NCBI RefSeq assembly: GCF_039533965.1
Contig: NZ_BAAAUN010000001.1
Location: 2,640,950-2,704,949, forward strand
DNA length: 64,000 bases
Reading direction: 5' to 3'
Origin: Microbacterium luteolum
GTDB taxonomy: Bacteria > Actinomycetota > Actinomycetes > Actinomycetales > Microbacteriaceae
The position numbers and the translations under genes are program-made. The notes beneath the pieces are model-generated. The model saw only the letters and a list, made by a program, of their open reading frames with translations, did not search any database and was not told the DNA's origin. Positions 1 to 64,000 of this stretch are shown here, piece after piece. Every line of letters starts with the position of its first letter. The first letter of the stretch is position 1.

Positions 1-2
1 AG

Positions 3-194
3 CTCGTCGTCTACCTTCTGCGGGCCGACAACATCACCGCGAACGACGGGGTGCGCCCCAATGCGGCGCGCCACTACCGCGTGCTCCGGCAGATCGCCCT
101 GGAGTACCCGGAACTGACCCCGGCGGTCTGGGGGCTTCTCGACGAGAAGCAGCGTCACCGCCGGTGGGACCCGACGGTCGCCGACGCCTCGTAG
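3..194 (+). CDS. 3' end of an unidentified protein (partial)
   Basis: An open frame enters from the left edge and stops with TAG at 192-194, leaving 63 codons. The tail is well-formed coding sequence, with Tyr/Leu/Arg-rich helices and an ending RRWDPTVADAS. I do not recognise the family. It lies convergent to trxA, where M. tuberculosis carries a conserved hypothetical gene between parB and trxC, so it may be the counterpart of that gene. That is inference from remembered gene order only. Confidence 0.6.
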   Translation, partial: LVVYLLRADNITANDGVRPNAARHYRVLRQIALEYPELTPAVWGLLDEKQRHRRWDPTVADAS

Positions 195-231
195 CGTCGA
201 CTCGTGGGTCGGGAGTCGTGACGCTCCCTTC

Positions 232-281
232 GTTCGCAGAGCGGGCGCCCTCCCCGCTGCGCGGGTCCCCTCCCGATGCTC
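232..281. repeat. left arm of a ~50 bp imperfect inverted repeat
   Basis: The segment containing TCGCAGAGCGGG and then CCCGCTGCGCGGG..CCCGATGCTC is found again in reverse complement at 762-812. The innermost 28 bp differ by a single-base indel. About 480 bp separate the arms. Confidence 0.7.
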
Positions 282-400
282 ACTCCGGGAGCGCCCCGAC
301 TCCCTCACGTTGCGGAAATGCAAGGCAGCGGGACTCTTTCTCATTGGGGTACGGCAGCGTCTCGCTGCGCTCGACGACTGCGCCCCGGGACCGGTCGTCG

Positions 401-553
401 ATGGTGTTCGAGGTGGACGGCATCCGCACTCGCATCGCGCACTTCTTCACCGCGAGCGATTGGGACACCGTGAACCAGCGCATCCTGCGCGATTGGCTGC
501 GGACTCACCCGGCGGATGCCGTTCCGTCCGTCCCCGTCTCCGACAAGAACTGA
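401..553 (+). CDS. doubtful small ORF, 50 aa, inside the repeat region
   Basis: ATG at 401 opens 50 codons to TGA at 551-553. The peptide (starting MVFEVDGIRTRIAHFF) has a natural-looking amphipathic composition, unlike the Arg/Pro-rich shadow frames around it. The frame is open upstream to 164, but that part overlaps repeat sequence. No good ribosome site precedes the ATG. It could be a small protein, the remnant C-terminus of a gene disrupted by repeats, or chance. Confidence 0.25.
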   Translation: MVFEVDGIRTRIAHFFTASDWDTVNQRILRDWLRTHPADAVPSVPVSDKN

Positions 554-745
554 CCCGTCCCCGGCATCCGCTCTGCAACGAATTCGGACAACCCCACGTA
601 CTTCGGATGTATCGTCCCAAAGCATCCGAAATTCGTGAAACCCCCCGAAATCGTGCCCCCGTATTCACACCCTCTGTGCCCCACAATCACACCCTCTGTG
701 GCCCGCGCCCGCATCACTGCGCCCGTCCGCGCAGCGCAGGGCGTA

Positions 746-823
746 GGGATGTTCCCCGAACGAGCATCGGGAGGGGCCCGCGCAGCGGGAGGGAACCCGC
801 TCTGCGAGAGAGGGGAACATCCC
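746..823. repeat. hairpin-forming palindromic element
   Basis: GGGATGTTCCCC at 746-757 is perfectly complementary to GGGGAACATCCC at 812-823. The loop between them holds the right arm of the larger inverted repeat. It looks like an extragenic palindromic repeat unit rather than a terminator, because no T-run follows. Confidence 0.6.
762..812. repeat. right arm of the ~50 bp imperfect inverted repeat
   Basis: Reverse complement of 232-281, matching over GAGCATCGGGAGGGG and CGCAGCGGG and then, after two changed bases, CCCGCTCTGCGA. The arm lies inside a second, tighter hairpin (746-823). Confidence 0.7.
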
Positions 824-849
824 GGAGCCCGGGACCCCGACGTACTAAC

Positions 850-880
850 GTTTCGTCTCGCTTCGCTCGCTCAACGACCG
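850..880. repeat. dispersed repeat GTTTCGTCTCGC...CTCAACGACCG
   Basis: About 31 bp nearly identical to 38825-38856. A degenerate version appears at 358-400. Such units recur in intergenic DNA of this window and behave like REP-type elements. Confidence 0.55.
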
Positions 881-923
881 GGGGCGTGTCGCTCAACGAC
901 CGACGACCGACGACCCGGCACAG

Positions 924-955
924 AAAAGGCCGCCACCTCCGAAGAGGTGACGGCC
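924..955 (-). terminator. rho-independent terminator of trxBA
   Basis: On the minus strand a 12-bp stem (one mismatch) GGCCGTCACCTC / GAGGTGGCGGCC with a TTCG tetraloop is followed directly by TTTT (AAAA at 924-927). It begins 18 bp after the trxA stop codon. Confidence 0.85.
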
Positions 956-973
956 CTGCTGGGTCTCAGAGGA

Positions 974-1297
974 TCAGCCGATGAATGCGGCGAGGTCCTT
1001 CTCGAGGGCGAACTTGGGCTTGGCGCCGATGATGGTCGTCTTGACCTCACCGCCGTCGAACACCTTCATCGCCGGGATCGACGTGATCTGGTACTTCATC
1101 GCGAGCTCGGGGTTCTCGTCGACGTTGAGCTTGAGGATGGTGATCTTGTCGGGGTTGTCGGCCTGGATCTCGTCCAGCACCGGGGCGACCATGCGACAGG
1201 GACCGCACCACTCGGCCCAGAAGTCCACCAGCACGGGACCGTCGGCCTGCAGAACGTCCTGTTCCCAGGTCGCCTGGCTCGTAGCCTTTGCACTCAT
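974..1297 (-). CDS. trxA: thioredoxin
   Basis: 107 aa, the normal thioredoxin length. The active site WCGPC is at residues 30-34, followed by the conserved cis-proline region TSIPAMKVF. It is the cytoplasmic disulfide reductant, re-reduced by the TrxB encoded immediately upstream. ATG at 1297 has AAGGAG eight bases ahead. The gene follows trxB by 67 bp on the same strand and ends in a strong terminator, so the two probably form a trxB-trxA unit. Confidence 0.97.
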   Translation of the reverse strand: MSAKATSQATWEQDVLQADGPVLVDFWAEWCGPCRMVAPVLDEIQADNPDKITILKLNVDENPELAMKYQITSIPAMKVFDGGEVKTTIIGAKPKFALEKDLAAFIG

Positions 1298-1364
1298 CAG
1301 AGTTCTCCTTGATTCGAGGTTCGCCTGCTACAACAGCAAACGAGGTGAAAGTGTTCCCGCGTGC

Positions 1365-2339
1365 CTAGGCGGTGAGGATCTCGGCGGCCTCCGCGGCCGG
1401 GAACTCGACGGAGGCGTCGTCAATATCGGCGAGGAAGTGCTCCGCGTCGAGGGCGGCGATCGTGCCCGTGCCGGCAGCCGTGATGGCCTGGCGGTAGGTC
1501 GGGTCGATGACGTCGCCGGCGGCGAAGACACCGGGGACCGAGGTGACCGAGGACCGGCCGTCGACCCAGATCGTGCCCTCGGCGGTCAGCTTCAGCTTGT
1601 CGTGCACGAGGTGCGTGCGCGGGTCGTTGCCGATCGCGATGAACAGACCGTCGAGCGGCAGGTCGCTCAGCGTGCCGTCGACGGTGTTGCGCAGCTGCAC
1701 GCCGGTGACGGAGTCGCCACCGAGGACCTCGGTGACCTCGCTGTTCCACACGAACTCGATCTTCTCGTTCGCGAAGGCGCGCTCCTGCATGATCTTCGAG
1801 GCACGCAGGGTGTCCTTGCGGTGGATCACGTAGACCTTGTCGGCGAAGCGCGTGAGGAACGTCGCCTCTTCCATCGCCGAGTCGCCGCCTCCGACGACCG
1901 CGATGGTCTTCTGGCGGAAGAAGAACCCGTCGCACGTGGCGCACCAGGAGACGCCGTATCCGGAGAGGCGCTCCTCGCCCGCGATGTCGAGCTTGCGGTA
2001 GGCGGAACCGGTGGCGTAGATCAGCGTCTGCGTCTCGTGCACCGCACCGCTGCCGAGGGTGACCGTCTTGACCGGCCCGTCGAGCTGCAGCTCTGTGACG
2101 TCGTCGTAGAGCACCTCGGTGCCGAACTTCTCGGCCTGCTCCTGGAACTTGGCCATGAGCTCGGGTCCCTGGATGCCCTCGGGGAAGCCAGGGTAGTTCT
2201 CGACCTCGGTGGTGTTCATCAGCTCGCCGCCGACCTCGACGGAGCTCGCGATGAGCAGCGGCTTGAGGTTCGCGCGTGCAGCGTAGATGGCGGCCGTGAA
2301 TCCGGCGGGGCCGGAACCGATGATGATGACCTGACGCAT
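1365..2339 (-). CDS. trxB: thioredoxin-disulfide reductase
   Basis: 324 aa, typical of low-molecular-weight bacterial TrxB. The FAD-binding GSGPAG is at residues 8-13. The redox dithiol CATC is at 133-136 in the context SWCATCDGFFF, and the NADPH-binding GGGDSAMEEA follows. The C-terminal FAD motif is AAGDVIDPTYRQ. It transfers electrons from NADPH to thioredoxin in the cytoplasm. ATG at 2339 has GGAGAG upstream. A sigma-R-type promoter lies 54 bp upstream (2393-2419), so induction by thiol oxidation is expected. Confidence 0.97.
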   Translation of the reverse strand: MRQVIIIGSGPAGFTAAIYAARANLKPLLIASSVEVGGELMNTTEVENYPGFPEGIQGPELMAKFQEQAEKFGTEVLYDDVTELQLDGPVKTVTLGSGAVHETQTLIYATGSAYRKLDIAGEERLSGYGVSWCATCDGFFFRQKTIAVVGGGDSAMEEATFLTRFADKVYVIHRKDTLRASKIMQERAFANEKIEFVWNSEVTEVLGGDSVTGVQLRNTVDGTLSDLPLDGLFIAIGNDPRTHLVHDKLKLTAEGTIWVDGRSSVTSVPGVFAAGDVIDPTYRQAITAAGTGTIAALDAEHFLADIDDASVEFPAAEAAEILTA

Positions 2340-2392
2340 GTGCTCTCCGTCTGAGAAATTGCGGTGGCGCCGAAAGACGTCCCGAATGGTTC

Positions 2393-2419
2393 AACCCATG
2401 GTAACCGCGCGGCATTCCC
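2393..2419 (-). promoter_or_regulatory. sigma-R (SigR/SigH) type promoter of trxBA
   Basis: Reading the minus strand, GGGAAT (2419-2414) and GTT (2395-2393) are separated by exactly 18 bases. This matches the actinobacterial disulfide-stress sigma factor consensus GGGAAT-N18/19-GTT. trxBA is the classic target of that sigma factor in Streptomyces. The sequence match is direct; use in this organism is inferred. Confidence 0.75.
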
Positions 2420-2441
2420 CGCGCGGGGCGCCCGGCCGGGC

Positions 2442-4061
2442 TCAGCGACCTGGCAGGAAACGGCGCACGAGCGAACCGGCGACCTTGAGCTCCGGCGCGC
2501 GCAGCAGGGCGAGGATCCCGAGGTAGACGACGACCACGACGAGGCCGATCACGGCGGTGCCGAGGGCGCCGGGGATCTTGTCCGAGACGGTCCAGCCGGC
2601 ACTCGCGCCGAACAGGACGAAGACGCCCCAGCCGGCGAGCCCCGCGGGGATCGCGGCCACGGCGAAGCGGCCGAGAGTGACGAGCCAGGAGCGCACTCCG
2701 AGGCTGCCGATCTTGCGGTGCAGCAACCACGTGGCGACGATCGTCTGCACGGTGCTGGAGATCGACTGGCCGAGGGCGACGGCCGCGGCGAGACCCGTGA
2801 TCGGGATCACATCGGCCTGGAGCAGCCCCCAGGCGATCAGCGCCGTGCCGACGATGAGGCAGCACTGGAAGATCGTGAACCAGAACGGCGTGCGGGTGTC
2901 GTCGTAGGCGTAGAACGTCCGCTGGACGATGAAGAGGATCGTCAGGGGGATCAGGCTCACGAGGTAGCAGATCAGCACCAGCGCGGCCGCTTCGGCGTCG
3001 GCGGGCGAGCTCGTGAAGACCCGGGACGCGGGGATCGCGGCGGCGGCGACGGCCGCGACGGCCGCGACGATGAAGAACAGCAGGGTGCGGATGCTGCGCG
3101 AGATGTCTTCTCGCACCTCGACGTGTCGACCAGCCGCGGCATGCTCGCTGATCTGGGTGAAGTACGGCGTCCCGATCGACAGCACGATCACCGAGTACGG
3201 GAGCATGAAGATGAGCCAGGCGTTGGCGGTGACCGTCGCGGAGGCGCCCGTTCCCGAGGCCGCACTCACGATGTTCCCCTGCAGCACTCCCGCGGCGAGG
3301 CTTGCGAAGGCCATCAGGAACGTCCAGCCGGCGAGTTTCCCGACCGTCCCGAGGCCCACGCCTCGCCAGCGGAAGTCGGGCTTGAGCGCGAGACCGGTGC
3401 GCCGCCAGAACACCAGCAGCACGACCGCCTGCAGCGCGATGCCCAGGGTCGCCGTGGCGCCGAGGGTGGTGATCATCGTCGGCGTCCACTCCGCGGCCTT
3501 GGTCGGCACGGGAGCGAAGAGCGCTCCGAGGAGCAGGAAGCCGACGATCGAGACGATGTTGTTCACGACCGGAGCCCAGGTGAAGGGTCCGAAGATCCGT
3601 CGGGCGTTGAGCGCCTCCCCGAGCAGCGCGTAGAGCCCGTAGAAGAGGATCTGCGGGAGGCACCAGTACGCGAGGGCGGTCGCGAGCGCCTGGGCGGCGG
3701 GGGGCGCTTGGCCGGCCACCAGCACGACCAGCCAGGGCGCGGCGATGGTCGCGATCAACGTGGTGACGACCAGGACGACGGTGCCGAGAGTGAAGAGCTT
3801 GGAGATGAAGGCGTTGCCGCCGTCGGCATCCGCCGTCGCCTTCACGATCTGCGGCACGATCACCGCCGTCAGCACACCGACGGAGATCAGGGCGAAGACG
3901 CTGTTCGGGAGGGTGTTGGCGAACGTGAACGCGTCCGCGGCCTCCGAACCGACGGCGCCCAGCACTCCGACCAGCACGATGCTCCGGAGGAGTCCGGTGA
4001 GGCGCGACACCAGGGTGCCGGCGCCGATGACGGCGCTCGCGCGCCCGAGGCTACTCTCCAC
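2442..4061 (-). CDS. murJ: murein biosynthesis integral membrane protein, lipid II flippase
   Basis: A polytopic MviN/MurJ protein of the MOP superfamily with about 14 predicted membrane helices. It flips lipid II across the membrane for peptidoglycan synthesis. N-terminal signatures include SRLTGLLRSIVL and FTFANTLPNSVF. I prefer GTG at 4061 (539 aa), because GAAGGA sits seven bases ahead and it overlaps the DUF6049 stop by 11 bp. ATG at 4100 (552 aa) is the alternative. Pairing with the upstream DUF6049 gene mirrors Rv3909-Rv3910 in M. tuberculosis. The mycobacterial MurJ C-terminal pseudokinase and FN3-like domains are absent here. Confidence 0.93.
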   Translation of the reverse strand: MESSLGRASAVIGAGTLVSRLTGLLRSIVLVGVLGAVGSEAADAFTFANTLPNSVFALISVGVLTAVIVPQIVKATADADGGNAFISKLFTLGTVVLVVTTLIATIAAPWLVVLVAGQAPPAAQALATALAYWCLPQILFYGLYALLGEALNARRIFGPFTWAPVVNNIVSIVGFLLLGALFAPVPTKAAEWTPTMITTLGATATLGIALQAVVLLVFWRRTGLALKPDFRWRGVGLGTVGKLAGWTFLMAFASLAAGVLQGNIVSAASGTGASATVTANAWLIFMLPYSVIVLSIGTPYFTQISEHAAAGRHVEVREDISRSIRTLLFFIVAAVAAVAAAAIPASRVFTSSPADAEAAALVLICYLVSLIPLTILFIVQRTFYAYDDTRTPFWFTIFQCCLIVGTALIAWGLLQADVIPITGLAAAVALGQSISSTVQTIVATWLLHRKIGSLGVRSWLVTLGRFAVAAIPAGLAGWGVFVLFGASAGWTVSDKIPGALGTAVIGLVVVVVYLGILALLRAPELKVAGSLVRRFLPGR

Positions 4062-6207
4062 GCCCGTCCTTCGGCTCTGCTGCTTCCAGTGCTGCGGCAT
4101 CCGCTGCGGCCTCCTCGGCTGCCTCCCGGCGCTTGCGGCGCACGGTGCGGATCACGCCGAGGCCGATCAGCAGCACGGCGAGTCCGCCGAAGATGCCGAG
4201 GCCGATGCCTTCCCACTCCGCGCGCACCGCGACGCGGACGGTCTGGACGCCCTGGATCTGCACACCCGTGGGGCTGATGAGGCCCAGCCGCAGGTCGACC
4301 TCGCCGCTGCCGACTCGTGCCGACACGGGAACCTTGACGGTCGCGGTGTTGTTCGCCTGCACGACCGTCTCGATGAGCGGCTTCACCTCGAGGCGAGGGT
4401 CGCTCGGCGAGGCGGTCAGCTGCACCGTCACCGGCCAGGGCAGATCGTTGCGCACCCGGATCGGCAGGTCGGCGTTGGCGGAGAGCAGCTGGATGGTGCT
4501 CGACGGCGGGATGCTGACCGCGCCGAGGGTCGCGGTGGTCTGCGCCCGGTGCGCGGCGACGACCGCGGCGAAATCCTCCGCCGGAGTTCCCACCGCGAGC
4601 GTGCGCAGGATCCTGATGCGCTCCGGGCCGAGCAGCACCTGCGGGTCGGTGAGGATCGTCGAGAAGGCGACGAGGGTCTGCTCGTCTGCGAGGAGGCTCG
4701 CGACGTCTGCCGCTCCCGGGGTGCCCGTCTCGACGGAGATCGTCGCGGCGGCCGGCGGGGTGTCGCGCAGCGTGCCGAGGTCGAAGCCGATCGAGTCGGC
4801 CGCAGAGATCACCTCGCGCAGTGCGTCCGGAGTGCGGGTCTCATCACGGTCCAGCCCGATGAGCAGCGGCGCTCCGGGGGCTCGACTCTCCGCCAGGAAG
4901 AGGCGTGCGGCCGCTTCGGCGAGCAGGCGCTGACGGGCGGCGGGGTCGGCTTCGGCCGCGGCATCCGAGAGCGCGGCGGAGGCGACGGCGTCGGTGACGA
5001 GGAGGTCCTGGCCCTCGGCGGTCGCGTGCGCTGCGCTCTGCCCGCTCACCGTGGAGGAGGAGACGATCGTGGTCGTCCCCTCGCCGAGGTACGTCTGGAA
5101 GGCGGCGAGATCTTGCGGCGTCACGTCTGCGCGCGGCCACAGGATGCGGGGCAACGCGCCCTCGACGACCGTGAGCTGCTCGTCATCGGGGAGGACCGGG
5201 GCCTCGGTCGGCGCGGGCGTGGGGGCGGTGGTCCCGTCGCCGGCGGCGGTCGGGGGCGTGGTGACGCGCGCGACCGGGAAGTTCGCGGGATCCAGGAAGG
5301 GCGAGAGCGTCGTCGGCTGCAGCAGCTCGGGGAGTTGCGCCTGCGCCTGGACGGCGGCATCCGCATCGCCGAACTGCAGGGCGAAGCGTGGGTTCGGGAG
5401 GTCATCGAGGCGGGCGAGCCAGTCCGTCGCCTGTTCCGGTGCTGCGGTGCCGAGAGCGCGGATCGCGGCCGGGATCGACGGGTCGATCGCGAGCACGGCC
5501 GTTGTGCCGGCGACGCCGTCGAGTTGCGCCGTCAGCGAGCCCTCGGGGGCGGTGAGAGCCGCGAGCTCGTCCGCTGTGAGGAGCGCCCCGCCGGCGGGCG
5601 TGGCCGTGATCGGCACGAGCACGCCGATCAGAGACGTCTGCGCCGCCGTCACGACCAGGATGCTGGTCGCCGAGGCGTCCCTGGCGACCGTGTCATCCGC
5701 CGCCGGTCCGCCGGTGGTCGCGCCGGTCAGCTCGGCTCGCAGCGGGTAGATGCCGGGAACGAGATCGCCGACGGCGCTCTCGGTAAGGAACACCGTGGCG
5801 GTCGCGGATTCGCCCGCATCGATCGATCCCGTGCTGTCGGTCCCGAGCGGCGTGAAGTCGCCGGATGCCTCTTCCTGGTCGAGCCAGTTCGTGACGGCCT
5901 CGTCGTCGGCCAGCGGGGTGCTTCCGATCTCGACCTGGACGCGACCGGCGCTCAGTTCCTCGTCGGTCCTGTTCCGCACGGTGAGGGTCGCCGAGGTCGA
6001 AGAACCGGGTGCGATCGTTCCGCGGAGTCCTGCGGAGACGTGGAGCTCGACGCTCTGCTCGCCATCGGCCGGCGGCGTCTCCGCGGCGGATGCGGCACTC
6101 GGAACCACGAATCCGCCGACGGACAGTGCGATCGCGAAGACGACGGTCCTGCGCGCGAGCTGCTGCAGGCGCGCACGGAAGCCGGTTTCGGGGGTGTTGA
6201 CGGACAT
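4051..6207 (-). CDS. DUF6049 family membrane-anchored extracellular protein
   Basis: 718 aa. It has an N-terminal signal sequence (residues about 20-45, ending near SAASAAE), a long Ala/Thr/Asp-rich extracytoplasmic part, one C-terminal helix (GLGIFGGLAVLLIGLGVI) and a basic then acidic cytoplasmic tail. This layout and the position next to murJ match the actinobacterial DUF6049 family (Rv3909 type), whose function is unknown but presumably in the cell envelope. ATG at 6207 is preceded by GAGGAAG. Its stop overlaps the start of murJ, so the two are probably translationally coupled. Confidence 0.8.
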   Translation of the reverse strand: MSVNTPETGFRARLQQLARRTVVFAIALSVGGFVVPSAASAAETPPADGEQSVELHVSAGLRGTIAPGSSTSATLTVRNRTDEELSAGRVQVEIGSTPLADDEAVTNWLDQEEASGDFTPLGTDSTGSIDAGESATATVFLTESAVGDLVPGIYPLRAELTGATTGGPAADDTVARDASATSILVVTAAQTSLIGVLVPITATPAGGALLTADELAALTAPEGSLTAQLDGVAGTTAVLAIDPSIPAAIRALGTAAPEQATDWLARLDDLPNPRFALQFGDADAAVQAQAQLPELLQPTTLSPFLDPANFPVARVTTPPTAAGDGTTAPTPAPTEAPVLPDDEQLTVVEGALPRILWPRADVTPQDLAAFQTYLGEGTTTIVSSSTVSGQSAAHATAEGQDLLVTDAVASAALSDAAAEADPAARQRLLAEAAARLFLAESRAPGAPLLIGLDRDETRTPDALREVISAADSIGFDLGTLRDTPPAAATISVETGTPGAADVASLLADEQTLVAFSTILTDPQVLLGPERIRILRTLAVGTPAEDFAAVVAAHRAQTTATLGAVSIPPSSTIQLLSANADLPIRVRNDLPWPVTVQLTASPSDPRLEVKPLIETVVQANNTATVKVPVSARVGSGEVDLRLGLISPTGVQIQGVQTVRVAVRAEWEGIGLGIFGGLAVLLIGLGVIRTVRRKRREAAEEAAADAAALEAAEPKDGRGE

Positions 6208-6302
6208 GAAGGTCTTCCTCGAACGCCCCGGGACGGGGGCTGCTCGTGAGTACTGACCTTGTGATTCTAGGAGGCCCGAGGAAGGAGAACCCTGAAGACG
6301 CG

Positions 6303-6308
6303 TAGAGT
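6303..6308 (+). promoter_or_regulatory. -10 element for leaderless start at 6316
   Basis: TAGAGT followed by seven bases and then GTG at 6316, so transcription would begin on the start codon. Confidence 0.5.
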
Positions 6309-6315
6309 GACGGCC

Positions 6316-7842
6316 GTGTCCGACACCCCCGCACCCGTTCCCGAGCCGCTCGGCAGCGCCGATCTCGCCGCCGATCTCGATGCCGCCGACCTCCGCTCCG
6401 AGCCGCTGCGACGCCTGTGGGGCGAGGAGGCCGACGACGCCCTCGCTCGGGGCATGCGCGAACCGATCCTCCGTGCGATCGCCGGTGACAGCGGTGTCCT
6501 GGCCACCCTCGGGCGCCTGCTCATGCTCGGGATGCCGCAGCCGAGGGTCGCGGTCGACGACGCCCTGCCCCGCTTGGGCGTCGAGGGGCTGATCGCCCTC
6601 GGGCTCGCGACGGCGGACGCCGACACCGTGACGCCCGCCGCCCTGCTGCGCCCGCAGTCGTTTGTCGACGCCGACGGTGTCGGGGAGTGGTGGATCGCCA
6701 GCGATCTCGACGAGGTCGCGCTCGACGGCGCTCTGCCCGCCGACCACGTGCTCGGCGTCGGCGGGGCGTCGCGCACCCTCGCCGAGACGATCGTGCCGAT
6801 CGAAGTGGACCGGGCCCTCGATCTCGGCACCGGGTGCGGCATCCAGGCGCTGCTGGTCGCCCGCCGGGCGCGGACCGTGGTCGCGACGGACATCTCCGCA
6901 CGGGCACTGGCCTTCGCCGAGCTCAACGCCCGGCTCAACGGCGTGACCAACATCGAGTTCCGCCTCGGGAGCATGTTCGATCCGGTCGAGGGGGAGGCGT
7001 TCGACCTGATCGTCTCGAACCCGCCGTTCGTCATCACCCCGCGCGTCGATGGAGTCCCCGCCTACGAGTACCGCGACGGCGGTCTCGTCGGCGATGCGCT
7101 GGTCGAGCAGTTCGTGCGGACTGCCCCGGCGTTCCTCACCGTCGGCGGCATCGCCCAGCTGCTCGGCAACTGGGAGTCGCGCGCGGGTGTCGCAGGACTC
7201 GCGCGTCTCGACGCCTGGGTGCCGGCCGACCTCGACCTCTGGGTGATCGAGCGCGAGCAGCTGTCTCCTCTCGGCTACGCCGAGCTGTGGATCCGCGACG
7301 GAGGCACGACGCCGCGCGACCCCGAGTTCACGCCGCTGCTCACGGCCTGGCTCGATGACTTCGCCGCGCGCGAGGTCATCTCCGTCGGCTTCGGCTACGT
7401 GCTGATCCGGCGCCCGTCGGCGGGCTCGGGCATTGAGCAGGCGGATGCCGCACCGATCCGGCGCATGGAGAAGCTGTCGCAGCCGGTGTCGAACGTCGGC
7501 ACGGCGCTCGCCATCGGGCTGGCCGCCCACGACGTGCTGACCGAGGGCGTGCCGGCGACGCTCGTCACGGCATCCGATGTGACGGAGGCGCGGCACCTGC
7601 TGCCCGGCAACGACGATCCGAGCGTCATCGAGCTGCGACAGGGCAGCGGATTCGCCCGCACCGTGAACGTCGATCCTGCGCTCGCCGCGTTCGTCGGCGC
7701 GTGTGACGGGGAGCTGACCGTCGGGCAGATCGTCGCGGCGCTGGCTGACCTGTTCGAGGTGCCGCTGGGCGACCTCTGGTCCGAGCTCGAGCCCCGCATC
7801 CGCGCCCTCGTGTTCGACGGTCTGCTGGTGCCGGGGGAATAG
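6316..7842 (+). CDS. class I SAM-dependent methyltransferase with extra N- and C-terminal domains
   Basis: 508 aa. A helical N-terminal domain precedes a Rossmann methyltransferase core with the SAM loop DLGTGCGIQALL, the acidic residue in VVATDIS, and the motif NPPFV near residue 235. NPPF is typical of N6-adenine and glutamine-N5 methyltransferases of the HemK/RsmC type. The C-terminal 130 residues form another domain. The actinobacterial family (DUF7059 plus methyltransferase, as I recall) has no defined substrate, so RNA or protein methylation is only a guess. GTG at 6316 fits a leaderless start; GTG at 6307 is the in-frame alternative. Confidence 0.8.
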   Translation: MSDTPAPVPEPLGSADLAADLDAADLRSEPLRRLWGEEADDALARGMREPILRAIAGDSGVLATLGRLLMLGMPQPRVAVDDALPRLGVEGLIALGLATADADTVTPAALLRPQSFVDADGVGEWWIASDLDEVALDGALPADHVLGVGGASRTLAETIVPIEVDRALDLGTGCGIQALLVARRARTVVATDISARALAFAELNARLNGVTNIEFRLGSMFDPVEGEAFDLIVSNPPFVITPRVDGVPAYEYRDGGLVGDALVEQFVRTAPAFLTVGGIAQLLGNWESRAGVAGLARLDAWVPADLDLWVIEREQLSPLGYAELWIRDGGTTPRDPEFTPLLTAWLDDFAAREVISVGFGYVLIRRPSAGSGIEQADAAPIRRMEKLSQPVSNVGTALAIGLAAHDVLTEGVPATLVTASDVTEARHLLPGNDDPSVIELRQGSGFARTVNVDPALAAFVGACDGELTVGQIVAALADLFEVPLGDLWSELEPRIRALVFDGLLVPGE

Positions 7843-7870
7843 GCGCAGCATCCATGCGTTGGAATAGATC

Positions 7871-8926
7871 ATGAAGGCATTCGGATTCCTCTCCTTCGGG
7901 CACTACGCAGATGTGCCCGGCTCGGCGACCCGCACGGCGGGCGACATGCTGAAGCAGACGATCGAGATCGCCGAGGGTGCGGACGAGATCGGCGTCAACG
8001 GCGCCTCGGTGCGCGTGCACCACTGGGCGCGGCAGGCGGCGTCGCCGATGCCGCTGCTGTCGGCCATGGCGGCACGCACGAAGCGCATCGAGGTCGGCAC
8101 CGGCGTGATCGACATGCGCTACGAGAACCCGCTGCAGTTCGCCGAGGAGGCGGCCGCGCTCGACCTGATCGCCGACGGCCGGATCGCTCTCGGCGTGAGC
8201 CGTGGTTCACCCGAGACCGCGCTGCGCGGCTACGAGGCCTTCGGCTACGTCGATCAGGAGGACCCGGAGCGCGGCAGCGTGCTGGCGCGCGAGAAGTTCG
8301 ACATCTTCCTCCGTGCGATCGAGGGGGAGCGGATCGCCGCCGGTGACCCCCGCATGGTCGGAGAGGGACGCTACCTCGCGATCGAGCCGCAGTCCCCGAC
8401 GCTCCGCGATCACATCTGGTGGGGCTCCGGTTCCCGGGGCACGGCCGAAGAGACCGGCCGCAAGGGCCTGAACATGATGAGCTCCACGCTGGTCACCGAG
8501 GCCACCGGTCAGCCGTTCCACGAGCTGCAGCGCGAGCAGATCGAGCTCTTCCGCGCCGCCTACAAGGAGGCGGACCACACGGGTCGGCCCCGCGTCTCGG
8601 TCAGCCGCAGCGTCTTCCCGCTGATCTCCGACATGGACCGGGCGTACTTCGGTCTGCGCAGCGAGGAGAACGGCGACCAGATCGGCATCATCGACGGGTT
8701 CCGCTCCACGTTCGGCAAGACCTACGCCGCGGAGCCCGATGTGCTCATCGAGCAGCTGAAGCGCGACGAGGCCGTGATGAGCGCCGACACCCTGCTGCTG
8801 ACCATTCCGAACCAGCTCGGACCGGCGTACAACCTGCACGTGCTCGAGTCGTTCGCGACCCATGTCGCTCCGGCGCTCGGGTGGAAGCCGAACACCGAAG
8901 GCCCCGTCCAGGGCGACCCGGTCTGA
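7871..8926 (+). CDS. LLM class flavin-dependent oxidoreductase
   Basis: 351 aa, usual for luciferase-like monooxygenases with a TIM-barrel fold that use FMNH2 or F420. Typical segments are FGFLSFGHYAD at the N-terminus, HHWARQAASPMPLL, the barrel strand RIEVGTGVIDMRYENP and GRIALGVSRGSPE. Substrate cannot be read from the sequence. It starts 28 bp after the methyltransferase. A perfect palindrome at 8935-8960 follows the stop. Confidence 0.85.
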   Translation: MKAFGFLSFGHYADVPGSATRTAGDMLKQTIEIAEGADEIGVNGASVRVHHWARQAASPMPLLSAMAARTKRIEVGTGVIDMRYENPLQFAEEAAALDLIADGRIALGVSRGSPETALRGYEAFGYVDQEDPERGSVLAREKFDIFLRAIEGERIAAGDPRMVGEGRYLAIEPQSPTLRDHIWWGSGSRGTAEETGRKGLNMMSSTLVTEATGQPFHELQREQIELFRAAYKEADHTGRPRVSVSRSVFPLISDMDRAYFGLRSEENGDQIGIIDGFRSTFGKTYAAEPDVLIEQLKRDEAVMSADTLLLTIPNQLGPAYNLHVLESFATHVAPALGWKPNTEGPVQGDPV

Positions 8927-8934
8927 TCGCGCAG

Positions 8935-8960
8935 AGGGCGGATGCCGCGGCATCCGCCCT
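8935..8960. terminator. 26-bp perfect palindrome, probable terminator
   Basis: Arms AGGGCGGATGCCG / CGGCATCCGCCCT meet without a loop. It lies 8 bp after the oxidoreductase stop. No T-run follows, so it may be a dispersed palindrome used as a terminator. Its 16-bp core GGATGCCGCGGCATCC recurs at 17168 and 34056. Confidence 0.5.
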
Positions 8961-8970
8961 TCACGTCATT

Positions 8971-8983
8971 CCGGTATATCGGT
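8971..8983. promoter_or_regulatory. CCGGTATATCGGT operator-like site
   Basis: A 13-bp near-palindrome directly abutting the -10 element of the surface protein gene. Its exact reverse complement is found at 29878-29890 in another promoter region. Confidence 0.35.
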
Positions 8984-8988
8984 ACGCT
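8983..8988 (+). promoter_or_regulatory. -10 element for leaderless start at 8995
   Basis: TACGCT, then six bases, then ATG at 8995. No ribosome binding site precedes the ATG. Confidence 0.55.
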
Positions 8989-8994
8989 GGCCGC

Positions 8995-10941
8995 ATGCGT
9001 GTGCGTCAGCGGGGGATTCTTGCCGGAGCGATCGTCATGGTCGCCGTGCTCGTGGGCGCCATCCCGGCGGCCGCGGCGACGACCAGTTCCTGGGCCACCT
9101 GGCAGCCGCTGGCCGGCGGTGCCGGGGCTTACACGACCACGGTCCAGATCGCGCCGCAGCCCGCTCTCACCGCGACCATGACGAGCGACTCCCGCGGCGG
9201 CGGACCGGCCGTGATCTCCGGAGCATCCACCTGGCTGTCGGAGGGCACCCCGATCGGAGCCAAGTACGGGTCGAGCCGTGACCAGGCGTACCTGAACCTG
9301 CGGCCGAAGGCCGACAATGCGGCGAGCCCCTCGACCACGACGTATTCGTTCGCGACGCCGACGCCGTCGTCGGGATGGGCGTTCGCACTCGGCGACATCG
9401 ACGCGGATGCCGTGCGCATCCAGGCCATCGGTCCCGACGGGCAGGCGCTCGACGCCGCGGAACTCGGCTTCCAGGGCGGCTTCAACTACTGCGCGCCCGG
9501 CGTCGTCGGAAAGCCGTCATGCACGGGCGCGGCGGATGACATCCCGAGCTGGGACCCCGCGACGCTCACCCTGACCGGGAACGCGGCAGCTGCCGACACC
9601 AGCGGCTCGGCCGCCTGGTTCGAACCGGCCGCTCCGATCACCTCGCTCACCTTCTTCTTCACCCGCCGATCCGGCTTCCCCGTCTACCAGACCTGGTTCG
9701 CCTCGCAGGCGCGGGACATCACCGGATCAGTCGTCGACATCGTCGACGGGCCCCTGACCGGCGTCGGCCTCACGCTGATCGACGGCACCGGTGCGGTGGT
9801 CGGCACGACGACGACCGCGGCCGACGGCACCTACGCGTTCCCGGGCTTCATCGCGACTGACGGCTACATCGTCCGCGTCGCGCCCCCGGCAGGGAAGATC
9901 TCGACCGGCCCCGCCACTCTCACCGCGGATCTCACGACCTCCGACGCGGTCGCGGACTTCACGGTTCGCGACATCGTTCCCGTCGCGGTCTCCGGGCAGG
10001 TGACGGATGCCGGTGGCGGCCCGATCGCGGGCGTCACCGTGACGATCGACGGGCAGACCACCACGACGGATGCCGACGGGCGCTACCTGTTCGATTCGAT
10101 CCCGGTCGGCACGCACACGGCGGCCATCACCACGCCCGACGGGTACACCCTCGTCACGTCACCGCCGGCCTTCACGATCCCTCCCGGCAGCGAGGACCCG
10201 ATCGAGAACGTCGACTTCCAGGTTGCGGAGAACCCGAGTCTCAGCGGCCTGGTCTCGTCCAACGGCACCGGCGTCGCCGGGGTGACGGTCACCGCGACCG
10301 GTCCGGGTGGCGCCGTTCTCACGACCGTGACCGACGGAAGCGGCGGATACGCCTTCCCGCGCCTTCCCGCGGGTGACTACGAGATCACCATCACGACGCC
10401 GGGCGGGTACGTGGCCGTGACCCCGGTCACGCGGAACGAGCAGATCGCGGGAGCCGACGTCGAGAACGTGGACTTCGAGCTCGCCCGCCTCGGCGCCGTC
10501 GACGGAACGGTGCGCACCGACGGCGGGGCACCCGTGCCCGGAGCGGTCATCCAGGTCACCGGTCCGGGCGTGCCCGCGCAGCTGATCACGGATGCCGACG
10601 GATCGTTCGGCCTCGGCGATCTCCCGCCAGGCACCTACACGTTCACCGTCGTGCCCCCCGCCGGAACCACGGTCGTCGGCTCGGCGACCAGGACCGTCGT
10701 GATCACTGCCGCCGGCGAGGCCGTGGTGGAGCAGGACTTCACCCTCGGCGCCATCGTGGTCACACCTCCGTCGCCTGACCCTGATCCGCCCGTCGGCGGC
10801 GGAGGCAACGGCGGCGGAAAGCCGCTTCCGGCCACGGGGCTCGGCCCGGAGACGTTCGCCTGGGCCGCGGGCGGTGCCGCCGTGCTCCTCATCGGAGCCG
10901 TGCTGTTCGTCGTCTCGCGTCGCCGGGCGACCAAGGACTGA
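8995..10941 (+). CDS. sortase-anchored surface protein with repeated carboxypeptidase-like (CnaB-type) domains
   Basis: 648 aa. A signal peptide (residues 1-28) leads to a unique N-terminal domain of about 210 residues. At least four repeats of a beta-sandwich module follow, each with the pattern GxVxDxxGxPIxGVxVTxxG..TxTDxxGxYxFxxLPxGxYxxxxxxPxGY, typical of carboxypeptidase regulatory-like or SdrD-B/CnaB folds. A Pro/Gly linker leads to LPATG, a hydrophobic helix and the tail SRRRATKD, a complete cell-wall sorting signal. It is therefore probably a sortase-linked stalk or adhesin. No sortase gene is in the window. Confidence 0.85.
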   Translation: MRVRQRGILAGAIVMVAVLVGAIPAAAATTSSWATWQPLAGGAGAYTTTVQIAPQPALTATMTSDSRGGGPAVISGASTWLSEGTPIGAKYGSSRDQAYLNLRPKADNAASPSTTTYSFATPTPSSGWAFALGDIDADAVRIQAIGPDGQALDAAELGFQGGFNYCAPGVVGKPSCTGAADDIPSWDPATLTLTGNAAAADTSGSAAWFEPAAPITSLTFFFTRRSGFPVYQTWFASQARDITGSVVDIVDGPLTGVGLTLIDGTGAVVGTTTTAADGTYAFPGFIATDGYIVRVAPPAGKISTGPATLTADLTTSDAVADFTVRDIVPVAVSGQVTDAGGGPIAGVTVTIDGQTTTTDADGRYLFDSIPVGTHTAAITTPDGYTLVTSPPAFTIPPGSEDPIENVDFQVAENPSLSGLVSSNGTGVAGVTVTATGPGGAVLTTVTDGSGGYAFPRLPAGDYEITITTPGGYVAVTPVTRNEQIAGADVENVDFELARLGAVDGTVRTDGGAPVPGAVIQVTGPGVPAQLITDADGSFGLGDLPPGTYTFTVVPPAGTTVVGSATRTVVITAAGEAVVEQDFTLGAIVVTPPSPDPDPPVGGGGNGGGKPLPATGLGPETFAWAAGGAAVLLIGAVLFVVSRRRATKD

Positions 10942-10947
10942 GCGGCC

Positions 10948-12705
10948 TCAGCTGCCCTTCGGAGGTCCGAAGAGCTCTTCGCCGTGCTCGTGGAGCAGTC
11001 GGTAGGCGTCGGCGAACGTCTGGGGCTCGGGCTCGCCCGGCTTGCCGTAGCGCGCGATGAGCAGACCGAGCAGGCCGCGGGCCGGCGGCGTGAGAGGCCT
11101 GGTCTGATCGGCGTCGTTCGGCTGCGGCGGAGCCTCCTCGGGGTTGGGTGGCGTGTACGCCGGGGTGGTGACGGGCCAGTCGGCCGGATGCCGCGGCTTG
11201 TCGAGGTTCACGACGTTCGTCAGCGTGTTGGCCGACTGGTCGCGGTCGTTCAGCGGCTTCAGCCCGTGCAGGCGGGAGAGCGTCGCGGTCACCGAGCCGT
11301 GGTGCATCTCGTCGTGGATGATCGTGCCGCGCTTCGTGTACGCCGAGACGGCGATCGCCGGTACCCGGCATCCGAGGCGGTCGAACGTGAAACCCATCTC
11401 GCCGGCTTTCGTGTCGGCTGTCGGCTTCGTCGCAGCGGGCGGGGGCACGTGGTCGTAGCATCCGCCGTGCTCGTCGAACGTGATGAGCAGCAGCGTGTTC
11501 ACGGCGTTCGAGCCCTGCGGGGACGCGCTGGTGCGCACCGCCTCGTAGATGTCGTGGATGAGACGGTCGCCCGCACGGACATCGGACACCGCGCTGTCGA
11601 AGATCTCCTCGCCGTCGGCGCTGCTCTCGCGCACGGCGCCGAACGGCGGGTGGAAGTCGTTGTGGTCGTAGACCATCCGAGGCTCGATGAAGGCGTAGGC
11701 GGGGAGCTTCCCTTCCTTCGCCTCGGCGTAGAAGTCCTCCATCGTGCCGAAGTGCTCGGTACGCCAGTACTTCTCGAGCACGGCCGCATGCAGCATGCCC
11801 GTGAACGAGACGAGCTGCAGCTTGTCGAGGTAGATCTTCCAGCTCAGCTTCTTGTCTTCGAGCCGGTTGAAGACCGTCGGCGCCGCCGCGGCGTCGAGCC
11901 ACTTCCGGTACCCGCCCTCGCCCTGGTTCGTGACGAAGCCGTGCGAGGTCGATGCGTGGAAGAACGACCGGTTGCAGAACGTCTGCGACGGCACACCCGC
12001 GTACCAGTGGTCGAACACGGCGAACTCGGCGGCGAGCGTCGACAGCACGGGCAGCATCTCCGGGGAGAACGAGCCCATGATGTGCGCGGCCTCTTCCGGT
12101 TTCGGGTCGACCCCACGACGGAGGCGCCGGAAGTTGATGATGTAGTCCTCGAGGAACCCCGACATCGTCGCCTTCTCGCCCTTCGTCGGGGCATTGAACG
12201 GCGCCGTCATCTCGTCGACGAAGAGATCGGCGTTCGTCTTCGGATCGATCGTGCCGAAGATCTGGGTGTTGACGTGCGGATACTCCTCGCCCGGATCCGG
12301 GTCGGGAAGGCTCATGATCCGGTCGGTGTCGCCCTGGTGGACGTGCGCTGCGACGACGGTCCCATCGGGGGCGGTGTTGCTGTGGTCGCCGAAGGCCAGC
12401 CCCTCGAACGTCTCGCCTTCGGGCAGGTTCTCCTTCGAGTACAGGTAGCCGAGCAGGTTGTCGAACGAGCGGTTCTCGCCCATCACCACGACGAGGTGAT
12501 CGAATCCCGGCTCGCTCCGAGGAGTCAGGGCGGCGAACGGATCCGGATCGGAGGCGAAGCCGTCGCGATGGCTCGCGGCGATCGTCGCTCCGATGGCGGC
12601 GCCGCCGGCTCCGCCGACCACTGCTCCGGCCAACGCGGCCCCGCCCAGCTTGAGGAACCCTCGGCGGGAGGGGTCGGGTCCGGGTCGCGCGGGGTCTTCG
12701 GTCAC
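10948..12705 (-). CDS. Tat-exported alkaline phosphatase family protein / phospholipase C-like phosphoesterase
   Basis: 585 aa. The N-terminus carries a twin-arginine signal (SRRGFLKLGGAALAGA). The mature part has the phosphoesterase signature FDHLVVVMGENRSFDNLLGY, with the family's conserved Glu-Asn. Later segments include HWYAGVPSQTFCNRSFFHA and LLITFDEHGGCYDHVPPP. This matches bacterial non-haemolytic phospholipase C / acid phosphatase AcpA proteins; the exact substrate is undetermined. The GTG start at 12705 follows TAGGAT by seven bases, so it is likely leaderless. It is convergent with the surface protein gene, 6 bp apart. Confidence 0.85.
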   Translation of the reverse strand: MTEDPARPGPDPSRRGFLKLGGAALAGAVVGGAGGAAIGATIAASHRDGFASDPDPFAALTPRSEPGFDHLVVVMGENRSFDNLLGYLYSKENLPEGETFEGLAFGDHSNTAPDGTVVAAHVHQGDTDRIMSLPDPDPGEEYPHVNTQIFGTIDPKTNADLFVDEMTAPFNAPTKGEKATMSGFLEDYIINFRRLRRGVDPKPEEAAHIMGSFSPEMLPVLSTLAAEFAVFDHWYAGVPSQTFCNRSFFHASTSHGFVTNQGEGGYRKWLDAAAAPTVFNRLEDKKLSWKIYLDKLQLVSFTGMLHAAVLEKYWRTEHFGTMEDFYAEAKEGKLPAYAFIEPRMVYDHNDFHPPFGAVRESSADGEEIFDSAVSDVRAGDRLIHDIYEAVRTSASPQGSNAVNTLLLITFDEHGGCYDHVPPPAATKPTADTKAGEMGFTFDRLGCRVPAIAVSAYTKRGTIIHDEMHHGSVTATLSRLHGLKPLNDRDQSANTLTNVVNLDKPRHPADWPVTTPAYTPPNPEEAPPQPNDADQTRPLTPPARGLLGLLIARYGKPGEPEPQTFADAYRLLHEHGEELFGPPKGS

Positions 12706-12712
12706 GAGGCTG

Positions 12713-12718
12713 ATCCTA
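12713..12718 (-). promoter_or_regulatory. -10 element for leaderless start at 12705
   Basis: Minus-strand TAGGAT, then seven bases, then GTG at 12705. Confidence 0.5.
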
Positions 12719-12801
12719 CGGCGGGCCGAGTCGCCCCGACAGAGGCCGAAGGCGCCGCCGGAGCCGAAGCCCCGACGACGCCTTTCGCTGGATGCCGTGG
12801 A

Positions 12802-15333
12802 CTACTCGGCGTGCTTCCGGCGGCGTCGCAGCGCGAAGAGGCCGAGACCCAGCGCGAGGAGCACCACCGCGGCGACCACGTACGGGGTGCTGTCGGCACC
12901 GGTCGTGGCGAGGCCGCCCGCAGCGGGGCCACCGGCGCCCGGGGTCACCGCTCCGCCGCCCGACGTCGCCGCCGTGACGGTGAGCGAGGCGGTGACCTCG
13001 GTGCCGTCGGCGCGGATCACCGCGAGGGTGTGCACGCCGGCCGGGGTGGCCGCCGGGATCGTCACGCTGCGCGAGAACGCGCCGTCCGCGCCCACGGTGA
13101 CCGTACCGAGGTCGACCGGGTCGGAGCGCAGCTCGAGCCGCAGCTCGGCATCCGCTGCGAATCCGGTACCCGAGACCGTGACCGTGCCACCGGCCTTGAC
13201 GGATGCCGCCCCGAGCTCGACCTCTGCCGGAACCTCCGGCTCGGTGGTCGGGGGCGTGACCCCGGCCTCGGTGACCCACTTCTCACCGGCATCCGACTTC
13301 GTCACCGTGAAGGTGTCGTAGACGGCGCCGACGGGAAGGTCGGTCGTGGCGTTCGGCTGCTTCTCCGCGAGGTACGAGCGGTAGACGAGCTGATCGTGCG
13401 AGACGTCGATCACCTGGTACGTGGTGACGCCCTGGCCGCGCAGCACCTGGGTGGCGCCGTTGTTGGTCCAGACGTTCTTCTCCGGGGTCTCGAGCTCGTA
13501 GTGCTTCGCGCCCGAGTTCGAGACGACGTAGACCGGTCCGGTCGTGAGGCCAGGGGTCTCGGTCGCGTCGGTGTTCACGTAGCCGCGCGCATAGGTGTGG
13601 TCGTGACCCATGAGCACGAGGTCGATGTCGTTGCGCTGGAAGACCGGTACCCAGTCGGCACGGAGCTTCGGCTCGTCGCGACCCTCGGATGCGGAGAAGA
13701 CCGGCTGGTGGAACGTGACGACGTTCCACTTCGACGGGCTGTTCTGCAGGAGCAGGTCGAGCCAGGCGCCCTGGAAGCGGATCCACAGCTCCTCGCCCTG
13801 GTTGATCGGGCAGTCGTCTCCCGTGCAGGACGGCAGAGCCGGCGGCGTGAGGAACGTCGCGTCGCGGGTCGCGTTGAGGGTGATGAAGCGCACGTCCTGG
13901 TAGTCCGTGTAGTACGCGGTCTCGGCAGCGAACGCGCTCCAGTGGTCGAACAGCGAGCGGTACTGCGCCGCGACCTCGGTGTCGCCCTTGGCGAGGTCGG
14001 CCAGTTCGCCGATCGACTCCATCGACGGGTTGTTGTGCGGGTACTCGAACGCGGCCTTCCAGGCGGTGAGCAGCTTGTCGCCCGAGTACTCGTGGTTGCC
14101 CGGCGCCGCCATCACGTTGGTGTGCGTGGCCGAGTCCTCCATGCCCTTGAACCAGTTCAGCCACTCGTCCTCGTTGCTGGACTTGTTGATCAGGTCACCG
14201 GCGTGCACGGAGCCGATCGATCGGGGCGCGTTCGCCTCGGCCTGCTTGACGACGCTCGGCCAGGTCGTGTCGAGGCCGATCTGCGCGTCGCCGTAGTAGA
14301 CGAACTGGAAGTCCGTCGCGTTCGGGTCGGCCGTCGTGAAGGTGAACCAGTCGCTCCAGCTGCCCGGGAGCCCGACGCGGTAGCGGTACTCGGTCGCGGG
14401 GCTGAGGTCGGTGACCGTGGCGGAGAAGTGGTGGTTCGGGTTGCCGTTCACCACGCCAGCGTCATAGGCGTCGACCGTGCGGGTGTCGCCGCCGGCGGCC
14501 GGTGCGATCTCGACCTGGCCGATCGTGTGCGAGGCATCGCCGGCGAGCCACGAGAAGGACTGCGAGATCTCGGGCTGCTCGGTCGGGGTCAGGATGACGC
14601 GTGTCGGCGGGGCGACGACCGGGGTGCCCGGGTCGGACGCCTCGACCAGCGTGAGCGACGACATGTCGAAGTAGATGTCGGAGCTGGTCTCGCGGTCCTG
14701 GAAGAGCGCGACGGCGACCGTGTTCGTGCCGTCCTGCAGGACGTCGCCCTCGGCGGTGATGGTGCTGGTCAGCGGGTCGCCGTTCGAGTCGCCGGCGTAC
14801 TCGACGTTCGTGGTGTCGGTGATGCGGCCGTCGACGAAGCGGGCGACCTCTGTGCCGTTGATCCACACGACGATCGCGTCGTCGTAGGTGACGGAGCTCG
14901 AGAGCGACGCCACCTGCTCAGCGACGCCCGCCTCGAGCTCGAACGTGCCGCGGAAGAAGTAGGTGGGAACCGTCGGAGCCTGCGCTCCGTCGAGGTAGTG
15001 GTTCAGGAGTGTCTTCGGTGTGACAGGACCGACCGCGGCGAGCTTGCCGTTCTTCGCGCCGAACGATCCGGGCGCCGTCTTCCAAGCACTGTCGTCGAAC
15101 GCGGGCAGCGTCCAGTCGCGCAGCGCCGCGGGGGCGGGGGACGGGTCGGAGCCGTCGTCGAGGTAGTGCCAGGCGGTGTCGCCGGTGATCAGCGATCCGG
15201 TCGGCACCTCGGGTGCGGCATTCGGTGCGGCGAACGCCGCGGGGGCGACGACGGCGCCGCCGAGCAGGGCGAGGAGCGCGACGGACGTCAGTCCGCGACG
15301 CCGCCACCGCACCGCAGGGGTGGGGGAGGTCAT
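12802..15333 (-). CDS. secreted metallophosphoesterase (purple acid phosphatase-like) with LATTG sorting signal
   Basis: 843 aa. The signal peptide ends near FAAPNAA. An N-terminal beta-rich, lectin-like domain follows, then a fibronectin-like domain (TEYRYRVGLPGSWSDWFTFTT). The calcineurin-like metallophosphoesterase core has metal-binding motifs FVYYGDAQIG, GSVHAGDLINKS, PGNHEYSG, NVVTFHQPVF and LMGHDHTYARG. A C-terminal Ig-like domain leads to LATTG, a membrane helix and RRRRKHAE. LATTG fits the LAXTG motif of actinobacterial class E sortases, so wall anchoring is likely. ATG at 15333 is preceded by AAAGGA. It probably scavenges phosphate from organic esters outside the cell. Confidence 0.88.
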   Translation of the reverse strand: MTSPTPAVRWRRRGLTSVALLALLGGAVVAPAAFAAPNAAPEVPTGSLITGDTAWHYLDDGSDPSPAPAALRDWTLPAFDDSAWKTAPGSFGAKNGKLAAVGPVTPKTLLNHYLDGAQAPTVPTYFFRGTFELEAGVAEQVASLSSSVTYDDAIVVWINGTEVARFVDGRITDTTNVEYAGDSNGDPLTSTITAEGDVLQDGTNTVAVALFQDRETSSDIYFDMSSLTLVEASDPGTPVVAPPTRVILTPTEQPEISQSFSWLAGDASHTIGQVEIAPAAGGDTRTVDAYDAGVVNGNPNHHFSATVTDLSPATEYRYRVGLPGSWSDWFTFTTADPNATDFQFVYYGDAQIGLDTTWPSVVKQAEANAPRSIGSVHAGDLINKSSNEDEWLNWFKGMEDSATHTNVMAAPGNHEYSGDKLLTAWKAAFEYPHNNPSMESIGELADLAKGDTEVAAQYRSLFDHWSAFAAETAYYTDYQDVRFITLNATRDATFLTPPALPSCTGDDCPINQGEELWIRFQGAWLDLLLQNSPSKWNVVTFHQPVFSASEGRDEPKLRADWVPVFQRNDIDLVLMGHDHTYARGYVNTDATETPGLTTGPVYVVSNSGAKHYELETPEKNVWTNNGATQVLRGQGVTTYQVIDVSHDQLVYRSYLAEKQPNATTDLPVGAVYDTFTVTKSDAGEKWVTEAGVTPPTTEPEVPAEVELGAASVKAGGTVTVSGTGFAADAELRLELRSDPVDLGTVTVGADGAFSRSVTIPAATPAGVHTLAVIRADGTEVTASLTVTAATSGGGAVTPGAGGPAAGGLATTGADSTPYVVAAVVLLALGLGLFALRRRRKHAE

Positions 15334-15504
15334 GTCAGTCCTTTGTGGGGTGGGGGTTCGTGCTCAGCCGCACGGGGCCCCCTCAGCCCATCGAAGACGG
15401 ATGACTCCCGGCTGACGTCGAGGCGTCGGGAAGATGAACAGAGCGGATGCCGCGGCGGCGGTACTCTTCACGGGAACGCTCGCTCTGGGGAAAGGGACAC
15501 GTCC

Positions 15505-17166
15505 ATGGAGGCTCTCCGCGCCATCACTGCGACCGCCGCCGGCCTGGCGCTGGTGCTCGGGACACTCGTCGGCTGCGCGCCGACGCCGACGCCGGGCTCC
15601 GTCGATGTCCGAGAGGGGGAGACCGCGACACTCACCGTCGAAGGCGTGACCGTCGACATCCCCGGCGACTCCATCAGCGGCACCGGCACTCTCGTCGTCG
15701 AGCCCGTCGACCAGGAGGGGCACGAGGGCTGGAACATCGAGCTCACCGAGGGGGCGACTCTCACCGGGCCCGCGACGTTGACCTTCGCCGGGACCGTGCA
15801 GGAAGGGGAGCCCGCGCCCATCGTGATGTCCTCCCCGGAGGCGGGTGCCGACCTCACCCCGGTGGATTCGGTCGTGATGACCGAGGCGGGTGCCCAGGTC
15901 GTGACGACCCACTTCTCGAACTGGATGGTGACGTGGTGGAAGGACCTGATCGACCCTGTCAAGAAGATCTGGAACGCGACGTTCAGCGGGGGATCCGACG
16001 ACGCGAAGCTCGGCTGCGTGGACAGCGCGGCCGCGGAGGCGGCGGGCTACAAGACGACGGGACCGGGCGGAGACGACCAGCGCGCGACCTGGTGTGCGGG
16101 CATGGCCGGCGGCCGTCCGGAGCTGCAGGTGAAGAACGAGCGCGGATATCCCATGCTCGTCGAGGCGAGCGTCGGTCTCGCACAGCAGGACGCCGATGAG
16201 TCGTTCGAGATGCTCGTCGCCCAGCTGTTCACCGTTCTCGGCGAGGGACCGTCGAAGAGCGGGGCGTCCATCTATCCATTGCTCTCCAAGGACATGGCGC
16301 GCTACCTCGTGGCGAACGCGAGTCCGCAGAGCCTCATCGTCTCATCGAACCCCTCCGCGTACGTGGCGCAGATCCTCCGCTTCGCCATCGACACGGCGCT
16401 GCAGTTCCCGGGGCTCCTCGGGAAGAGCGTCGCGAAGGACCGGATCCTGGACGCCATCCAGGCCGGCGACTGTATCCGTGGGTTCGGGCAGCTGGCCGGC
16501 GCCGATCCGCAGAGCACGGACGCCGTCATGGGTTATCTCGAAACCGGGATCGGTGCGGCGTTCGACTGCGTCGGCGACGTCATGAAGCAGGTCTTCGCGT
16601 CCGACGCGCTCCTCATCACCGTCGCGACGGGCATCGCCTGGATCGGCAAGGGCGCCAATCTCATCGGCGGCGCCGGGCAAGCCGTCGGCGACATGCTCAG
16701 CAACGTCGGGAACCCCTACAAGGTCACCATCACCGGCACAGATCGCTGGCTCATCTCCTCGGACGGTGTCGGCCCGTTGACCCTCGGAACGCGCTACGAC
16801 GAGCTCGAACCGCTCATCCCCGCCGGCAACCGAGGCTGCATCCCGTACGCCGAGGAGCCCTGGTCCGCCCATCTCGCGGGAGCGGACGCGACCGACACCA
16901 TCTACATCGCCAACACCCAATACCCTCTCCCGGACGAGGAATCCACCGTCGCCCCGCTGACCGAGCAGGGCGTCACCATCGGCACACCCGAGTCGGTGCT
17001 CGTGGAGCTCGGCTACCAGAAGCAGCAGTCGGCATGGGCGCTGGACCACTTCGACTACGTCTGGCAGGAGAACGGCGTCTCGTTCGTCGCAGGCACGGGC
17101 CCCGACGGCCGTGTGGGCATCATCGGGGTGGGCACGGACTATCTCCCGATCGAGCTCTGCGCATAG
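15505..17166 (+). CDS. large lipoprotein of unknown function
   Basis: 553 aa. The N-terminus has a lipoprotein signal with lipobox LVGC at residues about 20-23, so it should be anchored outside the membrane. Residues 30-130 form a beta-rich ZU5-like region (VEGVTVDIPGDSISGTGTL). A central helical part contains several Cys residues, and the C-terminal part is globular. I do not recognise the family. ATG at 15505 has GGGAAAGGG upstream, and TACTCT at 15462 could be its -10, giving a leader of about 30 nt. The stop overlaps a 30-bp palindrome. Confidence 0.7.
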   Translation: MEALRAITATAAGLALVLGTLVGCAPTPTPGSVDVREGETATLTVEGVTVDIPGDSISGTGTLVVEPVDQEGHEGWNIELTEGATLTGPATLTFAGTVQEGEPAPIVMSSPEAGADLTPVDSVVMTEAGAQVVTTHFSNWMVTWWKDLIDPVKKIWNATFSGGSDDAKLGCVDSAAAEAAGYKTTGPGGDDQRATWCAGMAGGRPELQVKNERGYPMLVEASVGLAQQDADESFEMLVAQLFTVLGEGPSKSGASIYPLLSKDMARYLVANASPQSLIVSSNPSAYVAQILRFAIDTALQFPGLLGKSVAKDRILDAIQAGDCIRGFGQLAGADPQSTDAVMGYLETGIGAAFDCVGDVMKQVFASDALLITVATGIAWIGKGANLIGGAGQAVGDMLSNVGNPYKVTITGTDRWLISSDGVGPLTLGTRYDELEPLIPAGNRGCIPYAEEPWSAHLAGADATDTIYIANTQYPLPDEESTVAPLTEQGVTIGTPESVLVELGYQKQQSAWALDHFDYVWQENGVSFVAGTGPDGRVGIIGVGTDYLPIELCA

Positions 17167-17190
17167 CGGATGCCGCGGCATCCGCTATGC
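17161..17190. terminator. 30-bp perfect palindrome between convergent genes
   Basis: Arms GCATAGCGGATGCCG / CGGCATCCGCTATGC, with no loop. It overlaps the lipoprotein stop codon and ends 2 bp before the stop of the CPBP gene, so it can serve both strands. It shares the GGATGCCGCGGCATCC core with 8935-8960. Confidence 0.65.
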
Positions 17191-17191
17191 T

Positions 17192-18001
17192 CTATCCCGC
17201 CTGGACGAACTGCGCCTTGCTCGGACGCATCAGCCACGCGGCGGCCGCGAGCGTGAGCACCCAGCCGATCACCTCGATGAGCAGGTGATCCGTCGCGTTC
17301 GGGACGGACTGCAGCAGGTACACCCGGATGCTGTTGATGGCGCCGTGTGTCAGAACCGCCGGCCAGACGCTCCCCGAGCGCCAGCGGAGGGCGAGCAGCA
17401 GCGGCGCCCAGGGCAGCATGCCCGCGAAGTAGATGACGATGTCCCAGACGGGGCGGTCGCCGATGACGGCGAGCACGGGCAGGTGCCAGACGATCCAGAC
17501 CAGGCCGCTGACGAGCGCCAGGGGCCAGAAGCCCCACGATGCCGCGCGCGTCACCAGCCACCCGCGCCAGCCGAACTCCTCGCCGATGGCGAAGATCGAC
17601 TGCATGAGCAGCACGGGGATGACCCAGATGGTCGCGGCGGCGATCTGTTCGAGCGGATTGAGCTGCCAGATCCCCGTCGACAGGGCGATCGCGGTCTGGG
17701 TCGCGGCGATCGCGGCGATGATGCCGATCCCGATCCCGATCCACCGGGGTGTGCCGCGCCAGCCCGTGGCGAAGGTCTGTCGGAAGGTCCCCGGCCGCCG
17801 GGCGATCCACATGATGATCGCGGCGAGCAACGGGGTCAGCTGCAGGAGCGGAGTGATCAGGTTGTTGACGTCTTCGGGGACCAGCCGGAACACCATCGGC
17901 ACGGACAGCGCGAAGCACAGCAGGATGGCGATCGCGAAGAACCAGGTGACATCGGCGGTGATCGATCGGGACGTTCGCGGGCGTGGGGAAGACGCAGTCA
18001 T
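17192..18001 (-). CDS. CPBP family intramembrane glutamic endopeptidase
   Basis: 269 aa with about eight membrane helices. The CPBP (Abi/Rce1) motifs are present: EEFGWRG (motif 1, catalytic Glu and Arg), VWHLPV (motif 2 His) and LTHGAINS (motif 3 His/Asn). The family includes prenyl-protein proteases and bacteriocin self-immunity proteins. No bacteriocin gene is nearby, so the role is open. Confidence 0.88.
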   Translation of the reverse strand: MTASSPRPRTSRSITADVTWFFAIAILLCFALSVPMVFRLVPEDVNNLITPLLQLTPLLAAIIMWIARRPGTFRQTFATGWRGTPRWIGIGIGIIAAIAATQTAIALSTGIWQLNPLEQIAAATIWVIPVLLMQSIFAIGEEFGWRGWLVTRAASWGFWPLALVSGLVWIVWHLPVLAVIGDRPVWDIVIYFAGMLPWAPLLLALRWRSGSVWPAVLTHGAINSIRVYLLQSVPNATDHLLIEVIGWVLTLAAAAWLMRPSKAQFVQAG

Positions 18002-18165
18002 GCTGACCTCGGTTCGTGTGGGGAACGGCCGCGGGCACCCCGCGCGTCTAGGACTCTAGGGAGAGGCGCCGGTGTGCCGGAACGCGGGAAACCAGCGGTT
18101 CGTTTCGGGGGATCCATAAATCCGCGCGAGCTCCCGCGCCGCCCCCGGCCGGTCGGCGTGCTCGC

Positions 18166-18171
18166 TACCCT
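18166..18171 (+). promoter_or_regulatory. -10 element for leaderless start at 18178
   Basis: TACCCT, then six bases, then ATG at 18178. Confidence 0.5.
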
Positions 18172-18177
18172 GGGCTC

Positions 18178-18471
18178 ATGACCTACGCCGGTGACTCCTC
18201 GATCGATGCCCGCGTCCGCGAGGTCGTCGCGGACTACGGGCGCCGCCAGACCCGTCTCTTCCTGACCTTCGCGGTCGTCGAGGGCGCGGTGCTCGCCGTC
18301 CTCGTCGCTGTCATCTACGGGTTCGGGCTGATCGACCCCGAGATCGGCATCTGGTACATCGTGGCGGTGGCGGTGATCGGCGGGTTCCTGCTCAGCATGT
18401 TCCTGGTGCGGTTGATGCAGGCCCGCACCCGGGCCATCGCGCAGGCCAAGGGCGAGAACCCGCTCTTCTGA
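18178..18471 (+). CDS. small two-helix membrane protein, unknown
   Basis: 97 aa. An N-terminal amphipathic stretch is followed by two membrane helices (LTFAVVEGAVLAVLVAVIYG and WYIVAVAVIGGFLLSMFLV) and a basic tail. No family recognised. It sits 23 bp upstream of the CCA-adding enzyme on the same strand, but that gene has its own leaderless promoter. Confidence 0.7.
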   Translation: MTYAGDSSIDARVREVVADYGRRQTRLFLTFAVVEGAVLAVLVAVIYGFGLIDPEIGIWYIVAVAVIGGFLLSMFLVRLMQARTRAIAQAKGENPLF

Positions 18472-18481
18472 CCTGCCCCGG

Positions 18482-18487
18482 TACGCT
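18482..18487 (+). promoter_or_regulatory. -10 element for leaderless start of cca
   Basis: TACGCT, then seven bases, then ATG at 18495. Confidence 0.55.
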
Positions 18488-18494
18488 GGAACCC

Positions 18495-19922
18495 ATGCTC
18501 AACATGGCCGACGGCCTCCTCCGTCTCGGCGCGCTCGCCGAGGATCCGGTCGTCCGCACCCTCGCCACGGCCTTCGCCGATGCCGGCTTCGACCTCGCGG
18601 TCGTCGGCGGTCCCGTGCGCGATGCGCTGCTCGGCCGCGAGACGCACGACCTCGACTTCACGACGAACGCGTCGCCCGACGAGATCCTCAAGATCGTCAA
18701 GCCGATCGCGACGGCGCACTGGGACATCGGCCGCGCATTCGGCACGATCGGCGCACGCGTGCAGGGCGAGCAGGTCGAGATCACGACCTACCGCGCCGAC
18801 AGCTACGACGGCGTGACCCGCAAGCCCACCGTCGAGTTCGGCGACTCGATCGAGGGCGACCTCGTGCGCCGCGACTTCACGGTCAACGCGATGGCCCTGC
18901 AGGTCCCGTCCGTCAAGCTCGTCGATCCGACCGGCGGGGTCGAAGACCTCGTCGCCGGCGTCCTGCGCACACCCGCCGATCCGCACGTCTCGTTCGGCGA
19001 CGACCCGCTGCGGATGCTGCGCGCCGCGCGCTTCAGCGCCCAGCTCGGCTTCCGCGTCGACGACGACACGTTCGACGCGATCGCGCAGCTGCGGAAGACG
19101 ATCGAGATCGTCAGCCCGGAGCGCATCCAGTCCGAGCTCGTGCGCCTCATGCAGACCGACGACCCGGTGCGCGGCATCCGCGTGCTGGTCGAGACCGACC
19201 TGATCGACGAGTTCCTTCCCGAGGTCAGTGCTCTCCGTCTCGAAGTCGACGAGCACCATCACCACAAGGACGTCTACGAGCATTCGCTCACCGTGCTCGC
19301 GCAGGCCATCGAACTCGAGCACTCCCGGCATCCCGGCGCCGCCCCCGACGTGCCCCTGCGCATCGCCGCCCTGCTGCACGACATCGGCAAGCCGCGCACC
19401 CGCAAGCTCGAAGACGGCGGCGTGGTGACGTTCCACCACCACGACATCGTCGGCTCGCGCATGGCGCGCAAGCGCCTGCAGGCACTGCGCTTCGACACCG
19501 AGACGACGGATGCCGTCGCCACCCTCATCGAGCTCCACCTGCGGTTCTTCGGCTACGCCGAGGGAGCGTGGACGGATGCCGCGGTGCGCCGCTACGTGCG
19601 CGACGCGGGCGAGCGGCTCGAGCGGCTGCACATCCTCACCCGCGCCGACGTCACCACCCGCAACAAGCGCAAGGCCGGACGCCTCGCCAGCGCCTACGAC
19701 GACATCGAGTCGCGGATCGCGGCGCTCCGCGAGCAGGAGGAGCTCGACTCCATCCGCCCCGAACTCGACGGCAACCGCATCCAGAAGGTCCTGGGCATCA
19801 AGCCCGGCCGCGAGGTCGGCGAGGCGTACCGCTTCCTGCTCGACCTTCGTCTCGACGAGGGCGTGCTCGGGCCCGAGGTCGCGGAGCAGCGGCTGCGCGA
19901 GTGGTGGGCGGCGCGGCCCTGA
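18495..19922 (+). CDS. cca: CCA tRNA nucleotidyltransferase
   Basis: 475 aa. It is a class II nucleotidyltransferase with the signature VVGGPVRDALLGRETHDLDFTT (G-G-x-V-R-D and the D-x-D metal pair), the RRDF motif (VRRDFTVNAMAL) and an HD domain (LLHDIGKPRTRK, HHHDIVG). This matches the long actinobacterial CCA-adding enzyme annotated pcnA in mycobacteria. It adds or repairs the 3' CCA of tRNA. The gene belongs to the conserved origin-proximal set in actinobacteria. ATG at 18504 is a possible alternative start. Confidence 0.95.
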   Translation: MLNMADGLLRLGALAEDPVVRTLATAFADAGFDLAVVGGPVRDALLGRETHDLDFTTNASPDEILKIVKPIATAHWDIGRAFGTIGARVQGEQVEITTYRADSYDGVTRKPTVEFGDSIEGDLVRRDFTVNAMALQVPSVKLVDPTGGVEDLVAGVLRTPADPHVSFGDDPLRMLRAARFSAQLGFRVDDDTFDAIAQLRKTIEIVSPERIQSELVRLMQTDDPVRGIRVLVETDLIDEFLPEVSALRLEVDEHHHHKDVYEHSLTVLAQAIELEHSRHPGAAPDVPLRIAALLHDIGKPRTRKLEDGGVVTFHHHDIVGSRMARKRLQALRFDTETTDAVATLIELHLRFFGYAEGAWTDAAVRRYVRDAGERLERLHILTRADVTTRNKRKAGRLASAYDDIESRIAALREQEELDSIRPELDGNRIQKVLGIKPGREVGEAYRFLLDLRLDEGVLGPEVAEQRLREWWAARP

Positions 19923-19934
19923 CGCGAGCGGCGC

Positions 19935-20327
19935 TCAGCGCAGCTCCGGCACGACGATCTCGACGAGGTCGCTGACGAGCTCGAAGTCCTTGGGGTTCAG
20001 AGTGGCGATGCGGGCGCCGAGCGCGGCGGCGTGCCCGGCGAGCATGATGTCCTTGCTCCGCGCGTGGCGTGGCCTCTGGAGCGCGACGCGTGCCGCGAGC
20101 CGCGCATAGCTCTCGGCGGCAAAAGTGTCGAAAGGCAGCCACTCCGTTTCCAAGGTGTCTCGAAGCCATGCCAATCGTGCCGTGCGCTCACGGCGAAGCG
20201 CCTCGGTCGACGCTGCCTCGATACCGAACACCAGCTCCGAATAGGTCACTGCGCTGAAGGTGAGCGCTTCGTCGGGAAGGCGGACTCTGTCCACATCGAT
20301 GAGCACCGACGTGTCAAGAAGCAGCAT
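19935..20327 (-). CDS. vapC: VapC/FitB-type PIN-domain toxin
   Basis: 130 aa, standard PIN-domain length. The N-terminal LLLDTSVLID contains the first catalytic Asp (residue 5), YSELVFGIE carries the conserved Glu, and KDIMLAGHAAALGARIATLN has the later acidic residue before DFE. PIN toxins are Mg-dependent ribonucleases that cleave tRNA or rRNA. It overlaps the antitoxin gene by 14 bp, the usual antitoxin-first order. Confidence 0.88.
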   Translation of the reverse strand: MLLLDTSVLIDVDRVRLPDEALTFSAVTYSELVFGIEAASTEALRRERTARLAWLRDTLETEWLPFDTFAAESYARLAARVALQRPRHARSKDIMLAGHAAALGARIATLNPKDFELVSDLVEIVVPELR

Positions 20328-20640
20328 GCTGGTCCCAGGGATCGCGGAAGTCTTCGGAATCGTCGTCTGCTCGAGTGTCCGCGACCCAGGCTTCGGCGTC
20401 GACGGGTGGTGGCGGGCTCTGAGCGATTCGCGCCATCAACTCGCTCGTCGGCATGGACCAGCGCGGTCGGATTCGTGCGGCGATGCGCGCCTCCACCCCG
20501 CTCACGAACTCTTCTCCTTCCGCCATGCGCGTGAGCAGGTCGCGCGCCTCGGCCTCCATCGAGCGAGAGTTGCGTCGTGCGCGCTCTTTGAGTGCGGCCA
20601 CCACCTCGTCGCTCAGGTTCCGGATCGTCACCGTCGCCAT
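20314..20640 (-). CDS. vapB: VapB/FitA-type ribbon-helix-helix antitoxin
   Basis: 108 aa. It begins MATVTIRNLSDEVVAALKER, a clear FitA-like RHH DNA-binding strand and helix, followed by NSRSMEAEARDLL. The acidic C-terminal part would wrap the PIN toxin. I chose ATG at 20640 because AAGGAGG stands just upstream; an ATG at 20676 lies inside the operator region and is unlikely. Autorepression through 20652-20672 is expected. Confidence 0.88.
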   Translation of the reverse strand: MATVTIRNLSDEVVAALKERARRNSRSMEAEARDLLTRMAEGEEFVSGVEARIAARIRPRWSMPTSELMARIAQSPPPPVDAEAWVADTRADDDSEDFRDPWDQHAAS

Positions 20641-20651
20641 GCTGCACCTCC

Positions 20652-20672
20652 TTGACAGCACAATGCTAGCAA
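20652..20672 (-). promoter_or_regulatory. vapBC operator-promoter
   Basis: TTGACAGC (20652-20659) and GCTAGCAA (20665-20672) are inverted half-sites of form TTGnnAGC...GCTnnCAA around a 5-bp spacer. A minus-strand -10 candidate TAGCAT lies at 20668-20663 inside it. RHH antitoxins usually bind such sites. Confidence 0.5.
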
Positions 20673-20757
20673 TCAACCTCAGGCGGAGACAGGGCTTCAG
20701 CCCAGCCGGCGGAATCGTATTCCGGCATACTCGAACGCGCTCAGCGGCAGGTGGCGG

Positions 20758-21327
20758 TCATCCTTCGCGGCGGCGGATGAGCTCCGACACGACGACACCG
20801 GTCCGGAACGCGGTCGTGTCCACGGGCTCGAACCGCTCGGGTCGGTAGGGGCGGTCGCTGAACAGCGGGATGCCGGCTCCGAAGAGCAGCGGCTGCCGCT
20901 TGAGGACCAGCCGGTCGATCTCGTCGGCCAGCGTCGCGGCGAGCTCCCCGCCGCCGCAGAGCCAGATCGCTGCGCCGTCCTCGTTCTTGAGCCGTTGGAC
21001 GACGGCCCGCGGATCCTCGGCCGTCACCTCGAGGTTCTCGGCCTCTGCCGTGCGGGTGCGGCTGAACACGATCTGCCGGAGGTGGCGGTACGGACTCGGA
21101 GTTCCGCCGATCGCATAGGTGTTCCAGCCCATCAGCACGGTGTCGAACTCCGTGCGCTCCTGGCGGATGCCGAGCGCGGCGGCCGCGTCGGTCGGGATCG
21201 TGTCGGCGAAGCGATCGTTGATCGCGTCCATGTGGTCGCCCTCGACCAGGAACGCATCGAACTCGCCGTTCGGGCCGGCGATGAAACCGTCGAGGCTGAC
21301 GGCGACGTAGTACACGAGTTCTCGCAT
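20758..21327 (-). CDS. dihydrofolate reductase family protein (RibD C-terminal domain-like)
   Basis: 189 aa. The start MRELVYYVAVSLDGFIAG and the motifs VLMGWNTYAIGG and IWLCGGGELAATLADE define the YwjB/RibD_C branch of DHFR-like NADPH reductases. Substrate unknown. ATG at 21327 has GGAGAG upstream. It is divergent from the SDR at 21482. Confidence 0.85.
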   Translation of the reverse strand: MRELVYYVAVSLDGFIAGPNGEFDAFLVEGDHMDAINDRFADTIPTDAAAALGIRQERTEFDTVLMGWNTYAIGGTPSPYRHLRQIVFSRTRTAEAENLEVTAEDPRAVVQRLKNEDGAAIWLCGGGELAATLADEIDRLVLKRQPLLFGAGIPLFSDRPYRPERFEPVDTTAFRTGVVVSELIRRREG

Positions 21328-21361
21328 GATCTCTCCATTCACAACAGGTGTCGCAGTTGAA

Positions 21362-21378
21362 ACTACAACGGATGTAGT
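21362..21378. promoter_or_regulatory. inverted repeat ACTACA-n5-TGTAGT between divergent genes
   Basis: Perfect 6-bp arms at 21362-21367 and 21373-21378, 35 bp upstream of the DHFR-like gene and in the region shared with the SDR. No regulator gene is adjacent. Confidence 0.35.
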
Positions 21379-21481
21379 GATTGCGCAACGGGAGCTGAGC
21401 CGTGCGCACATCCCCGGGAGGTACGTTGGAGACTCCGCGCGCGGTCGTCGCGCGGGGAGCTCGACGGAGGGGAACCCGGAC

Positions 21482-22075
21482 ATGCGCACATTGGTGATCG
21501 GCGCGACAGGCAGCATCGGCGGCGTGGTCGCGACCACTCTCGAGAGCCGTGGGCATGAGGTCATCCGGGCATCGCGGAACTCCGAACCCTCGGTCGATGT
21601 CACCGACCCGGCATCCGTCCGTGAGCTCTTCGCCGGACTCGACGACCTCGACGCCGTGGTGGTCGCTGTCGGTTCCGTCGGCTTCAAGCCGCTCACCGAA
21701 CTCACTCGAGACGACTATCTCGCCGCGTTCACGAAGAAGACCCTCGCACAGATCGAGGTGCTGTCCCAGGCCCTTCCGCACGTGCGCGACGGCGGGTCGA
21801 TCACGCTGACGAGCGGCGTGCTGGCTCGCGAGCCCCTCGCCACCGGTGCAGCCGCCGCGATGGCGAACGGGGCCCTCGAGTCGTTCGTGCTCACGGCGGC
21901 CGCCGAGGCGCCGCGCGGCATCCGCATCAACGCCGTCTCGCCCGACGTGCTCGCGAACTCGCCCGGCTACCACTCGGCCTTCCCCGGGCACCGCCCCGTG
22001 ACGGACGACGAGGTGGGTACCGCCTATGTGCGCGCCGTCGAGGGCGTCATCAACGGCCGGATCCTCGCCGTCTGA
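21482..22075 (+). CDS. short-chain dehydrogenase/reductase
   Basis: 197 aa, a compact SDR. The N-terminal NAD(P) motif is VIGATGSIGG. DVTDPASVRELF follows, with VVVAVGSVGF at the NNAG-like position, and RGIRINAVSPDVL matches the conserved post-active-site segment. The usual YxxxK is not visible: the equivalent region reads TGAAAAMANGAL. It therefore resembles the atypical short SDRs lacking the catalytic Tyr. ATG at 21482 has GGAGGGG upstream. Confidence 0.82.
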   Translation: MRTLVIGATGSIGGVVATTLESRGHEVIRASRNSEPSVDVTDPASVRELFAGLDDLDAVVVAVGSVGFKPLTELTRDDYLAAFTKKTLAQIEVLSQALPHVRDGGSITLTSGVLAREPLATGAAAAMANGALESFVLTAAAEAPRGIRINAVSPDVLANSPGYHSAFPGHRPVTDDEVGTAYVRAVEGVINGRILAV

Positions 22076-22632
22076 TCGCAGATGCCGAGGGCTGGGCTCC
22101 CGGCATCCGCGACTCCCGGCCGCTGAGGCCGCACGTCGTGGAGGGATGCCGCTCCGAGGCAGGGGACGACGACCAGGTCGCCTTCCCGCAGATCTCCCGG
22201 AAGCATCGCGACCGGATGCGGCCACGACGCATCCCCGACGTCGCCGGGGATGAGCTCGATGCGCACGCTCCTGCTGCCCCAGGCGCGTCCGATGAGCCGG
22301 CATTCGCTCCACTGCGCAGTGACGCCGTCGAACGTGCAGTCGGTCAGCGCGATGCGCTTGTCCTCCTGGGTGTCGACGCGCAACGTGATCCGGAAGACCA
22401 GGACCGTGACGTCGGTCCCGCCGGTGAGGGCGCGCTCGCGCGGTCGTCCCGGACGAGGAAGGTCTCCGGTGAGCACGGCCGGGGTGCCGCTGATCTCGGC
22501 CAGCCTGATCAGCGAGACACCGGCGACGATGACATCGGAGACGGTCGGCTGCGTGTGGACGGGCCACGAGTCGACGGCGAGAGGGGAGGGGATGCTCAAT
22601 CGCATCGTGGGCAGGATCTCCGTGAGGGTCAT
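22024..22632 (-). CDS. hypothetical protein, 202 aa
   Basis: No family recognised. The first 140 residues have normal composition (for example TDVTVLVFRITLRVDTQEDK and LTDCTFDGVTAQW), which supports a real gene. The end overlaps the convergent SDR gene by 52 bp, so the C-terminal residues may be less constrained. ATG at 22632 follows TAGGAC by six bases, a possible but imperfect leaderless promoter. Confidence 0.55.
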   Translation of the reverse strand: MTLTEILPTMRLSIPSPLAVDSWPVHTQPTVSDVIVAGVSLIRLAEISGTPAVLTGDLPRPGRPRERALTGGTDVTVLVFRITLRVDTQEDKRIALTDCTFDGVTAQWSECRLIGRAWGSRSVRIELIPGDVGDASWPHPVAMLPGDLREGDLVVVPCLGAASLHDVRPQRPGVADAGSPALGICDQTARIRPLMTPSTART

Positions 22633-22724
22633 GTCTCTGTCCTATGCCCGCGCCGGAGCACGCGGAACGTCTCCGCACGGAACCCATGCGGCCTTCCTGC
22701 GAACCCTCACGTGGCCTGCCCGGG

Positions 22725-22730
22725 TAGGCT
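22725..22730 (+). promoter_or_regulatory. -10 element before upstream ORF at 22738
   Basis: TAGGCT followed by seven bases and GTG at 22738, the leaderless pattern. Confidence 0.45.
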
Positions 22731-22737
22731 CGGTTGC

Positions 22738-22773
22738 GTGATCACTCCGCCGCAGACCCCGCCGTGGGGCTGA
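22738..22773 (+). CDS. leaderless 11-codon upstream ORF
   Basis: GTG at 22738 encodes MITPPQTPPWG and stops with TGA at 22771-22773. The next in-frame start of the downstream membrane protein is GTG at 22776, only two bases later. It could be a coupled leader peptide. Alternatively, one missing G in the GGGG run at 22766-22769 split a single gene, because adding a G would fuse this peptide to the downstream protein. Confidence 0.35.
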   Translation: MITPPQTPPWG

Positions 22774-22775
22774 CC

Positions 22776-23174
22776 GTGGAGATCATCGACGCCGTCGGCC
22801 TGGTGGGCGAGATCATCGCCTGGGTCGGTCTCATCGTCGGCCTTCCGCTGCTCGGGATCGGCCTGCTGACCCGGAGCGTGCAGGGGCCGTTCACCCGCAC
22901 CTCGGTCGCAGTCCTCGACGACCTCGAAGACCGGCCGATGGCGCTGTGGTCGGCGGGCGGCCGCACCTGCTCGCGATCGCTGACGGCGTCGGAGGCGCGT
23001 CACCTCGCCGAGCTGCCAGAACCGGTCGGCTACGTCTCGGAACGCGATCCCGAGCGGATGCGCGTCGAGGCGCGATCGCCCGTCGAGCGCGCGTGTCTGA
23101 CGATCTCTTTCGTCATGCTCGGCGCCGCCGTCGTCGGCTTCGTCGCATCGTTCCTCCCCGTCTTCTGGGGATAG
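22776..23174 (+). CDS. two-helix membrane protein, unknown
   Basis: 132 aa from GTG at 22776. Helix 1 (IIAWVGLIVGLPLLGIGLL) follows VEIIDAVGLVGE, and helix 2 is near the C-terminus (ISFVMLGAAVVGFVASFLP). About 70 soluble residues lie between. No family recognised. The reading frame stays open upstream to 22734, where it would need a TTG start. It ends 8 bp before the convergent treZ stop. Confidence 0.6.
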   Translation: MEIIDAVGLVGEIIAWVGLIVGLPLLGIGLLTRSVQGPFTRTSVAVLDDLEDRPMALWSAGGRTCSRSLTASEARHLAELPEPVGYVSERDPERMRVEARSPVERACLTISFVMLGAAVVGFVASFLPVFWG

Positions 23175-23182
23175 TCAGACAG

Positions 23183-24931
23183 CTAGGCCGGGGCGACCAC
23201 CGCGGCCGAGTCGCGCGGCAGCACCAGGATGCCGGCATCCGGCACCGCCGCGGCGGTCGACAGCAGCACCGTGGCATGCGCCCCGATCTCGAACTCCGCA
23301 GGCGCCGCCGACAGGTTCACGAGCACCGACAGCGCACCGCGGTCGATCCGGTAGACGCGGTGCTGCGGGGTGCCGTCGGTCTCTCGCACGCTCACGCGCG
23401 TCGACGTCGAGTCGGGATCGGTCAGCTCCGGGCGGTCCCGCCGCAGCGCCGCGAGTTCGCGGTACAGAGCCAGGAGTCGCGCGTGCGGCGCGTCGTCGAG
23501 CTCCGCCCAGTCGAGGTGCGAGCGCTCGAACGTCGCCGGATCCTGCGGGTCGGGCACCGCGTCGGTGTCCCAGTCCATCCGCGCGAATTCGGCCTTGCGT
23601 CCCTCCGAGACGGCGCGCCCGAGCTCGGGCTCCGGGTGCGAGGTGAAGAACTGCCAGGGCGTCGAGGCACCCCACTCCTCGCCCATGAAGAGCATGGGCG
23701 TGCCCGGTGCCGTCAGCGTGAGCACCGCGGCCACGGCGAGCCGGTCTGGCGACAGCGAGGCCGAGAGACGGTCCCCGGCCGCGCGATTGCCGATCTGGTC
23801 GTGGTCCTGTGCGAACGTGACCAGGCGCCAGGTGGGCACCTCGGGCGGGATCGGCGAACCGTGCGGGCGACCGCGGAACGACGAGAAGGTGCCGTCGTGG
23901 AAGAACCCGCCCTGAGAGACCTTGGCGACGGCATCCTCCGCTGCGAAGTCGGCGTAGTAGCCCGTGGTCTCGCCGGTGAGCGCGACGTGCACGGCGTGAT
24001 GCCAGTCGTCGGACCACTGGGCCGTGAGGCCGTAGCCGCCCGCCTCGCGGGGCAGGATGAGCGTCGGGTCGTTCAGGTCCGACTCCGCGATGAGGCTGAG
24101 CGGGCGTTCGAGCTGCACCGAGAGGGCGTCGACGCGCTGCGCGAGCTCGCGCAGGATATGCACCGGCTGCTCGTCGTGCAGCGCGTGCACGGCATCCAGC
24201 CGGAGACCGTCGACGTGGAAGTCCCGCAGCCACATCAGGGCGTTCTCGAGGATGAAGTCGCGCACTGCCCGCTCGTCGAGATCGACCGAGTCGCCCCAAC
24301 CCGTGTTGCTGCCCTCGCGCAGGTAGGGGCCGAACTCGGGCAGGTAGTTGCCGCTCGGACCCAGATGGTTGTAGACCACGTCCTGGATCACCGCGAGGCC
24401 GCGGGAGTGCGCCGCATCGACGAACCGCTGATACGCCGGCGGACCGCCGTAGCCCTCGTGCACGGCGTACCAGAGCACGCCGTCGTAGCCCCAGTTCCAC
24501 GGGCCGTTGAAGGCGTTGACCGGCAGCAGCTCCACGTGCGTGACGCCGAGGGCGACCAGGTGGTCGAGCCGGCCGATCGCGGCGTCGAGCGTACCCTCGG
24601 GCGTGAACGTGCCGAGGTGCAGCTCGTAGATCAGCCCGCCCGCGAGCTGCCGCCCGGTCCACGAATCGTCGCTCCAGGCGAATGCGCTCGCGTCGAACGC
24701 CGCCGATGGGCCGTGCACGCCCTCGGGCTGTCTGCGGGAACGCGGATCGGGACGCAGTTCCTCGCGGTCATCGATCAGGAAGCCATAGCGCTCGCCGTCG
24801 GCGAGAGGGAGATCGGCATGCCACCAGCCGTCCGGTCCGGCCTCCAGCTCCCGCTCGCCGATCGTCGCGCCGCCGGAGTCGTGCCGCCGCACCCGCATCC
24901 GTCGCGCGCGCGGAGCCCAGACCTCGATCAC
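23183..24931 (-). CDS. treZ: malto-oligosyltrehalose trehalohydrolase
   Basis: 582 aa, usual for TreZ. An N-terminal beta-sandwich ([16 protein letters not shown]) precedes the GH13 barrel. Catalytic segments are [10 protein letters not shown] (nucleophile Asp), [10 protein letters not shown] (acid Glu) and [10 protein letters not shown] (transition-state Asp). It cleaves trehalose from the end of maltooligosyl-trehalose made by TreY. GTG at 24931 overlaps the treY stop by 4 bp (GTGA). Confidence 0.95.
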
Positions 24932-27276
24932 CGTGCGTCCTCGATCAACGCCACGGGGTACGTCGTCAGCAGTTCCGCGAGGCGTACCGGCCCCGCGGCG
25001 ATCCGTCGTCCGGTGAGCACGTCCGTTCCAGGGACGTCGGCGCGCATCAGGACGGTGTCGCCCCAACCGCCGCGTCGGGCCAGCCCCACCGGGAGGCGTG
25101 TCGCCACCGCGGTCACCCCTCCGCGATGGACGGCGATGCCGTGTCGTGCCGCCTCGCCCTCGACCACCGCGGAGCGATGGACACGGAAGAGCTCGGGGTT
25201 GTCGCGGCGCAGACGCAGCGCGCGCGACGTGACGAGCAGCTTCGCCCGGCCGGAGTCGTCGACCGGCGGAACGATGCCGCGCGCCGCGTCGGCATCCAGC
25301 TCGGTCAGCAGGCGGGCCCGCTCGGCGAAGTCGACCGGCCGACGGTTGTCCGGATCGACGAGCGACAGATCCCACAGCTCGCTGCCCTGGTAGACGTCGG
25401 GGACTCCGGGGCCGGTGAGCTGCAGCAGCTTGGCCGAGAGCGAGTTCGAGCGTCCGGCATCCGCGATCTCGGCGACGAAGCGGTCGAGGATCGGGCGCGC
25501 GTCACCCTCGATCGACCGGGCGATCGCGGCCAGGCCCTCCTCGAACGCGGCATCCGGATGCTGCCACGCGGTCGACTCGGATGCTTCGCGGGCGGCCTTC
25601 GTCGCGTACGCCAGCAACCGCTCCGACGACAGCGGCCACGCGCCGACGGCGGCCTGCCAGATCAGGGCGTCGAGCGGGCCGTGGCCTGTGCCGGCGACCG
25701 CGCGGAGCTCGTCGAGCACCTCGGCCCAGCGCTCGGGGATCTCGGACAGCACCGTGAGCCGGGCCCTTACATCCTCGGATCGCTTGGTGTCGTGCGTCGA
25801 GAGCGTCGTCATGGAATGCGGCCATGCCGCCAGGCGCGCCGCCTGCGCCTCGTGAAAGTCGTCGACGGACAGCGCGGCGATCGACGGATCAGCGCCGACC
25901 TCGGTCAGCGTCCCCAGACGCGTGAACCGGTAGAAGGCCGTGTCCTCCACGCCCTTCGCCATGACCGCGCCGCTCGTCTGCTGGAAGCGCTGCGCGACCT
26001 CGAGCGCCGGATCTGCGAGCAGCGGCTCCAGCTCGTCGAACGCCTCGGCAAGGTCCGGACGCCGCCGCCGGGCGTCGGCGAAGGCATGCTGCAGGTGCGC
26101 GATGCCCTCGGGCAGGTACGAGCGGTAGACCGGGAAGCACGCGAGCAGCTCGGCGAGGGCATCCTCCGCGCGCACGACCCCGTGCGGAAGGGTGCGCACG
26201 AGTCGATGGACCTCCGACGCGAGCAGCTCGTCGGCGATCATGCGCTTGGTGGTGTGGATGAGCTCCGGCCACGGCTGCGCTTCGGGCAGCCCGGTCTCCG
26301 CGCGCAGGCGTGCGTCGAGCCGATCCAGCGCCTCGACGCCCGCGGGATCGACCAGGACACGGTCGAGCTCCGCGAGCGCGTCGTACCCCGTGGTCCCATC
26401 GGTGCGCCACCAGGACGGCAGCGGCTCGCCGGGCTCGAGGATCTTCTCCACCAGCGTGTACGCCCCGCCCGTGGCATCCGCCAGCTGCTCGAGGTAGCCA
26501 CCGGGGTCGACCAGCCCGTCCGGGTGATCCACGCGGATGCCGTCGGCGAGCCCGTCGCGCACCCACCGCGCGATCTCGCGGTGCGACTCCGCGAAGACGT
26601 CGGGGAGTTCGACGCGGATGCCGGCGAGCTCGACGACCGCGAAGAAGCGGCGGTAGTTGAGCGCGGTGTTCTGGTCCTGCCAGAACCGCAGCTCGTAGTG
26701 CTGGGCGGCGAGGAGTGCGCGGAGGTCGTCGGCGTGCTCGCCCGACCCCGGCGCCAGCGGCAGCACGTGGTCGAAGTACGCGAGGGTGCCGTCGGGGGCG
26801 TCCTCGGCGGGGGAGGTGTCGATCACGAGCTCGCCGTTCGCGATGACCTCGTCGGGCTCCGAGCCGAGGATCGGCAGGAGCAGCCTGCCGCCGCCAGCCG
26901 GCCAGTCGATGTCGAAGGCGACCGCGTGGCGCGATGCGCGCCCGAGCCGCAGCACATCCCACCACCAGGGGTTCAGCCGCGGCACCGCGACGCCGACGTG
27001 GTTCGGGACGATGTCGACCAGGATGCCGAGCCCCGCCGCGCGTGCGGCGGCCGCGAACCGTTCGAGCCCTTCGGCCCCGCCGCGATCCGGGTCGACGCGG
27101 GAGTGATCGACCACGTCGTATCCGTGGTTCGATCCCGGCACCGCGGCCAGCAGCGGAGACAGGTAGGCCCAGTCCGCCCCGAGATCCGCGAGGTACGCCG
27201 TGACGGCGGCCGCATCATCGAGCGGGAACCGATCGCTGATCTGCAGCCGATACGTCGAGAGGGGCCGTCGGGTCAT
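24928..27276 (-). CDS. treY: malto-oligosyltrehalose synthase
   Basis: 782 aa GH13 enzyme, normal length. The N-terminus [16 protein letters not shown], the segment [34 protein letters not shown] (nucleophile Asp) and [12 protein letters not shown] (acid Glu) are diagnostic of TreY. It converts the reducing end of a maltodextrin into an alpha-1,1 linkage. ATG at 27276 overlaps the glgX stop by 4 bp. Confidence 0.96.
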
Positions 27277-29483
27277 GAGGTCGCCTGCTCCGCTCTCGGC
27301 GCGGGTGCCACGCCGTCTGCCTGATCGTTCTGCATCCGCAGGGACGCATCCACCGAGTCGTCGGTCGAGGGCTCGGGCCCGTCGACCTCCTGCAGCACGA
27401 GAAGAGCCTTCGCCTCGATCGTCAGCTGCGTGCCGGCGGGGTGATCCGATCCGTCGGCCATCTCGCCCGCGGTGTCGACCGCCACATGCCAGTGCTCGCC
27501 GTGGCGCTCATCCGGGAGCACGATGTCGACGGGCTCGTCGCCGCTGTTGAAGTACACGATGAAGTTGACGTCGGTGACGGCCCGGCCGCGGAGATCCTTC
27601 TCGCGGATGCCCTGGCCGTTGAGGAACATGCCCACCAGGAGTCCGAAGCCGGAATCCCAGTCCGCCGGCGCCATCGGGCTGCCGTCGGGGCGGAGCCAGA
27701 CGACGTCGGCGATGCGCTCGTCGTCGAGTTCCACTGGGCGGCCGTTGAAGAACCGGCTGCGCCGGAACGTCGGATGCCGGCGGCGGAGCCGGGCGACGGC
27801 CGCCGTGAACTCGACGAGAGGCAGATCGGCGGAGTCCCAGTCGATCCAGGTCGTCTCGTTGTCCTGGGCGTAGCCGTTGTTGTTGCCGCGCTGGGTGCGT
27901 CCGAGCTCGTCGCCGTGCGAGATCATCGGCACGCCCTGGGACAGCAGCAGTGTCGCGAGGAAGTTGCGCTGCTGACGGGCGCGCCGACGGTTCACGGCCT
28001 CGTCGTCGGTCGGTCCCTCGACGCCCATGTTGTCGGAGCGGTTGTGGCTCTCGCCGTCGTTGTTGTCCTCGCCGTTCGCCTCGTTGTGCTTCTCGCTGTA
28101 CGAGACGAGGTCGCGCAGCGTGAAGCCGTCGTGCGCGGTGACGAAGTTGATCGACGCCACCGGACGCCGGCCCGAGTGCTCGTAGAGGTCGGCCGATCCG
28201 GTCAGACGCGACGCGAACTCGCCGAGGGCCTGCGGCTCGCCCCGCCAGAAGTCGCGGACCGTGTCGCGGTACTTGCCGTTCCACTCGGTCCACTGCGGCG
28301 GGAAGTTGCCGACCTGGTAGCCGCCCGGGCCGACATCCCACGGCTCCGCGATGAGCTTCACCTGCGAGACCACCGGATCCTGCTGCACGAGCTCGAAGAA
28401 CGTCGACAGGCGGTCGACGTCGTAGAACTCGCGCGCCAGCGTCGAGGCCAGGTCGAAGCGGAAGCCGTCGACGTGCATCTCGGTCACCCAGTAGCGGAGC
28501 GAGTCCATCAGGAGCTGCAGCGCGTGCGGGCTGCCGGCGTTCAGGCTGTTCCCGGTGCCGGTGTAGTCCGTGTAGTAGCGCTTGTCCTTCTCGAGGCGGT
28601 AGTAGGCCTCGTTGTCGATGCCGCGCATCGAGAGGGTGGGTCCCAGGTGGTTGCCCTCGGCCGTGTGGTTGTAGACGACGTCGAGGATGACCTCGATCCC
28701 GGCGGCATGCAGGGCGCGGACCATGGCGCGGAACTCCTGCACCTGCTGGCCGTGCTCGCCGCTGGACGAGTACCCGCTGTGCGGTGCGAAGAAGCCGAGC
28801 GTGTTGTAGCCCCAGTAGTTCGACAGCCCCTTGTCCTCGAGCACGGAATCGTCGACGAACTGGTGCACCGGCATCAGCTCGAGCGCGGTCACGCCGAGGC
28901 GGGTGAGGTGCTCGATGACCGCGGGGTGCGCGATGCCGGCGTAGGTGCCGCGCAGCTCCTCCGGGACGTCGGGGTGACGCACGGTGAGTCCCTTGACGTG
29001 CGCCTCGTAGATGACGGTCTGCGCATAGGGCGTCTTCGGCAGGCGGTCACCGGCCCATTCGAAGAACGGGTTGATGACGACGCCCTTCACCATGGATGCC
29101 GCGGAGTCGTCGTCGTTTCGGGAATCGGGCTCGCCGAAGTCGTAGCCGAAGGGGGCCTGTCCCCATTCGATACGGCCGGAGACGGCCTTGGCATACGGGT
29201 CGAGGAGGAGCTTGTTCGGGTTGAAGCGCTTGCCCTCTTCGGGGGCGAAGGGACCGTGCACGCGGTAGCCGTAGAGCTGCCCCGGCTGCACCGAGGGGAG
29301 GTAGCCGTGCCACACGAAGGCGTCCACCTCGGTGAGCATCACGCGCTCCTCGCCGCCGTCGTCATCGAAGAGGCAGAGCTCCACCTTCTCCGCGCCCTCG
29401 CTGAACAGCGCGAAGTTCGTTCCCTGCCCGTCGAAGGTCGCTCCGAGGGGGTATGCCGATCCAGGCCAGATCTCGTGACTCAT
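27273..29483 (-). CDS. glgX: glycogen debranching enzyme
   Basis: 736 aa. A CBM48 domain (GATFDGQGTNFALFSEGAEKV) precedes the GH13 isoamylase-type barrel. Catalytic segments are DGFRFDLASTLAREF (nucleophile), LIAEPWDVGPGGY (acid) and FVTAHDGFTLRDLVSY. It removes alpha-1,6 branches, yielding linear dextrins for TreY. ATG at 29483 overlaps the upstream small ORF by 4 bp. Confidence 0.95.
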   Translation of the reverse strand: MSHEIWPGSAYPLGATFDGQGTNFALFSEGAEKVELCLFDDDGGEERVMLTEVDAFVWHGYLPSVQPGQLYGYRVHGPFAPEEGKRFNPNKLLLDPYAKAVSGRIEWGQAPFGYDFGEPDSRNDDDSAASMVKGVVINPFFEWAGDRLPKTPYAQTVIYEAHVKGLTVRHPDVPEELRGTYAGIAHPAVIEHLTRLGVTALELMPVHQFVDDSVLEDKGLSNYWGYNTLGFFAPHSGYSSSGEHGQQVQEFRAMVRALHAAGIEVILDVVYNHTAEGNHLGPTLSMRGIDNEAYYRLEKDKRYYTDYTGTGNSLNAGSPHALQLLMDSLRYWVTEMHVDGFRFDLASTLAREFYDVDRLSTFFELVQQDPVVSQVKLIAEPWDVGPGGYQVGNFPPQWTEWNGKYRDTVRDFWRGEPQALGEFASRLTGSADLYEHSGRRPVASINFVTAHDGFTLRDLVSYSEKHNEANGEDNNDGESHNRSDNMGVEGPTDDEAVNRRRARQQRNFLATLLLSQGVPMISHGDELGRTQRGNNNGYAQDNETTWIDWDSADLPLVEFTAAVARLRRRHPTFRRSRFFNGRPVELDDERIADVVWLRPDGSPMAPADWDSGFGLLVGMFLNGQGIREKDLRGRAVTDVNFIVYFNSGDEPVDIVLPDERHGEHWHVAVDTAGEMADGSDHPAGTQLTIEAKALLVLQEVDGPEPSTDDSVDASLRMQNDQADGVAPAPRAEQATS

Positions 29484-29782
29484 GGGGCGAGCTTAGGCCG
29501 CCGCGACGTGGCGGCCCGCTCTGCGACGATCTGCACCGCGCGGTCGAAGTCGAGAACCTGCGCGATCTCCTCGGCCAGGGCATACGGGTGCCCCAGGTAG
29601 CAGACGAAGACGGGGGAGACGACCTCGACATAGCCGATGGGGCCGTCCTGACTGACGACGTAGCGGTCGAAGTCGAAGAGCTCGGCTCTCGGCTTCGCCG
29701 GATGCTGCGGCTCGGACGACACGTCCGGCTCCTGCGCGGTGCGCACTTCGGAGCCAGAGGGGGCGGGGGTTCTGACGGACAT
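29480..29782 (-). CDS. small protein at the head of the glgX-treY-treZ operon, unknown
   Basis: 100 aa. A variable, probably disordered N-terminus (SVRTPAPSGSEV) precedes a conserved-looking core (LFDFDRYVVSQDGPIGYVEV, FVCYLGHPYALAEEIAQVLD). I do not recognise the family. ATG at 29782 has AGGAGG upstream, and TACCGT about 29 bp upstream is a -10 candidate. The 4-bp overlap with glgX suggests strict co-expression, so a role in glycogen or trehalose metabolism is plausible but unproven. Confidence 0.7.
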   Translation of the reverse strand: MSVRTPAPSGSEVRTAQEPDVSSEPQHPAKPRAELFDFDRYVVSQDGPIGYVEVVSPVFVCYLGHPYALAEEIAQVLDFDRAVQIVAERAATSRRPKLAP

Positions 29783-29876
29783 GAGACCTCCTGACTCGGG
29801 GATGATCCTCACGGTAGAAGGGGTCGGCGAATCCGGGAACGGCATTGCCAGGGCGGCGGGAAACCGCTACGGACTG

Positions 29877-29890
29877 ACCGATATACCGGT
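29877..29890. promoter_or_regulatory. ACCGATATACCGGT operator-like site
   Basis: Near-palindrome whose reverse complement contains the 13-mer found at 8971-8983. It lies about 23 bp upstream of the -10 TACACT (29913-29918) of the GAF regulator gene, in the gap shared with the divergent trehalose operon. Confidence 0.35.
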
Positions 29891-29955
29891 TTCGCCCACG
29901 GCATCCGGCTCCTACACTGAGGAAAACGCACCATCTTCGACGATCGGAGAACGCT

Positions 29956-31287
29956 GTGTCTGCACCGTGGCAGGTTTCGCGCGAAGCCCTTCCGCACGCA
30001 TCGCGGCTGCTCATCGAGCGTGCCCACGAGGAGATGCTGGCGGGCAACCTCGACGATCGGCGCCTGCAGGAGGTGCGTCCCCTCGTGCGGGACTCGTGGG
30101 AGAGGTCGTGGCGGGGGAGAGTGGGGCCGGAAGGCGCGCCGCCCCTCGACCTCCACACGGAGGAGCTCGAGGACTACCGGCTCGCGCACCCGCTCGCCTC
30201 GGCGATGGACATGATCCGCGCCCTGCTGCTGCCCGACACCGAAGAGGACTCCGGGGTCATCATCGCCGTCGGGGACAAGGCGGGTCGGCTGCTCTGGATC
30301 GAAGGCGACCGTCAGCTGCGCTCGCTCACCGACGACATGGGCTTCGTGGCCGGCGCGAACTGGTCGGAGGATGCCGTCGGCACGAGCGCCCCCGGAACCG
30401 CGCTCGCGCTCGGGCAGTCGGTGCAGATCCGCGGCGCCGAGCACTACAACCGCCTCGTGCACCCGTGGTCGTGCACGGCCGCTCCGGTGCGCGACCCCGA
30501 GACGCAGCGCGTGCTCGGTGTGATCGACATCACGGGCGGTCCTGAGGTCGTGTCCCCGCAGGCGCGGCTGCTCGTCGACGCCACCGCGCGGGCCGTCGAA
30601 TCGGAGCTGATGGTCACGCGCCTCCGGGAGCGCAGCGAGGCACCGCGCCAGCGTCCGGCGCCGGCGAAGGCCCGACCGCTGAAGACCGCCCGGGCGACGC
30701 TCCACGTGCTCGGCAGGGACCGCGCACGGCTGGAGACCGAGTCCGAGCACGACGAGTCGATGATCGAGCTCAGCGCGCGGCACGCGGCCATCCTGCTCAT
30801 GCTCGCCGTGCACCGGCAGGGGCTCTCCGCCGAGCGGCTGTGCGAGCTCGTCTACGGGCCTGGCGTCTCTCCCGACACCCTGCGACCCGAGATGGTTCGC
30901 CTGCGCAAGGTGCTCGAGCGGACGGCACCGGACCTCGTGCCGGAGTCGCGGCCGTACCGCCTGCCGGTGGCGCTCGAGACGGATGCGCATGACGTGCTCT
31001 CGCTGCTCGACCGCGGCGCGCACCGGGTGGCCCTCACCGCGTATCGCGGGCCCGTGCTGCCCGAGTCGACGTCGCCGGGCGTGGAGGAGTTCCGCGAATC
31101 CGTGCGCGGCGCGCTCCGCGAGGTCATGCTGTCCGAGGCCAGCCTCGACGTGCTGCTGGCCTACGCCGAGATCCCCGAGGGACAAGGTGACGCCGAGGCG
31201 CTGCGGCTCGCGCTCGAGATGCTTCCCGCGCGCTCGCCGAAGCGCGCTGCGCTGGTCGCCCGGATCGAGCGCCTCGACCGCAGCTAG
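29956..31287 (+). CDS. GAF-domain transcriptional regulator (AcoR-like sensor, winged-helix output)
   Basis: 443 aa. Residues about 30-215 resemble the N-terminal sensor of AcoR-type regulators: HEEMLAGNLDDRRLQEVRPLVRDSW, then a GAF domain ending GVIDITGGPEVVSPQAR. The sigma-54 AAA+ module is absent. The C-terminus (about 265-443) instead contains a winged-helix-like output (LSARHAAILLMLAVHRQGLSAERL, then RLRKVLERTAPDL) and a helical tail. Its neighbour is an aldehyde dehydrogenase, so it probably senses an alcohol or aldehyde-related effector and controls that gene. GTG at 29956 follows GGAGAACGCT. Confidence 0.8.
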   Translation: MSAPWQVSREALPHASRLLIERAHEEMLAGNLDDRRLQEVRPLVRDSWERSWRGRVGPEGAPPLDLHTEELEDYRLAHPLASAMDMIRALLLPDTEEDSGVIIAVGDKAGRLLWIEGDRQLRSLTDDMGFVAGANWSEDAVGTSAPGTALALGQSVQIRGAEHYNRLVHPWSCTAAPVRDPETQRVLGVIDITGGPEVVSPQARLLVDATARAVESELMVTRLRERSEAPRQRPAPAKARPLKTARATLHVLGRDRARLETESEHDESMIELSARHAAILLMLAVHRQGLSAERLCELVYGPGVSPDTLRPEMVRLRKVLERTAPDLVPESRPYRLPVALETDAHDVLSLLDRGAHRVALTAYRGPVLPESTSPGVEEFRESVRGALREVMLSEASLDVLLAYAEIPEGQGDAEALRLALEMLPARSPKRAALVARIERLDRS

Positions 31288-31302
31288 CGTCGGCGACCGG
31301 GA

Positions 31303-32169
31303 TCACTCCTGATCGAGCACGTCGCGGAGCTTGACGGCGAAGGCCTCGGGCTGACCGGCGTAGCCGAACTCGCCACCCAGGAAGCCGCCGTGGTGGCTCG
31401 GGAACACCGTCGCCTCCTGGCCGAGCTGCTCCGCCAGGGCGAGCGCCGTCCGGCCGGTGTAGACGTTCTTCGACTCCTCACCCACCGCGATGACGATCCG
31501 CGTCGGCGACGACTTCAGCGCCTCGAGATCCGGCTCGTACAGGCACACGGCCCAGGATCGCTCCGACAGCAGCGGATCCTCCCTGGTGCCGTCGTCCTCG
31601 GTCGGCATCCCGAACGCCGCCGGATCCGGTACCGGCTGGGCGAAGTACTCGTCCGTGACCTCGCCCTCCCAGGCGGTCATCGCGATGAACGCCGCCATCC
31701 CGGCGCCCCAGCCCTTGTCCTGATACACCTGCGTGTACGCCGCGCGTGCTCGCTGGACGGCTTCGGCGTCGGGCAGCACGCTGTCGATCGGCGGCTCGTG
31801 GGCGACCAGGGTGACCACGTCGTGCGGATACGCGGTGACCAGCGCGAGGGCCGTCACCGCCCCACCGCTGCTCGCGAACAGGTCGACGGGGCCGGCGCCG
31901 AGCGCCTCGATGAGCGCGTGGAGGTCCTCCGCCTGGGTCTCGGGCTCGTTCGTCACCCCGCCGTCCTTGCGGACGCTCCGGCCGAGACCACGAGGGTCGT
32001 AGGTGATGACCGTCCGGTCGTCGAACAGCCGCACCTGGTCGCGGAAGCCGCTCGCGTCCATCGGCTGGCCGATCATCAGCAGCGGGGGATGGGTATCGGC
32101 CCTCGGCAGGGGCCCGTGCACGTCGTAGACCAGGTCGACATCCGGGAGCTCGAGCGTGTGCTGCGTCAT
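31303..32169 (-). CDS. alpha/beta hydrolase
   Basis: 288 aa. The oxyanion region is [15 protein letters not shown]. The nucleophile elbow is [13 protein letters not shown], where the serine stands in a variant SSGG context. The acid region is IVIAVGEES, and [11 protein letters not shown] supplies the catalytic His. Substrate unknown. ATG at 32169 has GGAGG upstream. It is divergent from the aldehyde dehydrogenase and shares its operator region. Confidence 0.85.
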
Positions 32170-32253
32170 TGAGGGCCTCCTCCATCGCGGGCGATCTCCC
32201 AGGATGCTATGACGCCGGGGCCGTGCGCGCCAGCACCATCGGTCCGGGGGCGA

Positions 32254-32290
32254 TGCAACCCCCTGCAACGTTGCGCACTCGGGTGCAACC
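32254..32290. promoter_or_regulatory. three phased TGCAAC half-sites
   Basis: TGCAAC occurs at 32254, 32264 and 32284, i.e. 10 and 20 bp apart on the same helix face. The second forms the perfect palindrome GCAACGTTGC (32265-32274). They lie about 65-100 bp upstream of the aldehyde dehydrogenase start, fitting an activator array for the nearby GAF regulator. Confidence 0.55.
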
Positions 32291-32354
32291 TCGCGCGACC
32301 TACCGTCGTGACAACAGCCGCCGCACCGAAGCGCGGCCCGTCGAAGGAGTCACG

Positions 32355-33905
<1,551 letters not shown>

Positions 33906-33923
33906 GCTCGATCCGATGGGGTG

Positions 33924-33972
33924 CTGAGCCTGTCGAAGCGTCGCCGATCGTTCGGCCCTTCGACAGGCTCAG
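33924..33972. repeat. inverted repeat CTGAGCCTGTCGAAG / CTTCGACAGGCTCAG
   Basis: Perfect 15-bp arms at 33924-33938 and 33958-33972 with a 19-nt loop, between the dehydrogenase and the DUF779 gene. Single related units occur at 52002 and 52779. It is probably a dispersed palindromic element that could attenuate read-through. Confidence 0.7.
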
Positions 33973-34017
33973 GGACCCAGAGGTGGGTGCGACGAGCAAG
34001 ACGTGAAAGGCACGGAG

Positions 34018-34416
34018 ATGGTGAAGATCGGCACGTACCAGCGGGTGGACGTGACGGATGCCGCGGCATCCCTCGTTCGAGACCTCACCGTGCAGCACGG
34101 CCCGCTGATGTTCCACCAGTCCGGCGGATGCTGCGACGGCTCATCGCCCATGTGCTATCCCGTCGGCATGTTCCTCACGGGACCGGGCGACGTCCTCCTC
34201 GGTGCCCTCGACGTGGGGCTCGAGGCACCGGTCGAGGTCTTCATGTCGGAGTCGCAGTTCGAGTACTGGAAGTACACGCACCTGACCATCGACGTCGTCC
34301 CCGGACGGGGAGCCGGCTTCAGCGTCGAGGGGCCGACGGGCATGCGCTTCCTCATCCGATCGCGGATGCTGAACGACGCGGAGCTGGAGTACTTCGGCCT
34401 TCGCAGCGACACGTGA
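34018..34416 (+). CDS. DUF779 domain-containing protein
   Basis: 132 aa. It carries the family signature FHQSGGCCDGSSPMCYP (residues about 33-49), with three conserved cysteines that may bind metal. DUF779 genes are habitually located beside acetaldehyde dehydrogenases; the function is unknown. ATG at 34018 is preferred because AAAGG stands seven bases ahead. An in-frame GTG at 34003 would add five residues. Confidence 0.88.
   Translation: MVKIGTYQRVDVTDAAASLVRDLTVQHGPLMFHQSGGCCDGSSPMCYPVGMFLTGPGDVLLGALDVGLEAPVEVFMSESQFEYWKYTHLTIDVVPGRGAGFSVEGPTGMRFLIRSRMLNDAELEYFGLRSDT
34056..34071. repeat. GGATGCCGCGGCATCC palindrome inside the DUF779 coding region
   Basis: The same 16-bp core as the intergenic palindromes at 8935-8960 and 17161-17190, here encoding part of VTDAAASL. 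Confidence 0.6.
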
Positions 34417-34479
34417 GTTCGATCTCCTGTGAGCAGGAGCGCCGCGCGTGATCCGCAGACCGCATGCGGACGCATGGAC

Positions 34480-34495
34480 GCAACCCGTTGCAACC
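34480..34495. promoter_or_regulatory. GCAAC-cc-GTTGC site in the gap after DUF779
   Basis: GCAAC and its complement GTTGC, two bases apart, with TTGCAACC extending on the right, resembling 32254-32290. The 34417-34678 gap between convergent genes holds this site and a short stem CTCCTG/CAGGAG; I see no convincing gene in it. Confidence 0.35.
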
Positions 34496-34678
34496 TCGGC
34501 CGGTATACCATTCACGTATGCGCCGAGCAGCGTCAGTCCCCAGCTGACCGCGGGCGCGGACGGCGTCAGCCGTCATGCGGAGGGAGAGTCGATCTTCTTT
34601 CGATCCCGAGGGGGGATGGGGTGGGAGTTCGGTCCCCAGCCGACACCCACCCCCACACTCCCCCTCAGCCTCTGACTC

Positions 34679-35800
34679 TCAATTCAGCCGGCTCCAGAAC
34701 CAGAAGAGCGCGAAGCCGATGAGGAACACGATCGGCAGCCACCTGGTGCTGCGCTTCAGCCGGCGGCCCTGCGGTGCCACCCCCGGCGGCGGCGTGAGCA
34801 GGCCGACCGGTGGAGCGAACGGCAGCTGCGCGTTCATCGCGGGGGCGGGGACGGATGCCGTCGCGACGGCATCCGCGTTCTCGGCGAGCAGGCGCTCGTC
34901 TCGCCACCGCGCCCACTGGTCGAACTTCGTCAGCAGCGCACCGACCGCACCGAACAGCCACGCCCAGGTCGCGGGGTCGAGCGTCGACACCTTGCGCTGC
35001 GTGTAGAGGAACAGCCAGTCGTCGACGATCTCGACGTCGAGCTGGGCGGCGTTGTCGATGAACCGCGCCATGATGTCGGGCGTGAACAGATAGAGAGCGT
35101 CGCGCTCGTATCCCGCGGGGCAGTACAGCGTGAAGTACCGGTCGAAGTCGCCCTCGAGCGAGAGGCGCTGCTCCTTCTCGAACGACGCAGGCAGGTTCGA
35201 TCCGAAGCTGTTGTTGCCGTTCGCGTCGAGCACGATGTTCGGGAGCGGCACGTCGAGCTTCACCGCCACGTACCCCCAGCGGTAGGTCGTCGAGTTCTTC
35301 CCCGACTGCACCGTGTACTGGTAGTTGCCGAACTCGACGAACCGCGGGCGGGTGCCGCGGATGAGGTCGGTCGACTGGCGGGAGCGGCCGAGGCTGAAGA
35401 TCATGCCGGGCAGTGGCGGGTCGGCGATCCTCGCCTCGTACGACATGCCGTTCGCCTGGGCGAAGCGGCTCAGCCGGTAGCGCGTGGCCTGGGCGTTCCG
35501 CACGCCGAGCCAGATCATCAGGACGACCGCGACCAGGACCAGGCCGATGAGCACCAGGGGGATCACCGCGATCCCGGGCGAGCCGCTCGCCGACGCCAGG
35601 CTGAGGAACACCGTCACGATGATCGGCAGCACCACGATGCCGGCGACCGACGCGGCCACGATGCCGATGATCGTCGATGTCGAGGCGCTGGTCGACTGCC
35701 GTGCTCGCAGCTCGGAGGTGAACGCCCGGACGGCCGCGGAGTCGACCGGGTCGGTGAGCGGCCGGGCGTCGAACGTGATCGGGGGCTGCGGCGCGGTCAT
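34679..35800 (-). CDS. membrane protein of unknown function
   Basis: 373 aa. Two helices (about residues 42-70 and 76-98) follow a short cytoplasmic N-terminus. A large soluble domain comes next (YEARIADPPLPGMIFSLGRS, FVEFGNYQYTVQSGKNSTTY, DVEIVDDWLFLYTQRK). After a Pro-rich stretch, a final helix ends in WFWSRLN. The domain resembles DUF3137-like membrane proteins, but I am not certain. ATG at 35800 overlaps the upstream gene by 4 bp. Confidence 0.7.
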   Translation of the reverse strand: MTAPQPPITFDARPLTDPVDSAAVRAFTSELRARQSTSASTSTIIGIVAASVAGIVVLPIIVTVFLSLASASGSPGIAVIPLVLIGLVLVAVVLMIWLGVRNAQATRYRLSRFAQANGMSYEARIADPPLPGMIFSLGRSRQSTDLIRGTRPRFVEFGNYQYTVQSGKNSTTYRWGYVAVKLDVPLPNIVLDANGNNSFGSNLPASFEKEQRLSLEGDFDRYFTLYCPAGYERDALYLFTPDIMARFIDNAAQLDVEIVDDWLFLYTQRKVSTLDPATWAWLFGAVGALLTKFDQWARWRDERLLAENADAVATASVPAPAMNAQLPFAPPVGLLTPPPGVAPQGRRLKRSTRWLPIVFLIGFALFWFWSRLN

Positions 35801-36765
35801 CGGTTCACCTGGTCGGCGTCCCAGGTCAGGTCGGTGCCCTCCGGGATCTGCATCGCCTCGAGACGGTCGTCGGCGCAGATCTCGTGGATCAGGGCGTCTG
35901 GACCCGCCACGATCGTGGAGTCGAAGTCGATCTCGGACACCATCACCCACGAGCGATCCTCCGGCCAGAGGAGGCTGGGGCTCAGGGCCGCAGGCGGGAA
36001 GCCGTGCTCCTCGGCCGGCCGGTCCCGCCAGGGCACCTGCAGCACCCATCCGGGGTCGGCGAAGGTGCGCGGCGGTGCGGAGAACAGCACGTGGCCACGG
36101 TCGGGGAGCGCGAGACGCGGTCCCTCGGAGATCTCGCGCGACAGGATGCCGTCCTGCCAGGTGGGCTTGCGGAAGACGTTGTTGAACGGATCGTGCGTGC
36201 TGCGGTTCAGCATCGCCTGGTGGTTCGGATCGTCGGTGAAGGTGAGGAACGCCCGCGACGGCGCCTCGCCGAAGAAGCCCAGCAGGCCGCCGTAGCCCTC
36301 CCAGACCGCCGCGAATCCGGCATCCGGGGTGCTCGTGTGCGCGAGGAGGTGCGTCGCGATCGCCGAGAGCATCCCGGCGCCGAGCTCGCCCTCGACCGGC
36401 GCGCTGAACTCGCGCCCGTCGGGGGAGATGCGGGTACGCCAGTCCTCGTCGTCGGGGGTGCGGACGATCCGTCGCCATTGCGCGAAGGGATGCATCGTCG
36501 TGCCGAAAGCCGCGGCGGTCTCGGCCCACGTCGCGGGCTCGTCGACGAACTGCTCGCGGAGGCGCTGCTGCTCCGCCTCGGGCATGCTCTCCCACTCGGC
36601 GGGCGTCGGCACGGGGCGATCCGGCAGCGATCGCACGATCGCCGGGTGGAAGACCCGCGCATACGCGGGGAAGCCGTGCGGGACGACTCCGTGCATCGTC
36701 GCGTGGGCGTCGTCGAGGCGCTCGCGAAGCCACGCTCCGGCGCTCGTGTCTGCGATCCACTCCAT
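35797..36765 (-). CDS. conserved hypothetical cytoplasmic protein
   Basis: 322 aa, soluble and Trp-rich, with no signal or membrane segment. Segments such as HGFPAYARVFHPA, FAQWRRIVRTP and VWEGYGGLLGFF suggest a compact actinobacterial family, perhaps related to proteins annotated simply as hypothetical. No function can be given. ATG at 36765 follows TAGCGT by six bases, so it is probably leaderless. It forms an operon with the membrane protein downstream. Confidence 0.72.
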   Translation of the reverse strand: MEWIADTSAGAWLRERLDDAHATMHGVVPHGFPAYARVFHPAIVRSLPDRPVPTPAEWESMPEAEQQRLREQFVDEPATWAETAAAFGTTMHPFAQWRRIVRTPDDEDWRTRISPDGREFSAPVEGELGAGMLSAIATHLLAHTSTPDAGFAAVWEGYGGLLGFFGEAPSRAFLTFTDDPNHQAMLNRSTHDPFNNVFRKPTWQDGILSREISEGPRLALPDRGHVLFSAPPRTFADPGWVLQVPWRDRPAEEHGFPPAALSPSLLWPEDRSWVMVSEIDFDSTIVAGPDALIHEICADDRLEAMQIPEGTDLTWDADQVNR

Positions 36766-36771
36766 GCGACC

Positions 36772-36777
36772 ACGCTA
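36772..36777 (-). promoter_or_regulatory. -10 element for leaderless start at 36765
   Basis: Minus-strand TAGCGT, then six bases, then ATG. It is only 7 bp from the -10 element of the opposite strand (36785-36790), so the two promoters interlock. Confidence 0.5.
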
Positions 36778-36784
36778 CCGGCGT

Positions 36785-36790
36785 TACGGT
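36785..36790 (+). promoter_or_regulatory. -10 element before upstream ORF at 36798
   Basis: TACGGT, then seven bases, then GTG at 36798. Confidence 0.45.
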
Positions 36791-36797
36791 AAGAGGC

Positions 36798-36842
36798 GTG
36801 CTGCTGACAGTCCACGGTCTCGGGGGAGATCCCGCATGGTGA
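36798..36842 (+). CDS. leaderless 14-codon upstream ORF overlapping the next start
   Basis: GTG at 36798 encodes MLLTVHGLGGDPAW. Its TGA (36840-36842) lies just inside the downstream gene, whose ATG is at 36836. The SD-like GGGGGAGA for that ATG is within this ORF. The arrangement would couple translation of the membrane protein to it. The peptide resembles the start of an alpha/beta hydrolase (VHGLGG), so a decayed gene start is an alternative. Confidence 0.4.
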   Translation: MLLTVHGLGGDPAW

Positions 36843-37849
36843 ATCAGGTTCAGGTCGCTCCAAGCGAGCGGGTCTTCCGCCGGCATCCGATGCGCATCCT
36901 CCTCGGCGCGGTCCTGCTCGCGGCGGCGCTGTCGACCGCGGCGCTCTTCCTCCTTCCGCGGTTCCTGCCGCGGACGATGAACATCTCGACCAGGGGGACG
37001 GTCGTTCTCGTCGTGGCGATCGCCCTGACCGTGGCGGTCTTCGTCGGGGCGTTCTGGTTCCGGAACATCCGCGTCGTCGTGCGTCCCGACACCGTCGAGA
37101 TCGGACGAGCGGGAAGCCGTGAGACGTTCCCGCGGGCTTCGACCGTCTTCCGGTCGAAGGTCACCGAGCACCGCACGAACGGCCTGCCCAGCGGCACCAC
37201 GCGCGCGCTCGTCGTGTTCAGCGGCGACCGCGAGATCACGATCGAGCTGCCCGGGTTCACGAGAGCGACGTTCAGCGAGCTCATGGCCGAGCTCAACCCG
37301 ATCGCGCCGCCTCCCGTTGCAGACCCGGTCGAGGCCGCGCGAGCGCGGGCCCATCTCCCCACGACGTTCACGATCGACGCTGCCGGGGAGCGCCGACTGG
37401 CTGCGCGGCTCACGATCGGCGCGGTCGTGTTCTTCGCCGTCGCGCTCGGCTTCGGGCTCCTCGCCGCCGTGCCCGGCTTCCTCGAAGGCGAGTTCTCGGC
37501 GCTCGTGCTGATCGTGCCGATGGCTGCCGTCGCAGCGATCGGCTTCGCGATCGGCGCGGGGCAGCGCCGTCGCGTCGTGCGCGCGATCCCGGCGCACGTG
37601 ACGGTGAGTCCGCACGGCATCCGTCTCGACGACGTCGATCAGCCGTACGCGCAGCTCGCCCGCATCTGGATGACGCCGCCCGCGTATCCCGTCCGACGGA
37701 TCCGCTTCGAACGTGCGGGCGCCGCGCGCACCACGCACCTGCTCGCATCGTCGCGCGTCGCGATCACGCCCGACTACGCCGACCTCCTCGTCGCGGTGCG
37801 GGCGCAGACCGCGCACCTCCCCGGCCTCCTCTCGCTGGACCTCGAATGA
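36836..37849 (+). CDS. four-helix membrane protein of unknown function
   Basis: 337 aa. Two N-terminal helices (LLGAVLLAAALSTAALFLL, GTVVLVVAIALTVAVFVGAF) precede a PH-like beta domain (VRPDTVEIGRAGSRETFPRA, VVFSGDREITIELPG). Two more helices follow (TIGAVVFFAVALGFGLLAAV, SALVLIVPMAAVAAIGFAIG), then a second similar beta domain (VTVSPHGIRLDDVDQPYAQL). The duplicated layout suggests tandem membrane-PH modules. ATG at 36836 has GGGGGAGA. It overlaps the acetyltransferase by 4 bp. Confidence 0.7.
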   Translation: MVNQVQVAPSERVFRRHPMRILLGAVLLAAALSTAALFLLPRFLPRTMNISTRGTVVLVVAIALTVAVFVGAFWFRNIRVVVRPDTVEIGRAGSRETFPRASTVFRSKVTEHRTNGLPSGTTRALVVFSGDREITIELPGFTRATFSELMAELNPIAPPPVADPVEAARARAHLPTTFTIDAAGERRLAARLTIGAVVFFAVALGFGLLAAVPGFLEGEFSALVLIVPMAAVAAIGFAIGAGQRRRVVRAIPAHVTVSPHGIRLDDVDQPYAQLARIWMTPPAYPVRRIRFERAGAARTTHLLASSRVAITPDYADLLVAVRAQTAHLPGLLSLDLE

Positions 37850-38442
37850 TGGCGAAGGCAGAACGGGGACTCGCGCCCGCGTATCCGATTCGCACCGAGC
37901 GGCTGCTGCTGCGACCGATCGCGCCCCGCGATGCCCCGGCCATGCACGTGTACAAGTCGGATCCGGATGCCGTGCGCTACGTGCCGTACGCACCACTGTC
38001 GCTCGCCGAGGTCGAAGAGCGCATCGAAACCACCTGGTCGCGCACACGTTTCGACGAACCGGGTGGCGGTATCTGCCTGGCCGTCGAGGACCGGGAGACC
38101 GGGGCCCTGCTCGGCGACGTCGTGCTGTTCTGGCACAGCGAGAGGGATCGCGCGGGAGAGGTCGGCTACATCTTCGACCCGGCGTTCGCCGGACGCGGAT
38201 ACGCCACCGAAGCGGTCGGCGCGCTGCTCGAGCTGGGGTTCGACGGACTGGGGCTGCACCGTATCGCGGCGCGGATCGACGACCGGAACACGTCATCGGC
38301 CCGCGTCGTCGAGCGCCTCGGGTTCCGACGCGAGGCCCGGCTCGTCGAGAGCGAGTGGTTCAAGGACGAATGGACCACGATGCTGGTGTACGCGCTGCTC
38401 GAGGACGAGTGGCGGGGGAGGACCGGCGCGGCCTCGGCCTGA
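37846..38442 (+). CDS. GNAT family N-acetyltransferase (RimJ/RimL type)
   Basis: 198 aa. It starts with the family pattern IRTERLLLRPIAPRDA. The acetyl-CoA-binding segment VGYIFDPAFAGRGYATEAVGALLELGFDGLGLHRIAARID and the ending NTSSARVVERLGFRREA are typical of RimJ/RimL-like enzymes acting on protein N-termini or small molecules. It is translationally coupled to the preceding membrane protein (ATGA). Confidence 0.92.
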   Translation: MMAKAERGLAPAYPIRTERLLLRPIAPRDAPAMHVYKSDPDAVRYVPYAPLSLAEVEERIETTWSRTRFDEPGGGICLAVEDRETGALLGDVVLFWHSERDRAGEVGYIFDPAFAGRGYATEAVGALLELGFDGLGLHRIAARIDDRNTSSARVVERLGFRREARLVESEWFKDEWTTMLVYALLEDEWRGRTGAASA

Positions 38443-38452
38443 CGGCATCCCC

Positions 38453-38458
38453 CATAAT
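38453..38458 (+). promoter_or_regulatory. -10 element for leaderless start at 38465
   Basis: CATAAT, close to TATAAT, then six bases, then GTG at 38465. Confidence 0.55.
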
Positions 38459-38464
38459 CGAGGG

Positions 38465-38821
38465 GTGACTGCCACTGCGACGCTCCCTTCCCTCGACGGC
38501 CGCCGATTCCGGATGGTGTCGTCGACGACCTCGACCGTCGACCCCGATGCGCCGAGCGTGTTCGAGTACTTCGAACGCGACGGAGCGATCTGGGGCGGGT
38601 ACGAGGGCGACACGGTCACGTTCGGCAAGTTCGTCGGCACCCGCACGGGCGACACGATCTGGGTGTCGTTCGTGCACGTCCTCGTCGCGGACGGCAGCGT
38701 CGTGACGGGCGACGGCGAGAGCGAGCTGGAACTCACCGACGACGGACGCATCCGCCTGGTCGAGCACTACGAGATGCACGGGCTCCCGCAGCTCAGCGTG
38801 GTCGAGGAGATCCCCGCCTGA
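38465..38821 (+). CDS. hypothetical beta-rich small protein
   Basis: 118 aa from a leaderless GTG. The sequence (YFERDGAIWGGYEGDTVTFG, FVGTRTGDTIWVSFVHVLV, ELELTDDGRIRLVEHYEMHG) predicts a small up-and-down beta barrel. It resembles short proteins in Actinobacteria and Firmicutes thought to bind small ligands. No confident family. Confidence 0.65.
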   Translation: MTATATLPSLDGRRFRMVSSTTSTVDPDAPSVFEYFERDGAIWGGYEGDTVTFGKFVGTRTGDTIWVSFVHVLVADGSVVTGDGESELELTDDGRIRLVEHYEMHGLPQLSVVEEIPA

Positions 38822-38824
38822 CAC

Positions 38825-38895
38825 GTTTCGTCTCGCTGGCGCTCGCTCAACGACCGGTCGTTGAGTGAGGGAGCGTCAGCGAGCGAGACGAAGCG
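38825..38895. repeat. long imperfect palindrome between convergent genes
   Basis: CTCAACGACC / GGTCGTTGAG form a perfect 20-bp centre (38846-38865). Flanks TTTCGTCTCGCT and AGCGAGACGAAG extend the stem. It shares about 31 bp with 850-880. It is placed as a bidirectional terminator between the convergent 38465 and 38898 genes. Confidence 0.7.
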
Positions 38896-38897
38896 CC

Positions 38898-39488
38898 TCA
38901 GCGCGGCGGGAGGGTGTCGCGGCCGGGTGAGGCCGGGGTCCATCGCGTCATGCCGAGCGGCGCGCTGACCCCGCTGCGCTCCGGCAGGTCGGCGGGCAGC
39001 AGATACGGGCGCCGGATCACCTCGTCGAGCACGACGACGCTGACGACCGTCCGCACCTCGGGCAGCTGCGCGATCACCCCGGTGGAGAACTCGTGCACAC
39101 CGCTGACGTCGACGGCCCGGATCAGCAGCATCGCGTCGTGCTCGCCTGTCGTGATGGCGCACCACTCCACGTCGGGCATCTCGAGCACGCGGTCGCGGAA
39201 CGATGCCCAGGCCTGCGGGAGCACCGTGACGAACACGAGGGCGCCGATCGAGAGCCCGGCCTTGGCCTGATCGACTCTGGCGCTGAAGCCCGTGATGACC
39301 CCGTCGTGCACGAGCGACTCGACCCGTGTGTAGGCATTCGCCCTCGAGATGCCCACCTTGTCGGCGAGTGCGGCGATCGAGACGCGACCGTTATCACGGA
39401 GCACATCGAGGATTCTGTACGCGGTCTCGTCCAATGGGGCGGCACTTCGTCCAGAATGCTTCGACTGTTCCGCATCCTTGCTGGACAT
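38898..39488 (-). CDS. Lrp/AsnC family transcriptional regulator
   Basis: 196 aa. The N-terminal HTH reads LDETAYRILDVLRDNGRVSIAALADKVGISRANAYTRVE. The RAM ligand-binding domain follows (GVHEFSTGVIAQLPEVRTVVSVVVLDEV). There is a 35-residue C-terminal extension rich in Pro. ATG at 39488 is chosen for its GAGGAG. It is divergent from the peptide transporter and probably controls it and itself through TGGACA sites in the gap. Confidence 0.9.
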   Translation of the reverse strand: MSSKDAEQSKHSGRSAAPLDETAYRILDVLRDNGRVSIAALADKVGISRANAYTRVESLVHDGVITGFSARVDQAKAGLSIGALVFVTVLPQAWASFRDRVLEMPDVEWCAITTGEHDAMLLIRAVDVSGVHEFSTGVIAQLPEVRTVVSVVVLDEVIRRPYLLPADLPERSGVSAPLGMTRWTPASPGRDTLPPR

Positions 39489-39550
39489 ATTGCTCCTCAC
39501 GCACGACGTTCTGGACAGAGCGTGTCAATGTGACGCACCCTTGCTGGACA
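39482..39550. promoter_or_regulatory. three TGGACA sites between the Lrp regulator and the transporter
   Basis: TGGACA occurs at 39482, 39512 and 39545, about three helical turns apart, within TTGCTGGACA or TTCTGGACA contexts. An inverted CGTCCAGAA lies at 39448. A separate palindrome TCGCAT-n3-ATGCGA lies at 39556-39570. Phased degenerate sites are typical of Lrp-family autoregulation. Confidence 0.5.
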
Positions 39551-39639
39551 CATCGTCGCATATGATGCGAATCTGATCACCGGTCGTCCACATCTGGGTC
39601 GGCCACACCCGAATGTACTCCTCGCCTCTGGAGGCTCTC

Positions 39640-41226
39640 ATGTCGTCACGTCGCAGCACGTCAGTCATCGCGATCGGAGCCGTCGCGCTCCTCGCGCTCG
39701 CCGGTTGCTCCGGAGGCAACTCCGCCAACAACGGCGACCAGTCCTCGGGCTCGGATTCGCTCGTCATCGACACCGCTTTCTCGATCGAGACGGCCGACCC
39801 GGGTCACACCTACGACCCGACCGGCAACATGATCGCGAAGGCCCTGTACGAGACCCTCGTCGACTTCGAGGGCTCCGACGTCTCGACCCCCGTTCCCGGT
39901 CTCGCCTCGTGGGAGCAGAACGAGGCCGCGACCGAGTTCACCTTCACGCTCGAAGGCGACCGCGTCTTCTCCGACGGTTCGCCGATCGAGGCGAAGGACG
40001 TCGTCTTCACGCTGCAGCGCATCCAGGGCATGACCGAGGCCAAGCCGAACTTCCTGCTCGGCGGCCTGACCATCACCGAGGTCGACGACAAGACGATCTC
40101 GTTCGTCTCCGAGACCCCGCTCCTGCAGCTGCCGGCGATCCTCGCGAACCCGGCGCTCGGCATCGTCAACTCCGACGTCGTGATCGAGAACGGCGGTACG
40201 ACCGACGGCGCCGACACGGCGCAGGGCTTCCTCGACGGCGAGTCCGCCGGATCCGGTCCGTTCGTGCTCGACACCCTCGACCTCAGCTCGCAGGTCGTGC
40301 TGACGAAGAACGACGAGTACAACGGCGACGAGGAGTCCGCATACAAGCGCGTCGTCGTCCGCAACGTCTCGGAGAGCGCCACGCAGCTCGCCAACCTCAA
40401 GGGCGGCGACTCGATGGTCGCGATGGACCTGAACGGCGACCAGGTCGCCGGTCTCGGCGACGACCTCACGGTCGAGTCCGTTCCGTCGGGCCAGACGATC
40501 TTCCTGCTGCTCAACCAGTCGGATGCCGTCGCCGGCGAGCTCGCGAACGTGAAGATCGCCGAGGCGATCCGGTACTCGCTCGACTACGACGCCCTGCTCG
40601 AGCTGGCGGGTGCCGGCGCGGTCCAGGCGACCGGCGTCATCCCGCCCGGGTTCGAGGGCGCCCTCGACTCCGGTGTGAAGCCGGATCCGGAGAAGGCCAA
40701 GGCGGCACTCGCCGAGGCCGGCTACACGGGTCAGACCCTGAAGCTGCAGTTCCCGAACGACTACCCGGTCGGCGGCGTGGAGTTCACCCCGCTCGCTGAG
40801 CGCATCCAGGCGCAGCTCGAAGAGGCCGGCATCACGGTCGAACTCGCTCCCGCACCGTTCGCCACCGAGCTCGACGCCTACGTCAACGGCACCGAGGGCT
40901 TCGGTCTCTGGTTCTGGGGTCCGGACTACGCGGACTCCGCGAACTTCCTCCCCTTCGCCCCGGGCCTGAAGGTCGGCCTGCGCGCCGGCTGGTCCGCCGA
41001 CGCCAACCCGGAGATCGCCGGGATCGCCGCTGGTGCAGCCAGCGCGACGGATGAGGCCGTGCGTGCCGACGCCTTCACCTCGTTCGCCGAGGCCATGCAG
41101 GCCGAGGGCCCGTTCGTGCCGCTGATCGTCCCTGGCCGCAACATCGCGACCGCGGGCGACGTGGCCGGCGCCGTGTACAACTCCGTCTGGGAGATGGACA
41201 TCGCCGAGATCACCCCGGCCGGCTGA
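39640..41226 (+). CDS. peptide/nickel ABC transporter substrate-binding lipoprotein (SBP family 5)
   Basis: 528 aa. The lipobox ALAGC (near residues 20-24) anchors it outside the membrane. The family 5 signature region begins YDPTGNMIAKALYETLVDFEG, and later FLLLNQSDAVAGELANVKIAEAIRYSLDY is typical of DppA-like proteins. It delivers peptides or similar solutes to the two permeases encoded next. ATG at 39640 has GGAGG upstream. Confidence 0.93.
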   Translation: MSSRRSTSVIAIGAVALLALAGCSGGNSANNGDQSSGSDSLVIDTAFSIETADPGHTYDPTGNMIAKALYETLVDFEGSDVSTPVPGLASWEQNEAATEFTFTLEGDRVFSDGSPIEAKDVVFTLQRIQGMTEAKPNFLLGGLTITEVDDKTISFVSETPLLQLPAILANPALGIVNSDVVIENGGTTDGADTAQGFLDGESAGSGPFVLDTLDLSSQVVLTKNDEYNGDEESAYKRVVVRNVSESATQLANLKGGDSMVAMDLNGDQVAGLGDDLTVESVPSGQTIFLLLNQSDAVAGELANVKIAEAIRYSLDYDALLELAGAGAVQATGVIPPGFEGALDSGVKPDPEKAKAALAEAGYTGQTLKLQFPNDYPVGGVEFTPLAERIQAQLEEAGITVELAPAPFATELDAYVNGTEGFGLWFWGPDYADSANFLPFAPGLKVGLRAGWSADANPEIAGIAAGAASATDEAVRADAFTSFAEAMQAEGPFVPLIVPGRNIATAGDVAGAVYNSVWEMDIAEITPAG

Positions 41227-41237
41227 GCGGAATCCCC

Positions 41238-42299
41238 ATGACGACGGTGGCGGTGCAGAGGCAGGCGCAGCGGCGCAGATCGCCTCTGGTCGGGTACCTG
41301 CTGCGGCGGGCCGGAACCTCCCTGCTCCTGTTGGTGGGCGTGACGATCGTCACGTTCGCGCTCACCAACCTGGTGCCGGGAGATCCGGTCTCGGCGGCCC
41401 TCGGTGAGGGCGCGTCGCAGAACCCCGCGACCCGTGAGGCGTTCATCCGCGCGAACGGCCTCGACCAGCCCCTGTTCGTGCAGTACTTCATCTATATGGG
41501 GAACCTGTTCCGCGGGGACCTCGGCACGTCGCTGGTGACCGGTCGCCCGGTCACCAGCGACCTCGCCACCGCGGTGCCCGCGACGATCGAGATCGCGATC
41601 GGCGCGATCATCCTCAGCCTCGCGGTCAGCATCGTGCTCGGCACCCTCGCCGCCTACCGCCGCGGCCTCGTCACCGATCAGGTCATCCGCGTCGTGACGC
41701 TGATCGGCCTGAGCGTTCCGACCTTCTGGCTGGCGCTCGTCAGCTTCTACGTGTTCTTCCTGGAGCTGCGCATCGCGCCGGGGTCCGGGCGCATCTCGCC
41801 TTCGATCACCCCGCCGCCGCGGATCACGGGCCTCTACACGGTCGACTACCTGCTGAACGGCGACGGCGTCGGCTTCTTCGACGCGCTCGCGCACCTGGCC
41901 CTGCCGGTGCTGGTGCTGTCGCTCGTGACGATCGGCCTGCTGACCCGCTTCATCCGCACCTCGGTGCTCGAGGTGCTGGGCAGCGACTACGTGCGCGCGG
42001 CGCGGGCCAAGGGGCTTCCGGCCATGCGGGTCATCCTGGACTACGTGCTCCGCGGCGCCTCGCTGCCGATCCTCACGATCGTCGGCGTCGCGTTCGGCTC
42101 GCTGCTCTCCGGCACCGTGCTCGTCGAGTCGGTGTTCGCCTGGCCGGGCCTCGGCACCTACGCCTACAACTCGGCCGCCAACCTCGACCTTCCCGGCATC
42201 ATGGGCGTCGGTCTCGTGGTCGGCGTCATCTACCTCCTCATCAACTTCGTCGTCGACCTGCTCTACGGCGTCCTCGACCCGAGAGTGAGGATCGCATGA
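41238..42299 (+). CDS. ABC transporter permease, DppB type
   Basis: 353 aa. It shows the DppB/OppB layout: an N-terminal helix (LLRRAGTSLLLLVGVTIVTFAL), a periplasmic loop with NLVPGDPV, then the permease core with the EAA loop DYVRAARAKGLPAMRVILDYVLRGA. The transported solute is inferred only from the family. It overlaps the next permease by 4 bp. Confidence 0.94.
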   Translation: MTTVAVQRQAQRRRSPLVGYLLRRAGTSLLLLVGVTIVTFALTNLVPGDPVSAALGEGASQNPATREAFIRANGLDQPLFVQYFIYMGNLFRGDLGTSLVTGRPVTSDLATAVPATIEIAIGAIILSLAVSIVLGTLAAYRRGLVTDQVIRVVTLIGLSVPTFWLALVSFYVFFLELRIAPGSGRISPSITPPPRITGLYTVDYLLNGDGVGFFDALAHLALPVLVLSLVTIGLLTRFIRTSVLEVLGSDYVRAARAKGLPAMRVILDYVLRGASLPILTIVGVAFGSLLSGTVLVESVFAWPGLGTYAYNSAANLDLPGIMGVGLVVGVIYLLINFVVDLLYGVLDPRVRIA

Positions 42300-43204
42300 G
42301 CCGCATCGCCGCAGCCACCCCGGCCGGACGCTTCCGCTTCCGCTGGCCGCGCGCCTGGCGCACGCCGCTCGGCATCATCGGCACGGTCATCGCGGGCGCC
42401 TGGATCATCGTCGCGTTCACGGCGCAGTGGTGGGTGCCCTTCGGTCCCAACGCCCAGGTGCTCCCACGACTGCAGCCGCCGGGCGTCGACACCCTCCTCG
42501 GCACCGACGGCAACGGCCGCGACATCTTCTCCCGCCTGATGACGGGTGCGACGGTGAGCCTGCCGCTCGCCCTCATGCTCGTGATCGCAGCCATGATCAT
42601 CGGCACCGTGATCGGCGCGCTCGCCGGATACTTCGGCGGATGGCTCGACGAGACCCTCATGCGCATCACCGACCTGTTCATGGCGTTCCCGACCGTCATC
42701 CTCGCGATGGTGGTCGCGGCATCGCTCGGCCCGTCGCTGTTCAACGCGGTGATCGCAGCGATCGTCGTGTCATGGCCGCAGTACTCGCGCGTCACGCGCA
42801 GCATCGTGCTGAGCCTGCGCGGTCAGAACTACGTGATCGCCGGACGCCTTCTCGGCCATTCGCCCGTGCGCACCCTGTTCGTCGACATCCTGCCGAACAT
42901 CGCCGGCCCCGTCCTGGTGCTCGCGACGCTCGACATCGGCGCGGCGATCCTCCTCCTCTCCGGACTCTCCTTCCTCGGTCTCGGCGCCCAGCCGCCGACC
43001 GCCGAGTGGGGTTCGATGATCTCCGGGGCGATGCAGAACTTCGACGCCTGGTGGCTCGGCGTCTTCCCGGGTCTCGCGATCCTCACGGTCGTGCTGGCGT
43101 TCAACTTCCTCGGAGACGCCATGCGCGACGTGCTCGACCCGACGGCCGAGGTCGTGCACGAGAAGCAGGGCGAGCACAAGGCCTCTGCGGGGGTGACCGC
43201 GTGA
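42296..43204 (+). CDS. ABC transporter permease, DppC type
   Basis: 302 aa. The DppC/OppC signature LLGTDGNGRDIFSRLMTGA follows the first helix. The EAA loop is NYVIAGRLLGHSPVRTLFVDILPNI. It pairs with the DppB-type permease to form the membrane channel. ATGA overlap with the gene before and GTGA with the ATPase after show a single operon. Confidence 0.94.
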   Translation: MSRIAAATPAGRFRFRWPRAWRTPLGIIGTVIAGAWIIVAFTAQWWVPFGPNAQVLPRLQPPGVDTLLGTDGNGRDIFSRLMTGATVSLPLALMLVIAAMIIGTVIGALAGYFGGWLDETLMRITDLFMAFPTVILAMVVAASLGPSLFNAVIAAIVVSWPQYSRVTRSIVLSLRGQNYVIAGRLLGHSPVRTLFVDILPNIAGPVLVLATLDIGAAILLLSGLSFLGLGAQPPTAEWGSMISGAMQNFDAWWLGVFPGLAILTVVLAFNFLGDAMRDVLDPTAEVVHEKQGEHKASAGVTA

Positions 43205-44061
43205 ACGCCCGCACCGCCGAGCCCCGCACCGTCGAGGCGCGGAACGCGACGCTCAGCATCCGCGATCTCACGATCGACATCGGTCGTCCGCTCGTGCGCG
43301 GCGTCTCGCTCGAACTGCTTCCCGGTCGCATCCACGGTCTCGCCGGAGAATCGGGATCGGGCAAGACGCTGACCTCGCTCGCCGTGCTCGGGCTCCTGCC
43401 GCGACAGGCCCGCACCGGCGGATCGATCTCGCTGGCGGGAGAGGAGCTCATCGGCCTCGGCCGCCGCGCCCTCAACCGGGTGCGCGGAAAGCGGATCGCG
43501 ATGATCTTCCAGGACCCCTCGGCGTCGTTGCACCCGCAGCTGCCGGTCGGTCGCCAGCTCACGGATCACATGCGCGTGCACCTCGGCCTCAAGGGGGCGG
43601 CAGCCCGTGCACGGGCGATCGAGCTGCTCCAGACCGTGCAGGTGCCGAATCCTGCGGAGGCGCTCAAGCGGTACCCGCACCAGTTCTCCGGCGGCCAGCG
43701 CCAGCGCATCGCGATCGCCTGCGCCCTGGCGTGCGACCCCGAGGTGCTGCTGGCGGACGAGCCGACCACCGCGCTCGACGTCACCGTGCAGGCCGGCATC
43801 CTGCAGCTGCTGCGCGACCTCGCGATCGAGCGGAATCTCGCGGTGCTGCTGGTCACCCACGACCTCGGGGTGATGAGCGCGATCGCCGACGAAGTCGCCG
43901 TGATGAAGGACGGACTGATCGTCGAGCGGGCCGACCGCGAGACGCTGTTCCGCGATCCGCAGCACGAGTACACGCGCACGCTGCTCGCGGCTCTTCCCGG
44001 CTCGAAGATCGCGGATGCTGCGCCGGCGGATGCCGCGGACGAGGGGGATGCAGATGAGTGA
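43201..44061 (+). CDS. ABC transporter ATP-binding protein, DppD type
   Basis: 286 aa. Walker A GESGSGKT, Q-loop MIFQDPSASLHP, signature FSGGQRQRIAIA, Walker B VLLADEPTTALD and H-loop LVTHD are all intact. The C-terminus includes HEYTRTLLAALPG, the oligopeptide transporter motif, but is short. GTG at 43201 overlaps the dppC-type stop by 4 bp. Confidence 0.94.
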   Translation: MNARTAEPRTVEARNATLSIRDLTIDIGRPLVRGVSLELLPGRIHGLAGESGSGKTLTSLAVLGLLPRQARTGGSISLAGEELIGLGRRALNRVRGKRIAMIFQDPSASLHPQLPVGRQLTDHMRVHLGLKGAAARARAIELLQTVQVPNPAEALKRYPHQFSGGQRQRIAIACALACDPEVLLADEPTTALDVTVQAGILQLLRDLAIERNLAVLLVTHDLGVMSAIADEVAVMKDGLIVERADRETLFRDPQHEYTRTLLAALPGSKIADAAPADAADEGDADE

Positions 44062-44893
44062 GATCGCCGTCCTCGACGCGCAGGACGTGGTCGTGCGCTA
44101 CCCGGGCAACCCGCCCGTGATCGCCGTGAACGGAGTGTCGTTGAGCGTCGCCCCCGGGGAGACCGTGGCGCTCGTCGGCGAATCCGGTAGCGGCAAGTCG
44201 AGCCTCGCCCGTGCCGTCGTCGGCATCGAGAAGACCGCGGCCGGCACGGTGCTCTTCCGCGACGCACCCGTGTCGCCGCTCGGCATCCGTCGTCGCTCGA
44301 AGGCGCTGACCGGCATCCAGATGGTGTTCCAGGACCCCTCGACCTCGCTGAACCCGCGGCGTCGCGTCGGCGACCAGATCGCCGACGGCATCGCGACCGC
44401 TCGCGCGCGCGGCGCCGAGGGATCGACCGTGGCCGAGTGGCTCGAGCGCGTCGGACTTCCCGCGCAGGTGGCATCCCGGTTCCCGCATCAGTTCTCCGGC
44501 GGGCAGAAGCAGCGCATCGCGATCGCCCGTGCTCTCGCCGCGCGCCCCTCGCTGCTCGTCGCCGACGAGCCGATCTCCGCGCTCGACGCCTCGACGCAGA
44601 CGAGTGTCGCTGGCCTCATGCGCGACCTGGTGGCAGAGGCGGGTGCGGGGATGCTGTTCATCTCGCACGACCTCGCCGTGGTGCGGCGCATCGCGGACCG
44701 TACCTTCGTGATGTTCGCCGGCCGGGTGCTGGAGTCGGGGCCGACCGATCAGGTGTGGTCGGCGCCGCAGCATCCGTACACCCGCGCGCTGCTGGCCGCG
44801 ATCCCGGAGCCCGACGGCGCCGGACGCATCCCGGCAGCACCCTCGGTCGAGGATCGCGCGGTCTGGGCCGAGGTCCCGCCCGTCCTGAACTGA
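44054..44893 (+). CDS. ABC transporter ATP-binding protein, DppF type
   Basis: 279 aa. Walker A GESGSGKSS, Q-loop MVFQDPSTSLNPRRRV, signature FSGGQKQRIAIA, Walker B LLVADEPISALD and H-loop FISHD are present, as is the HPYTRALLAAIPEPD tail. The start ATG at 44054 lies six bases after GAGGGGG and overlaps the previous ATPase by 8 bp. Together the five genes make a complete importer. Confidence 0.93.
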   Translation: MSEIAVLDAQDVVVRYPGNPPVIAVNGVSLSVAPGETVALVGESGSGKSSLARAVVGIEKTAAGTVLFRDAPVSPLGIRRRSKALTGIQMVFQDPSTSLNPRRRVGDQIADGIATARARGAEGSTVAEWLERVGLPAQVASRFPHQFSGGQKQRIAIARALAARPSLLVADEPISALDASTQTSVAGLMRDLVAEAGAGMLFISHDLAVVRRIADRTFVMFAGRVLESGPTDQVWSAPQHPYTRALLAAIPEPDGAGRIPAAPSVEDRAVWAEVPPVLN

Positions 44894-44956
44894 CGCCGCG
44901 CCGCGCGTCGGTCTGATTCTGCGCGGGGCGGCACGCCACATCAGGCGATCACGTCA

Positions 44957-44989
44957 AATCAGGCCGACATCTCGAGAATCGGCCTGATT
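44957..44989 (+). terminator. hairpin after the peptide transporter operon
   Basis: AATCAGGCCGA (44957-44967) pairs perfectly with TCGGCCTGATT (44979-44989) around an 11-nt loop containing CTCGAG. It lies 64 bp after the last transporter gene. Three CTGATTC(C/T)GCGCG copies (44913, 44984, 45002) surround it. Confidence 0.55.
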
Positions 44990-45051
44990 CCGCGCGTCTG
45001 CCTGATTCCGCGCGCCGACGGCGGCGTGCCGCCCTCGCCTCGACGTCGGCC

Positions 45052-45057
45052 TAGGCT
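45052..45057 (+). promoter_or_regulatory. -10 element before upstream ORF at 45066
   Basis: TAGGCT, then eight bases, then GTG at 45066. Confidence 0.4.
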
Positions 45058-45065
45058 GACGGCGC

Positions 45066-45104
45066 GTGAACCCGATCGCGCGGGCCGAGGAATATCTAAC
45101 GTGA
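45066..45104 (+). CDS. 12-codon upstream ORF overlapping the sigma factor start
   Basis: GTG at 45066 encodes MNPIARAEEYLT. Its TGA (45102-45104) overlaps the sigma factor GTG (45101-45103) in a GTGA junction. The SD-like GAGGA for the sigma gene is inside it. It could set sigma factor synthesis by coupled translation. Confidence 0.4.
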   Translation: MNPIARAEEYLT

Positions 45105-45694
45105 CTACTGATAGCGAGATCGTCCGGCGATCGAGACACGAGGCGGCCGCGTTCGGCGAGCTGTTCGAGAGGCACGCCCGCGCGGTGGCGGGCTTCGCCT
45201 CTCGACGGGTCGGAGCGGATGTCGCGGAAGACGTGCTGAGCGAGACGTTCCTCGTGGCGTTCCGCCGGCGCGCGAGCTTCGATCTCCGCGTCGATTCCGC
45301 ACGCCCGTGGCTGCTCGGCATCGCGACCCGGGTCATCCACCGCCACCGCGCGAGCGAGGCCAAGCAGCTGCGAAGCCTGCTCGCGCAGCAACCGGAGCGA
45401 GCGCTCCCGGACGACTCCGACGGCCTGTCGGATCGTCTCGACGCGAGTGCGTCTCTCCGGGAGCTGGCTCCTCGGGTCGCGGCACTGGCGAAGAAGGACC
45501 GCGACACGCTCTTCCTCTTCGCATGGGGGGATCTGAGCTATGAGGAGACGGCGCAGGCTCTCGGTGTTCCGGTGGGAACCGTGAAGTCACGCCTCAACCG
45601 CGTTCGCCGGCTGCTCGCGCCGGCGAACGCTGGTCACAAGACATCAACCAACGCATTGCAGTCATCGGAGGTCGAATATGGACATCTTGGATAG
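45101..45694 (+). CDS. ECF-type RNA polymerase sigma factor
   Basis: 197 aa. Region 2 reads FGELFERHARAVAGFASRRVGADVAEDVLSETFLVAF, and region 4 has LFAWGDLSYEETAQALGVPVGTVKSRLNRVRRLL. The spacing is normal for ECF sigma factors. The partner gene downstream overlaps by 17 bp. I chose GTG at 45101; longer in-frame starts lie upstream of the likely transcription start. Confidence 0.93.
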   Translation: MTTDSEIVRRSRHEAAAFGELFERHARAVAGFASRRVGADVAEDVLSETFLVAFRRRASFDLRVDSARPWLLGIATRVIHRHRASEAKQLRSLLAQQPERALPDDSDGLSDRLDASASLRELAPRVAALAKKDRDTLFLFAWGDLSYEETAQALGVPVGTVKSRLNRVRRLLAPANAGHKTSTNALQSSEVEYGHLG

Positions 45695-46802
45695 CGTTCG
45701 CGAACTCGGAGTGGAAGACCCCTCCGCCGGCATCATCGGTGCGCGGAACTCGCTTCATCGGGCGATGGCCGGCGAGGGGCGACGGCGACGTCGCCGCGGT
45801 CTCGGAATCGCATTCGGCACAGCAGGTGGTGTCGTCGGCGTCTCCGCGGTGGCCGCGGTCGTGGCGGGCACGTTCACCGTCGGCGCTGTCGTCGCGCCGC
45901 CGGCCTCGGCTGCCGAGACGATCGTCCTGAGTGCCGCCGCACAGCTCCAGGCGTCCGAGATACCGGCCGGCAAGTACCTGAAGACGACCGAGACGTTCGA
46001 GCAGGTCATGGGGTTCCACGGGCCGACGGAGGCAGAACCCTTCTCCTATGTGCTGCAGGACGCGACCGGCGTTCTGACGACGAGGTGGATCACGTCGACG
46101 TTTCTCTCATCCGACGCCGAGGCCCCGCCGATCCTGGAGATGAGCGACTACCAGCCGGTCGAGGCGAACGGCGACGTGCAGGCCGTCGAGGACGCGTGGA
46201 ACTCCTACTACGGCTCGACCTACGGGCACTGGGATGACGTCATCGAAGCTCCGCGCCCGCCGGTGGTGTTCCAGATGGATGGTGTCGCGCACGCGCGTCT
46301 GTGGAGCAAGGATCTCGAGGAGACGCGGCCGATCGACGATCCGGACGACTCTCGAATCGACGACTGGGGCGCGTTCGCGACCGAGCCGCAGGAGTTCCTC
46401 GACGACGTCCTGGCCGAGTTCCCCGCCGGGACGACGAAGGAGCAGGCCATCGCCGTGGTCTTCGAGAGCCTGGTCACCGGCGACATCGCCACCGCTTCCG
46501 CTGCGTACCGCGCGGTGCTCCTCGGCGTGATCGCCCTCGCGGACGGCCTGCACATCGAGTCGGTCGAGGGAACCGTCACCACTGTTCGCCTCGATGACGA
46601 CCGGGCGATGCGTCGGCTCGTCTTCGACACGGAGACCGATCAGCTGCTGGAGGTCTCTCAGCATCTGACCGAGGCGTACGACGCCGGCCAGGACGTGCCG
46701 GTCGGCACCAGCCCGCTCGTCGAGGACGGCGCACCGACGACCATCCGACGCTTCACGCACGAGATCGTCGACGCGCCGCCGGCGATCAACAGCGAAGGCT
46801 GA
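45678..46802 (+). CDS. CU044_5270 family membrane-anchored protein
   Basis: 374 aa. A short cytoplasmic head (MDILDSVRELGVEDPSAGI) and a basic stretch RRRRRR precede one membrane helix (residues about 45-70). The extracytoplasmic beta-rich domain carries TTETFEQVMG, RWITSTFLSS and the ending TIRRFTHEIVDAP. Such proteins are habitually encoded directly after ECF sigma genes in Actinobacteria and may act as sensors or anti-sigma factors, though an HX3CX2C zinc motif is absent. ATG at 45678 has GGAGGT. Confidence 0.82.
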   Translation: MDILDSVRELGVEDPSAGIIGARNSLHRAMAGEGRRRRRRGLGIAFGTAGGVVGVSAVAAVVAGTFTVGAVVAPPASAAETIVLSAAAQLQASEIPAGKYLKTTETFEQVMGFHGPTEAEPFSYVLQDATGVLTTRWITSTFLSSDAEAPPILEMSDYQPVEANGDVQAVEDAWNSYYGSTYGHWDDVIEAPRPPVVFQMDGVAHARLWSKDLEETRPIDDPDDSRIDDWGAFATEPQEFLDDVLAEFPAGTTKEQAIAVVFESLVTGDIATASAAYRAVLLGVIALADGLHIESVEGTVTTVRLDDDRAMRRLVFDTETDQLLEVSQHLTEAYDAGQDVPVGTSPLVEDGAPTTIRRFTHEIVDAPPAINSEG

Positions 46803-46873
46803 CTGCTGCGCCGTGTCCGGTCCGCGCGACGGGCCGGGCACGGGTGCGCTGCCCCATCGCGTGCCCGGAGACG

Positions 46874-46912
46874 ACGGCGGGCCGAGGCATCAGCCCCGGC
46901 CCGCCGTGTTCT
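46874..46912. terminator. bidirectional terminator
   Basis: ACGGCGGGCCG (46874-46884) pairs with CGGCCCGCCGT (46897-46907). The plus side continues gttctt. It lies between the convergent CU044_5270 and lipoprotein genes. Confidence 0.65.
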
Positions 46913-46923
46913 TCAGCTCTGGA

Positions 46924-47628
46924 TCAGAGCGGTGCGACGATGTCCTGCTTGACGTCCCACTCGGTGACCTCGAAGACCGACTCCAGGGGCTGACCGTTCA
47001 TGTCGGCTGTGCTGGTCATCGCGAGAGGAACGTAGTCCGCGGTGACCTCGTAGACGGTCTCCATGGAGATCCCCTCCTGCTCGATGGTTCCGCTGAGCAG
47101 GAAGACCTTCTGGCCGAGACGCGTGCCGGTGCCGGTGACGGTGTAGTCACCCGTCAGCGCCGTGGCCATCGCGGTGGGGTCCATGGCCGTAGCCGATGCG
47201 GCGCCGGTGCTGAGGCCGGCGATGATCGGGTCGGTGGAGTTCGGGTCGGCGACCTGCCACTCGCTCGTCGCCGTCTTGACCCAGCTCTCGTCGCCGATCT
47301 TGATGACCGATCCCATGGGGGTCGTGAGCTCGACGGCTTCGTCAGCCGGGCTGTGCCGCGTGGTCGTCGTCATGTCCATGATCGACATCGACGCGGCGTA
47401 GCCGGCCGTGTCCTCAGCAGCGACGCTGACGCATCCACCGAGCGTGGCGCCGTCGATCGTCGCGCCTTCCTTCAGCTCGGGGCAGTCGGAGGCCGGGGCT
47501 TCGGCTTCCTGCGATGCGCCGGCGCTGGGCTTCGCGTCGGCGGGCTTGTCGGAGCCTCCGGCCGCGCAGCCGGTGAGCAGGACCGAGGCGGCGAGAATCA
47601 CGCCGACCCCGAATTTGTTGACGCGCAT
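46924..47628 (-). CDS. lipoprotein (LppX/LprG-like)
   Basis: 234 aa. The lipobox LLTGC is at residues about 17-21, followed by an Ala/Pro/Asp-rich linker. The rest is a beta-rich domain (VELTTPMGSVIKIGDESWVK, YTVTGTGTRLGQKVFLLSG, SMETVYEVTADYVPLAMTST). This pattern of a lipid-anchored half-barrel resembles LppX/LprG-type lipoproteins; the assignment is tentative. ATG at 47628 has AAGGGGGG. Confidence 0.75.
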   Translation of the reverse strand: MRVNKFGVGVILAASVLLTGCAAGGSDKPADAKPSAGASQEAEAPASDCPELKEGATIDGATLGGCVSVAAEDTAGYAASMSIMDMTTTTRHSPADEAVELTTPMGSVIKIGDESWVKTATSEWQVADPNSTDPIIAGLSTGAASATAMDPTAMATALTGDYTVTGTGTRLGQKVFLLSGTIEQEGISMETVYEVTADYVPLAMTSTADMNGQPLESVFEVTEWDVKQDIVAPL

Positions 47629-47775
47629 GGCGTCCCCCCTTCGGTCGTATGCCCCGATGACGGTCATCGAGGCACGGCTTCCAGCATGCCAAATTTTTCG
47701 AGCCGTCTCGCACACCGAGGTCGGGCACAGCTCCCCATGGCGGTCATGTGGATGCAAGAGGGTGAGTCGGGTCGA

Positions 47776-47794
47776 TAAGCTTAGCCAACCCTTA
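47776..47794. promoter_or_regulatory. DtxR/IdeR-type iron box
   Basis: TAAGCTTAGCCAACCCTTA matches 14 of 19 positions of the DtxR/IdeR consensus TTAGGTTAGCCTAACCTAA, including the central TTAGCC. It lies 21 bp upstream of the siderophore-binding protein start, where binding of the Fe-loaded repressor would block transcription. Confidence 0.75.
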
Positions 47795-47814
47795 CTTCGA
47801 CGAACAGGTTCGCC

Positions 47815-48858
47815 ATGTCCTTCCCACGCTCGAAGGCCCTCACCGCCTTCCTCGCCCTGGCCGTCGCCGCGGCGGCCCTCACCGCCTGCGCGCCCGCCAC
47901 CGAGAACGGCGAGGGCGCAGCGCCCGCCGCCGACGACGGTGCATTCCCCGTCACGGTCGAGCACGCCTACGGCGAGACCGAGATCTCCGAGCAGCCGCAG
48001 CGGGTCGTCACGGTCGGCTATACGGAGCGGGACACGCTCTGGGCCCTGGGCATCGAGCCCGTCGGTGTCACCGAGTGGTACGGCGGCTACGACTTCGCGT
48101 CGTGGCCGTGGGCGGACGAAGCCCGCGGCGACTCCGAGCCCGAGGTGCTCGGCACGAGCGACGGCCTCGACTTCGAGGCGATCGCCCTGCTCGACCCCGA
48201 CCTGATCATCGGCACCAACGCGGGCATGACGGAAGAGGACTTCGACCGTCTGTCCGACATCGCGCCGACCATCGCCCACTCGGGCGACTACTCGATGTAC
48301 TTCGAGCCGTGGGACGTGCAGACGCTGCAGATCGGCAAGGCCGTCGGCCGCACGGAAGACGCCCAGAAGCTCGTCGACGACATCGACGCGCAGTTCGCCG
48401 AAGCCGCCGAAGCGCACCCCGAGTTCGCGGGCGCATCCGTCGTGTTCCTGCAGAACGCGATCTACGACGGCGCGGCGATCGCCTATCAGGACGGGCTCAG
48501 CACCGACTTCCTCACCGACCTCGGCTTCTCGATCCCCTCGGAGATCGACGCGTACGCGCCGGAGGACGAGTCCGGCGGCCAGGCGTACATCCCGGTGGAG
48601 AACCTCGACGTGCTGAACGCGGCCGACGTCCTCATCTGGGGCACCGAGTCCGACGACGACATCACCGCCCTCGAGGGCGAGCCCTTCGTCGCGGCCATCG
48701 AGGCGATGAAGCGCGGTTCCGTGGTCTACACCGACGGCGTGACGGCCGGTGCGATCTACTTCACCTCGCCGCTGAGCCTCCCGTACGTGATCGACGCCCT
48801 CGTCCCTGCGCTCGCAGACGCCATCGCGGGGAACGGTCCCGCGCGCACCGCGGAGTGA
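47815..48858 (+). CDS. iron-siderophore ABC transporter substrate-binding lipoprotein
   Basis: 347 aa. The lipobox LTAC is near residues 21-24. The family signature PQRVVTVGYTERDTLWALGIEPVGV and the motif LDPDLIIGTNAG mark the FecB/FepB clan (Peripla_BP_2). It binds a ferric siderophore outside the membrane. ATG at 47815 has only a weak SD. The upstream iron box supports Fe repression. GTGA overlap joins it to the permeases. Confidence 0.93.
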   Translation: MSFPRSKALTAFLALAVAAAALTACAPATENGEGAAPAADDGAFPVTVEHAYGETEISEQPQRVVTVGYTERDTLWALGIEPVGVTEWYGGYDFASWPWADEARGDSEPEVLGTSDGLDFEAIALLDPDLIIGTNAGMTEEDFDRLSDIAPTIAHSGDYSMYFEPWDVQTLQIGKAVGRTEDAQKLVDDIDAQFAEAAEAHPEFAGASVVFLQNAIYDGAAIAYQDGLSTDFLTDLGFSIPSEIDAYAPEDESGGQAYIPVENLDVLNAADVLIWGTESDDDITALEGEPFVAAIEAMKRGSVVYTDGVTAGAIYFTSPLSLPYVIDALVPALADAIAGNGPARTAE

Positions 48859-49886
48859 CCTCCCTCGCACGCACACGACGCGATCCGTCCCGGTCATCCG
48901 CCGGGCGGGTCGCGCTCGTCGTCGTGCTCGCCGCCGTCGCGCTCGTCGTGGCGGCAGGCATCGGCCTCACCGTCGGCACGAAGCTCGTCGGCATCGACAG
49001 CGTGATCGACGCGATCGTGCGCTTCGACGGCAGCGACCTGCAGCTCGTGGTGCGCGAGTCGCGTATCCCGCGCACGGTCTTCGGCCTCCTCGTCGGCCTC
49101 TCTCTCGGGGCCGCGGGCGCCGTGATGCAGGGCCTCACCCGCAACGCGCTCGCCGATCCCGGCATCCTCGGAGTCAACGCCGGCGCCTCGGTGGCGGTGG
49201 CCGTCGCGGTCGCGGCCCTCGGGATCCACGACTTCCCGGCCCTCATGGCCGCAGCGCTCACCGGAGCGCTCGTCGCCACGATCGGGGTCGTGCTGCTGGG
49301 ATCCGCAGGCGGCGGCAGCCCGGTGACGCTCGTGCTGGCGGGTGTCGCCCTCGCGGCCGTGCTCGGCGGCCTGACCACGGCGCTCGTGCTCCTCAACCCG
49401 CACGCCTTCCTGCAGATGCGCAGCTGGGAATCGGGCGCACTCGCGGGGCGCGACCTGTCGATCCTCACGGTCGCCGGTCCGACGATCGCCGTGGGCCTGG
49501 TGCTCGCCTTCGCGATCACGCGGAGCCTCGACGTGCTCGCCCTCGGCGACGATACGGCCGCGGCACTCGGGGTGCGGATCGGACCGCTGCGCACCGGCGC
49601 GGTGGCATCCGTGACACTGCTGGCCGGAACCGCGACCGCCGTGGCCGGCCCCGTCGCCTTCCTCGGACTCGCCGCACCCCACATCGCCCGTGGGATCGTC
49701 GGCTCCTCGCAGAAGGCGATCGTGCCGCTCGCGGCCGTGATCGGCGCGATCGTCGTGGTGCTCGGCGACGTCGTCGGCAGGGTCGTCATCGCGCCGCAGG
49801 AGGTGCCGGTGGGTATCGTCATGGCCTTCGTCGCCGCGCCGTTCCTGATCTGGATCGGCCGCCGCCGGAATCCGGTGCAGCTGTGA
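48855..49886 (+). CDS. FecCD family iron-siderophore permease
   Basis: 343 aa, about nine to ten helices. Signatures include VRESRIPRTVFGLLVGLSLGAAGAVMQGLTRNALADPGILGVNAGAS and VAFLGLAAPHIARGIVG, both diagnostic of FecCD/BtuC permeases. GTG at 48855 overlaps the preceding stop. Confidence 0.93.
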   Translation: MTSLARTRRDPSRSSAGRVALVVVLAAVALVVAAGIGLTVGTKLVGIDSVIDAIVRFDGSDLQLVVRESRIPRTVFGLLVGLSLGAAGAVMQGLTRNALADPGILGVNAGASVAVAVAVAALGIHDFPALMAAALTGALVATIGVVLLGSAGGGSPVTLVLAGVALAAVLGGLTTALVLLNPHAFLQMRSWESGALAGRDLSILTVAGPTIAVGLVLAFAITRSLDVLALGDDTAAALGVRIGPLRTGAVASVTLLAGTATAVAGPVAFLGLAAPHIARGIVGSSQKAIVPLAAVIGAIVVVLGDVVGRVVIAPQEVPVGIVMAFVAAPFLIWIGRRRNPVQL

Positions 49887-50911
49887 ACGCCGCGCCGCGG
49901 TCCGGCATCCGTCGCCTGCGTCGCCCGCTCGATCGCCGAGCGCGCTGGGCGATGGGGATCCTCGTGGTCGCCGTACTGGCCGCGTTCCTCGCGAGCCTGT
50001 CGATCGGGGACCGCCTGATCTCGCCGATCCGCGTCGTCGAGGCGCTGTTCGAGACTCAGGGCGGTGTGCGCATGGTCGTCGTCGACTGGCGACTGCCGCG
50101 CGCCCTCGCCGCCCTCTTCTTCGGCGCCGCCCTCGCCCTGTCGGGCACGGTTTTCCAGACGATCACCCGCAACCCGCTGGGCAGTCCCGACGTGATCGGG
50201 CTCACCACCGGCGCCTACACCGGTGCCCTGATCGTCATGACGACCGGCGGCTCGTCCGGCGTCGCCGTGTCGATCGCCGCGATCCTCGGCGGCTTCGCGA
50301 CGGCGGCACTGGTCGCCGCCCTCGTCGCCGGCAGAGGCGCCCTCGGCTACCGCATCGTCATCGTCGGCATCGGGGTGAGCGCGGTGCTCGCCGCCGTGAA
50401 CGCGTGGATGCTGCTGCGCGCCAGGCTCGAGGTCGCCGTCTCGGCGTCCATCTGGGGTGCGGGATCGCTCAACGGCGTCGGATGGCAGCAGGCGCTCCTC
50501 CCGATCGTGATCGTCTCGGTGCTGATCGTGCTCCTCGCCCTGTCGCGACGCGGCCTCTGGCTGATCGAGCTGGGCGACGACATCGGCACGAGTCTCGGCG
50601 GACGGATCAACCTGACGAAGGCGGGACTGGTCGCCATCGCCGTCGGACTCTGCGCCGTCGTCACGGCCGCGATCGGACCCATCGCCTTCGTCGCGCTCGC
50701 CGCACCGCACCTGGCGAAGCTCATCGTGAAGAACGGTCCGCTCCATCTCGTGGCCACGGCGCTCACGGGAGCCGTGCTGCTGTCGGCGGCCGACATCATC
50801 GGGCAGAACGCCATCCCCGGACATGCGCTCCCGGTCGGCGTCGTCACGCTCGTGCTCGGCGGCGTGTATCTGATCTTCCTGGTGGTGCGCACGGCCCGAC
50901 AGCGCTTCTGA
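49883..50911 (+). CDS. FecCD family iron-siderophore permease
   Basis: 342 aa. Signatures VVDWRLPRALAALFFGAALALSGTVFQTITRNPLGSPDVIGLTTGA and IGPIAFVALAAPHLAKLIVK identify the second half of a FecC/FecD pair. GTG at 49883 overlaps the first permease by 4 bp. No ATP-binding subunit gene follows; rpsF is next. Confidence 0.93.
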   Translation: MNAAPRSGIRRLRRPLDRRARWAMGILVVAVLAAFLASLSIGDRLISPIRVVEALFETQGGVRMVVVDWRLPRALAALFFGAALALSGTVFQTITRNPLGSPDVIGLTTGAYTGALIVMTTGGSSGVAVSIAAILGGFATAALVAALVAGRGALGYRIVIVGIGVSAVLAAVNAWMLLRARLEVAVSASIWGAGSLNGVGWQQALLPIVIVSVLIVLLALSRRGLWLIELGDDIGTSLGGRINLTKAGLVAIAVGLCAVVTAAIGPIAFVALAAPHLAKLIVKNGPLHLVATALTGAVLLSAADIIGQNAIPGHALPVGVVTLVLGGVYLIFLVVRTARQRF

Positions 50912-50966
50912 GGTCGCTCGGTTCTCCCACCCGGGGCACGCGTTCGCGGCCTGCGCGGAACTCCGC

Positions 50967-50972
50967 TAGACT
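50967..50972 (+). promoter_or_regulatory. -10 of the rpsF operon
   Basis: TAGACT, 95 bp upstream of the rpsF start. It gives a leader of about 85-90 nt that includes the 51012-51059 structure. No strong -35 is visible. Confidence 0.45.
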
Positions 50973-51011
50973 GACGAGGTTGTCTGCCTTCTGGCGGACA
51001 CGTTCACACAC

Positions 51012-51059
51012 CCTCCTGCTTCCGCGAGATACGCGGAAGCCGTTCTAGTCCGAAGGAGG
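51012..51059 (+). promoter_or_regulatory. S6:S18-type autoregulatory leader hairpin
   Basis: CCTCCT (51012-51017) can pair with AGGAGG (51054-51059), which is the rpsF Shine-Dalgarno. Inside, GCTTCCGC (51018-51025) pairs with GCGGAAGC (51033-51040). The 13-nt asymmetric bulge that follows contains CCG (51050-51052). This layout, with a CCG in the loop beside two stems, matches the mRNA motif bound by the S6:S18 complex in many bacteria. Confidence 0.6.
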
Positions 51060-51066
51060 TGGGTAA

Positions 51067-51435
51067 GTGACGCACCAGTACGAACTCATGGTCATTCTGA
51101 CCCCCGAGATCGACGAGCGCCAGGTCGCACCTACGCTCGACAAGTTCCTGAAGGTCATCACCAACGATGGTGGCTCGATCGACAAGGTCGACATCTGGGG
51201 TAAGCGCCGTCTGGCTTACGAGATCCAGAAGAAGAACGAGGGCATCTACGCCGTCGTCAACTTCACCGCTACCAGCGAGGCCACGCAGGAGCTCGACCGT
51301 CAGCTGAAGCTGAACGAGCAGATCATGCGCACCAAGGTCCTCCGTTCGGAAGAGGCTCAGGCGATGGTCGCATTCGAGGCCAAGCGCACCGAAGAGAAGG
51401 CTGCCCGCAAGGCCGCCAAGGCTGCGAAGGCCTAA
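51067..51435 (+). CDS. rpsF: 30S ribosomal protein S6
   Basis: 122 aa. The start [52 protein letters not shown] is characteristic of S6, and the Lys/Ala-rich C-terminal extension is usual in actinobacteria. It binds 16S rRNA with S18. GTG at 51067 follows GAAGGAGG. It heads rpsF-ssb-rpsR-rplI. Confidence 0.98.
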
Positions 51436-51440
51436 GCGCC

Positions 51441-51962
51441 ATGGCCGGCGAAACCGTCATCACCGTGGTGGGAAACCTCACGGCCGACCCCGAGCTGCGC
51501 TACACGCAGAACGGGCTGCCGGTGGCGAACTTCACCATCGCGTCGACGCCTCGGAACTTCGACCGTGCCGCGAACGAGTGGAAGGACGGCGATGCGCTGT
51601 TCCTCCGCGCGTCCGTGTGGCGCGAGTTCGCCGAGCACGTGGCGGGTTCGCTGACGAAGGGCATGCGCGTCATCGCGCAGGGCCGTCTGCGTCAGCGCTC
51701 CTACCAGGACCGCGAGGGCAACCAGCGCACCGCGATCGAGCTGGAGGTCGACGAGATCGGCCCCTCGCTCCGGTACGCGACCGCGCAGGTCACCCGTGCG
51801 GCGTCGACCGGCGGTGCCGGCGGTGCCGGTGGTCCCGGCGGCGGTCAGTCCCGTCCCGCGCAGCAGCAGGTGTCGGAGGAGCCGTGGTCCACGCCCGGCT
51901 CGTCGACCAGCGCGGATGCCTGGAGCACTCCGGGCAGCTTCGGCGACGACACCCCCTTCTAA
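51441..51962 (+). CDS. ssb: single-stranded DNA-binding protein
   Basis: 173 aa. The N-terminal OB-fold ([30 protein letters not shown]) and the C-terminal Gly/Ser/Gln-rich linker ending in the acidic tip DDTPF (partner-binding) are intact. It coats ssDNA in replication and repair. It starts 5 bp after the rpsF stop. Confidence 0.97.
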
Positions 51963-51986
51963 ACTCAACTCCCGCGGTCTGAGCCC

Positions 51987-52018
51987 GGGACCCTTGGGTC
52001 CCTGAGCTTGTCGAAGGG
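51987..52018. repeat. dispersed element GGGTCCCTGAGCTTGTCGAAGG in the ssb-rpsR gap
   Basis: A small hairpin GGGACCC-tt-GGGTCCC runs into CTGAGCTTGTCGAAGGG. The latter is identical to 52779-52795 and related to the inverted repeat at 33924-33972. Confidence 0.6.
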
Positions 52019-52041
52019 CCGCTCATCATTAAGGAAAACCA

Positions 52042-52296
52042 ATGGCTGGAAAGTCGAGCGGCGACCGCCGCAAGCCGCGGAAGGGTGGCAAGCCCACCGC
52101 TCCCGCGAAGTCCATCCGGGTCGGTGTCATCGATTACAAGGATGTCGCCACCCTCCGCAAGTTCGTCTCGGAGCGCGGCAAGATCCGCGCCCGTCGTATC
52201 ACCGGTGTCTCGGTGCAGGAGCAGCGTCTGATCGCCACGGCGATCAAGAACGCGCGCGAAATGGCGCTCCTGCCCTACGCTGGCGCCGGCCGGTAA
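52042..52296 (+). CDS. rpsR: 30S ribosomal protein S18 (Cys-free form)
   Basis: 84 aa. The core [56 protein letters not shown] is complete. No cysteines are present, so this is the zinc-independent type. A Lys/Gly-rich N-terminal extension is usual. ATG at 52042 has AAGGAAAA. Confidence 0.98.
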
Positions 52297-52307
52297 GGGG
52301 TATCGAG

Positions 52308-52760
52308 ATGGCAAAGCTGATTCTCACGAACGAGGTCGCCGGGCTGGGTAGCGCGGGAGACGTCGTCGAGGTCAAGAACGGGTACGCCCGTAACTTCCTC
52401 ATCCCGCAGGGCTTCGCTACGGCGTGGACCCGCGGTGGCGAAAAGCAGGTCGCTTCGATCCAGGCCGCGCGTCAGGCACGCGCGATCCACGATCGTGACG
52501 ACGCTGTTGCACTGAAGAACGCTCTCGAGGGCACCAAGGTCCGTCTCGCCGTCAAGGCGGGCGCGTCCGGTCGCCTCTTCGGTTCGGTCAAGACCGAGCA
52601 CGTCGCCGACGCTGTCGCGGCTGCCGGTATCGGTGCGATCGACAAGCGCAAGGTGCACATCACCTCGCCGATCAAGTCGACGGGTGACCACGAGGCCACC
52701 GTTCGTCTGCACGACGACGTGACCGCGGTCATCACGCTGCAGGTCGTCGCCGCCAAGTAA
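52308..52760 (+). CDS. rplI: 50S ribosomal protein L9
   Basis: 150 aa. N-terminal rRNA-binding domain ([34 protein letters not shown]) and C-terminal domain ([22 protein letters not shown] segment [13 protein letters not shown]) are typical. It starts 11 bp after rpsR and ends the ribosomal operon. Confidence 0.98.
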
Positions 52761-52772
52761 TTCCCCTCGGTG

Positions 52773-52795
52773 GGTCCCTGAGCTTGTCGAAGGGA
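52773..52795. repeat. second copy of GGGTCCCTGAGCTTGTCGAAGGG
   Basis: Immediately after rplI, in the same orientation as the copy in the ssb-rpsR gap, 23 bp identical. Confidence 0.6.
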
Positions 52796-52808
52796 GCCTG
52801 TCGATGTG

Positions 52809-52838
52809 CGCCCCCTGTCCTCCGGGACAGGGGGCGTT
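52809..52838 (+). terminator. rho-independent terminator of the rpsF operon
   Basis: A perfect 12-bp stem CGCCCCCTGTCC / GGACAGGGGGCG with a TCCG tetraloop is followed by TT. It lies 48 bp after rplI and also before the convergent WYL regulator stop, so it may serve both. Confidence 0.85.
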
Positions 52839-52871
52839 CGGCGTCTCCGGGCCCGGAGGAGCGGACGCCGG

Positions 52872-53831
52872 TCACGCCTCGGCTGCGCGCGCGAAGCGCT
52901 CGGACAGTCGTCGGGCTTCGGTGGCGAGGGCGGGAGTCTCGGAGACCGAGAAGTCCAGGTCGAGCATGCTGAGGTATCGCAGCAGCGCGGCCGGATCATC
53001 GGACCCGCTCTCGAGCACGCAGGACTCCTCATCCCGCGGAGTCACTATGCCCGCCGCTCTCGGCAGCCGTTCGGAGACCACGTCCGCCGGCGCGTGGATC
53101 ACGACCGTGGCCCGGAACTCCCAGGGCGCGGAGGCCACGCCGCGATCGACGTGGTCGGCGGCGCCTTCCGCCGGCAGGTCGCGAGGGGCGAAGCGTCGCC
53201 CCATCGGGATGCGCGGGATGATGCGGTCGACCCGGAACGTGCGCCAGTCGTCGCGTTCGAGGTCGAAGGCGAGCAGGTACCAGCGTCCGGCGCGCAGAGC
53301 CAGCCGGTAAGGCTCGACGATACGCCGTGACTCCGTGTCGGAGTGCGTGCGGTAGTCGAACCGCAGCTGCACGGCGTCACGGCAGGCGGATGCCAGCGTG
53401 AGGAGCACGTCGGGGTCGACCGCAGGCCCGTGCGAAGGCACGGGTACGACCGTCGACTGCAGCGTCGTGATCCGGTGCCGGAGGTGCGACGGCAGCACCT
53501 GGTACATCTTGGCCAGGGCGCGCAACGAGGCCTCTTCGAGGTCGGCGATCGACCCATCGGCTGCTGCGTTGCTGAGCCCGAGGGCCACGGCGATGGCCTC
53601 ATCGTCTTCCAGGAGAAGGGGAGGGAGGGCTGCGCCGGCGCCGAGCTGATATCCGCCGGCCACTCCCGGGGTGCTCTGGATCGGGTAGCCGAGCGCGCGC
53701 AGCCTCTCGACATCTGCGCGGATCGTCCGGGTCGAGACCTCGAGCCGCGCCGCCAGGGTGCGCCCCGGCCAGAACGGGCGGACCTGCAGGAGGGACAGGA
53801 TCTGGAGCAGTCGTTCGGACGTCTTCAACAT
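52872..53831 (-). CDS. WYL domain-containing transcriptional regulator
   Basis: 319 aa. An N-terminal HTH_11 domain (SERLLQILSLLQVRPFWPGRTLAARLEVSTRTIRADVERLRALGYPI) precedes the WYL domain with RIVEPYRLALRAGRWYLLAFDLERDDWRTFRVDRI. A C-terminal WCX-like extension follows. I place the start at ATG 53831; an in-frame ATG at 53873 would lie within the palindromic operator. It is divergent from the epoxide hydrolase and probably represses it. Confidence 0.9.
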   Translation of the reverse strand: MLKTSERLLQILSLLQVRPFWPGRTLAARLEVSTRTIRADVERLRALGYPIQSTPGVAGGYQLGAGAALPPLLLEDDEAIAVALGLSNAAADGSIADLEEASLRALAKMYQVLPSHLRHRITTLQSTVVPVPSHGPAVDPDVLLTLASACRDAVQLRFDYRTHSDTESRRIVEPYRLALRAGRWYLLAFDLERDDWRTFRVDRIIPRIPMGRRFAPRDLPAEGAADHVDRGVASAPWEFRATVVIHAPADVVSERLPRAAGIVTPRDEESCVLESGSDDPAALLRYLSMLDLDFSVSETPALATEARRLSERFARAAEA

Positions 53832-53849
53832 GTCTTCAGTGTCTTCCTG

Positions 53850-53874
53850 ATTGCGGAAGCAAACGTTCCGCAAT
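53850..53874. promoter_or_regulatory. perfect inverted repeat operator between WYL regulator and epoxide hydrolase
   Basis: ATTGCGGAA (53850-53858) and TTCCGCAAT (53866-53874) are perfect 9-bp arms around GCAAACG. The site covers the -35 region of the leaderless hydrolase promoter (-10 at 53881) and lies 19 bp upstream of the regulator start. Repression of both genes by the WYL protein is likely. Confidence 0.65.
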
Positions 53875-53880
53875 GGATTC

Positions 53881-53886
53881 TACTGT
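53881..53886 (+). promoter_or_regulatory. -10 element for leaderless start at 53893
   Basis: TACTGT, then six bases, then ATG at 53893. Confidence 0.5.
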
Positions 53887-53892
53887 CAGAGC

Positions 53893-55143
53893 ATGACGAA
53901 CAACAGCGACAGCATCCGCCCCTTCCGCATCGACATCTCCGACGAGGAGCTCGACGATCTGCGCCGTCGGATCTCGCAGGCCCGCTGGCCACGGGACCTC
54001 GACGGTATGGGCTGGGATCGCGGCGTCCCGACCAGCTATCTGCGCCCGCTCGCCGAGTACTGGCGTGATCGCTTCGATTGGCGCGAACAGGAGGCGCGTC
54101 TCAACGAGCTCCCGCAGTACGTCACCGATGTGGATGGTCAGCAGATCCACTTCGTGCACGTCCGCTCGGAGGTGCCCGGGGCTCGTCCGCTGCTCCTCCT
54201 GCACGGGTGGCCGAGCTCCTTCGTCGAGTTCCTCGACGTCATCGGACCGCTCACCGATCCGGTCGCCCACGGCGGAAGGGCGGAGGATGCCGTGCACATC
54301 GTCATCCCGTCGCTCCCCGGATACGGGTTCTCGCCGCTGACAGGTGCCGGATGGGGCGACCTCTTCCGGATCGCCGGCGCGATGGCCGAGGTGATGACTC
54401 GACTCGGCTACGACCGCTTCCTCGCGCACGGCACCGACGTCGGGTCGGGAATCGTCGGGATGCTGCCGATGGTGACGCCCGGACGGGTCATCGCCACCCA
54501 CGTCAACGGTCCCAGCCCCTTCCCGCTCGGGCCTGCCCTCTCCGTCGACGCCCTGCCGGACGCGGAGCGCGAGAGGGCCGCACGGTTCAACGCATTCCGC
54601 GATGACGGCGCCGGCTACCTGCACATCCAGGCCACGCGGCCGCAGACCGTGTCGTACGGTCTGAACGACTCCCCGGTGGCCCAGCTCGCGTGGATCGTCG
54701 AGAAGTTCCGCGAATGGACCGACCCGGCCGCCGACCTCCCCGAGGACGCCGTCGACATCGATCGACTGCTGACCACCGTGAGCATCACCTGGTTCACGCA
54801 GTCGGGATGGTCTTCCGCGCACGCCCTGTACGAGGGGATGCAGGTGTACCGGCAGTTCGCGGCGATGGCGGGTGGCGCAGCGGGTGGCGGCGACGCCGGA
54901 TACACGGAAGACGCCGGATATGCGGATGCTGACGCCGGGGCCTCCGGCGGGTGGGAGGCACCCCCGGCGCCCCCGGCTGCCGCATCGGTCTTCGCCGCGG
55001 ATCTCTCCGTGCGGAGCGTGGTGGATCCGGCATCCGCGTTCGAATCCTGGACGGAGCACGATTCGGGCGGGCACTTCCCTGCGATGGAGGTGCCCGAGAT
55101 CCTCGTGGCCGACATCCGGCGGTTCTTCGACGGGCGCCGCTGA
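53893..55143 (+). CDS. epoxide hydrolase family protein (EHN plus alpha/beta hydrolase)
   Basis: 416 aa. The N-terminal EHN domain (FRIDISDEELDDLRRRISQARWP) leads to the oxyanion motif LLLLHGWPSSFVEF. The nucleophile elbow HGTDVGSG carries the catalytic Asp, and DSGGHFPAMEVPE has the catalytic His. Residues about 328-366 are an unusual low-complexity insert rich in Gly, Ala, Asp, Tyr and Pro (GYTEDAGYADADAGAS), just before the last strand. The protein is about 40 residues longer than common relatives. ATG at 53893 is leaderless. The HTH_42 gene follows after 2 bp. Confidence 0.9.
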   Translation: MTNNSDSIRPFRIDISDEELDDLRRRISQARWPRDLDGMGWDRGVPTSYLRPLAEYWRDRFDWREQEARLNELPQYVTDVDGQQIHFVHVRSEVPGARPLLLLHGWPSSFVEFLDVIGPLTDPVAHGGRAEDAVHIVIPSLPGYGFSPLTGAGWGDLFRIAGAMAEVMTRLGYDRFLAHGTDVGSGIVGMLPMVTPGRVIATHVNGPSPFPLGPALSVDALPDAERERAARFNAFRDDGAGYLHIQATRPQTVSYGLNDSPVAQLAWIVEKFREWTDPAADLPEDAVDIDRLLTTVSITWFTQSGWSSAHALYEGMQVYRQFAAMAGGAAGGGDAGYTEDAGYADADAGASGGWEAPPAPPAAASVFAADLSVRSVVDPASAFESWTEHDSGGHFPAMEVPEILVADIRRFFDGRR

Positions 55144-55145
55144 CC

Positions 55146-56228
55146 ATGGCCGGCCCGATCCTCAGCGATCGCGCTCTGAACAGGGCGCTGCTCGCGCGGC
55201 AGCTGCTCCTCGAGCGCGGCGCCCTCTCGCCTGTCGACACCGTGCGGCACCTGGTCGGCATGCAGGGCCAGGCACCGCTGGCGCCGTACGTCGGCCTGTG
55301 GTCCCGGCTCGTGGACTTCGCGCCGGCGGAACTCTCGACGGCGATCGAGGATCGGACACTCGTGCGGGCGACGCTCATGCGCGGAACCGTGCACCTGGTG
55401 ACGAGGGACGACGGACTGCAGCTGCGTCCGCTCACGGAGCCGGCGATCGTCCGAGGCTTCCGGGGCGGGTTCCGCAGGCTGATCACGGCGGAGCAGGAGG
55501 CGGAGGTGACAGCGTGGGGGCGCGAGCTGCTGACCGAGCGGCCGCGCACCCGCGTGGAGCTTCGGGGCCTGTTCCGGGACCGCTGGCCGGAGATCGACGC
55601 GGATGCCATGGCCTACGCGGTCAGCTACCTGCTGCCGACCGTCCAGCCGACGCCGCGCGGGCTGTGGGGTATGCCGCAGGGGCAGGCGCGACTCGCCCTG
55701 CTGGACTCCTGGATCGGGCGTCCCCTCGACGATGCTCCGTCGATCGACGGCGTCGTGCTCCGCTACCTGGCCGCGTTCGGGCCGGCGACCGTGAACGACG
55801 CGCAGGCCTGGTCGGGTCTGACGGGACTGCGTGAGGTGTTCGATCGGCTCGCGCCGCAGTTGACGATCTTCACCTCGGAGAAGGGGCAGGTGCTCTACGA
55901 CCTGCCCGAGGCGCCGCGCCCCGACGCGGAGCATCCGGTTCCGCCGCGATTCCTGCCGGAGTACGACAACGTCCTCTTCTCGCATCGCGACCGCCGACGC
56001 ATCATCGACTCGACTCACCGCGTGCCGCTGCCCCCAGGGGTGGGCGCGCGTTCCGGCAATTTCCTGAGCGACGGGTACTTCCGCGGCACGTGGAGCCTCG
56101 AGGGAGACTCGCTGTGCATCCGACCCCACGGGGAGCTCGGCGACGCGGCATCCGCCCTCGTCGAGGAGGGGGAGAGGTTGGCCGCGTTCCTCGGGGTCTC
56201 CGGCGCCGAGATCGCTCCGGTCGGCTGA
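55146..56228 (+). CDS. winged helix DNA-binding protein, HTH_42 (AlkX/YcaQ-like) family
   Basis: 360 aa. The N-terminus LSDRALNRALLARQLLLERG and the segment VRHLVGMQGQAPLAPYVGLWSRL are the hallmarks of the HTH_42 superfamily. They include a Q-x-Q pair at residues 40-42 like that used by AlkZ/YcaQ DNA glycosylases. Later parts (LWGMPQGQARLALLDSW, LPEYDNVLFSHRDRRRI) also fit. Some relatives unhook crosslinked bases, but most members are uncharacterised. It is co-transcribed with the epoxide hydrolase. Confidence 0.85.
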   Translation: MAGPILSDRALNRALLARQLLLERGALSPVDTVRHLVGMQGQAPLAPYVGLWSRLVDFAPAELSTAIEDRTLVRATLMRGTVHLVTRDDGLQLRPLTEPAIVRGFRGGFRRLITAEQEAEVTAWGRELLTERPRTRVELRGLFRDRWPEIDADAMAYAVSYLLPTVQPTPRGLWGMPQGQARLALLDSWIGRPLDDAPSIDGVVLRYLAAFGPATVNDAQAWSGLTGLREVFDRLAPQLTIFTSEKGQVLYDLPEAPRPDAEHPVPPRFLPEYDNVLFSHRDRRRIIDSTHRVPLPPGVGARSGNFLSDGYFRGTWSLEGDSLCIRPHGELGDAASALVEEGERLAAFLGVSGAEIAPVG

Positions 56229-56273
56229 CGTCACGGATTCGGCTGCGCGCCGGCGGAGCGCGGGCGCGCAGGA

Positions 56274-56301
56274 TGCCCCGTGGGCGCGAACCCACGGGGC
56301 A
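56274..56301 (+). terminator. hairpin after the HTH_42 gene
   Basis: TGCCCCGTGGG / CCCACGGGGCA, 11 bp, loop CGCGAA, 45 bp past the stop. It is followed by a C-run rather than T-run. Confidence 0.6.
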
Positions 56302-56365
56302 CCCCCTTGCGTCCGCGTCACGCGCGGTCGGACCGAGATCCGCCCGTCACGCGACGCAGGACGCA

Positions 56366-56408
56366 CCGGCGGTGCGGGTCTCCTCCCCGAGGACGGCCGC
56401 ACCGCCGG
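56366..56408. terminator. second hairpin in the convergent gap
   Basis: CCGGCGGTGCGG (56366-56377) and CCGCACCGCCGG (56397-56408) are perfect 12-bp arms with a 19-nt loop. It lies 8 bp beyond the stop of the chaplin-like gene on the minus strand. Confidence 0.6.
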
Positions 56409-56416
56409 CGTCTGGG

Positions 56417-57922
56417 CTACGCCGTCGTGCGACGGCGGAGCAGCCCTGCGCCTCCGATGAGGAGCAGGAGTGCGGCGAGTGCGACCAGACCGGAGGCGGC
56501 GGCGCCGCCGGTCATGGCGAGGCCCTCCGCTGCGCCGGATGCCGAAGCGGCAGCGGCCGCTCCGGAGGCCGAACCCGTTCCCGGAGTCGTGCCCGGACCG
56601 GTACCGGGATCGGTGCCCGGGTCTGTTCCCGGATCCGTTCCCGGATCCGTTCCCGGGTCGGTTCCCGGATCAGTCCCCGGGTCCGTTCCGGGGTTCGTCC
56701 CGGGCCCGGTGACGGTGCTCTCGCCGAGCACCGCGATGGCGTTGCCGCCGACCGTGATCGGGATGCTCACCGGGAGCACGACCTGGCTGCCGCCGAGGAG
56801 TCCTCCCAACCCCGACGTGTCGATCCCGCCGACGGCAGGAACCGACGGTGCCGGTGCTGCGCCCGCTCCGCCGGTCACCGTGCTGGTGCCGAGGACCGAA
56901 ATCGCGTTGCCGAGCACGGAGATCGGTGCCGTGACGGGTGCCACGACCTGGCTGCCGCCGGCTAGCGAGTCATCCCCGCCCGTCGACACGTCACCGCCGG
57001 ATGCCGGTGCCGGTGCTGCGCCCGTTCCGCCGGTCACCGTGCTGGTGCCGAGGACCGAGATCGCGTTGCCGAGCACGGAGACCGGTGCCGTGACGGGTGC
57101 CACCACCTGGGTGCCGCCGAGGATCGAATCGTCTCCCGACGTCGTCGCCGGCGTTCCGGGTGCGGAGGCCGGCGCGGGTGCGCCTGCCGGGGAGCCGGAT
57201 GCCGAGCTGGTGCCGAGCACGGACACGGCGTTGCCGCCGACCGTGATCGGTGCCGTCACCGGGGCCACGACCTGGGTGCCGCTGCCCACGGCATCCGTTC
57301 CGTTCGTCTCCGCGGAGGCCGGCGAGGCGGCGGCAGGGGCCGGTGCTGCGGCTCCCTGCGACTGCGCGTCGCTTTCACCGAGGACCGAGACGGCGTTGCC
57401 CGAGACGGTGATCGGGGCGTCGACCTGCAGCAGCGCCTGCGTACCCGAGAGCACGCCGTCGATGCCGCTGGTCGTCACGGACGGCACCCCGGCGGCGGGA
57501 GGCGAGGCCTGGGGAGCCTCATCCTGGGATGCCGGAGCCGGGGCGCTGGTCGAGGAGGTGCCGAGAAGGCTCACCGCGTTGTCCGTCACGGTGACGGGTA
57601 CGGTGACGGTCACCACGGCCTGGGAGCCGGATGCCGCGCCCGAGTCGCCGCTCGTCTCCGCCACGGGCGCGGGGGCAGGGGCTGGAGGCGGGGTCTCGGC
57701 GACGGGTGCCGGAGCGGGTGCCTCGGCGGTGGAGGTGCCGAGCACCGAGATCGCGTTGTCGACGATCGTGATCGGCGCGGTGACCGTGGCCACCGCCTGA
57801 GTGCCGGAGAGAAGGCTGTCGTCCCCGGATGTCTCGGCCGCGTTGGCGACCGTCGCGCCGAAGAGCGTGATGCCCCCGGCGATGAGCGTGCCCCACAGGG
57901 CCCGCTTCAGATAAGTACGCAT
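56417..57922 (-). CDS. chaplin-like surface protein with seven repeats and LAMTG sorting signal
   Basis: 501 aa. A signal peptide (residues 1-29) is followed by seven Cys-free repeats starting near residues 32, 91, 153, 207, 263, 317 and 371. Each has the form G(T/S)Q(A/V)V..V..P(I/V)(T/S)V..NA(I/V)SVLG, matching the chaplin hydrophobic domain (pattern V.VP.NVCGN.V.VIG without the Cys). Ala/Pro linkers separate them. An 11-unit PGTD-like tract, LAMTG, a membrane helix and RRRTTA complete it. LAXTG is the class E sortase motif used by long Streptomyces chaplins. Probably a cell-wall-linked, amyloid-prone surface layer protein. ATG at 57922 has AGGAGA. Confidence 0.85.
   Translation of the reverse strand: MRTYLKRALWGTLIAGGITLFGATVANAAETSGDDSLLSGTQAVATVTAPITIVDNAISVLGTSTAEAPAPAPVAETPPPAPAPAPVAETSGDSGAASGSQAVVTVTVPVTVTDNAVSLLGTSSTSAPAPASQDEAPQASPPAAGVPSVTTSGIDGVLSGTQALLQVDAPITVSGNAVSVLGESDAQSQGAAAPAPAAASPASAETNGTDAVGSGTQVVAPVTAPITVGGNAVSVLGTSSASGSPAGAPAPASAPGTPATTSGDDSILGGTQVVAPVTAPVSVLGNAISVLGTSTVTGGTGAAPAPASGGDVSTGGDDSLAGGSQVVAPVTAPISVLGNAISVLGTSTVTGGAGAAPAPSVPAVGGIDTSGLGGLLGGSQVVLPVSIPITVGGNAIAVLGESTVTGPGTNPGTDPGTDPGTDPGTDPGTDPGTDPGTDPGTGPGTTPGTGSASGAAAAASASGAAEGLAMTGGAAASGLVALAALLLLIGGAGLLRRRTTA
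56573..56704. repeat. 12-bp tandem repeat coding PGT(D/N/G/T)
   Basis: Eleven consecutive 12-bp units, seven of them encoding PGTD. It spans the putative wall region of the chaplin-like protein and is likely to vary in copy number. Confidence 0.85.
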
Positions 57923-58025
57923 GATGATTCTCCTGACTGGACTGGGGGAGTCTGATGGGTGCGGGCGAAGTGCGCGCGCAGCACAGCATCTGCCGTCCTC
58001 GGGGTGAGGGCGGCGCGACCGTCAG

Positions 58026-59012
58026 TCAGTCAGGAGAGACGTCGGTGGCGAAGACCGGCGACGTCGGCAGGGCGTCGTCCGATGCACCGGCAGCCCGCTC
58101 CCAGGCACGGAGCGGAAACGCACCGACGTCGCTGACGCGAGCGTGGGCGCTGTGAGAACCTCCGCCGGAACCGGCGAAGGAAGAAGGCGTGCCAGGACCC
58201 CCTGGCGGGGCGCCGGAGGACGGCCCGGAGGGCGCGTCCGACGCCCCGCGCTCGCTCACAGTGCCCCTGGGGATGGTAGCGGGGACTACGGGCGAAGCGG
58301 AGGCGAGCGCGGGGGTCGTGGCCTGGAGGAAGAGTGCGGATGCCGTCGCCGAGGCGAGCTGCGCAGCAGAACTCGTGCCGGGTGTGCCGGGCACGAGCGG
58401 CACCGATGCTGTCGGGTCGAGAGGTTCCAGGATCGGCGGCAGCGTCTCCCCGCCCACCTCGCCGATCACGCCGGTCGCGCCGTCGACCACTCCGATGACG
58501 TCGCGGACCAGGTCGGCGGCGCCGAGTTCGTCGACGAGATCTCCGAGGATCGGGAGACCGGTGACGGCATCGAGGATCGGGTCGGTGACGTGTGCGACGG
58601 GGGAGTGCGTGAGAGCGTCGGTCACCGGTGCGACCACGCCCTCGGCGGTCTGCGATACCGCCTCGACGATCGGAGCGGCGACGGCTCCGACGATCGGCAC
58701 CTGCGTGACGGCGGTGGCGACAGTGTCGACCACGACGGGCGCCTCTTGCTGCACGGGCGCGATCACGGCCGTGACGGCCGGGGCGACCACCTGCGTCACG
58801 ACGGGTGCGACGACGTCGGAGACGACCGGTGTCGTGACGGCGGAGACCGTCTCGCTCACGATCGAGGTGAGCCCGTCGAGGGGTCCGTCCGACTCGTCGG
58901 CGTGCGCGGAGCCTCCGCCGGCGACGACCGTCAGTGTCGCCCAGGCGAGCGCGACGAGACCGCCCCATTTGACGGCGGTGGGGATGCCGCGTCGGGTGGC
59001 CCGAACGTTCAC
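58026..59012 (-). CDS. secreted protein of unknown function beside the chaplin-like gene
   Basis: 328 aa. The signal peptide ends near GGSAHADE. Residues 48-140 repeat short Val-rich segments such as TTPVVSDVVAPVVTQVVAPAVTAVIAPV and PIVGAVAAPIVEAV. The rest is Ala/Pro/Gly/Ser-rich without membrane anchor or sorting signal. No family is recognised. GTG at 59012 has GGGGGAGG. It lies 103 bp upstream of the chaplin-like gene on the same strand, so the two may be expressed together. Confidence 0.72.
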   Translation of the reverse strand: MNVRATRRGIPTAVKWGGLVALAWATLTVVAGGGSAHADESDGPLDGLTSIVSETVSAVTTPVVSDVVAPVVTQVVAPAVTAVIAPVQQEAPVVVDTVATAVTQVPIVGAVAAPIVEAVSQTAEGVVAPVTDALTHSPVAHVTDPILDAVTGLPILGDLVDELGAADLVRDVIGVVDGATGVIGEVGGETLPPILEPLDPTASVPLVPGTPGTSSAAQLASATASALFLQATTPALASASPVVPATIPRGTVSERGASDAPSGPSSGAPPGGPGTPSSFAGSGGGSHSAHARVSDVGAFPLRAWERAAGASDDALPTSPVFATDVSPD

Positions 59013-59532
59013 GTCAACCTCCCCCTCTGAAGGCAACGCACCATCGGCACGAACGTGCTCGATGGGCTGACGATACTCGCGCTTACAGCCGTTGTCCAGG
59101 GCTATTTCGCGCAGGTCCGGAAGCTCATCGCGCGATGACGCGCCCGGCAGAATCTCGGCTTGACTTTCCCCAGGTTCTGCACATGTCGTCCCATGACGGG
59201 AAAACCTTCAATCACGCATTGAACCCGGTTCCCATCCACAGGCTGGGGAATCGAGAAAGCCCAGGTCAGCGCGATTAAGAAAACCAATATGAAAGACCGT
59301 CCACCGGGTTATCCACAACCGTTCTACACAGACACTCCGGCTTTGTCCGCAAACTCTCCACAGAGTTATCCACAGGCTGTGTTGCACCCGATTCACGCCG
59401 CTCGTAGCGTGGTCGAGCGACCGAATGTCGGGGGCTCCTGATTCGCTGTGCACAGCGGCCGGAACGGCCGGACGGACACGGCTCCGCCCCTCGGGGCGGC
59501 GCATTCGGAAACGTCGCATCGAAGGGAAAAGC
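59013..59532. other. 520 bp gap upstream of dnaB
   Basis: No convincing gene. It holds a perfect 14-bp palindrome TCATCGCGCGATGA (59125-59138), a relatively AT-rich stretch (59150-59300) and the DnaA boxes at 59309-59374. An ORF of 61 codons on the minus strand (59102-59287) has no ribosome site and odd composition. Confidence 0.7.
59309..59374. promoter_or_regulatory. DnaA box cluster upstream of dnaB
   Basis: Two perfect TTATCCACA boxes (59309-59317 and 59366-59374) lie 57 bp apart. A partial box CTCTCCACA (59354-59362) sits next to the second, and CCATCCACA lies further upstream (59232-59240). Confidence 0.7.
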
Positions 59533-60906
59533 GTGTCGATCGCGGACATCTCAGAGGAGCGCCTGGGAGGGCAGCGCCCGCCCGAGCGCACGCCTCCCCA
59601 TGACCTCCTCGCCGAGCAGAGCGCGCTGGGCGGCATGCTGCTGTCGAAAGACGCCGTCGCCGACGTGATCGAGACCCTCAAGGGCGCCGACTTCTACATC
59701 CCGAAGCACGAGTTGATCTTCGAGGCGATCCTGTCGCTGTACTCGCACGGCGAGCCGACTGATGTGGTCGCGGTCACCGACGAGCTCATCAAGACCGGCG
59801 AGCTCGGCAGGGCCGGCGGCGCCGACTACCTGCACACCCTCACCTCGATCGTCCCGACCGCAGCGAACGCCGGGTACTACGCGGGCATCGTCAACGAACG
59901 AGCCATCCTTCGTCGCCTGGTCGATGCGGGCACGCGCATCGTGCAGCTCGGATATGCCGGCGAGGGCGACGCGACCGACATCGTCAACAACGCCCAGGCC
60001 GAGATCTACTCGGTCACCGGCACCGAGACGGCCGAGGACTACGTGCCGTTGACCACGGCCGTCGACGCGGCGATCGAGGAGATCGAGGCCGCGAACGGCC
60101 GCGACGGCTCGATGACCGGCATCCCGACCGGGTTCAAGGAGCTCGACGAGCTCACCAACGGCCTCCACGGTGGCCAGATGATCGTCGTCGCGGCCCGACC
60201 CGCGATGGGCAAGTCGACGCTCGCCCTCGACTTCGCCCGCGCGGCATCCATCGGTCATGACTTCCCGTCGATCTTCTTCTCGCTCGAGATGGGCAAGAGC
60301 GAGATCGCGATGCGTCTGCTCAGCGCCGAGGGCGGGATCCCGCTGCAGAACATGCGCAAGGGAACGCTCGACCCGCGCGACTGGACCACCGTCGCCGCGA
60401 CCCGAGGTCGCATCAACGACGCGCCCCTCTACATCGACGACAGCCCCAACATGACGCTCGTCGAGATCCGTGCCAAGTGCCGTCGACTCAAGCAGCGCGA
60501 GGGTCTGCGCATGGTCATCATCGACTATCTGCAGCTCATGACGTCGGGCAAGCGCGTCGAGTCGCGTCAGCAGGAGGTCTCCGAGTTCTCGCGAAGCCTC
60601 AAGCTCATCGCCAAGGAGCTGCAGGTCCCCGTCATCGCCCTGTCGCAACTGAACCGTGGTCCCGAGCAGCGGCAGGACAAGAAGCCCGCGATCAGTGACC
60701 TGCGTGAGTCCGGCTCGATCGAGCAGGATGCCGACATGGTCATCCTGCTCCACCGCGATTCCGTCTACGACAAGGACGTGCGTCCGGGCGAGGCAGACCT
60801 CATCGTCGCCAAGCACCGTAACGGCCCGACCGCCACGATCACGGTCGCGTTCCAGGGTCACTACTCGCGCTTCAAGGACATGGCCCCGGGCGGCGACTTC
60901 AACTGA
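59533..60906 (+). CDS. dnaB: replicative DNA helicase DnaB
   Basis: 457 aa, no intein. The N-terminal domain (PPHDLLAEQSALGGMLLSKDAVADVIE) precedes the RecA-like core with Walker A ARPAMGKSTLA, Walker B MVIIDYLQLM, and ISDLRESGSIEQDADMVILLHR. It unwinds DNA at the fork. GTG at 59533 follows GAAGGGAAAA. Confidence 0.97.
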   Translation: MSIADISEERLGGQRPPERTPPHDLLAEQSALGGMLLSKDAVADVIETLKGADFYIPKHELIFEAILSLYSHGEPTDVVAVTDELIKTGELGRAGGADYLHTLTSIVPTAANAGYYAGIVNERAILRRLVDAGTRIVQLGYAGEGDATDIVNNAQAEIYSVTGTETAEDYVPLTTAVDAAIEEIEAANGRDGSMTGIPTGFKELDELTNGLHGGQMIVVAARPAMGKSTLALDFARAASIGHDFPSIFFSLEMGKSEIAMRLLSAEGGIPLQNMRKGTLDPRDWTTVAATRGRINDAPLYIDDSPNMTLVEIRAKCRRLKQREGLRMVIIDYLQLMTSGKRVESRQQEVSEFSRSLKLIAKELQVPVIALSQLNRGPEQRQDKKPAISDLRESGSIEQDADMVILLHRDSVYDKDVRPGEADLIVAKHRNGPTATITVAFQGHYSRFKDMAPGGDFN

Positions 60907-60946
60907 GTCGTAGGTTCCGGGTCAACACGACAGAGTCGGCGGCGAC

Positions 60947-61816
60947 CTAGGGCGCCGCGGAGAGAACTTCGGCCAGCACTCGCTGCTGAGTTCTCCCGGG
61001 ATCCGGGCTGGACTGGTCCGACATGGTCACAAGCGCTTTCCAGAGGGCCCATCCTCGCGCGCGTTGCCAGGTCGCATCATCGAGGCCTATCGACTCGCGA
61101 AACGCTGCGCGCGCCTCGCCATCGAAGTAGGTCCACGCGATGACGAGATCACATGCGGGATCGCCGCTCCCGCATGTGCCGAGATCGATGACTGCCGAGA
61201 GTCGCCCTTCCTCGGTGAGGAGGTTGCCGGTGGCGACGTCTCCGTGAAACCAGACAGGCTCGGACTCCCAGGCAGACGTCGTCGCGGCGAGCCAGATCTC
61301 TCGGCACCGCTCCGCATCGACGTCGTCTCCCAGGCGTTCGAGGGCGATCTGCACCTGATCGCTGTACACGCTCGGGTGACAGCCGCGGTAGAAGGAGTGT
61401 CGTCCTGCTGCGGTGCCCGCCCCTGTCGGGAGGGATCTCAGTGCGCGCAGCACGGATCCCAGATCGACGGCAAAAGAGACCCGGTCGATCAGCGAATTCT
61501 CGTCCAGCGTGTCACCGGGCAGCCATCGACGCACGGACCACGGAAGCGGGTAGTCCTGGCTCGGCGCTCCAACTGCCACGACACCGGGGACGAGAACCGG
61601 GAGCTTCCCGTCGAGGAACTCGAGCGCGCGCTTCTCCTTCTCGACAGCCGCGGCATAGGCCTCGCCACTGGGCAGCCGCACGGAAAGGTCATCTCCCAGG
61701 CGAAACGTCCGGTTGTCCCACCCCTGTTGCGGAACCGCGCGAATGCGCAGTGTGCTCCAGTGCGGAAACTGCTCCGATATGAGCTGGGCCACCAGGGCCT
61801 CGTCGATATCGATCAT
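60947..61816 (-). CDS. aminoglycoside phosphotransferase-like kinase (APH family)
   Basis: 289 aa. GWDNRTFRLGDDLSVRLPS marks the nucleotide loop, VWFHGDVATGNLL is the catalytic HxDxxxxN Brenner motif, and AVIDLGTCGSGDPACDL supplies the metal-binding D. It closely resembles the chromosomal APH(3'')/StrK-like group and may phosphorylate a small molecule; resistance is not implied. ATG at 61816 has GGAGG. It follows the amino acid permease by 24 bp. Confidence 0.88.
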   Translation of the reverse strand: MIDIDEALVAQLISEQFPHWSTLRIRAVPQQGWDNRTFRLGDDLSVRLPSGEAYAAAVEKEKRALEFLDGKLPVLVPGVVAVGAPSQDYPLPWSVRRWLPGDTLDENSLIDRVSFAVDLGSVLRALRSLPTGAGTAAGRHSFYRGCHPSVYSDQVQIALERLGDDVDAERCREIWLAATTSAWESEPVWFHGDVATGNLLTEEGRLSAVIDLGTCGSGDPACDLVIAWTYFDGEARAAFRESIGLDDATWQRARGWALWKALVTMSDQSSPDPGRTQQRVLAEVLSAAP

Positions 61817-61840
61817 CTTTCCTCCCCGCTTCAGCACGCC

Positions 61841-63307
61841 CTATTCGCTGCCCGGTGCCTTCGCTGCCGGCTTCTCCGCGTGTCGTGGACTGTTCGGGTT
61901 CATCAGGGAGTGCCTGCGGCCGTAGACGAAGTAGATGATGAGGCCGATGATGAGCCAGCCGCCGAAGCGGAGCCAGGTCTCCCAGTGCAGCTGGAGCATC
62001 AGGAAGCCGGAGGCGAGCATGCCGAAGGCGGGAACCAGCGGCATGAGCGGGAGCCGGAAGGTGCGGGGAGCATCCGGGCGCTTGTATCGGAAGATGATGA
62101 CCGACAAGCAGACCACGACGAACGCGGCCAGGATGCCGATGTTGGTGAGGTCCGCGACGGCCTTGATCGGGAACACGCCCGCGAGGAGTGCCGAGGCGAC
62201 GCCGGCGATCCAGGTGACGCGCTGTGGGGTGCCATTTCGGTCGGTCTTGGCGAACCACCCCGGGAGGAGCCCATCGCGACTCATCGAGAACCACACGCGG
62301 GTGACGCCGAGGAGGAAGGTGAGCATCACGGTGAGGATGGACAGGACGGCGAAGACGGAGATGATGGTGGCGATCACGGGCAGCCCGACGCTCGTGAACG
62401 CGGACGCGAACCCGGCCGTGGGGTCGATCTCCTTCCAGTTCTGCATGCCCGTCAGCACGAGCGTGGCGGCGACGTAGAGCAGCATCGCGATGATCAGCGA
62501 GAGGATGATGGCCTTCGGCATGTGCTTCTTGCCGTCCTTCGCCTCCTCAGCGGCGGTGCTCATGGCGTCGTAGCCGAACACGGCGAAGAACACGGTCGCG
62601 GCGCCGGCGAGCACGGGACCGAAGCCGCTGGGCATGAACGGGTTGTAGTTGTTCGCATCGATGTAGAAGACGCCCAGGCCGATGATGAACAGGATCAGGA
62701 GCACTTTGATCGCGACTGCGACGAGCTCGAAGCGCCCGAAGGCCTTGGTTCCGCGGGCGAGGATCCACGTCACGAGCAGGCAGACAGCGATGGCGGGAAT
62801 GTTGACGATTCCGCCCTTGCCCTCGTCGGCCGTGGAGGTCATCCACGTCGGCATGTGGATGCCCACCCCGGAAAGGAAGGCGTCGAAGTAGCCGGAGATG
62901 CCGATGGCGACGACGGCAACGATGGCGATGTATTCGAGCAGCAAGTCCCACCCGATGAACCAGCCGATGACCTCGCCAAGGGCGACGTAGCCGTACGTGT
63001 ATGCGGACCCTGCCCTGGGGATCATGCCGGCGAACTCGGCATAGGAGAGAGCGGCAGCCGCCGACGCGAGCCCGGCGATCAGGAAGGAGATGAGCACGGC
63101 GGGTCCCGCTCCCGGGGTTCCTTGGCTCCCTGCCGCCACCAACCCGGCGAGGGAGAAGATGCCGACGCCGATGATGCCGCCGACGCCGATCGCCGTGAGC
63201 TGCCACAGACCCAGCGACTTGAAGAGCCCGCTGTTCTTACTCTCGGCCTCCATGTCGTCGATGGGCTTGCGCCGCATGATCGACTGGGATGGATCTTTTG
63301 CACTCAT
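61841..63307 (-). CDS. APC family amino acid permease (YfnA/CAT type)
   Basis: 488 aa, about 12-14 helices. The start GLWQLTAIGVGGIIGVGIFSLAG and the segment AGMIPRAGSAYTYGYVALGEVIGWFIGWDLLLEYI are typical of cationic amino acid transporter-like APC permeases. A conserved charge GYDAMSTAAEEAKD lies in TM6-7. I chose ATG at 63307 with GAGGAGC upstream; ATG at 63340 is an alternative. Confidence 0.92.
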   Translation of the reverse strand: MSAKDPSQSIMRRKPIDDMEAESKNSGLFKSLGLWQLTAIGVGGIIGVGIFSLAGLVAAGSQGTPGAGPAVLISFLIAGLASAAAALSYAEFAGMIPRAGSAYTYGYVALGEVIGWFIGWDLLLEYIAIVAVVAIGISGYFDAFLSGVGIHMPTWMTSTADEGKGGIVNIPAIAVCLLVTWILARGTKAFGRFELVAVAIKVLLILFIIGLGVFYIDANNYNPFMPSGFGPVLAGAATVFFAVFGYDAMSTAAEEAKDGKKHMPKAIILSLIIAMLLYVAATLVLTGMQNWKEIDPTAGFASAFTSVGLPVIATIISVFAVLSILTVMLTFLLGVTRVWFSMSRDGLLPGWFAKTDRNGTPQRVTWIAGVASALLAGVFPIKAVADLTNIGILAAFVVVCLSVIIFRYKRPDAPRTFRLPLMPLVPAFGMLASGFLMLQLHWETWLRFGGWLIIGLIIYFVYGRRHSLMNPNSPRHAEKPAAKAPGSE

Positions 63308-63535
63308 CAGATGCTCCTCAGTTGGTGCCGCGACCATCACTGCCCTGTGACGGTCAGCCCAGTATGTACCTGGAGACGCCCCGCGAAAGGTGACTGATCC
63401 TGAACGCTACTGTTTAGGCTCACGGCAGCGCGATGCCGGTGTACTCAGCGAGCGGGATCCCCGCGAGGCTCGGGGCTGAGGCGTCGTAGAGTCGTCTGAC
63501 GGCAGCAGGGCGGGAGGGACCGAGAGGGAGCGAAT

Positions 63536-64000
63536 GTGCACGGCGTGGTTCTCGCGGGCGTGATCCGGTCGCGCACGGTGGTGCTCACCGGCGCCCGTGC
63601 CCCGGCGACTCTCGACCTCGCACGGCGGTTCGCCGAGGCCGACTGGCGTGTGATCGTCGCCGACAGCGAACCCAACCTGACGGCGAATTCGCGGGCAGTG
63701 CAGCGCGCCTATCGGGTGCCGTCTGCGCGGTTCCGTCCGGTCGAGTTCGCGCGGGCGATCGCCGGTATCGCGCGACGCCACCGGGCCGATCTCATCGTCC
63801 CCACCTGCGAGGAGACTTACTGGCTCAGCGCCGTGCTCACGGCGGATGATGTCGCGGAACCGCCAGGACAGACGATTGACGATCGCTGCGTGAAGAGCGA
63901 TCTCGCCCTGCTCCGCGCCCGGCTGTTCGCCTCGGAGTCGGATCTGCTCGCGCGCCTGCATCACAAGGGACGATTCGTCGCACTGCTCGACGAACTCGGC
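63536..64000 (+). CDS. ATP-grasp-like protein, N-terminal part (runs off the window)
   Basis: 155 codons visible, open at the right edge. GTG at 63536 has GAGGGAG upstream, and TAGAGT at 63487 is a -10 candidate. The sequence begins with a Rossmann-like pre-ATP-grasp domain (VVLTGARAPATLDLARRFAEADWRVIVADSE, then AYRVPSARF and ADLIVPTCEETYWLS). It continues toward LHHKGRFVALLDELG, as in carbamoyl-phosphate-synthase-like ligases. Substrate unknown. Confidence 0.75.
   Translation, partial: MHGVVLAGVIRSRTVVLTGARAPATLDLARRFAEADWRVIVADSEPNLTANSRAVQRAYRVPSARFRPVEFARAIAGIARRHRADLIVPTCEETYWLSAVLTADDVAEPPGQTIDDRCVKSDLALLRARLFASESDLLARLHHKGRFVALLDELG

Follow-up and report, generated by a model that had tools for sequence, protein, structure and literature searches.

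A seven-repeat, chaplin-related protein of Microbacterium and its conserved upstream partner gene: a possible two-gene surface-coat module

A seven-repeat protein with a signal peptide and a wall-sorting signal

The window, a stretch of 64,000 nucleotides from Microbacterium luteolum, carries a reading frame for a 501-residue protein at 56417..57922 of the minus strand, with an ATG start a few bases downstream of the sequence aggaga; unless stated otherwise, all features given below lie on this strand. The product begins with a signal peptide at residues 1-29 (57836..57922; MRTYLKRALWG...VANAA, assigned by eye, helix at residues 2-21), followed by seven repeat cores of 24 residues each at residues 39-62 (57737..57808), 98-121 (57560..57631), 159-182 (57377..57448), 214-237 (57212..57283), 269-292 (57047..57118), 322-345 (56888..56959) and 377-400 (56723..56794). 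The cores share a mean pairwise identity of 66% (range 50-92%), are hydrophobic (GRAVY 0.73 to 1.30), hold at most one charged residue each and are separated by linkers of about 30 residues rich in Pro and Ala, with Ser and Thr as well. Beyond the last core come eleven successive PGT[D/N/G/T] units, the first at residue 407, which form a (PGTD)n tract that presumably spans the wall (residues 407-450, 56573..56704), and then a sorting signal made up of LAMTG at residue 468, a hydrophobic stretch and RRR (56420..56521). There is no Cys among the 501 residues. The seven repeats, lack of Cys, PGTD tract and LAMTG described in the first-pass annotation are thus all present in this frame.

The Pfam profile PF03777 (ChpA-C) matched seven stretches of the protein with 46.2 bits against a cutoff of 21, and the chaplin likeness proposed earlier is therefore seen at the profile level as well; the same search of the whole genome returned one place, the seven-repeat gene. 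An NCBIfam search returned the sorting-signal domain NF058582 alone, at 19.1 bits and hence below its cutoff of 27. Wall sorting, also proposed earlier, agrees with the LAMTG-type signal and with the genome's single sortase-family match, a class E sortase (232.3 bits, cutoff 160) encoded about 38 kb below the first base of the window. We conclude that the repeat protein is very probably chaplin-related and anchored to the wall. Circumsporozoite proteins came up as PDB sequence matches and were dismissed, since they align to the PGTD-like tract only (residues 406-450), and a PDB sequence search with a two-Cys relative, P0051, gave no match at E <= 1. When a predicted model of the repeat protein was searched with VIA-align, the first row was a CsgA; the VIA-align and Foldseek results were not decisive.

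Relation to canonical chaplins

In Streptomyces, chaplins form the well-known coat with which hyphae grow up into the air; Microbacterium is not known to be filamentous. When aligned by eye, the repeat core stands in gap-free register with a long chaplin from the Streptomyces-like locus L196 (SGNSVQAPINVPVNICGNTVDIIG and SGTQVVAPVTAPITVGGNAVSVLG). This core register (SGxxVxxPVxxPVxVxGNxVxVxG), the signal peptide, the LAXTG-type signal and the class E sortase are shared with the Streptomyces long chaplins ChpA-C, whereas the protein described here differs in having seven repeats where those have two, in lacking Cys and the third GN segment, and in carrying GT or GS in place of the first GN motif as well as a PGTD tract; its gene also has an upstream partner. 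V, T, S, G or L takes the place of the first Cys; the second GN motif reads GN in five of the seven repeats and DN in two, and where the third GN segment and the second Cys would be expected there is a linker with much Pro, Ala, Ser and Thr. According to excerpts from PMC13251363, long chaplins have two domains, and a chaplin domain has three GN motifs and two Cys. Set against that description, the LAXTG-type signal and class E sortase of long chaplins are present here with seven domains in place of two, and the repeats have neither two Cys per domain nor three GN motifs at a spacing of 12-13 residues. Because it lacks the two Cys and the full set of GN motifs by which Streptomyces-type domains are defined, we label the repeat protein, on its sequence features, as chaplin-related and PF03777-positive rather than as a canonical chaplin. 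The two-Cys rule has exceptions, namely ChpE and the C-terminal domain of ChpB (excerpts from PMC13251363 and PMC5618241).

To the seven-repeat protein we added 120 listed relatives of the 227 found. The repeats were exclusively Cys-free in 100 of these 121 proteins, mostly of the two-Cys type in 11, mixed in one and unmatched by our search expression in nine. Since multi-repeat, Cys-free relatives with LAxTG are common, the combination that the first-pass annotation had presented as an oddity describes a group, and several relatives are already labelled 'chaplin family protein' by their sources. Names among the relatives include Mycetocola, Agromyces, Herbiconiux, Labedella, Terrabacter, Phycicoccus, Pseudarthrobacter and Paenarthrobacter. 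Of the 11 two-Cys proteins, seven are named as Nonomuraea, Microbispora or Spongiactinospora, genera known as filamentous. These Streptosporangiaceae multi-repeat chaplins likewise have several repeats per protein but differ in having two Cys in most repeats, and the two-Cys proteins among those listed have no LAxTG within their last 70 residues. The surface coat proposed earlier for the seven-repeat protein is plausible, but it was based on features common in this group; the more unusual part of the locus, absent from that annotation, is the partner gene together with the RNA pairing described below.

Excerpts from PMC4255298 cover the chaplin types and a chaplin-like protein in the non-sporulating Arthrobacter chlorophenolicus, and suggest attachment as a possible earlier role of chaplins. 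Judged by the titles and abstract openings listed from the open-licence PMC literature, no paper deals with Micrococcales chaplins that have several Cys-free repeats, with the partner, or with coupling or the RNA pairing.

A predicted secreted partner is encoded upstream

Directly 5' of the seven-repeat gene and on the same strand lies an unannotated gene for a predicted secreted protein of 328 residues (58026..59012), hereafter the partner, whose stop codon is 103 nt from the start of the seven-repeat gene. Its GTG start follows a likely ribosome-binding site, gggggagg (59018..59025, by eye). The V/A/P-rich product opens with a signal-peptide-like segment, continues through a middle part rich in V, A, P and T and a Ser/Pro linker, and ends in ...DDALPTSPVFATDVSPD, the last codons reading T-D-V-S-P-D-stop (58026..58046). 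It matched no Pfam family at E <= 0.1 and no NCBIfam family at E <= 0.01. When positions 56200-59600 were scanned, a weak promoter-like site with 9 of 12 consensus bases was found upstream of the partner (59070..59098); it was the only one in this interval, with none between the two genes.

Among 102 homologues of the partner, those with names are from Microbacterium, except one filed as Zhihengliuella, and 99 end in PD. The partner lies 5' of the chaplin-type gene on the same strand in 20/20 Microbacterium loci (picked among the top-scoring of 66 other matches in the genus where the contig left enough space). With 40 loci from other genera added (of 43 other-genus matches in the family; G149, G264 and G290 were left aside), scripted detection succeeded in 58 of 60 Microbacteriaceae loci, and the two misses, L046 and L101, have a partner when read. 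It is also present in all six loci from another two families (f6 and f18, three each, perhaps Micrococcaceae and Intrasporangiaceae), which brings the verified Micrococcales-type chaplin loci with a partner, the one in the window apart, to 66 of 66. The partners of these 66 loci end in SPD or TPD (59), APD (2), TPG (2), RPD (2) or RPG (1). As 64 of the 3435 frames of at least 120 codons in the 60 Microbacteriaceae loci end in [STA]PD, nearly all frame ends of this kind are partners. The genes rplI and dnaB were near the pair in 20/20 Microbacterium loci and in 0/40 loci of other genera (7-12 kb fetched); since the partner occurs in both sets, the pair stays together across different settings. 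The partners themselves diverge, down to 27% identity in a 37-row alignment, and nearly every sequence read begins with a signal-peptide-like segment.

The exact tail pattern of the partner occurred in 71/119 Microbacterium genomes, with 2 for a reversed-pattern control, and in 9/199 genomes of the family, also with 2 for the control. Two of these nine are Microbacterium, three lie at a chaplin gene (G259, G272, G296) and four, probably chance matches, are in genomes without a PF03777 match. Genera other than Microbacterium use other tails. Among the Microbacterium partners of L041, L042, L046, L048 and L051, some have a hydrophobic segment and a RAW-type basic stretch ahead of the tail, an arrangement that could put the tail inside the cell, and others show this segment in eroded form.

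An upstream partner is also found at Streptosporangiaceae-type loci (family f35, loci fetched from 7 of 20 genomes). Six of the seven loci have one, ending in ADDPSFSPD, and none was seen in L195. This partner is shorter and of different sequence, the gap between the genes is 204-241 nt, and pairing with the Shine-Dalgarno sequence was absent in the six loci folded. Among 120 listed relatives of the 298 found, 119 end in SPD and 110 in ADDPSFSPD, and their names include Microbispora, Planotetraspora and Streptosporangium. When the Microbispora-type partner of L191 was used as a query, matches were obtained in 8/20 genomes of f35 and in none of 21 genomes of the Streptomyces-like f37 or the one genome of f26, where a diverged partner could escape such a search. 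In Streptomyces-like chaplin loci (21, each about 3 kb), 0/363 frames end in [STRA]PD, and no partner was seen at L196. An M20 peptidase gene lies beyond the partner in L191, with similar frame ends in L192, L193, L194 and L197, and another lies near the long chaplin of L196, which is a hint that the Microbispora-like and Streptomyces-like loci are orthologous.

The end of the partner gene is complementary to the start of the repeat gene

The end of the partner gene contains the sequence TCTCCTGACTG (58027..58037), which is exactly complementary over 11 bp to CAGTCAGGAGA (57929..57939), so that the last codons and the stop of the partner can pair with the region covering the Shine-Dalgarno sequence of the seven-repeat gene. 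An inner hairpin, GCCGCCCTC...GAGGACGGC, lies between the two arms (57992..58014), and this stretch of the window folds with a z-score of -4.40. An Rfam search of 57700-58200 gave no match at the gathering score, the sole match at E <= 1 being L4-Archaeoglobi on the opposite strand (20.7 bits, cutoff 34.5).

Comparison across loci strongly supported the pairing. In 64 loci (L046, L101 and L109, whose partner or start escaped the scripts, excluded), stop regions paired with their cognate leaders at a mean of -20.2 kcal/mol and with non-cognate leaders at -14.5 kcal/mol, the cognate mean being reached in 0/5000 permutations; shuffled stop regions and a control segment further upstream each gave -9.9. 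When one locus per genus was drawn (26 genera, from 63 loci, L108 being set aside for a misread start), cognate pairs averaged -20.36 against -14.29 kcal/mol for permuted ones, with 0/40000 as low. The same drawing, confined to the stop codon onward and the leader upstream of the Shine-Dalgarno sequence, gave -13.99 against -11.99 (7/40000). The expected number of pairs between stop region and leader averaged 16.0, against 4.7 after shuffling, and was low in L100 (4.9) and L121 (8.5). In the minimum-energy folds of the individual sequences, from which the position tables were taken, given pairs are made by different bases in different loci; the first base after the stop, for instance, pairs as C-G in 11, G-C in 18 and U-A in 16.

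In an alignment of 38 sequences, 81.4% of cells pair, compared with 73.2 after shuffling, and covariation reached 0.252 against 0.128 in shuffled alignments (0/500) and at most 0.093 when the structure was slid, a control in which the structure, being taken from the window, favours itself. The inner hairpin shows compensatory changes at 5/5 predicted pairs. RNAalifold, run on a MAFFT alignment, recovered only this hairpin and missed the closing helix because gap columns break up the 3' arm. Codon use points the same way: the last Pro codon of the partner is CCT in 40 of the 64 loci, CCC in 24 and CCG in none, although CCG is the commonest Pro codon elsewhere in the same frames. An LPxSP motif near the tail, present in 40/58 partners, uses CCG for its two Pro in 28 and 20 of the 40. 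Since the last Pro is never CCG and the LPxSP codons are free, the tail seems to be constrained as RNA and the part upstream of it as protein. Collectively, we hold the RNA pairing to be real with high confidence. Because one arm holds the stop region and the other the Shine-Dalgarno sequence of the next gene, its layout suggests that the helix probably acts as a translational coupler.

Distribution of the profile and exchange of the repeats

At E <= 0.001, PF03777 was matched in 67/119 Microbacterium genomes, 45/199 genomes of the family (25/85 genera), 18/248 of the order and 52/246 of the class; these samples overlap, and the tallies may contain false matches because the profile also hit frames that are not chaplin-like in three of nine order-level genomes outside the family (L183, L185 and L189). 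The three matches exceed the curated cutoff, and the profile can thus misfire in six-frame scans of GC-rich DNA. A1, a profile built from 37 rows, matched 107/119 Microbacterium genomes at E <= 0.001 but 72 at E <= 1e-40, and many of the weak matches probably stem from sorting signals or low complexity.

Of the 119 Microbacterium genomes, 58 have both a PF03777 match and the partner tail, 9 the match alone, 13 the tail alone and 39 neither (Fisher 6.6e-12, a value not corrected for kinship). We fetched all eight genomes that have the tail and no A1 match at E <= 1e-40. In five of these loci (L198, L199, L200, L201 and L203), the chaplin repeats are replaced by a different, acidic repeat, judged by eye to be unrelated to chaplins. 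The five replacement proteins keep a similar signal peptide, carry a PTDP tract and LATTG or LAATG, and have the partner directly upstream, with duplexes between stop and Shine-Dalgarno regions of -16.4 to -21.6 kcal/mol. Two further loci, L202 (G021) and L204 (G041), have a partner with a TDVSPD tail and no evident coat gene behind it; in L204, a duplex of -21.6 kcal/mol still links the stop region to sequence ahead of a possible start. The tail match in G024 was rejected as a chance match, there being no partner frame.

A proposed two-gene surface-coat module

The locus combines a chaplin-related protein that bears a wall-sorting signal, a class E sortase in the genome, two signal-peptide-like starts, a gene pair that is kept together and compensatory pairing between its members, all of which can be read from the sequence. 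We propose a surface-coat module of two genes, the seven-repeat gene being the second, and give this reading a probability of about 0.5. In such a module, one transcript would carry both genes, and a ribosome finishing the partner gene would open the helix, so that the coat protein is made mainly along with the partner. Wall attachment of the repeat protein would fall to the class E sortase, with the PGTD tract crossing the wall and the hydrophobic, beta-rich repeats associating with one another. That they form a hydrophobic or adhesive layer is suggested by homology, at slightly less than even odds. The partner would stay soluble and probably aid assembly of the repeats; gene order and tail conservation tentatively point to such an assembly factor. 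The outer repeat would be exchangeable, with the rest of the module unchanged.

Several known systems resemble parts of this arrangement. The Streptomyces rodlins RdlA and RdlB are secreted and assist chaplins in forming paired rodlets (excerpts from PMC4255298), whereas the partner adjoins the coat gene and matches no Pfam or NCBIfam family. Curli, with the repeat subunit CsgA and a second secreted protein, CsgB, may serve as an analogy only. In Actinoplanes missouriensis, the hydrophobic proteins CwpA and CwpB are substrates of the class E sortase SrtE, which anchors them; according to excerpts from PMC13251363 they lack chaplin domains, whereas the seven-repeat protein matches the chaplin profile.

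Other readings of each part have to be weighed. That the chaplin match is a low-complexity artefact, as the stray hits in three of nine order-level genomes might suggest, is most improbable given 46.2 bits against a cutoff of 21, seven matching stretches, the gap-free register seen by eye with the Streptomyces-like domain and the signal peptide, repeats and sorting signal shared by relatives, and we rejected it. It is quite possible, though we do not favour it, that the repeat protein merely acts as a spacer in the wall or as an adhesin of ordinary kind and makes neither amyloid nor a hydrophobic film: it lacks the third GN segment and both Cys, the latter described as important in ChpH by excerpts from PMC5618241, its cores are interrupted by Pro/Ala-rich linkers of about 30 residues, and its repeat can be replaced by an acidic one. 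Yet the cores are hydrophobic and nearly uncharged, and the same excerpts report that ChpE has no Cys and that single short chaplins form fibrils.

The partner tail might also be a coding echo of the RNA element, in which case the helix would regulate the coat gene and the partner would have no coat role of its own. The preference of the last codons for pairing bases and the divergence of the remaining protein fit this idea, which we nevertheless consider unlikely: LPxSP, upstream of the helix, is kept as protein with free Pro codons, signal-peptide-like starts persist in nearly all partners, and ADDPSFSPD ends 110 of the 120 listed Streptosporangiaceae-type homologues, in whose six folded loci the Shine-Dalgarno pairing is absent. 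Long GC-rich helices can be cut by RNases, and the present one, long, GC-rich and with inner hairpins, could instead be an element of RNA processing or mRNA stability. This seems unlikely as an alternative to a translational coupler, since loci of 26 genera join the upstream stop region to the leader bearing the Shine-Dalgarno sequence, the layout expected of coupling.

Our preferred reading remains the two-gene coat module. Its broadest form, an as yet unnamed actinobacterial two-component coat in which exchangeable repeats are anchored to the wall, a dedicated secreted assembly partner carries a free (S/T)PD recognition tail and the coevolving helix fixes order and ratio by masking the start of the coat gene until translation of the partner is complete, is doubtful. 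If true, such a system would predate or parallel the chaplin/rodlin sheath of Streptomyces and would serve cells without aerial hyphae, and chaplin relatives in such cells offer a way to ask what the original purpose of this coat was. The conserved partner stands out as a concrete candidate assembly factor, and the coevolving helix as a control step open to direct testing; the exchange of repeats suggests a reusable cassette for surface display. Knowing the pair could also improve the annotation of many genes that currently carry the label hypothetical or chaplin family, and the partner and coevolving pairing lift the interest of the locus above that of an annotated repeat protein.

DnaA-box-like sites near dnaB

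Between the partner and dnaB, the plus strand of the window carries two exact copies of TTATCCACA (59309-59317 and 59366-59374), which we take to be the DnaA-box consensus. In 19/20 Microbacterium loci, the 800 nt upstream of the dnaB match contain at least one exact, identically oriented copy of TTATCCACA.
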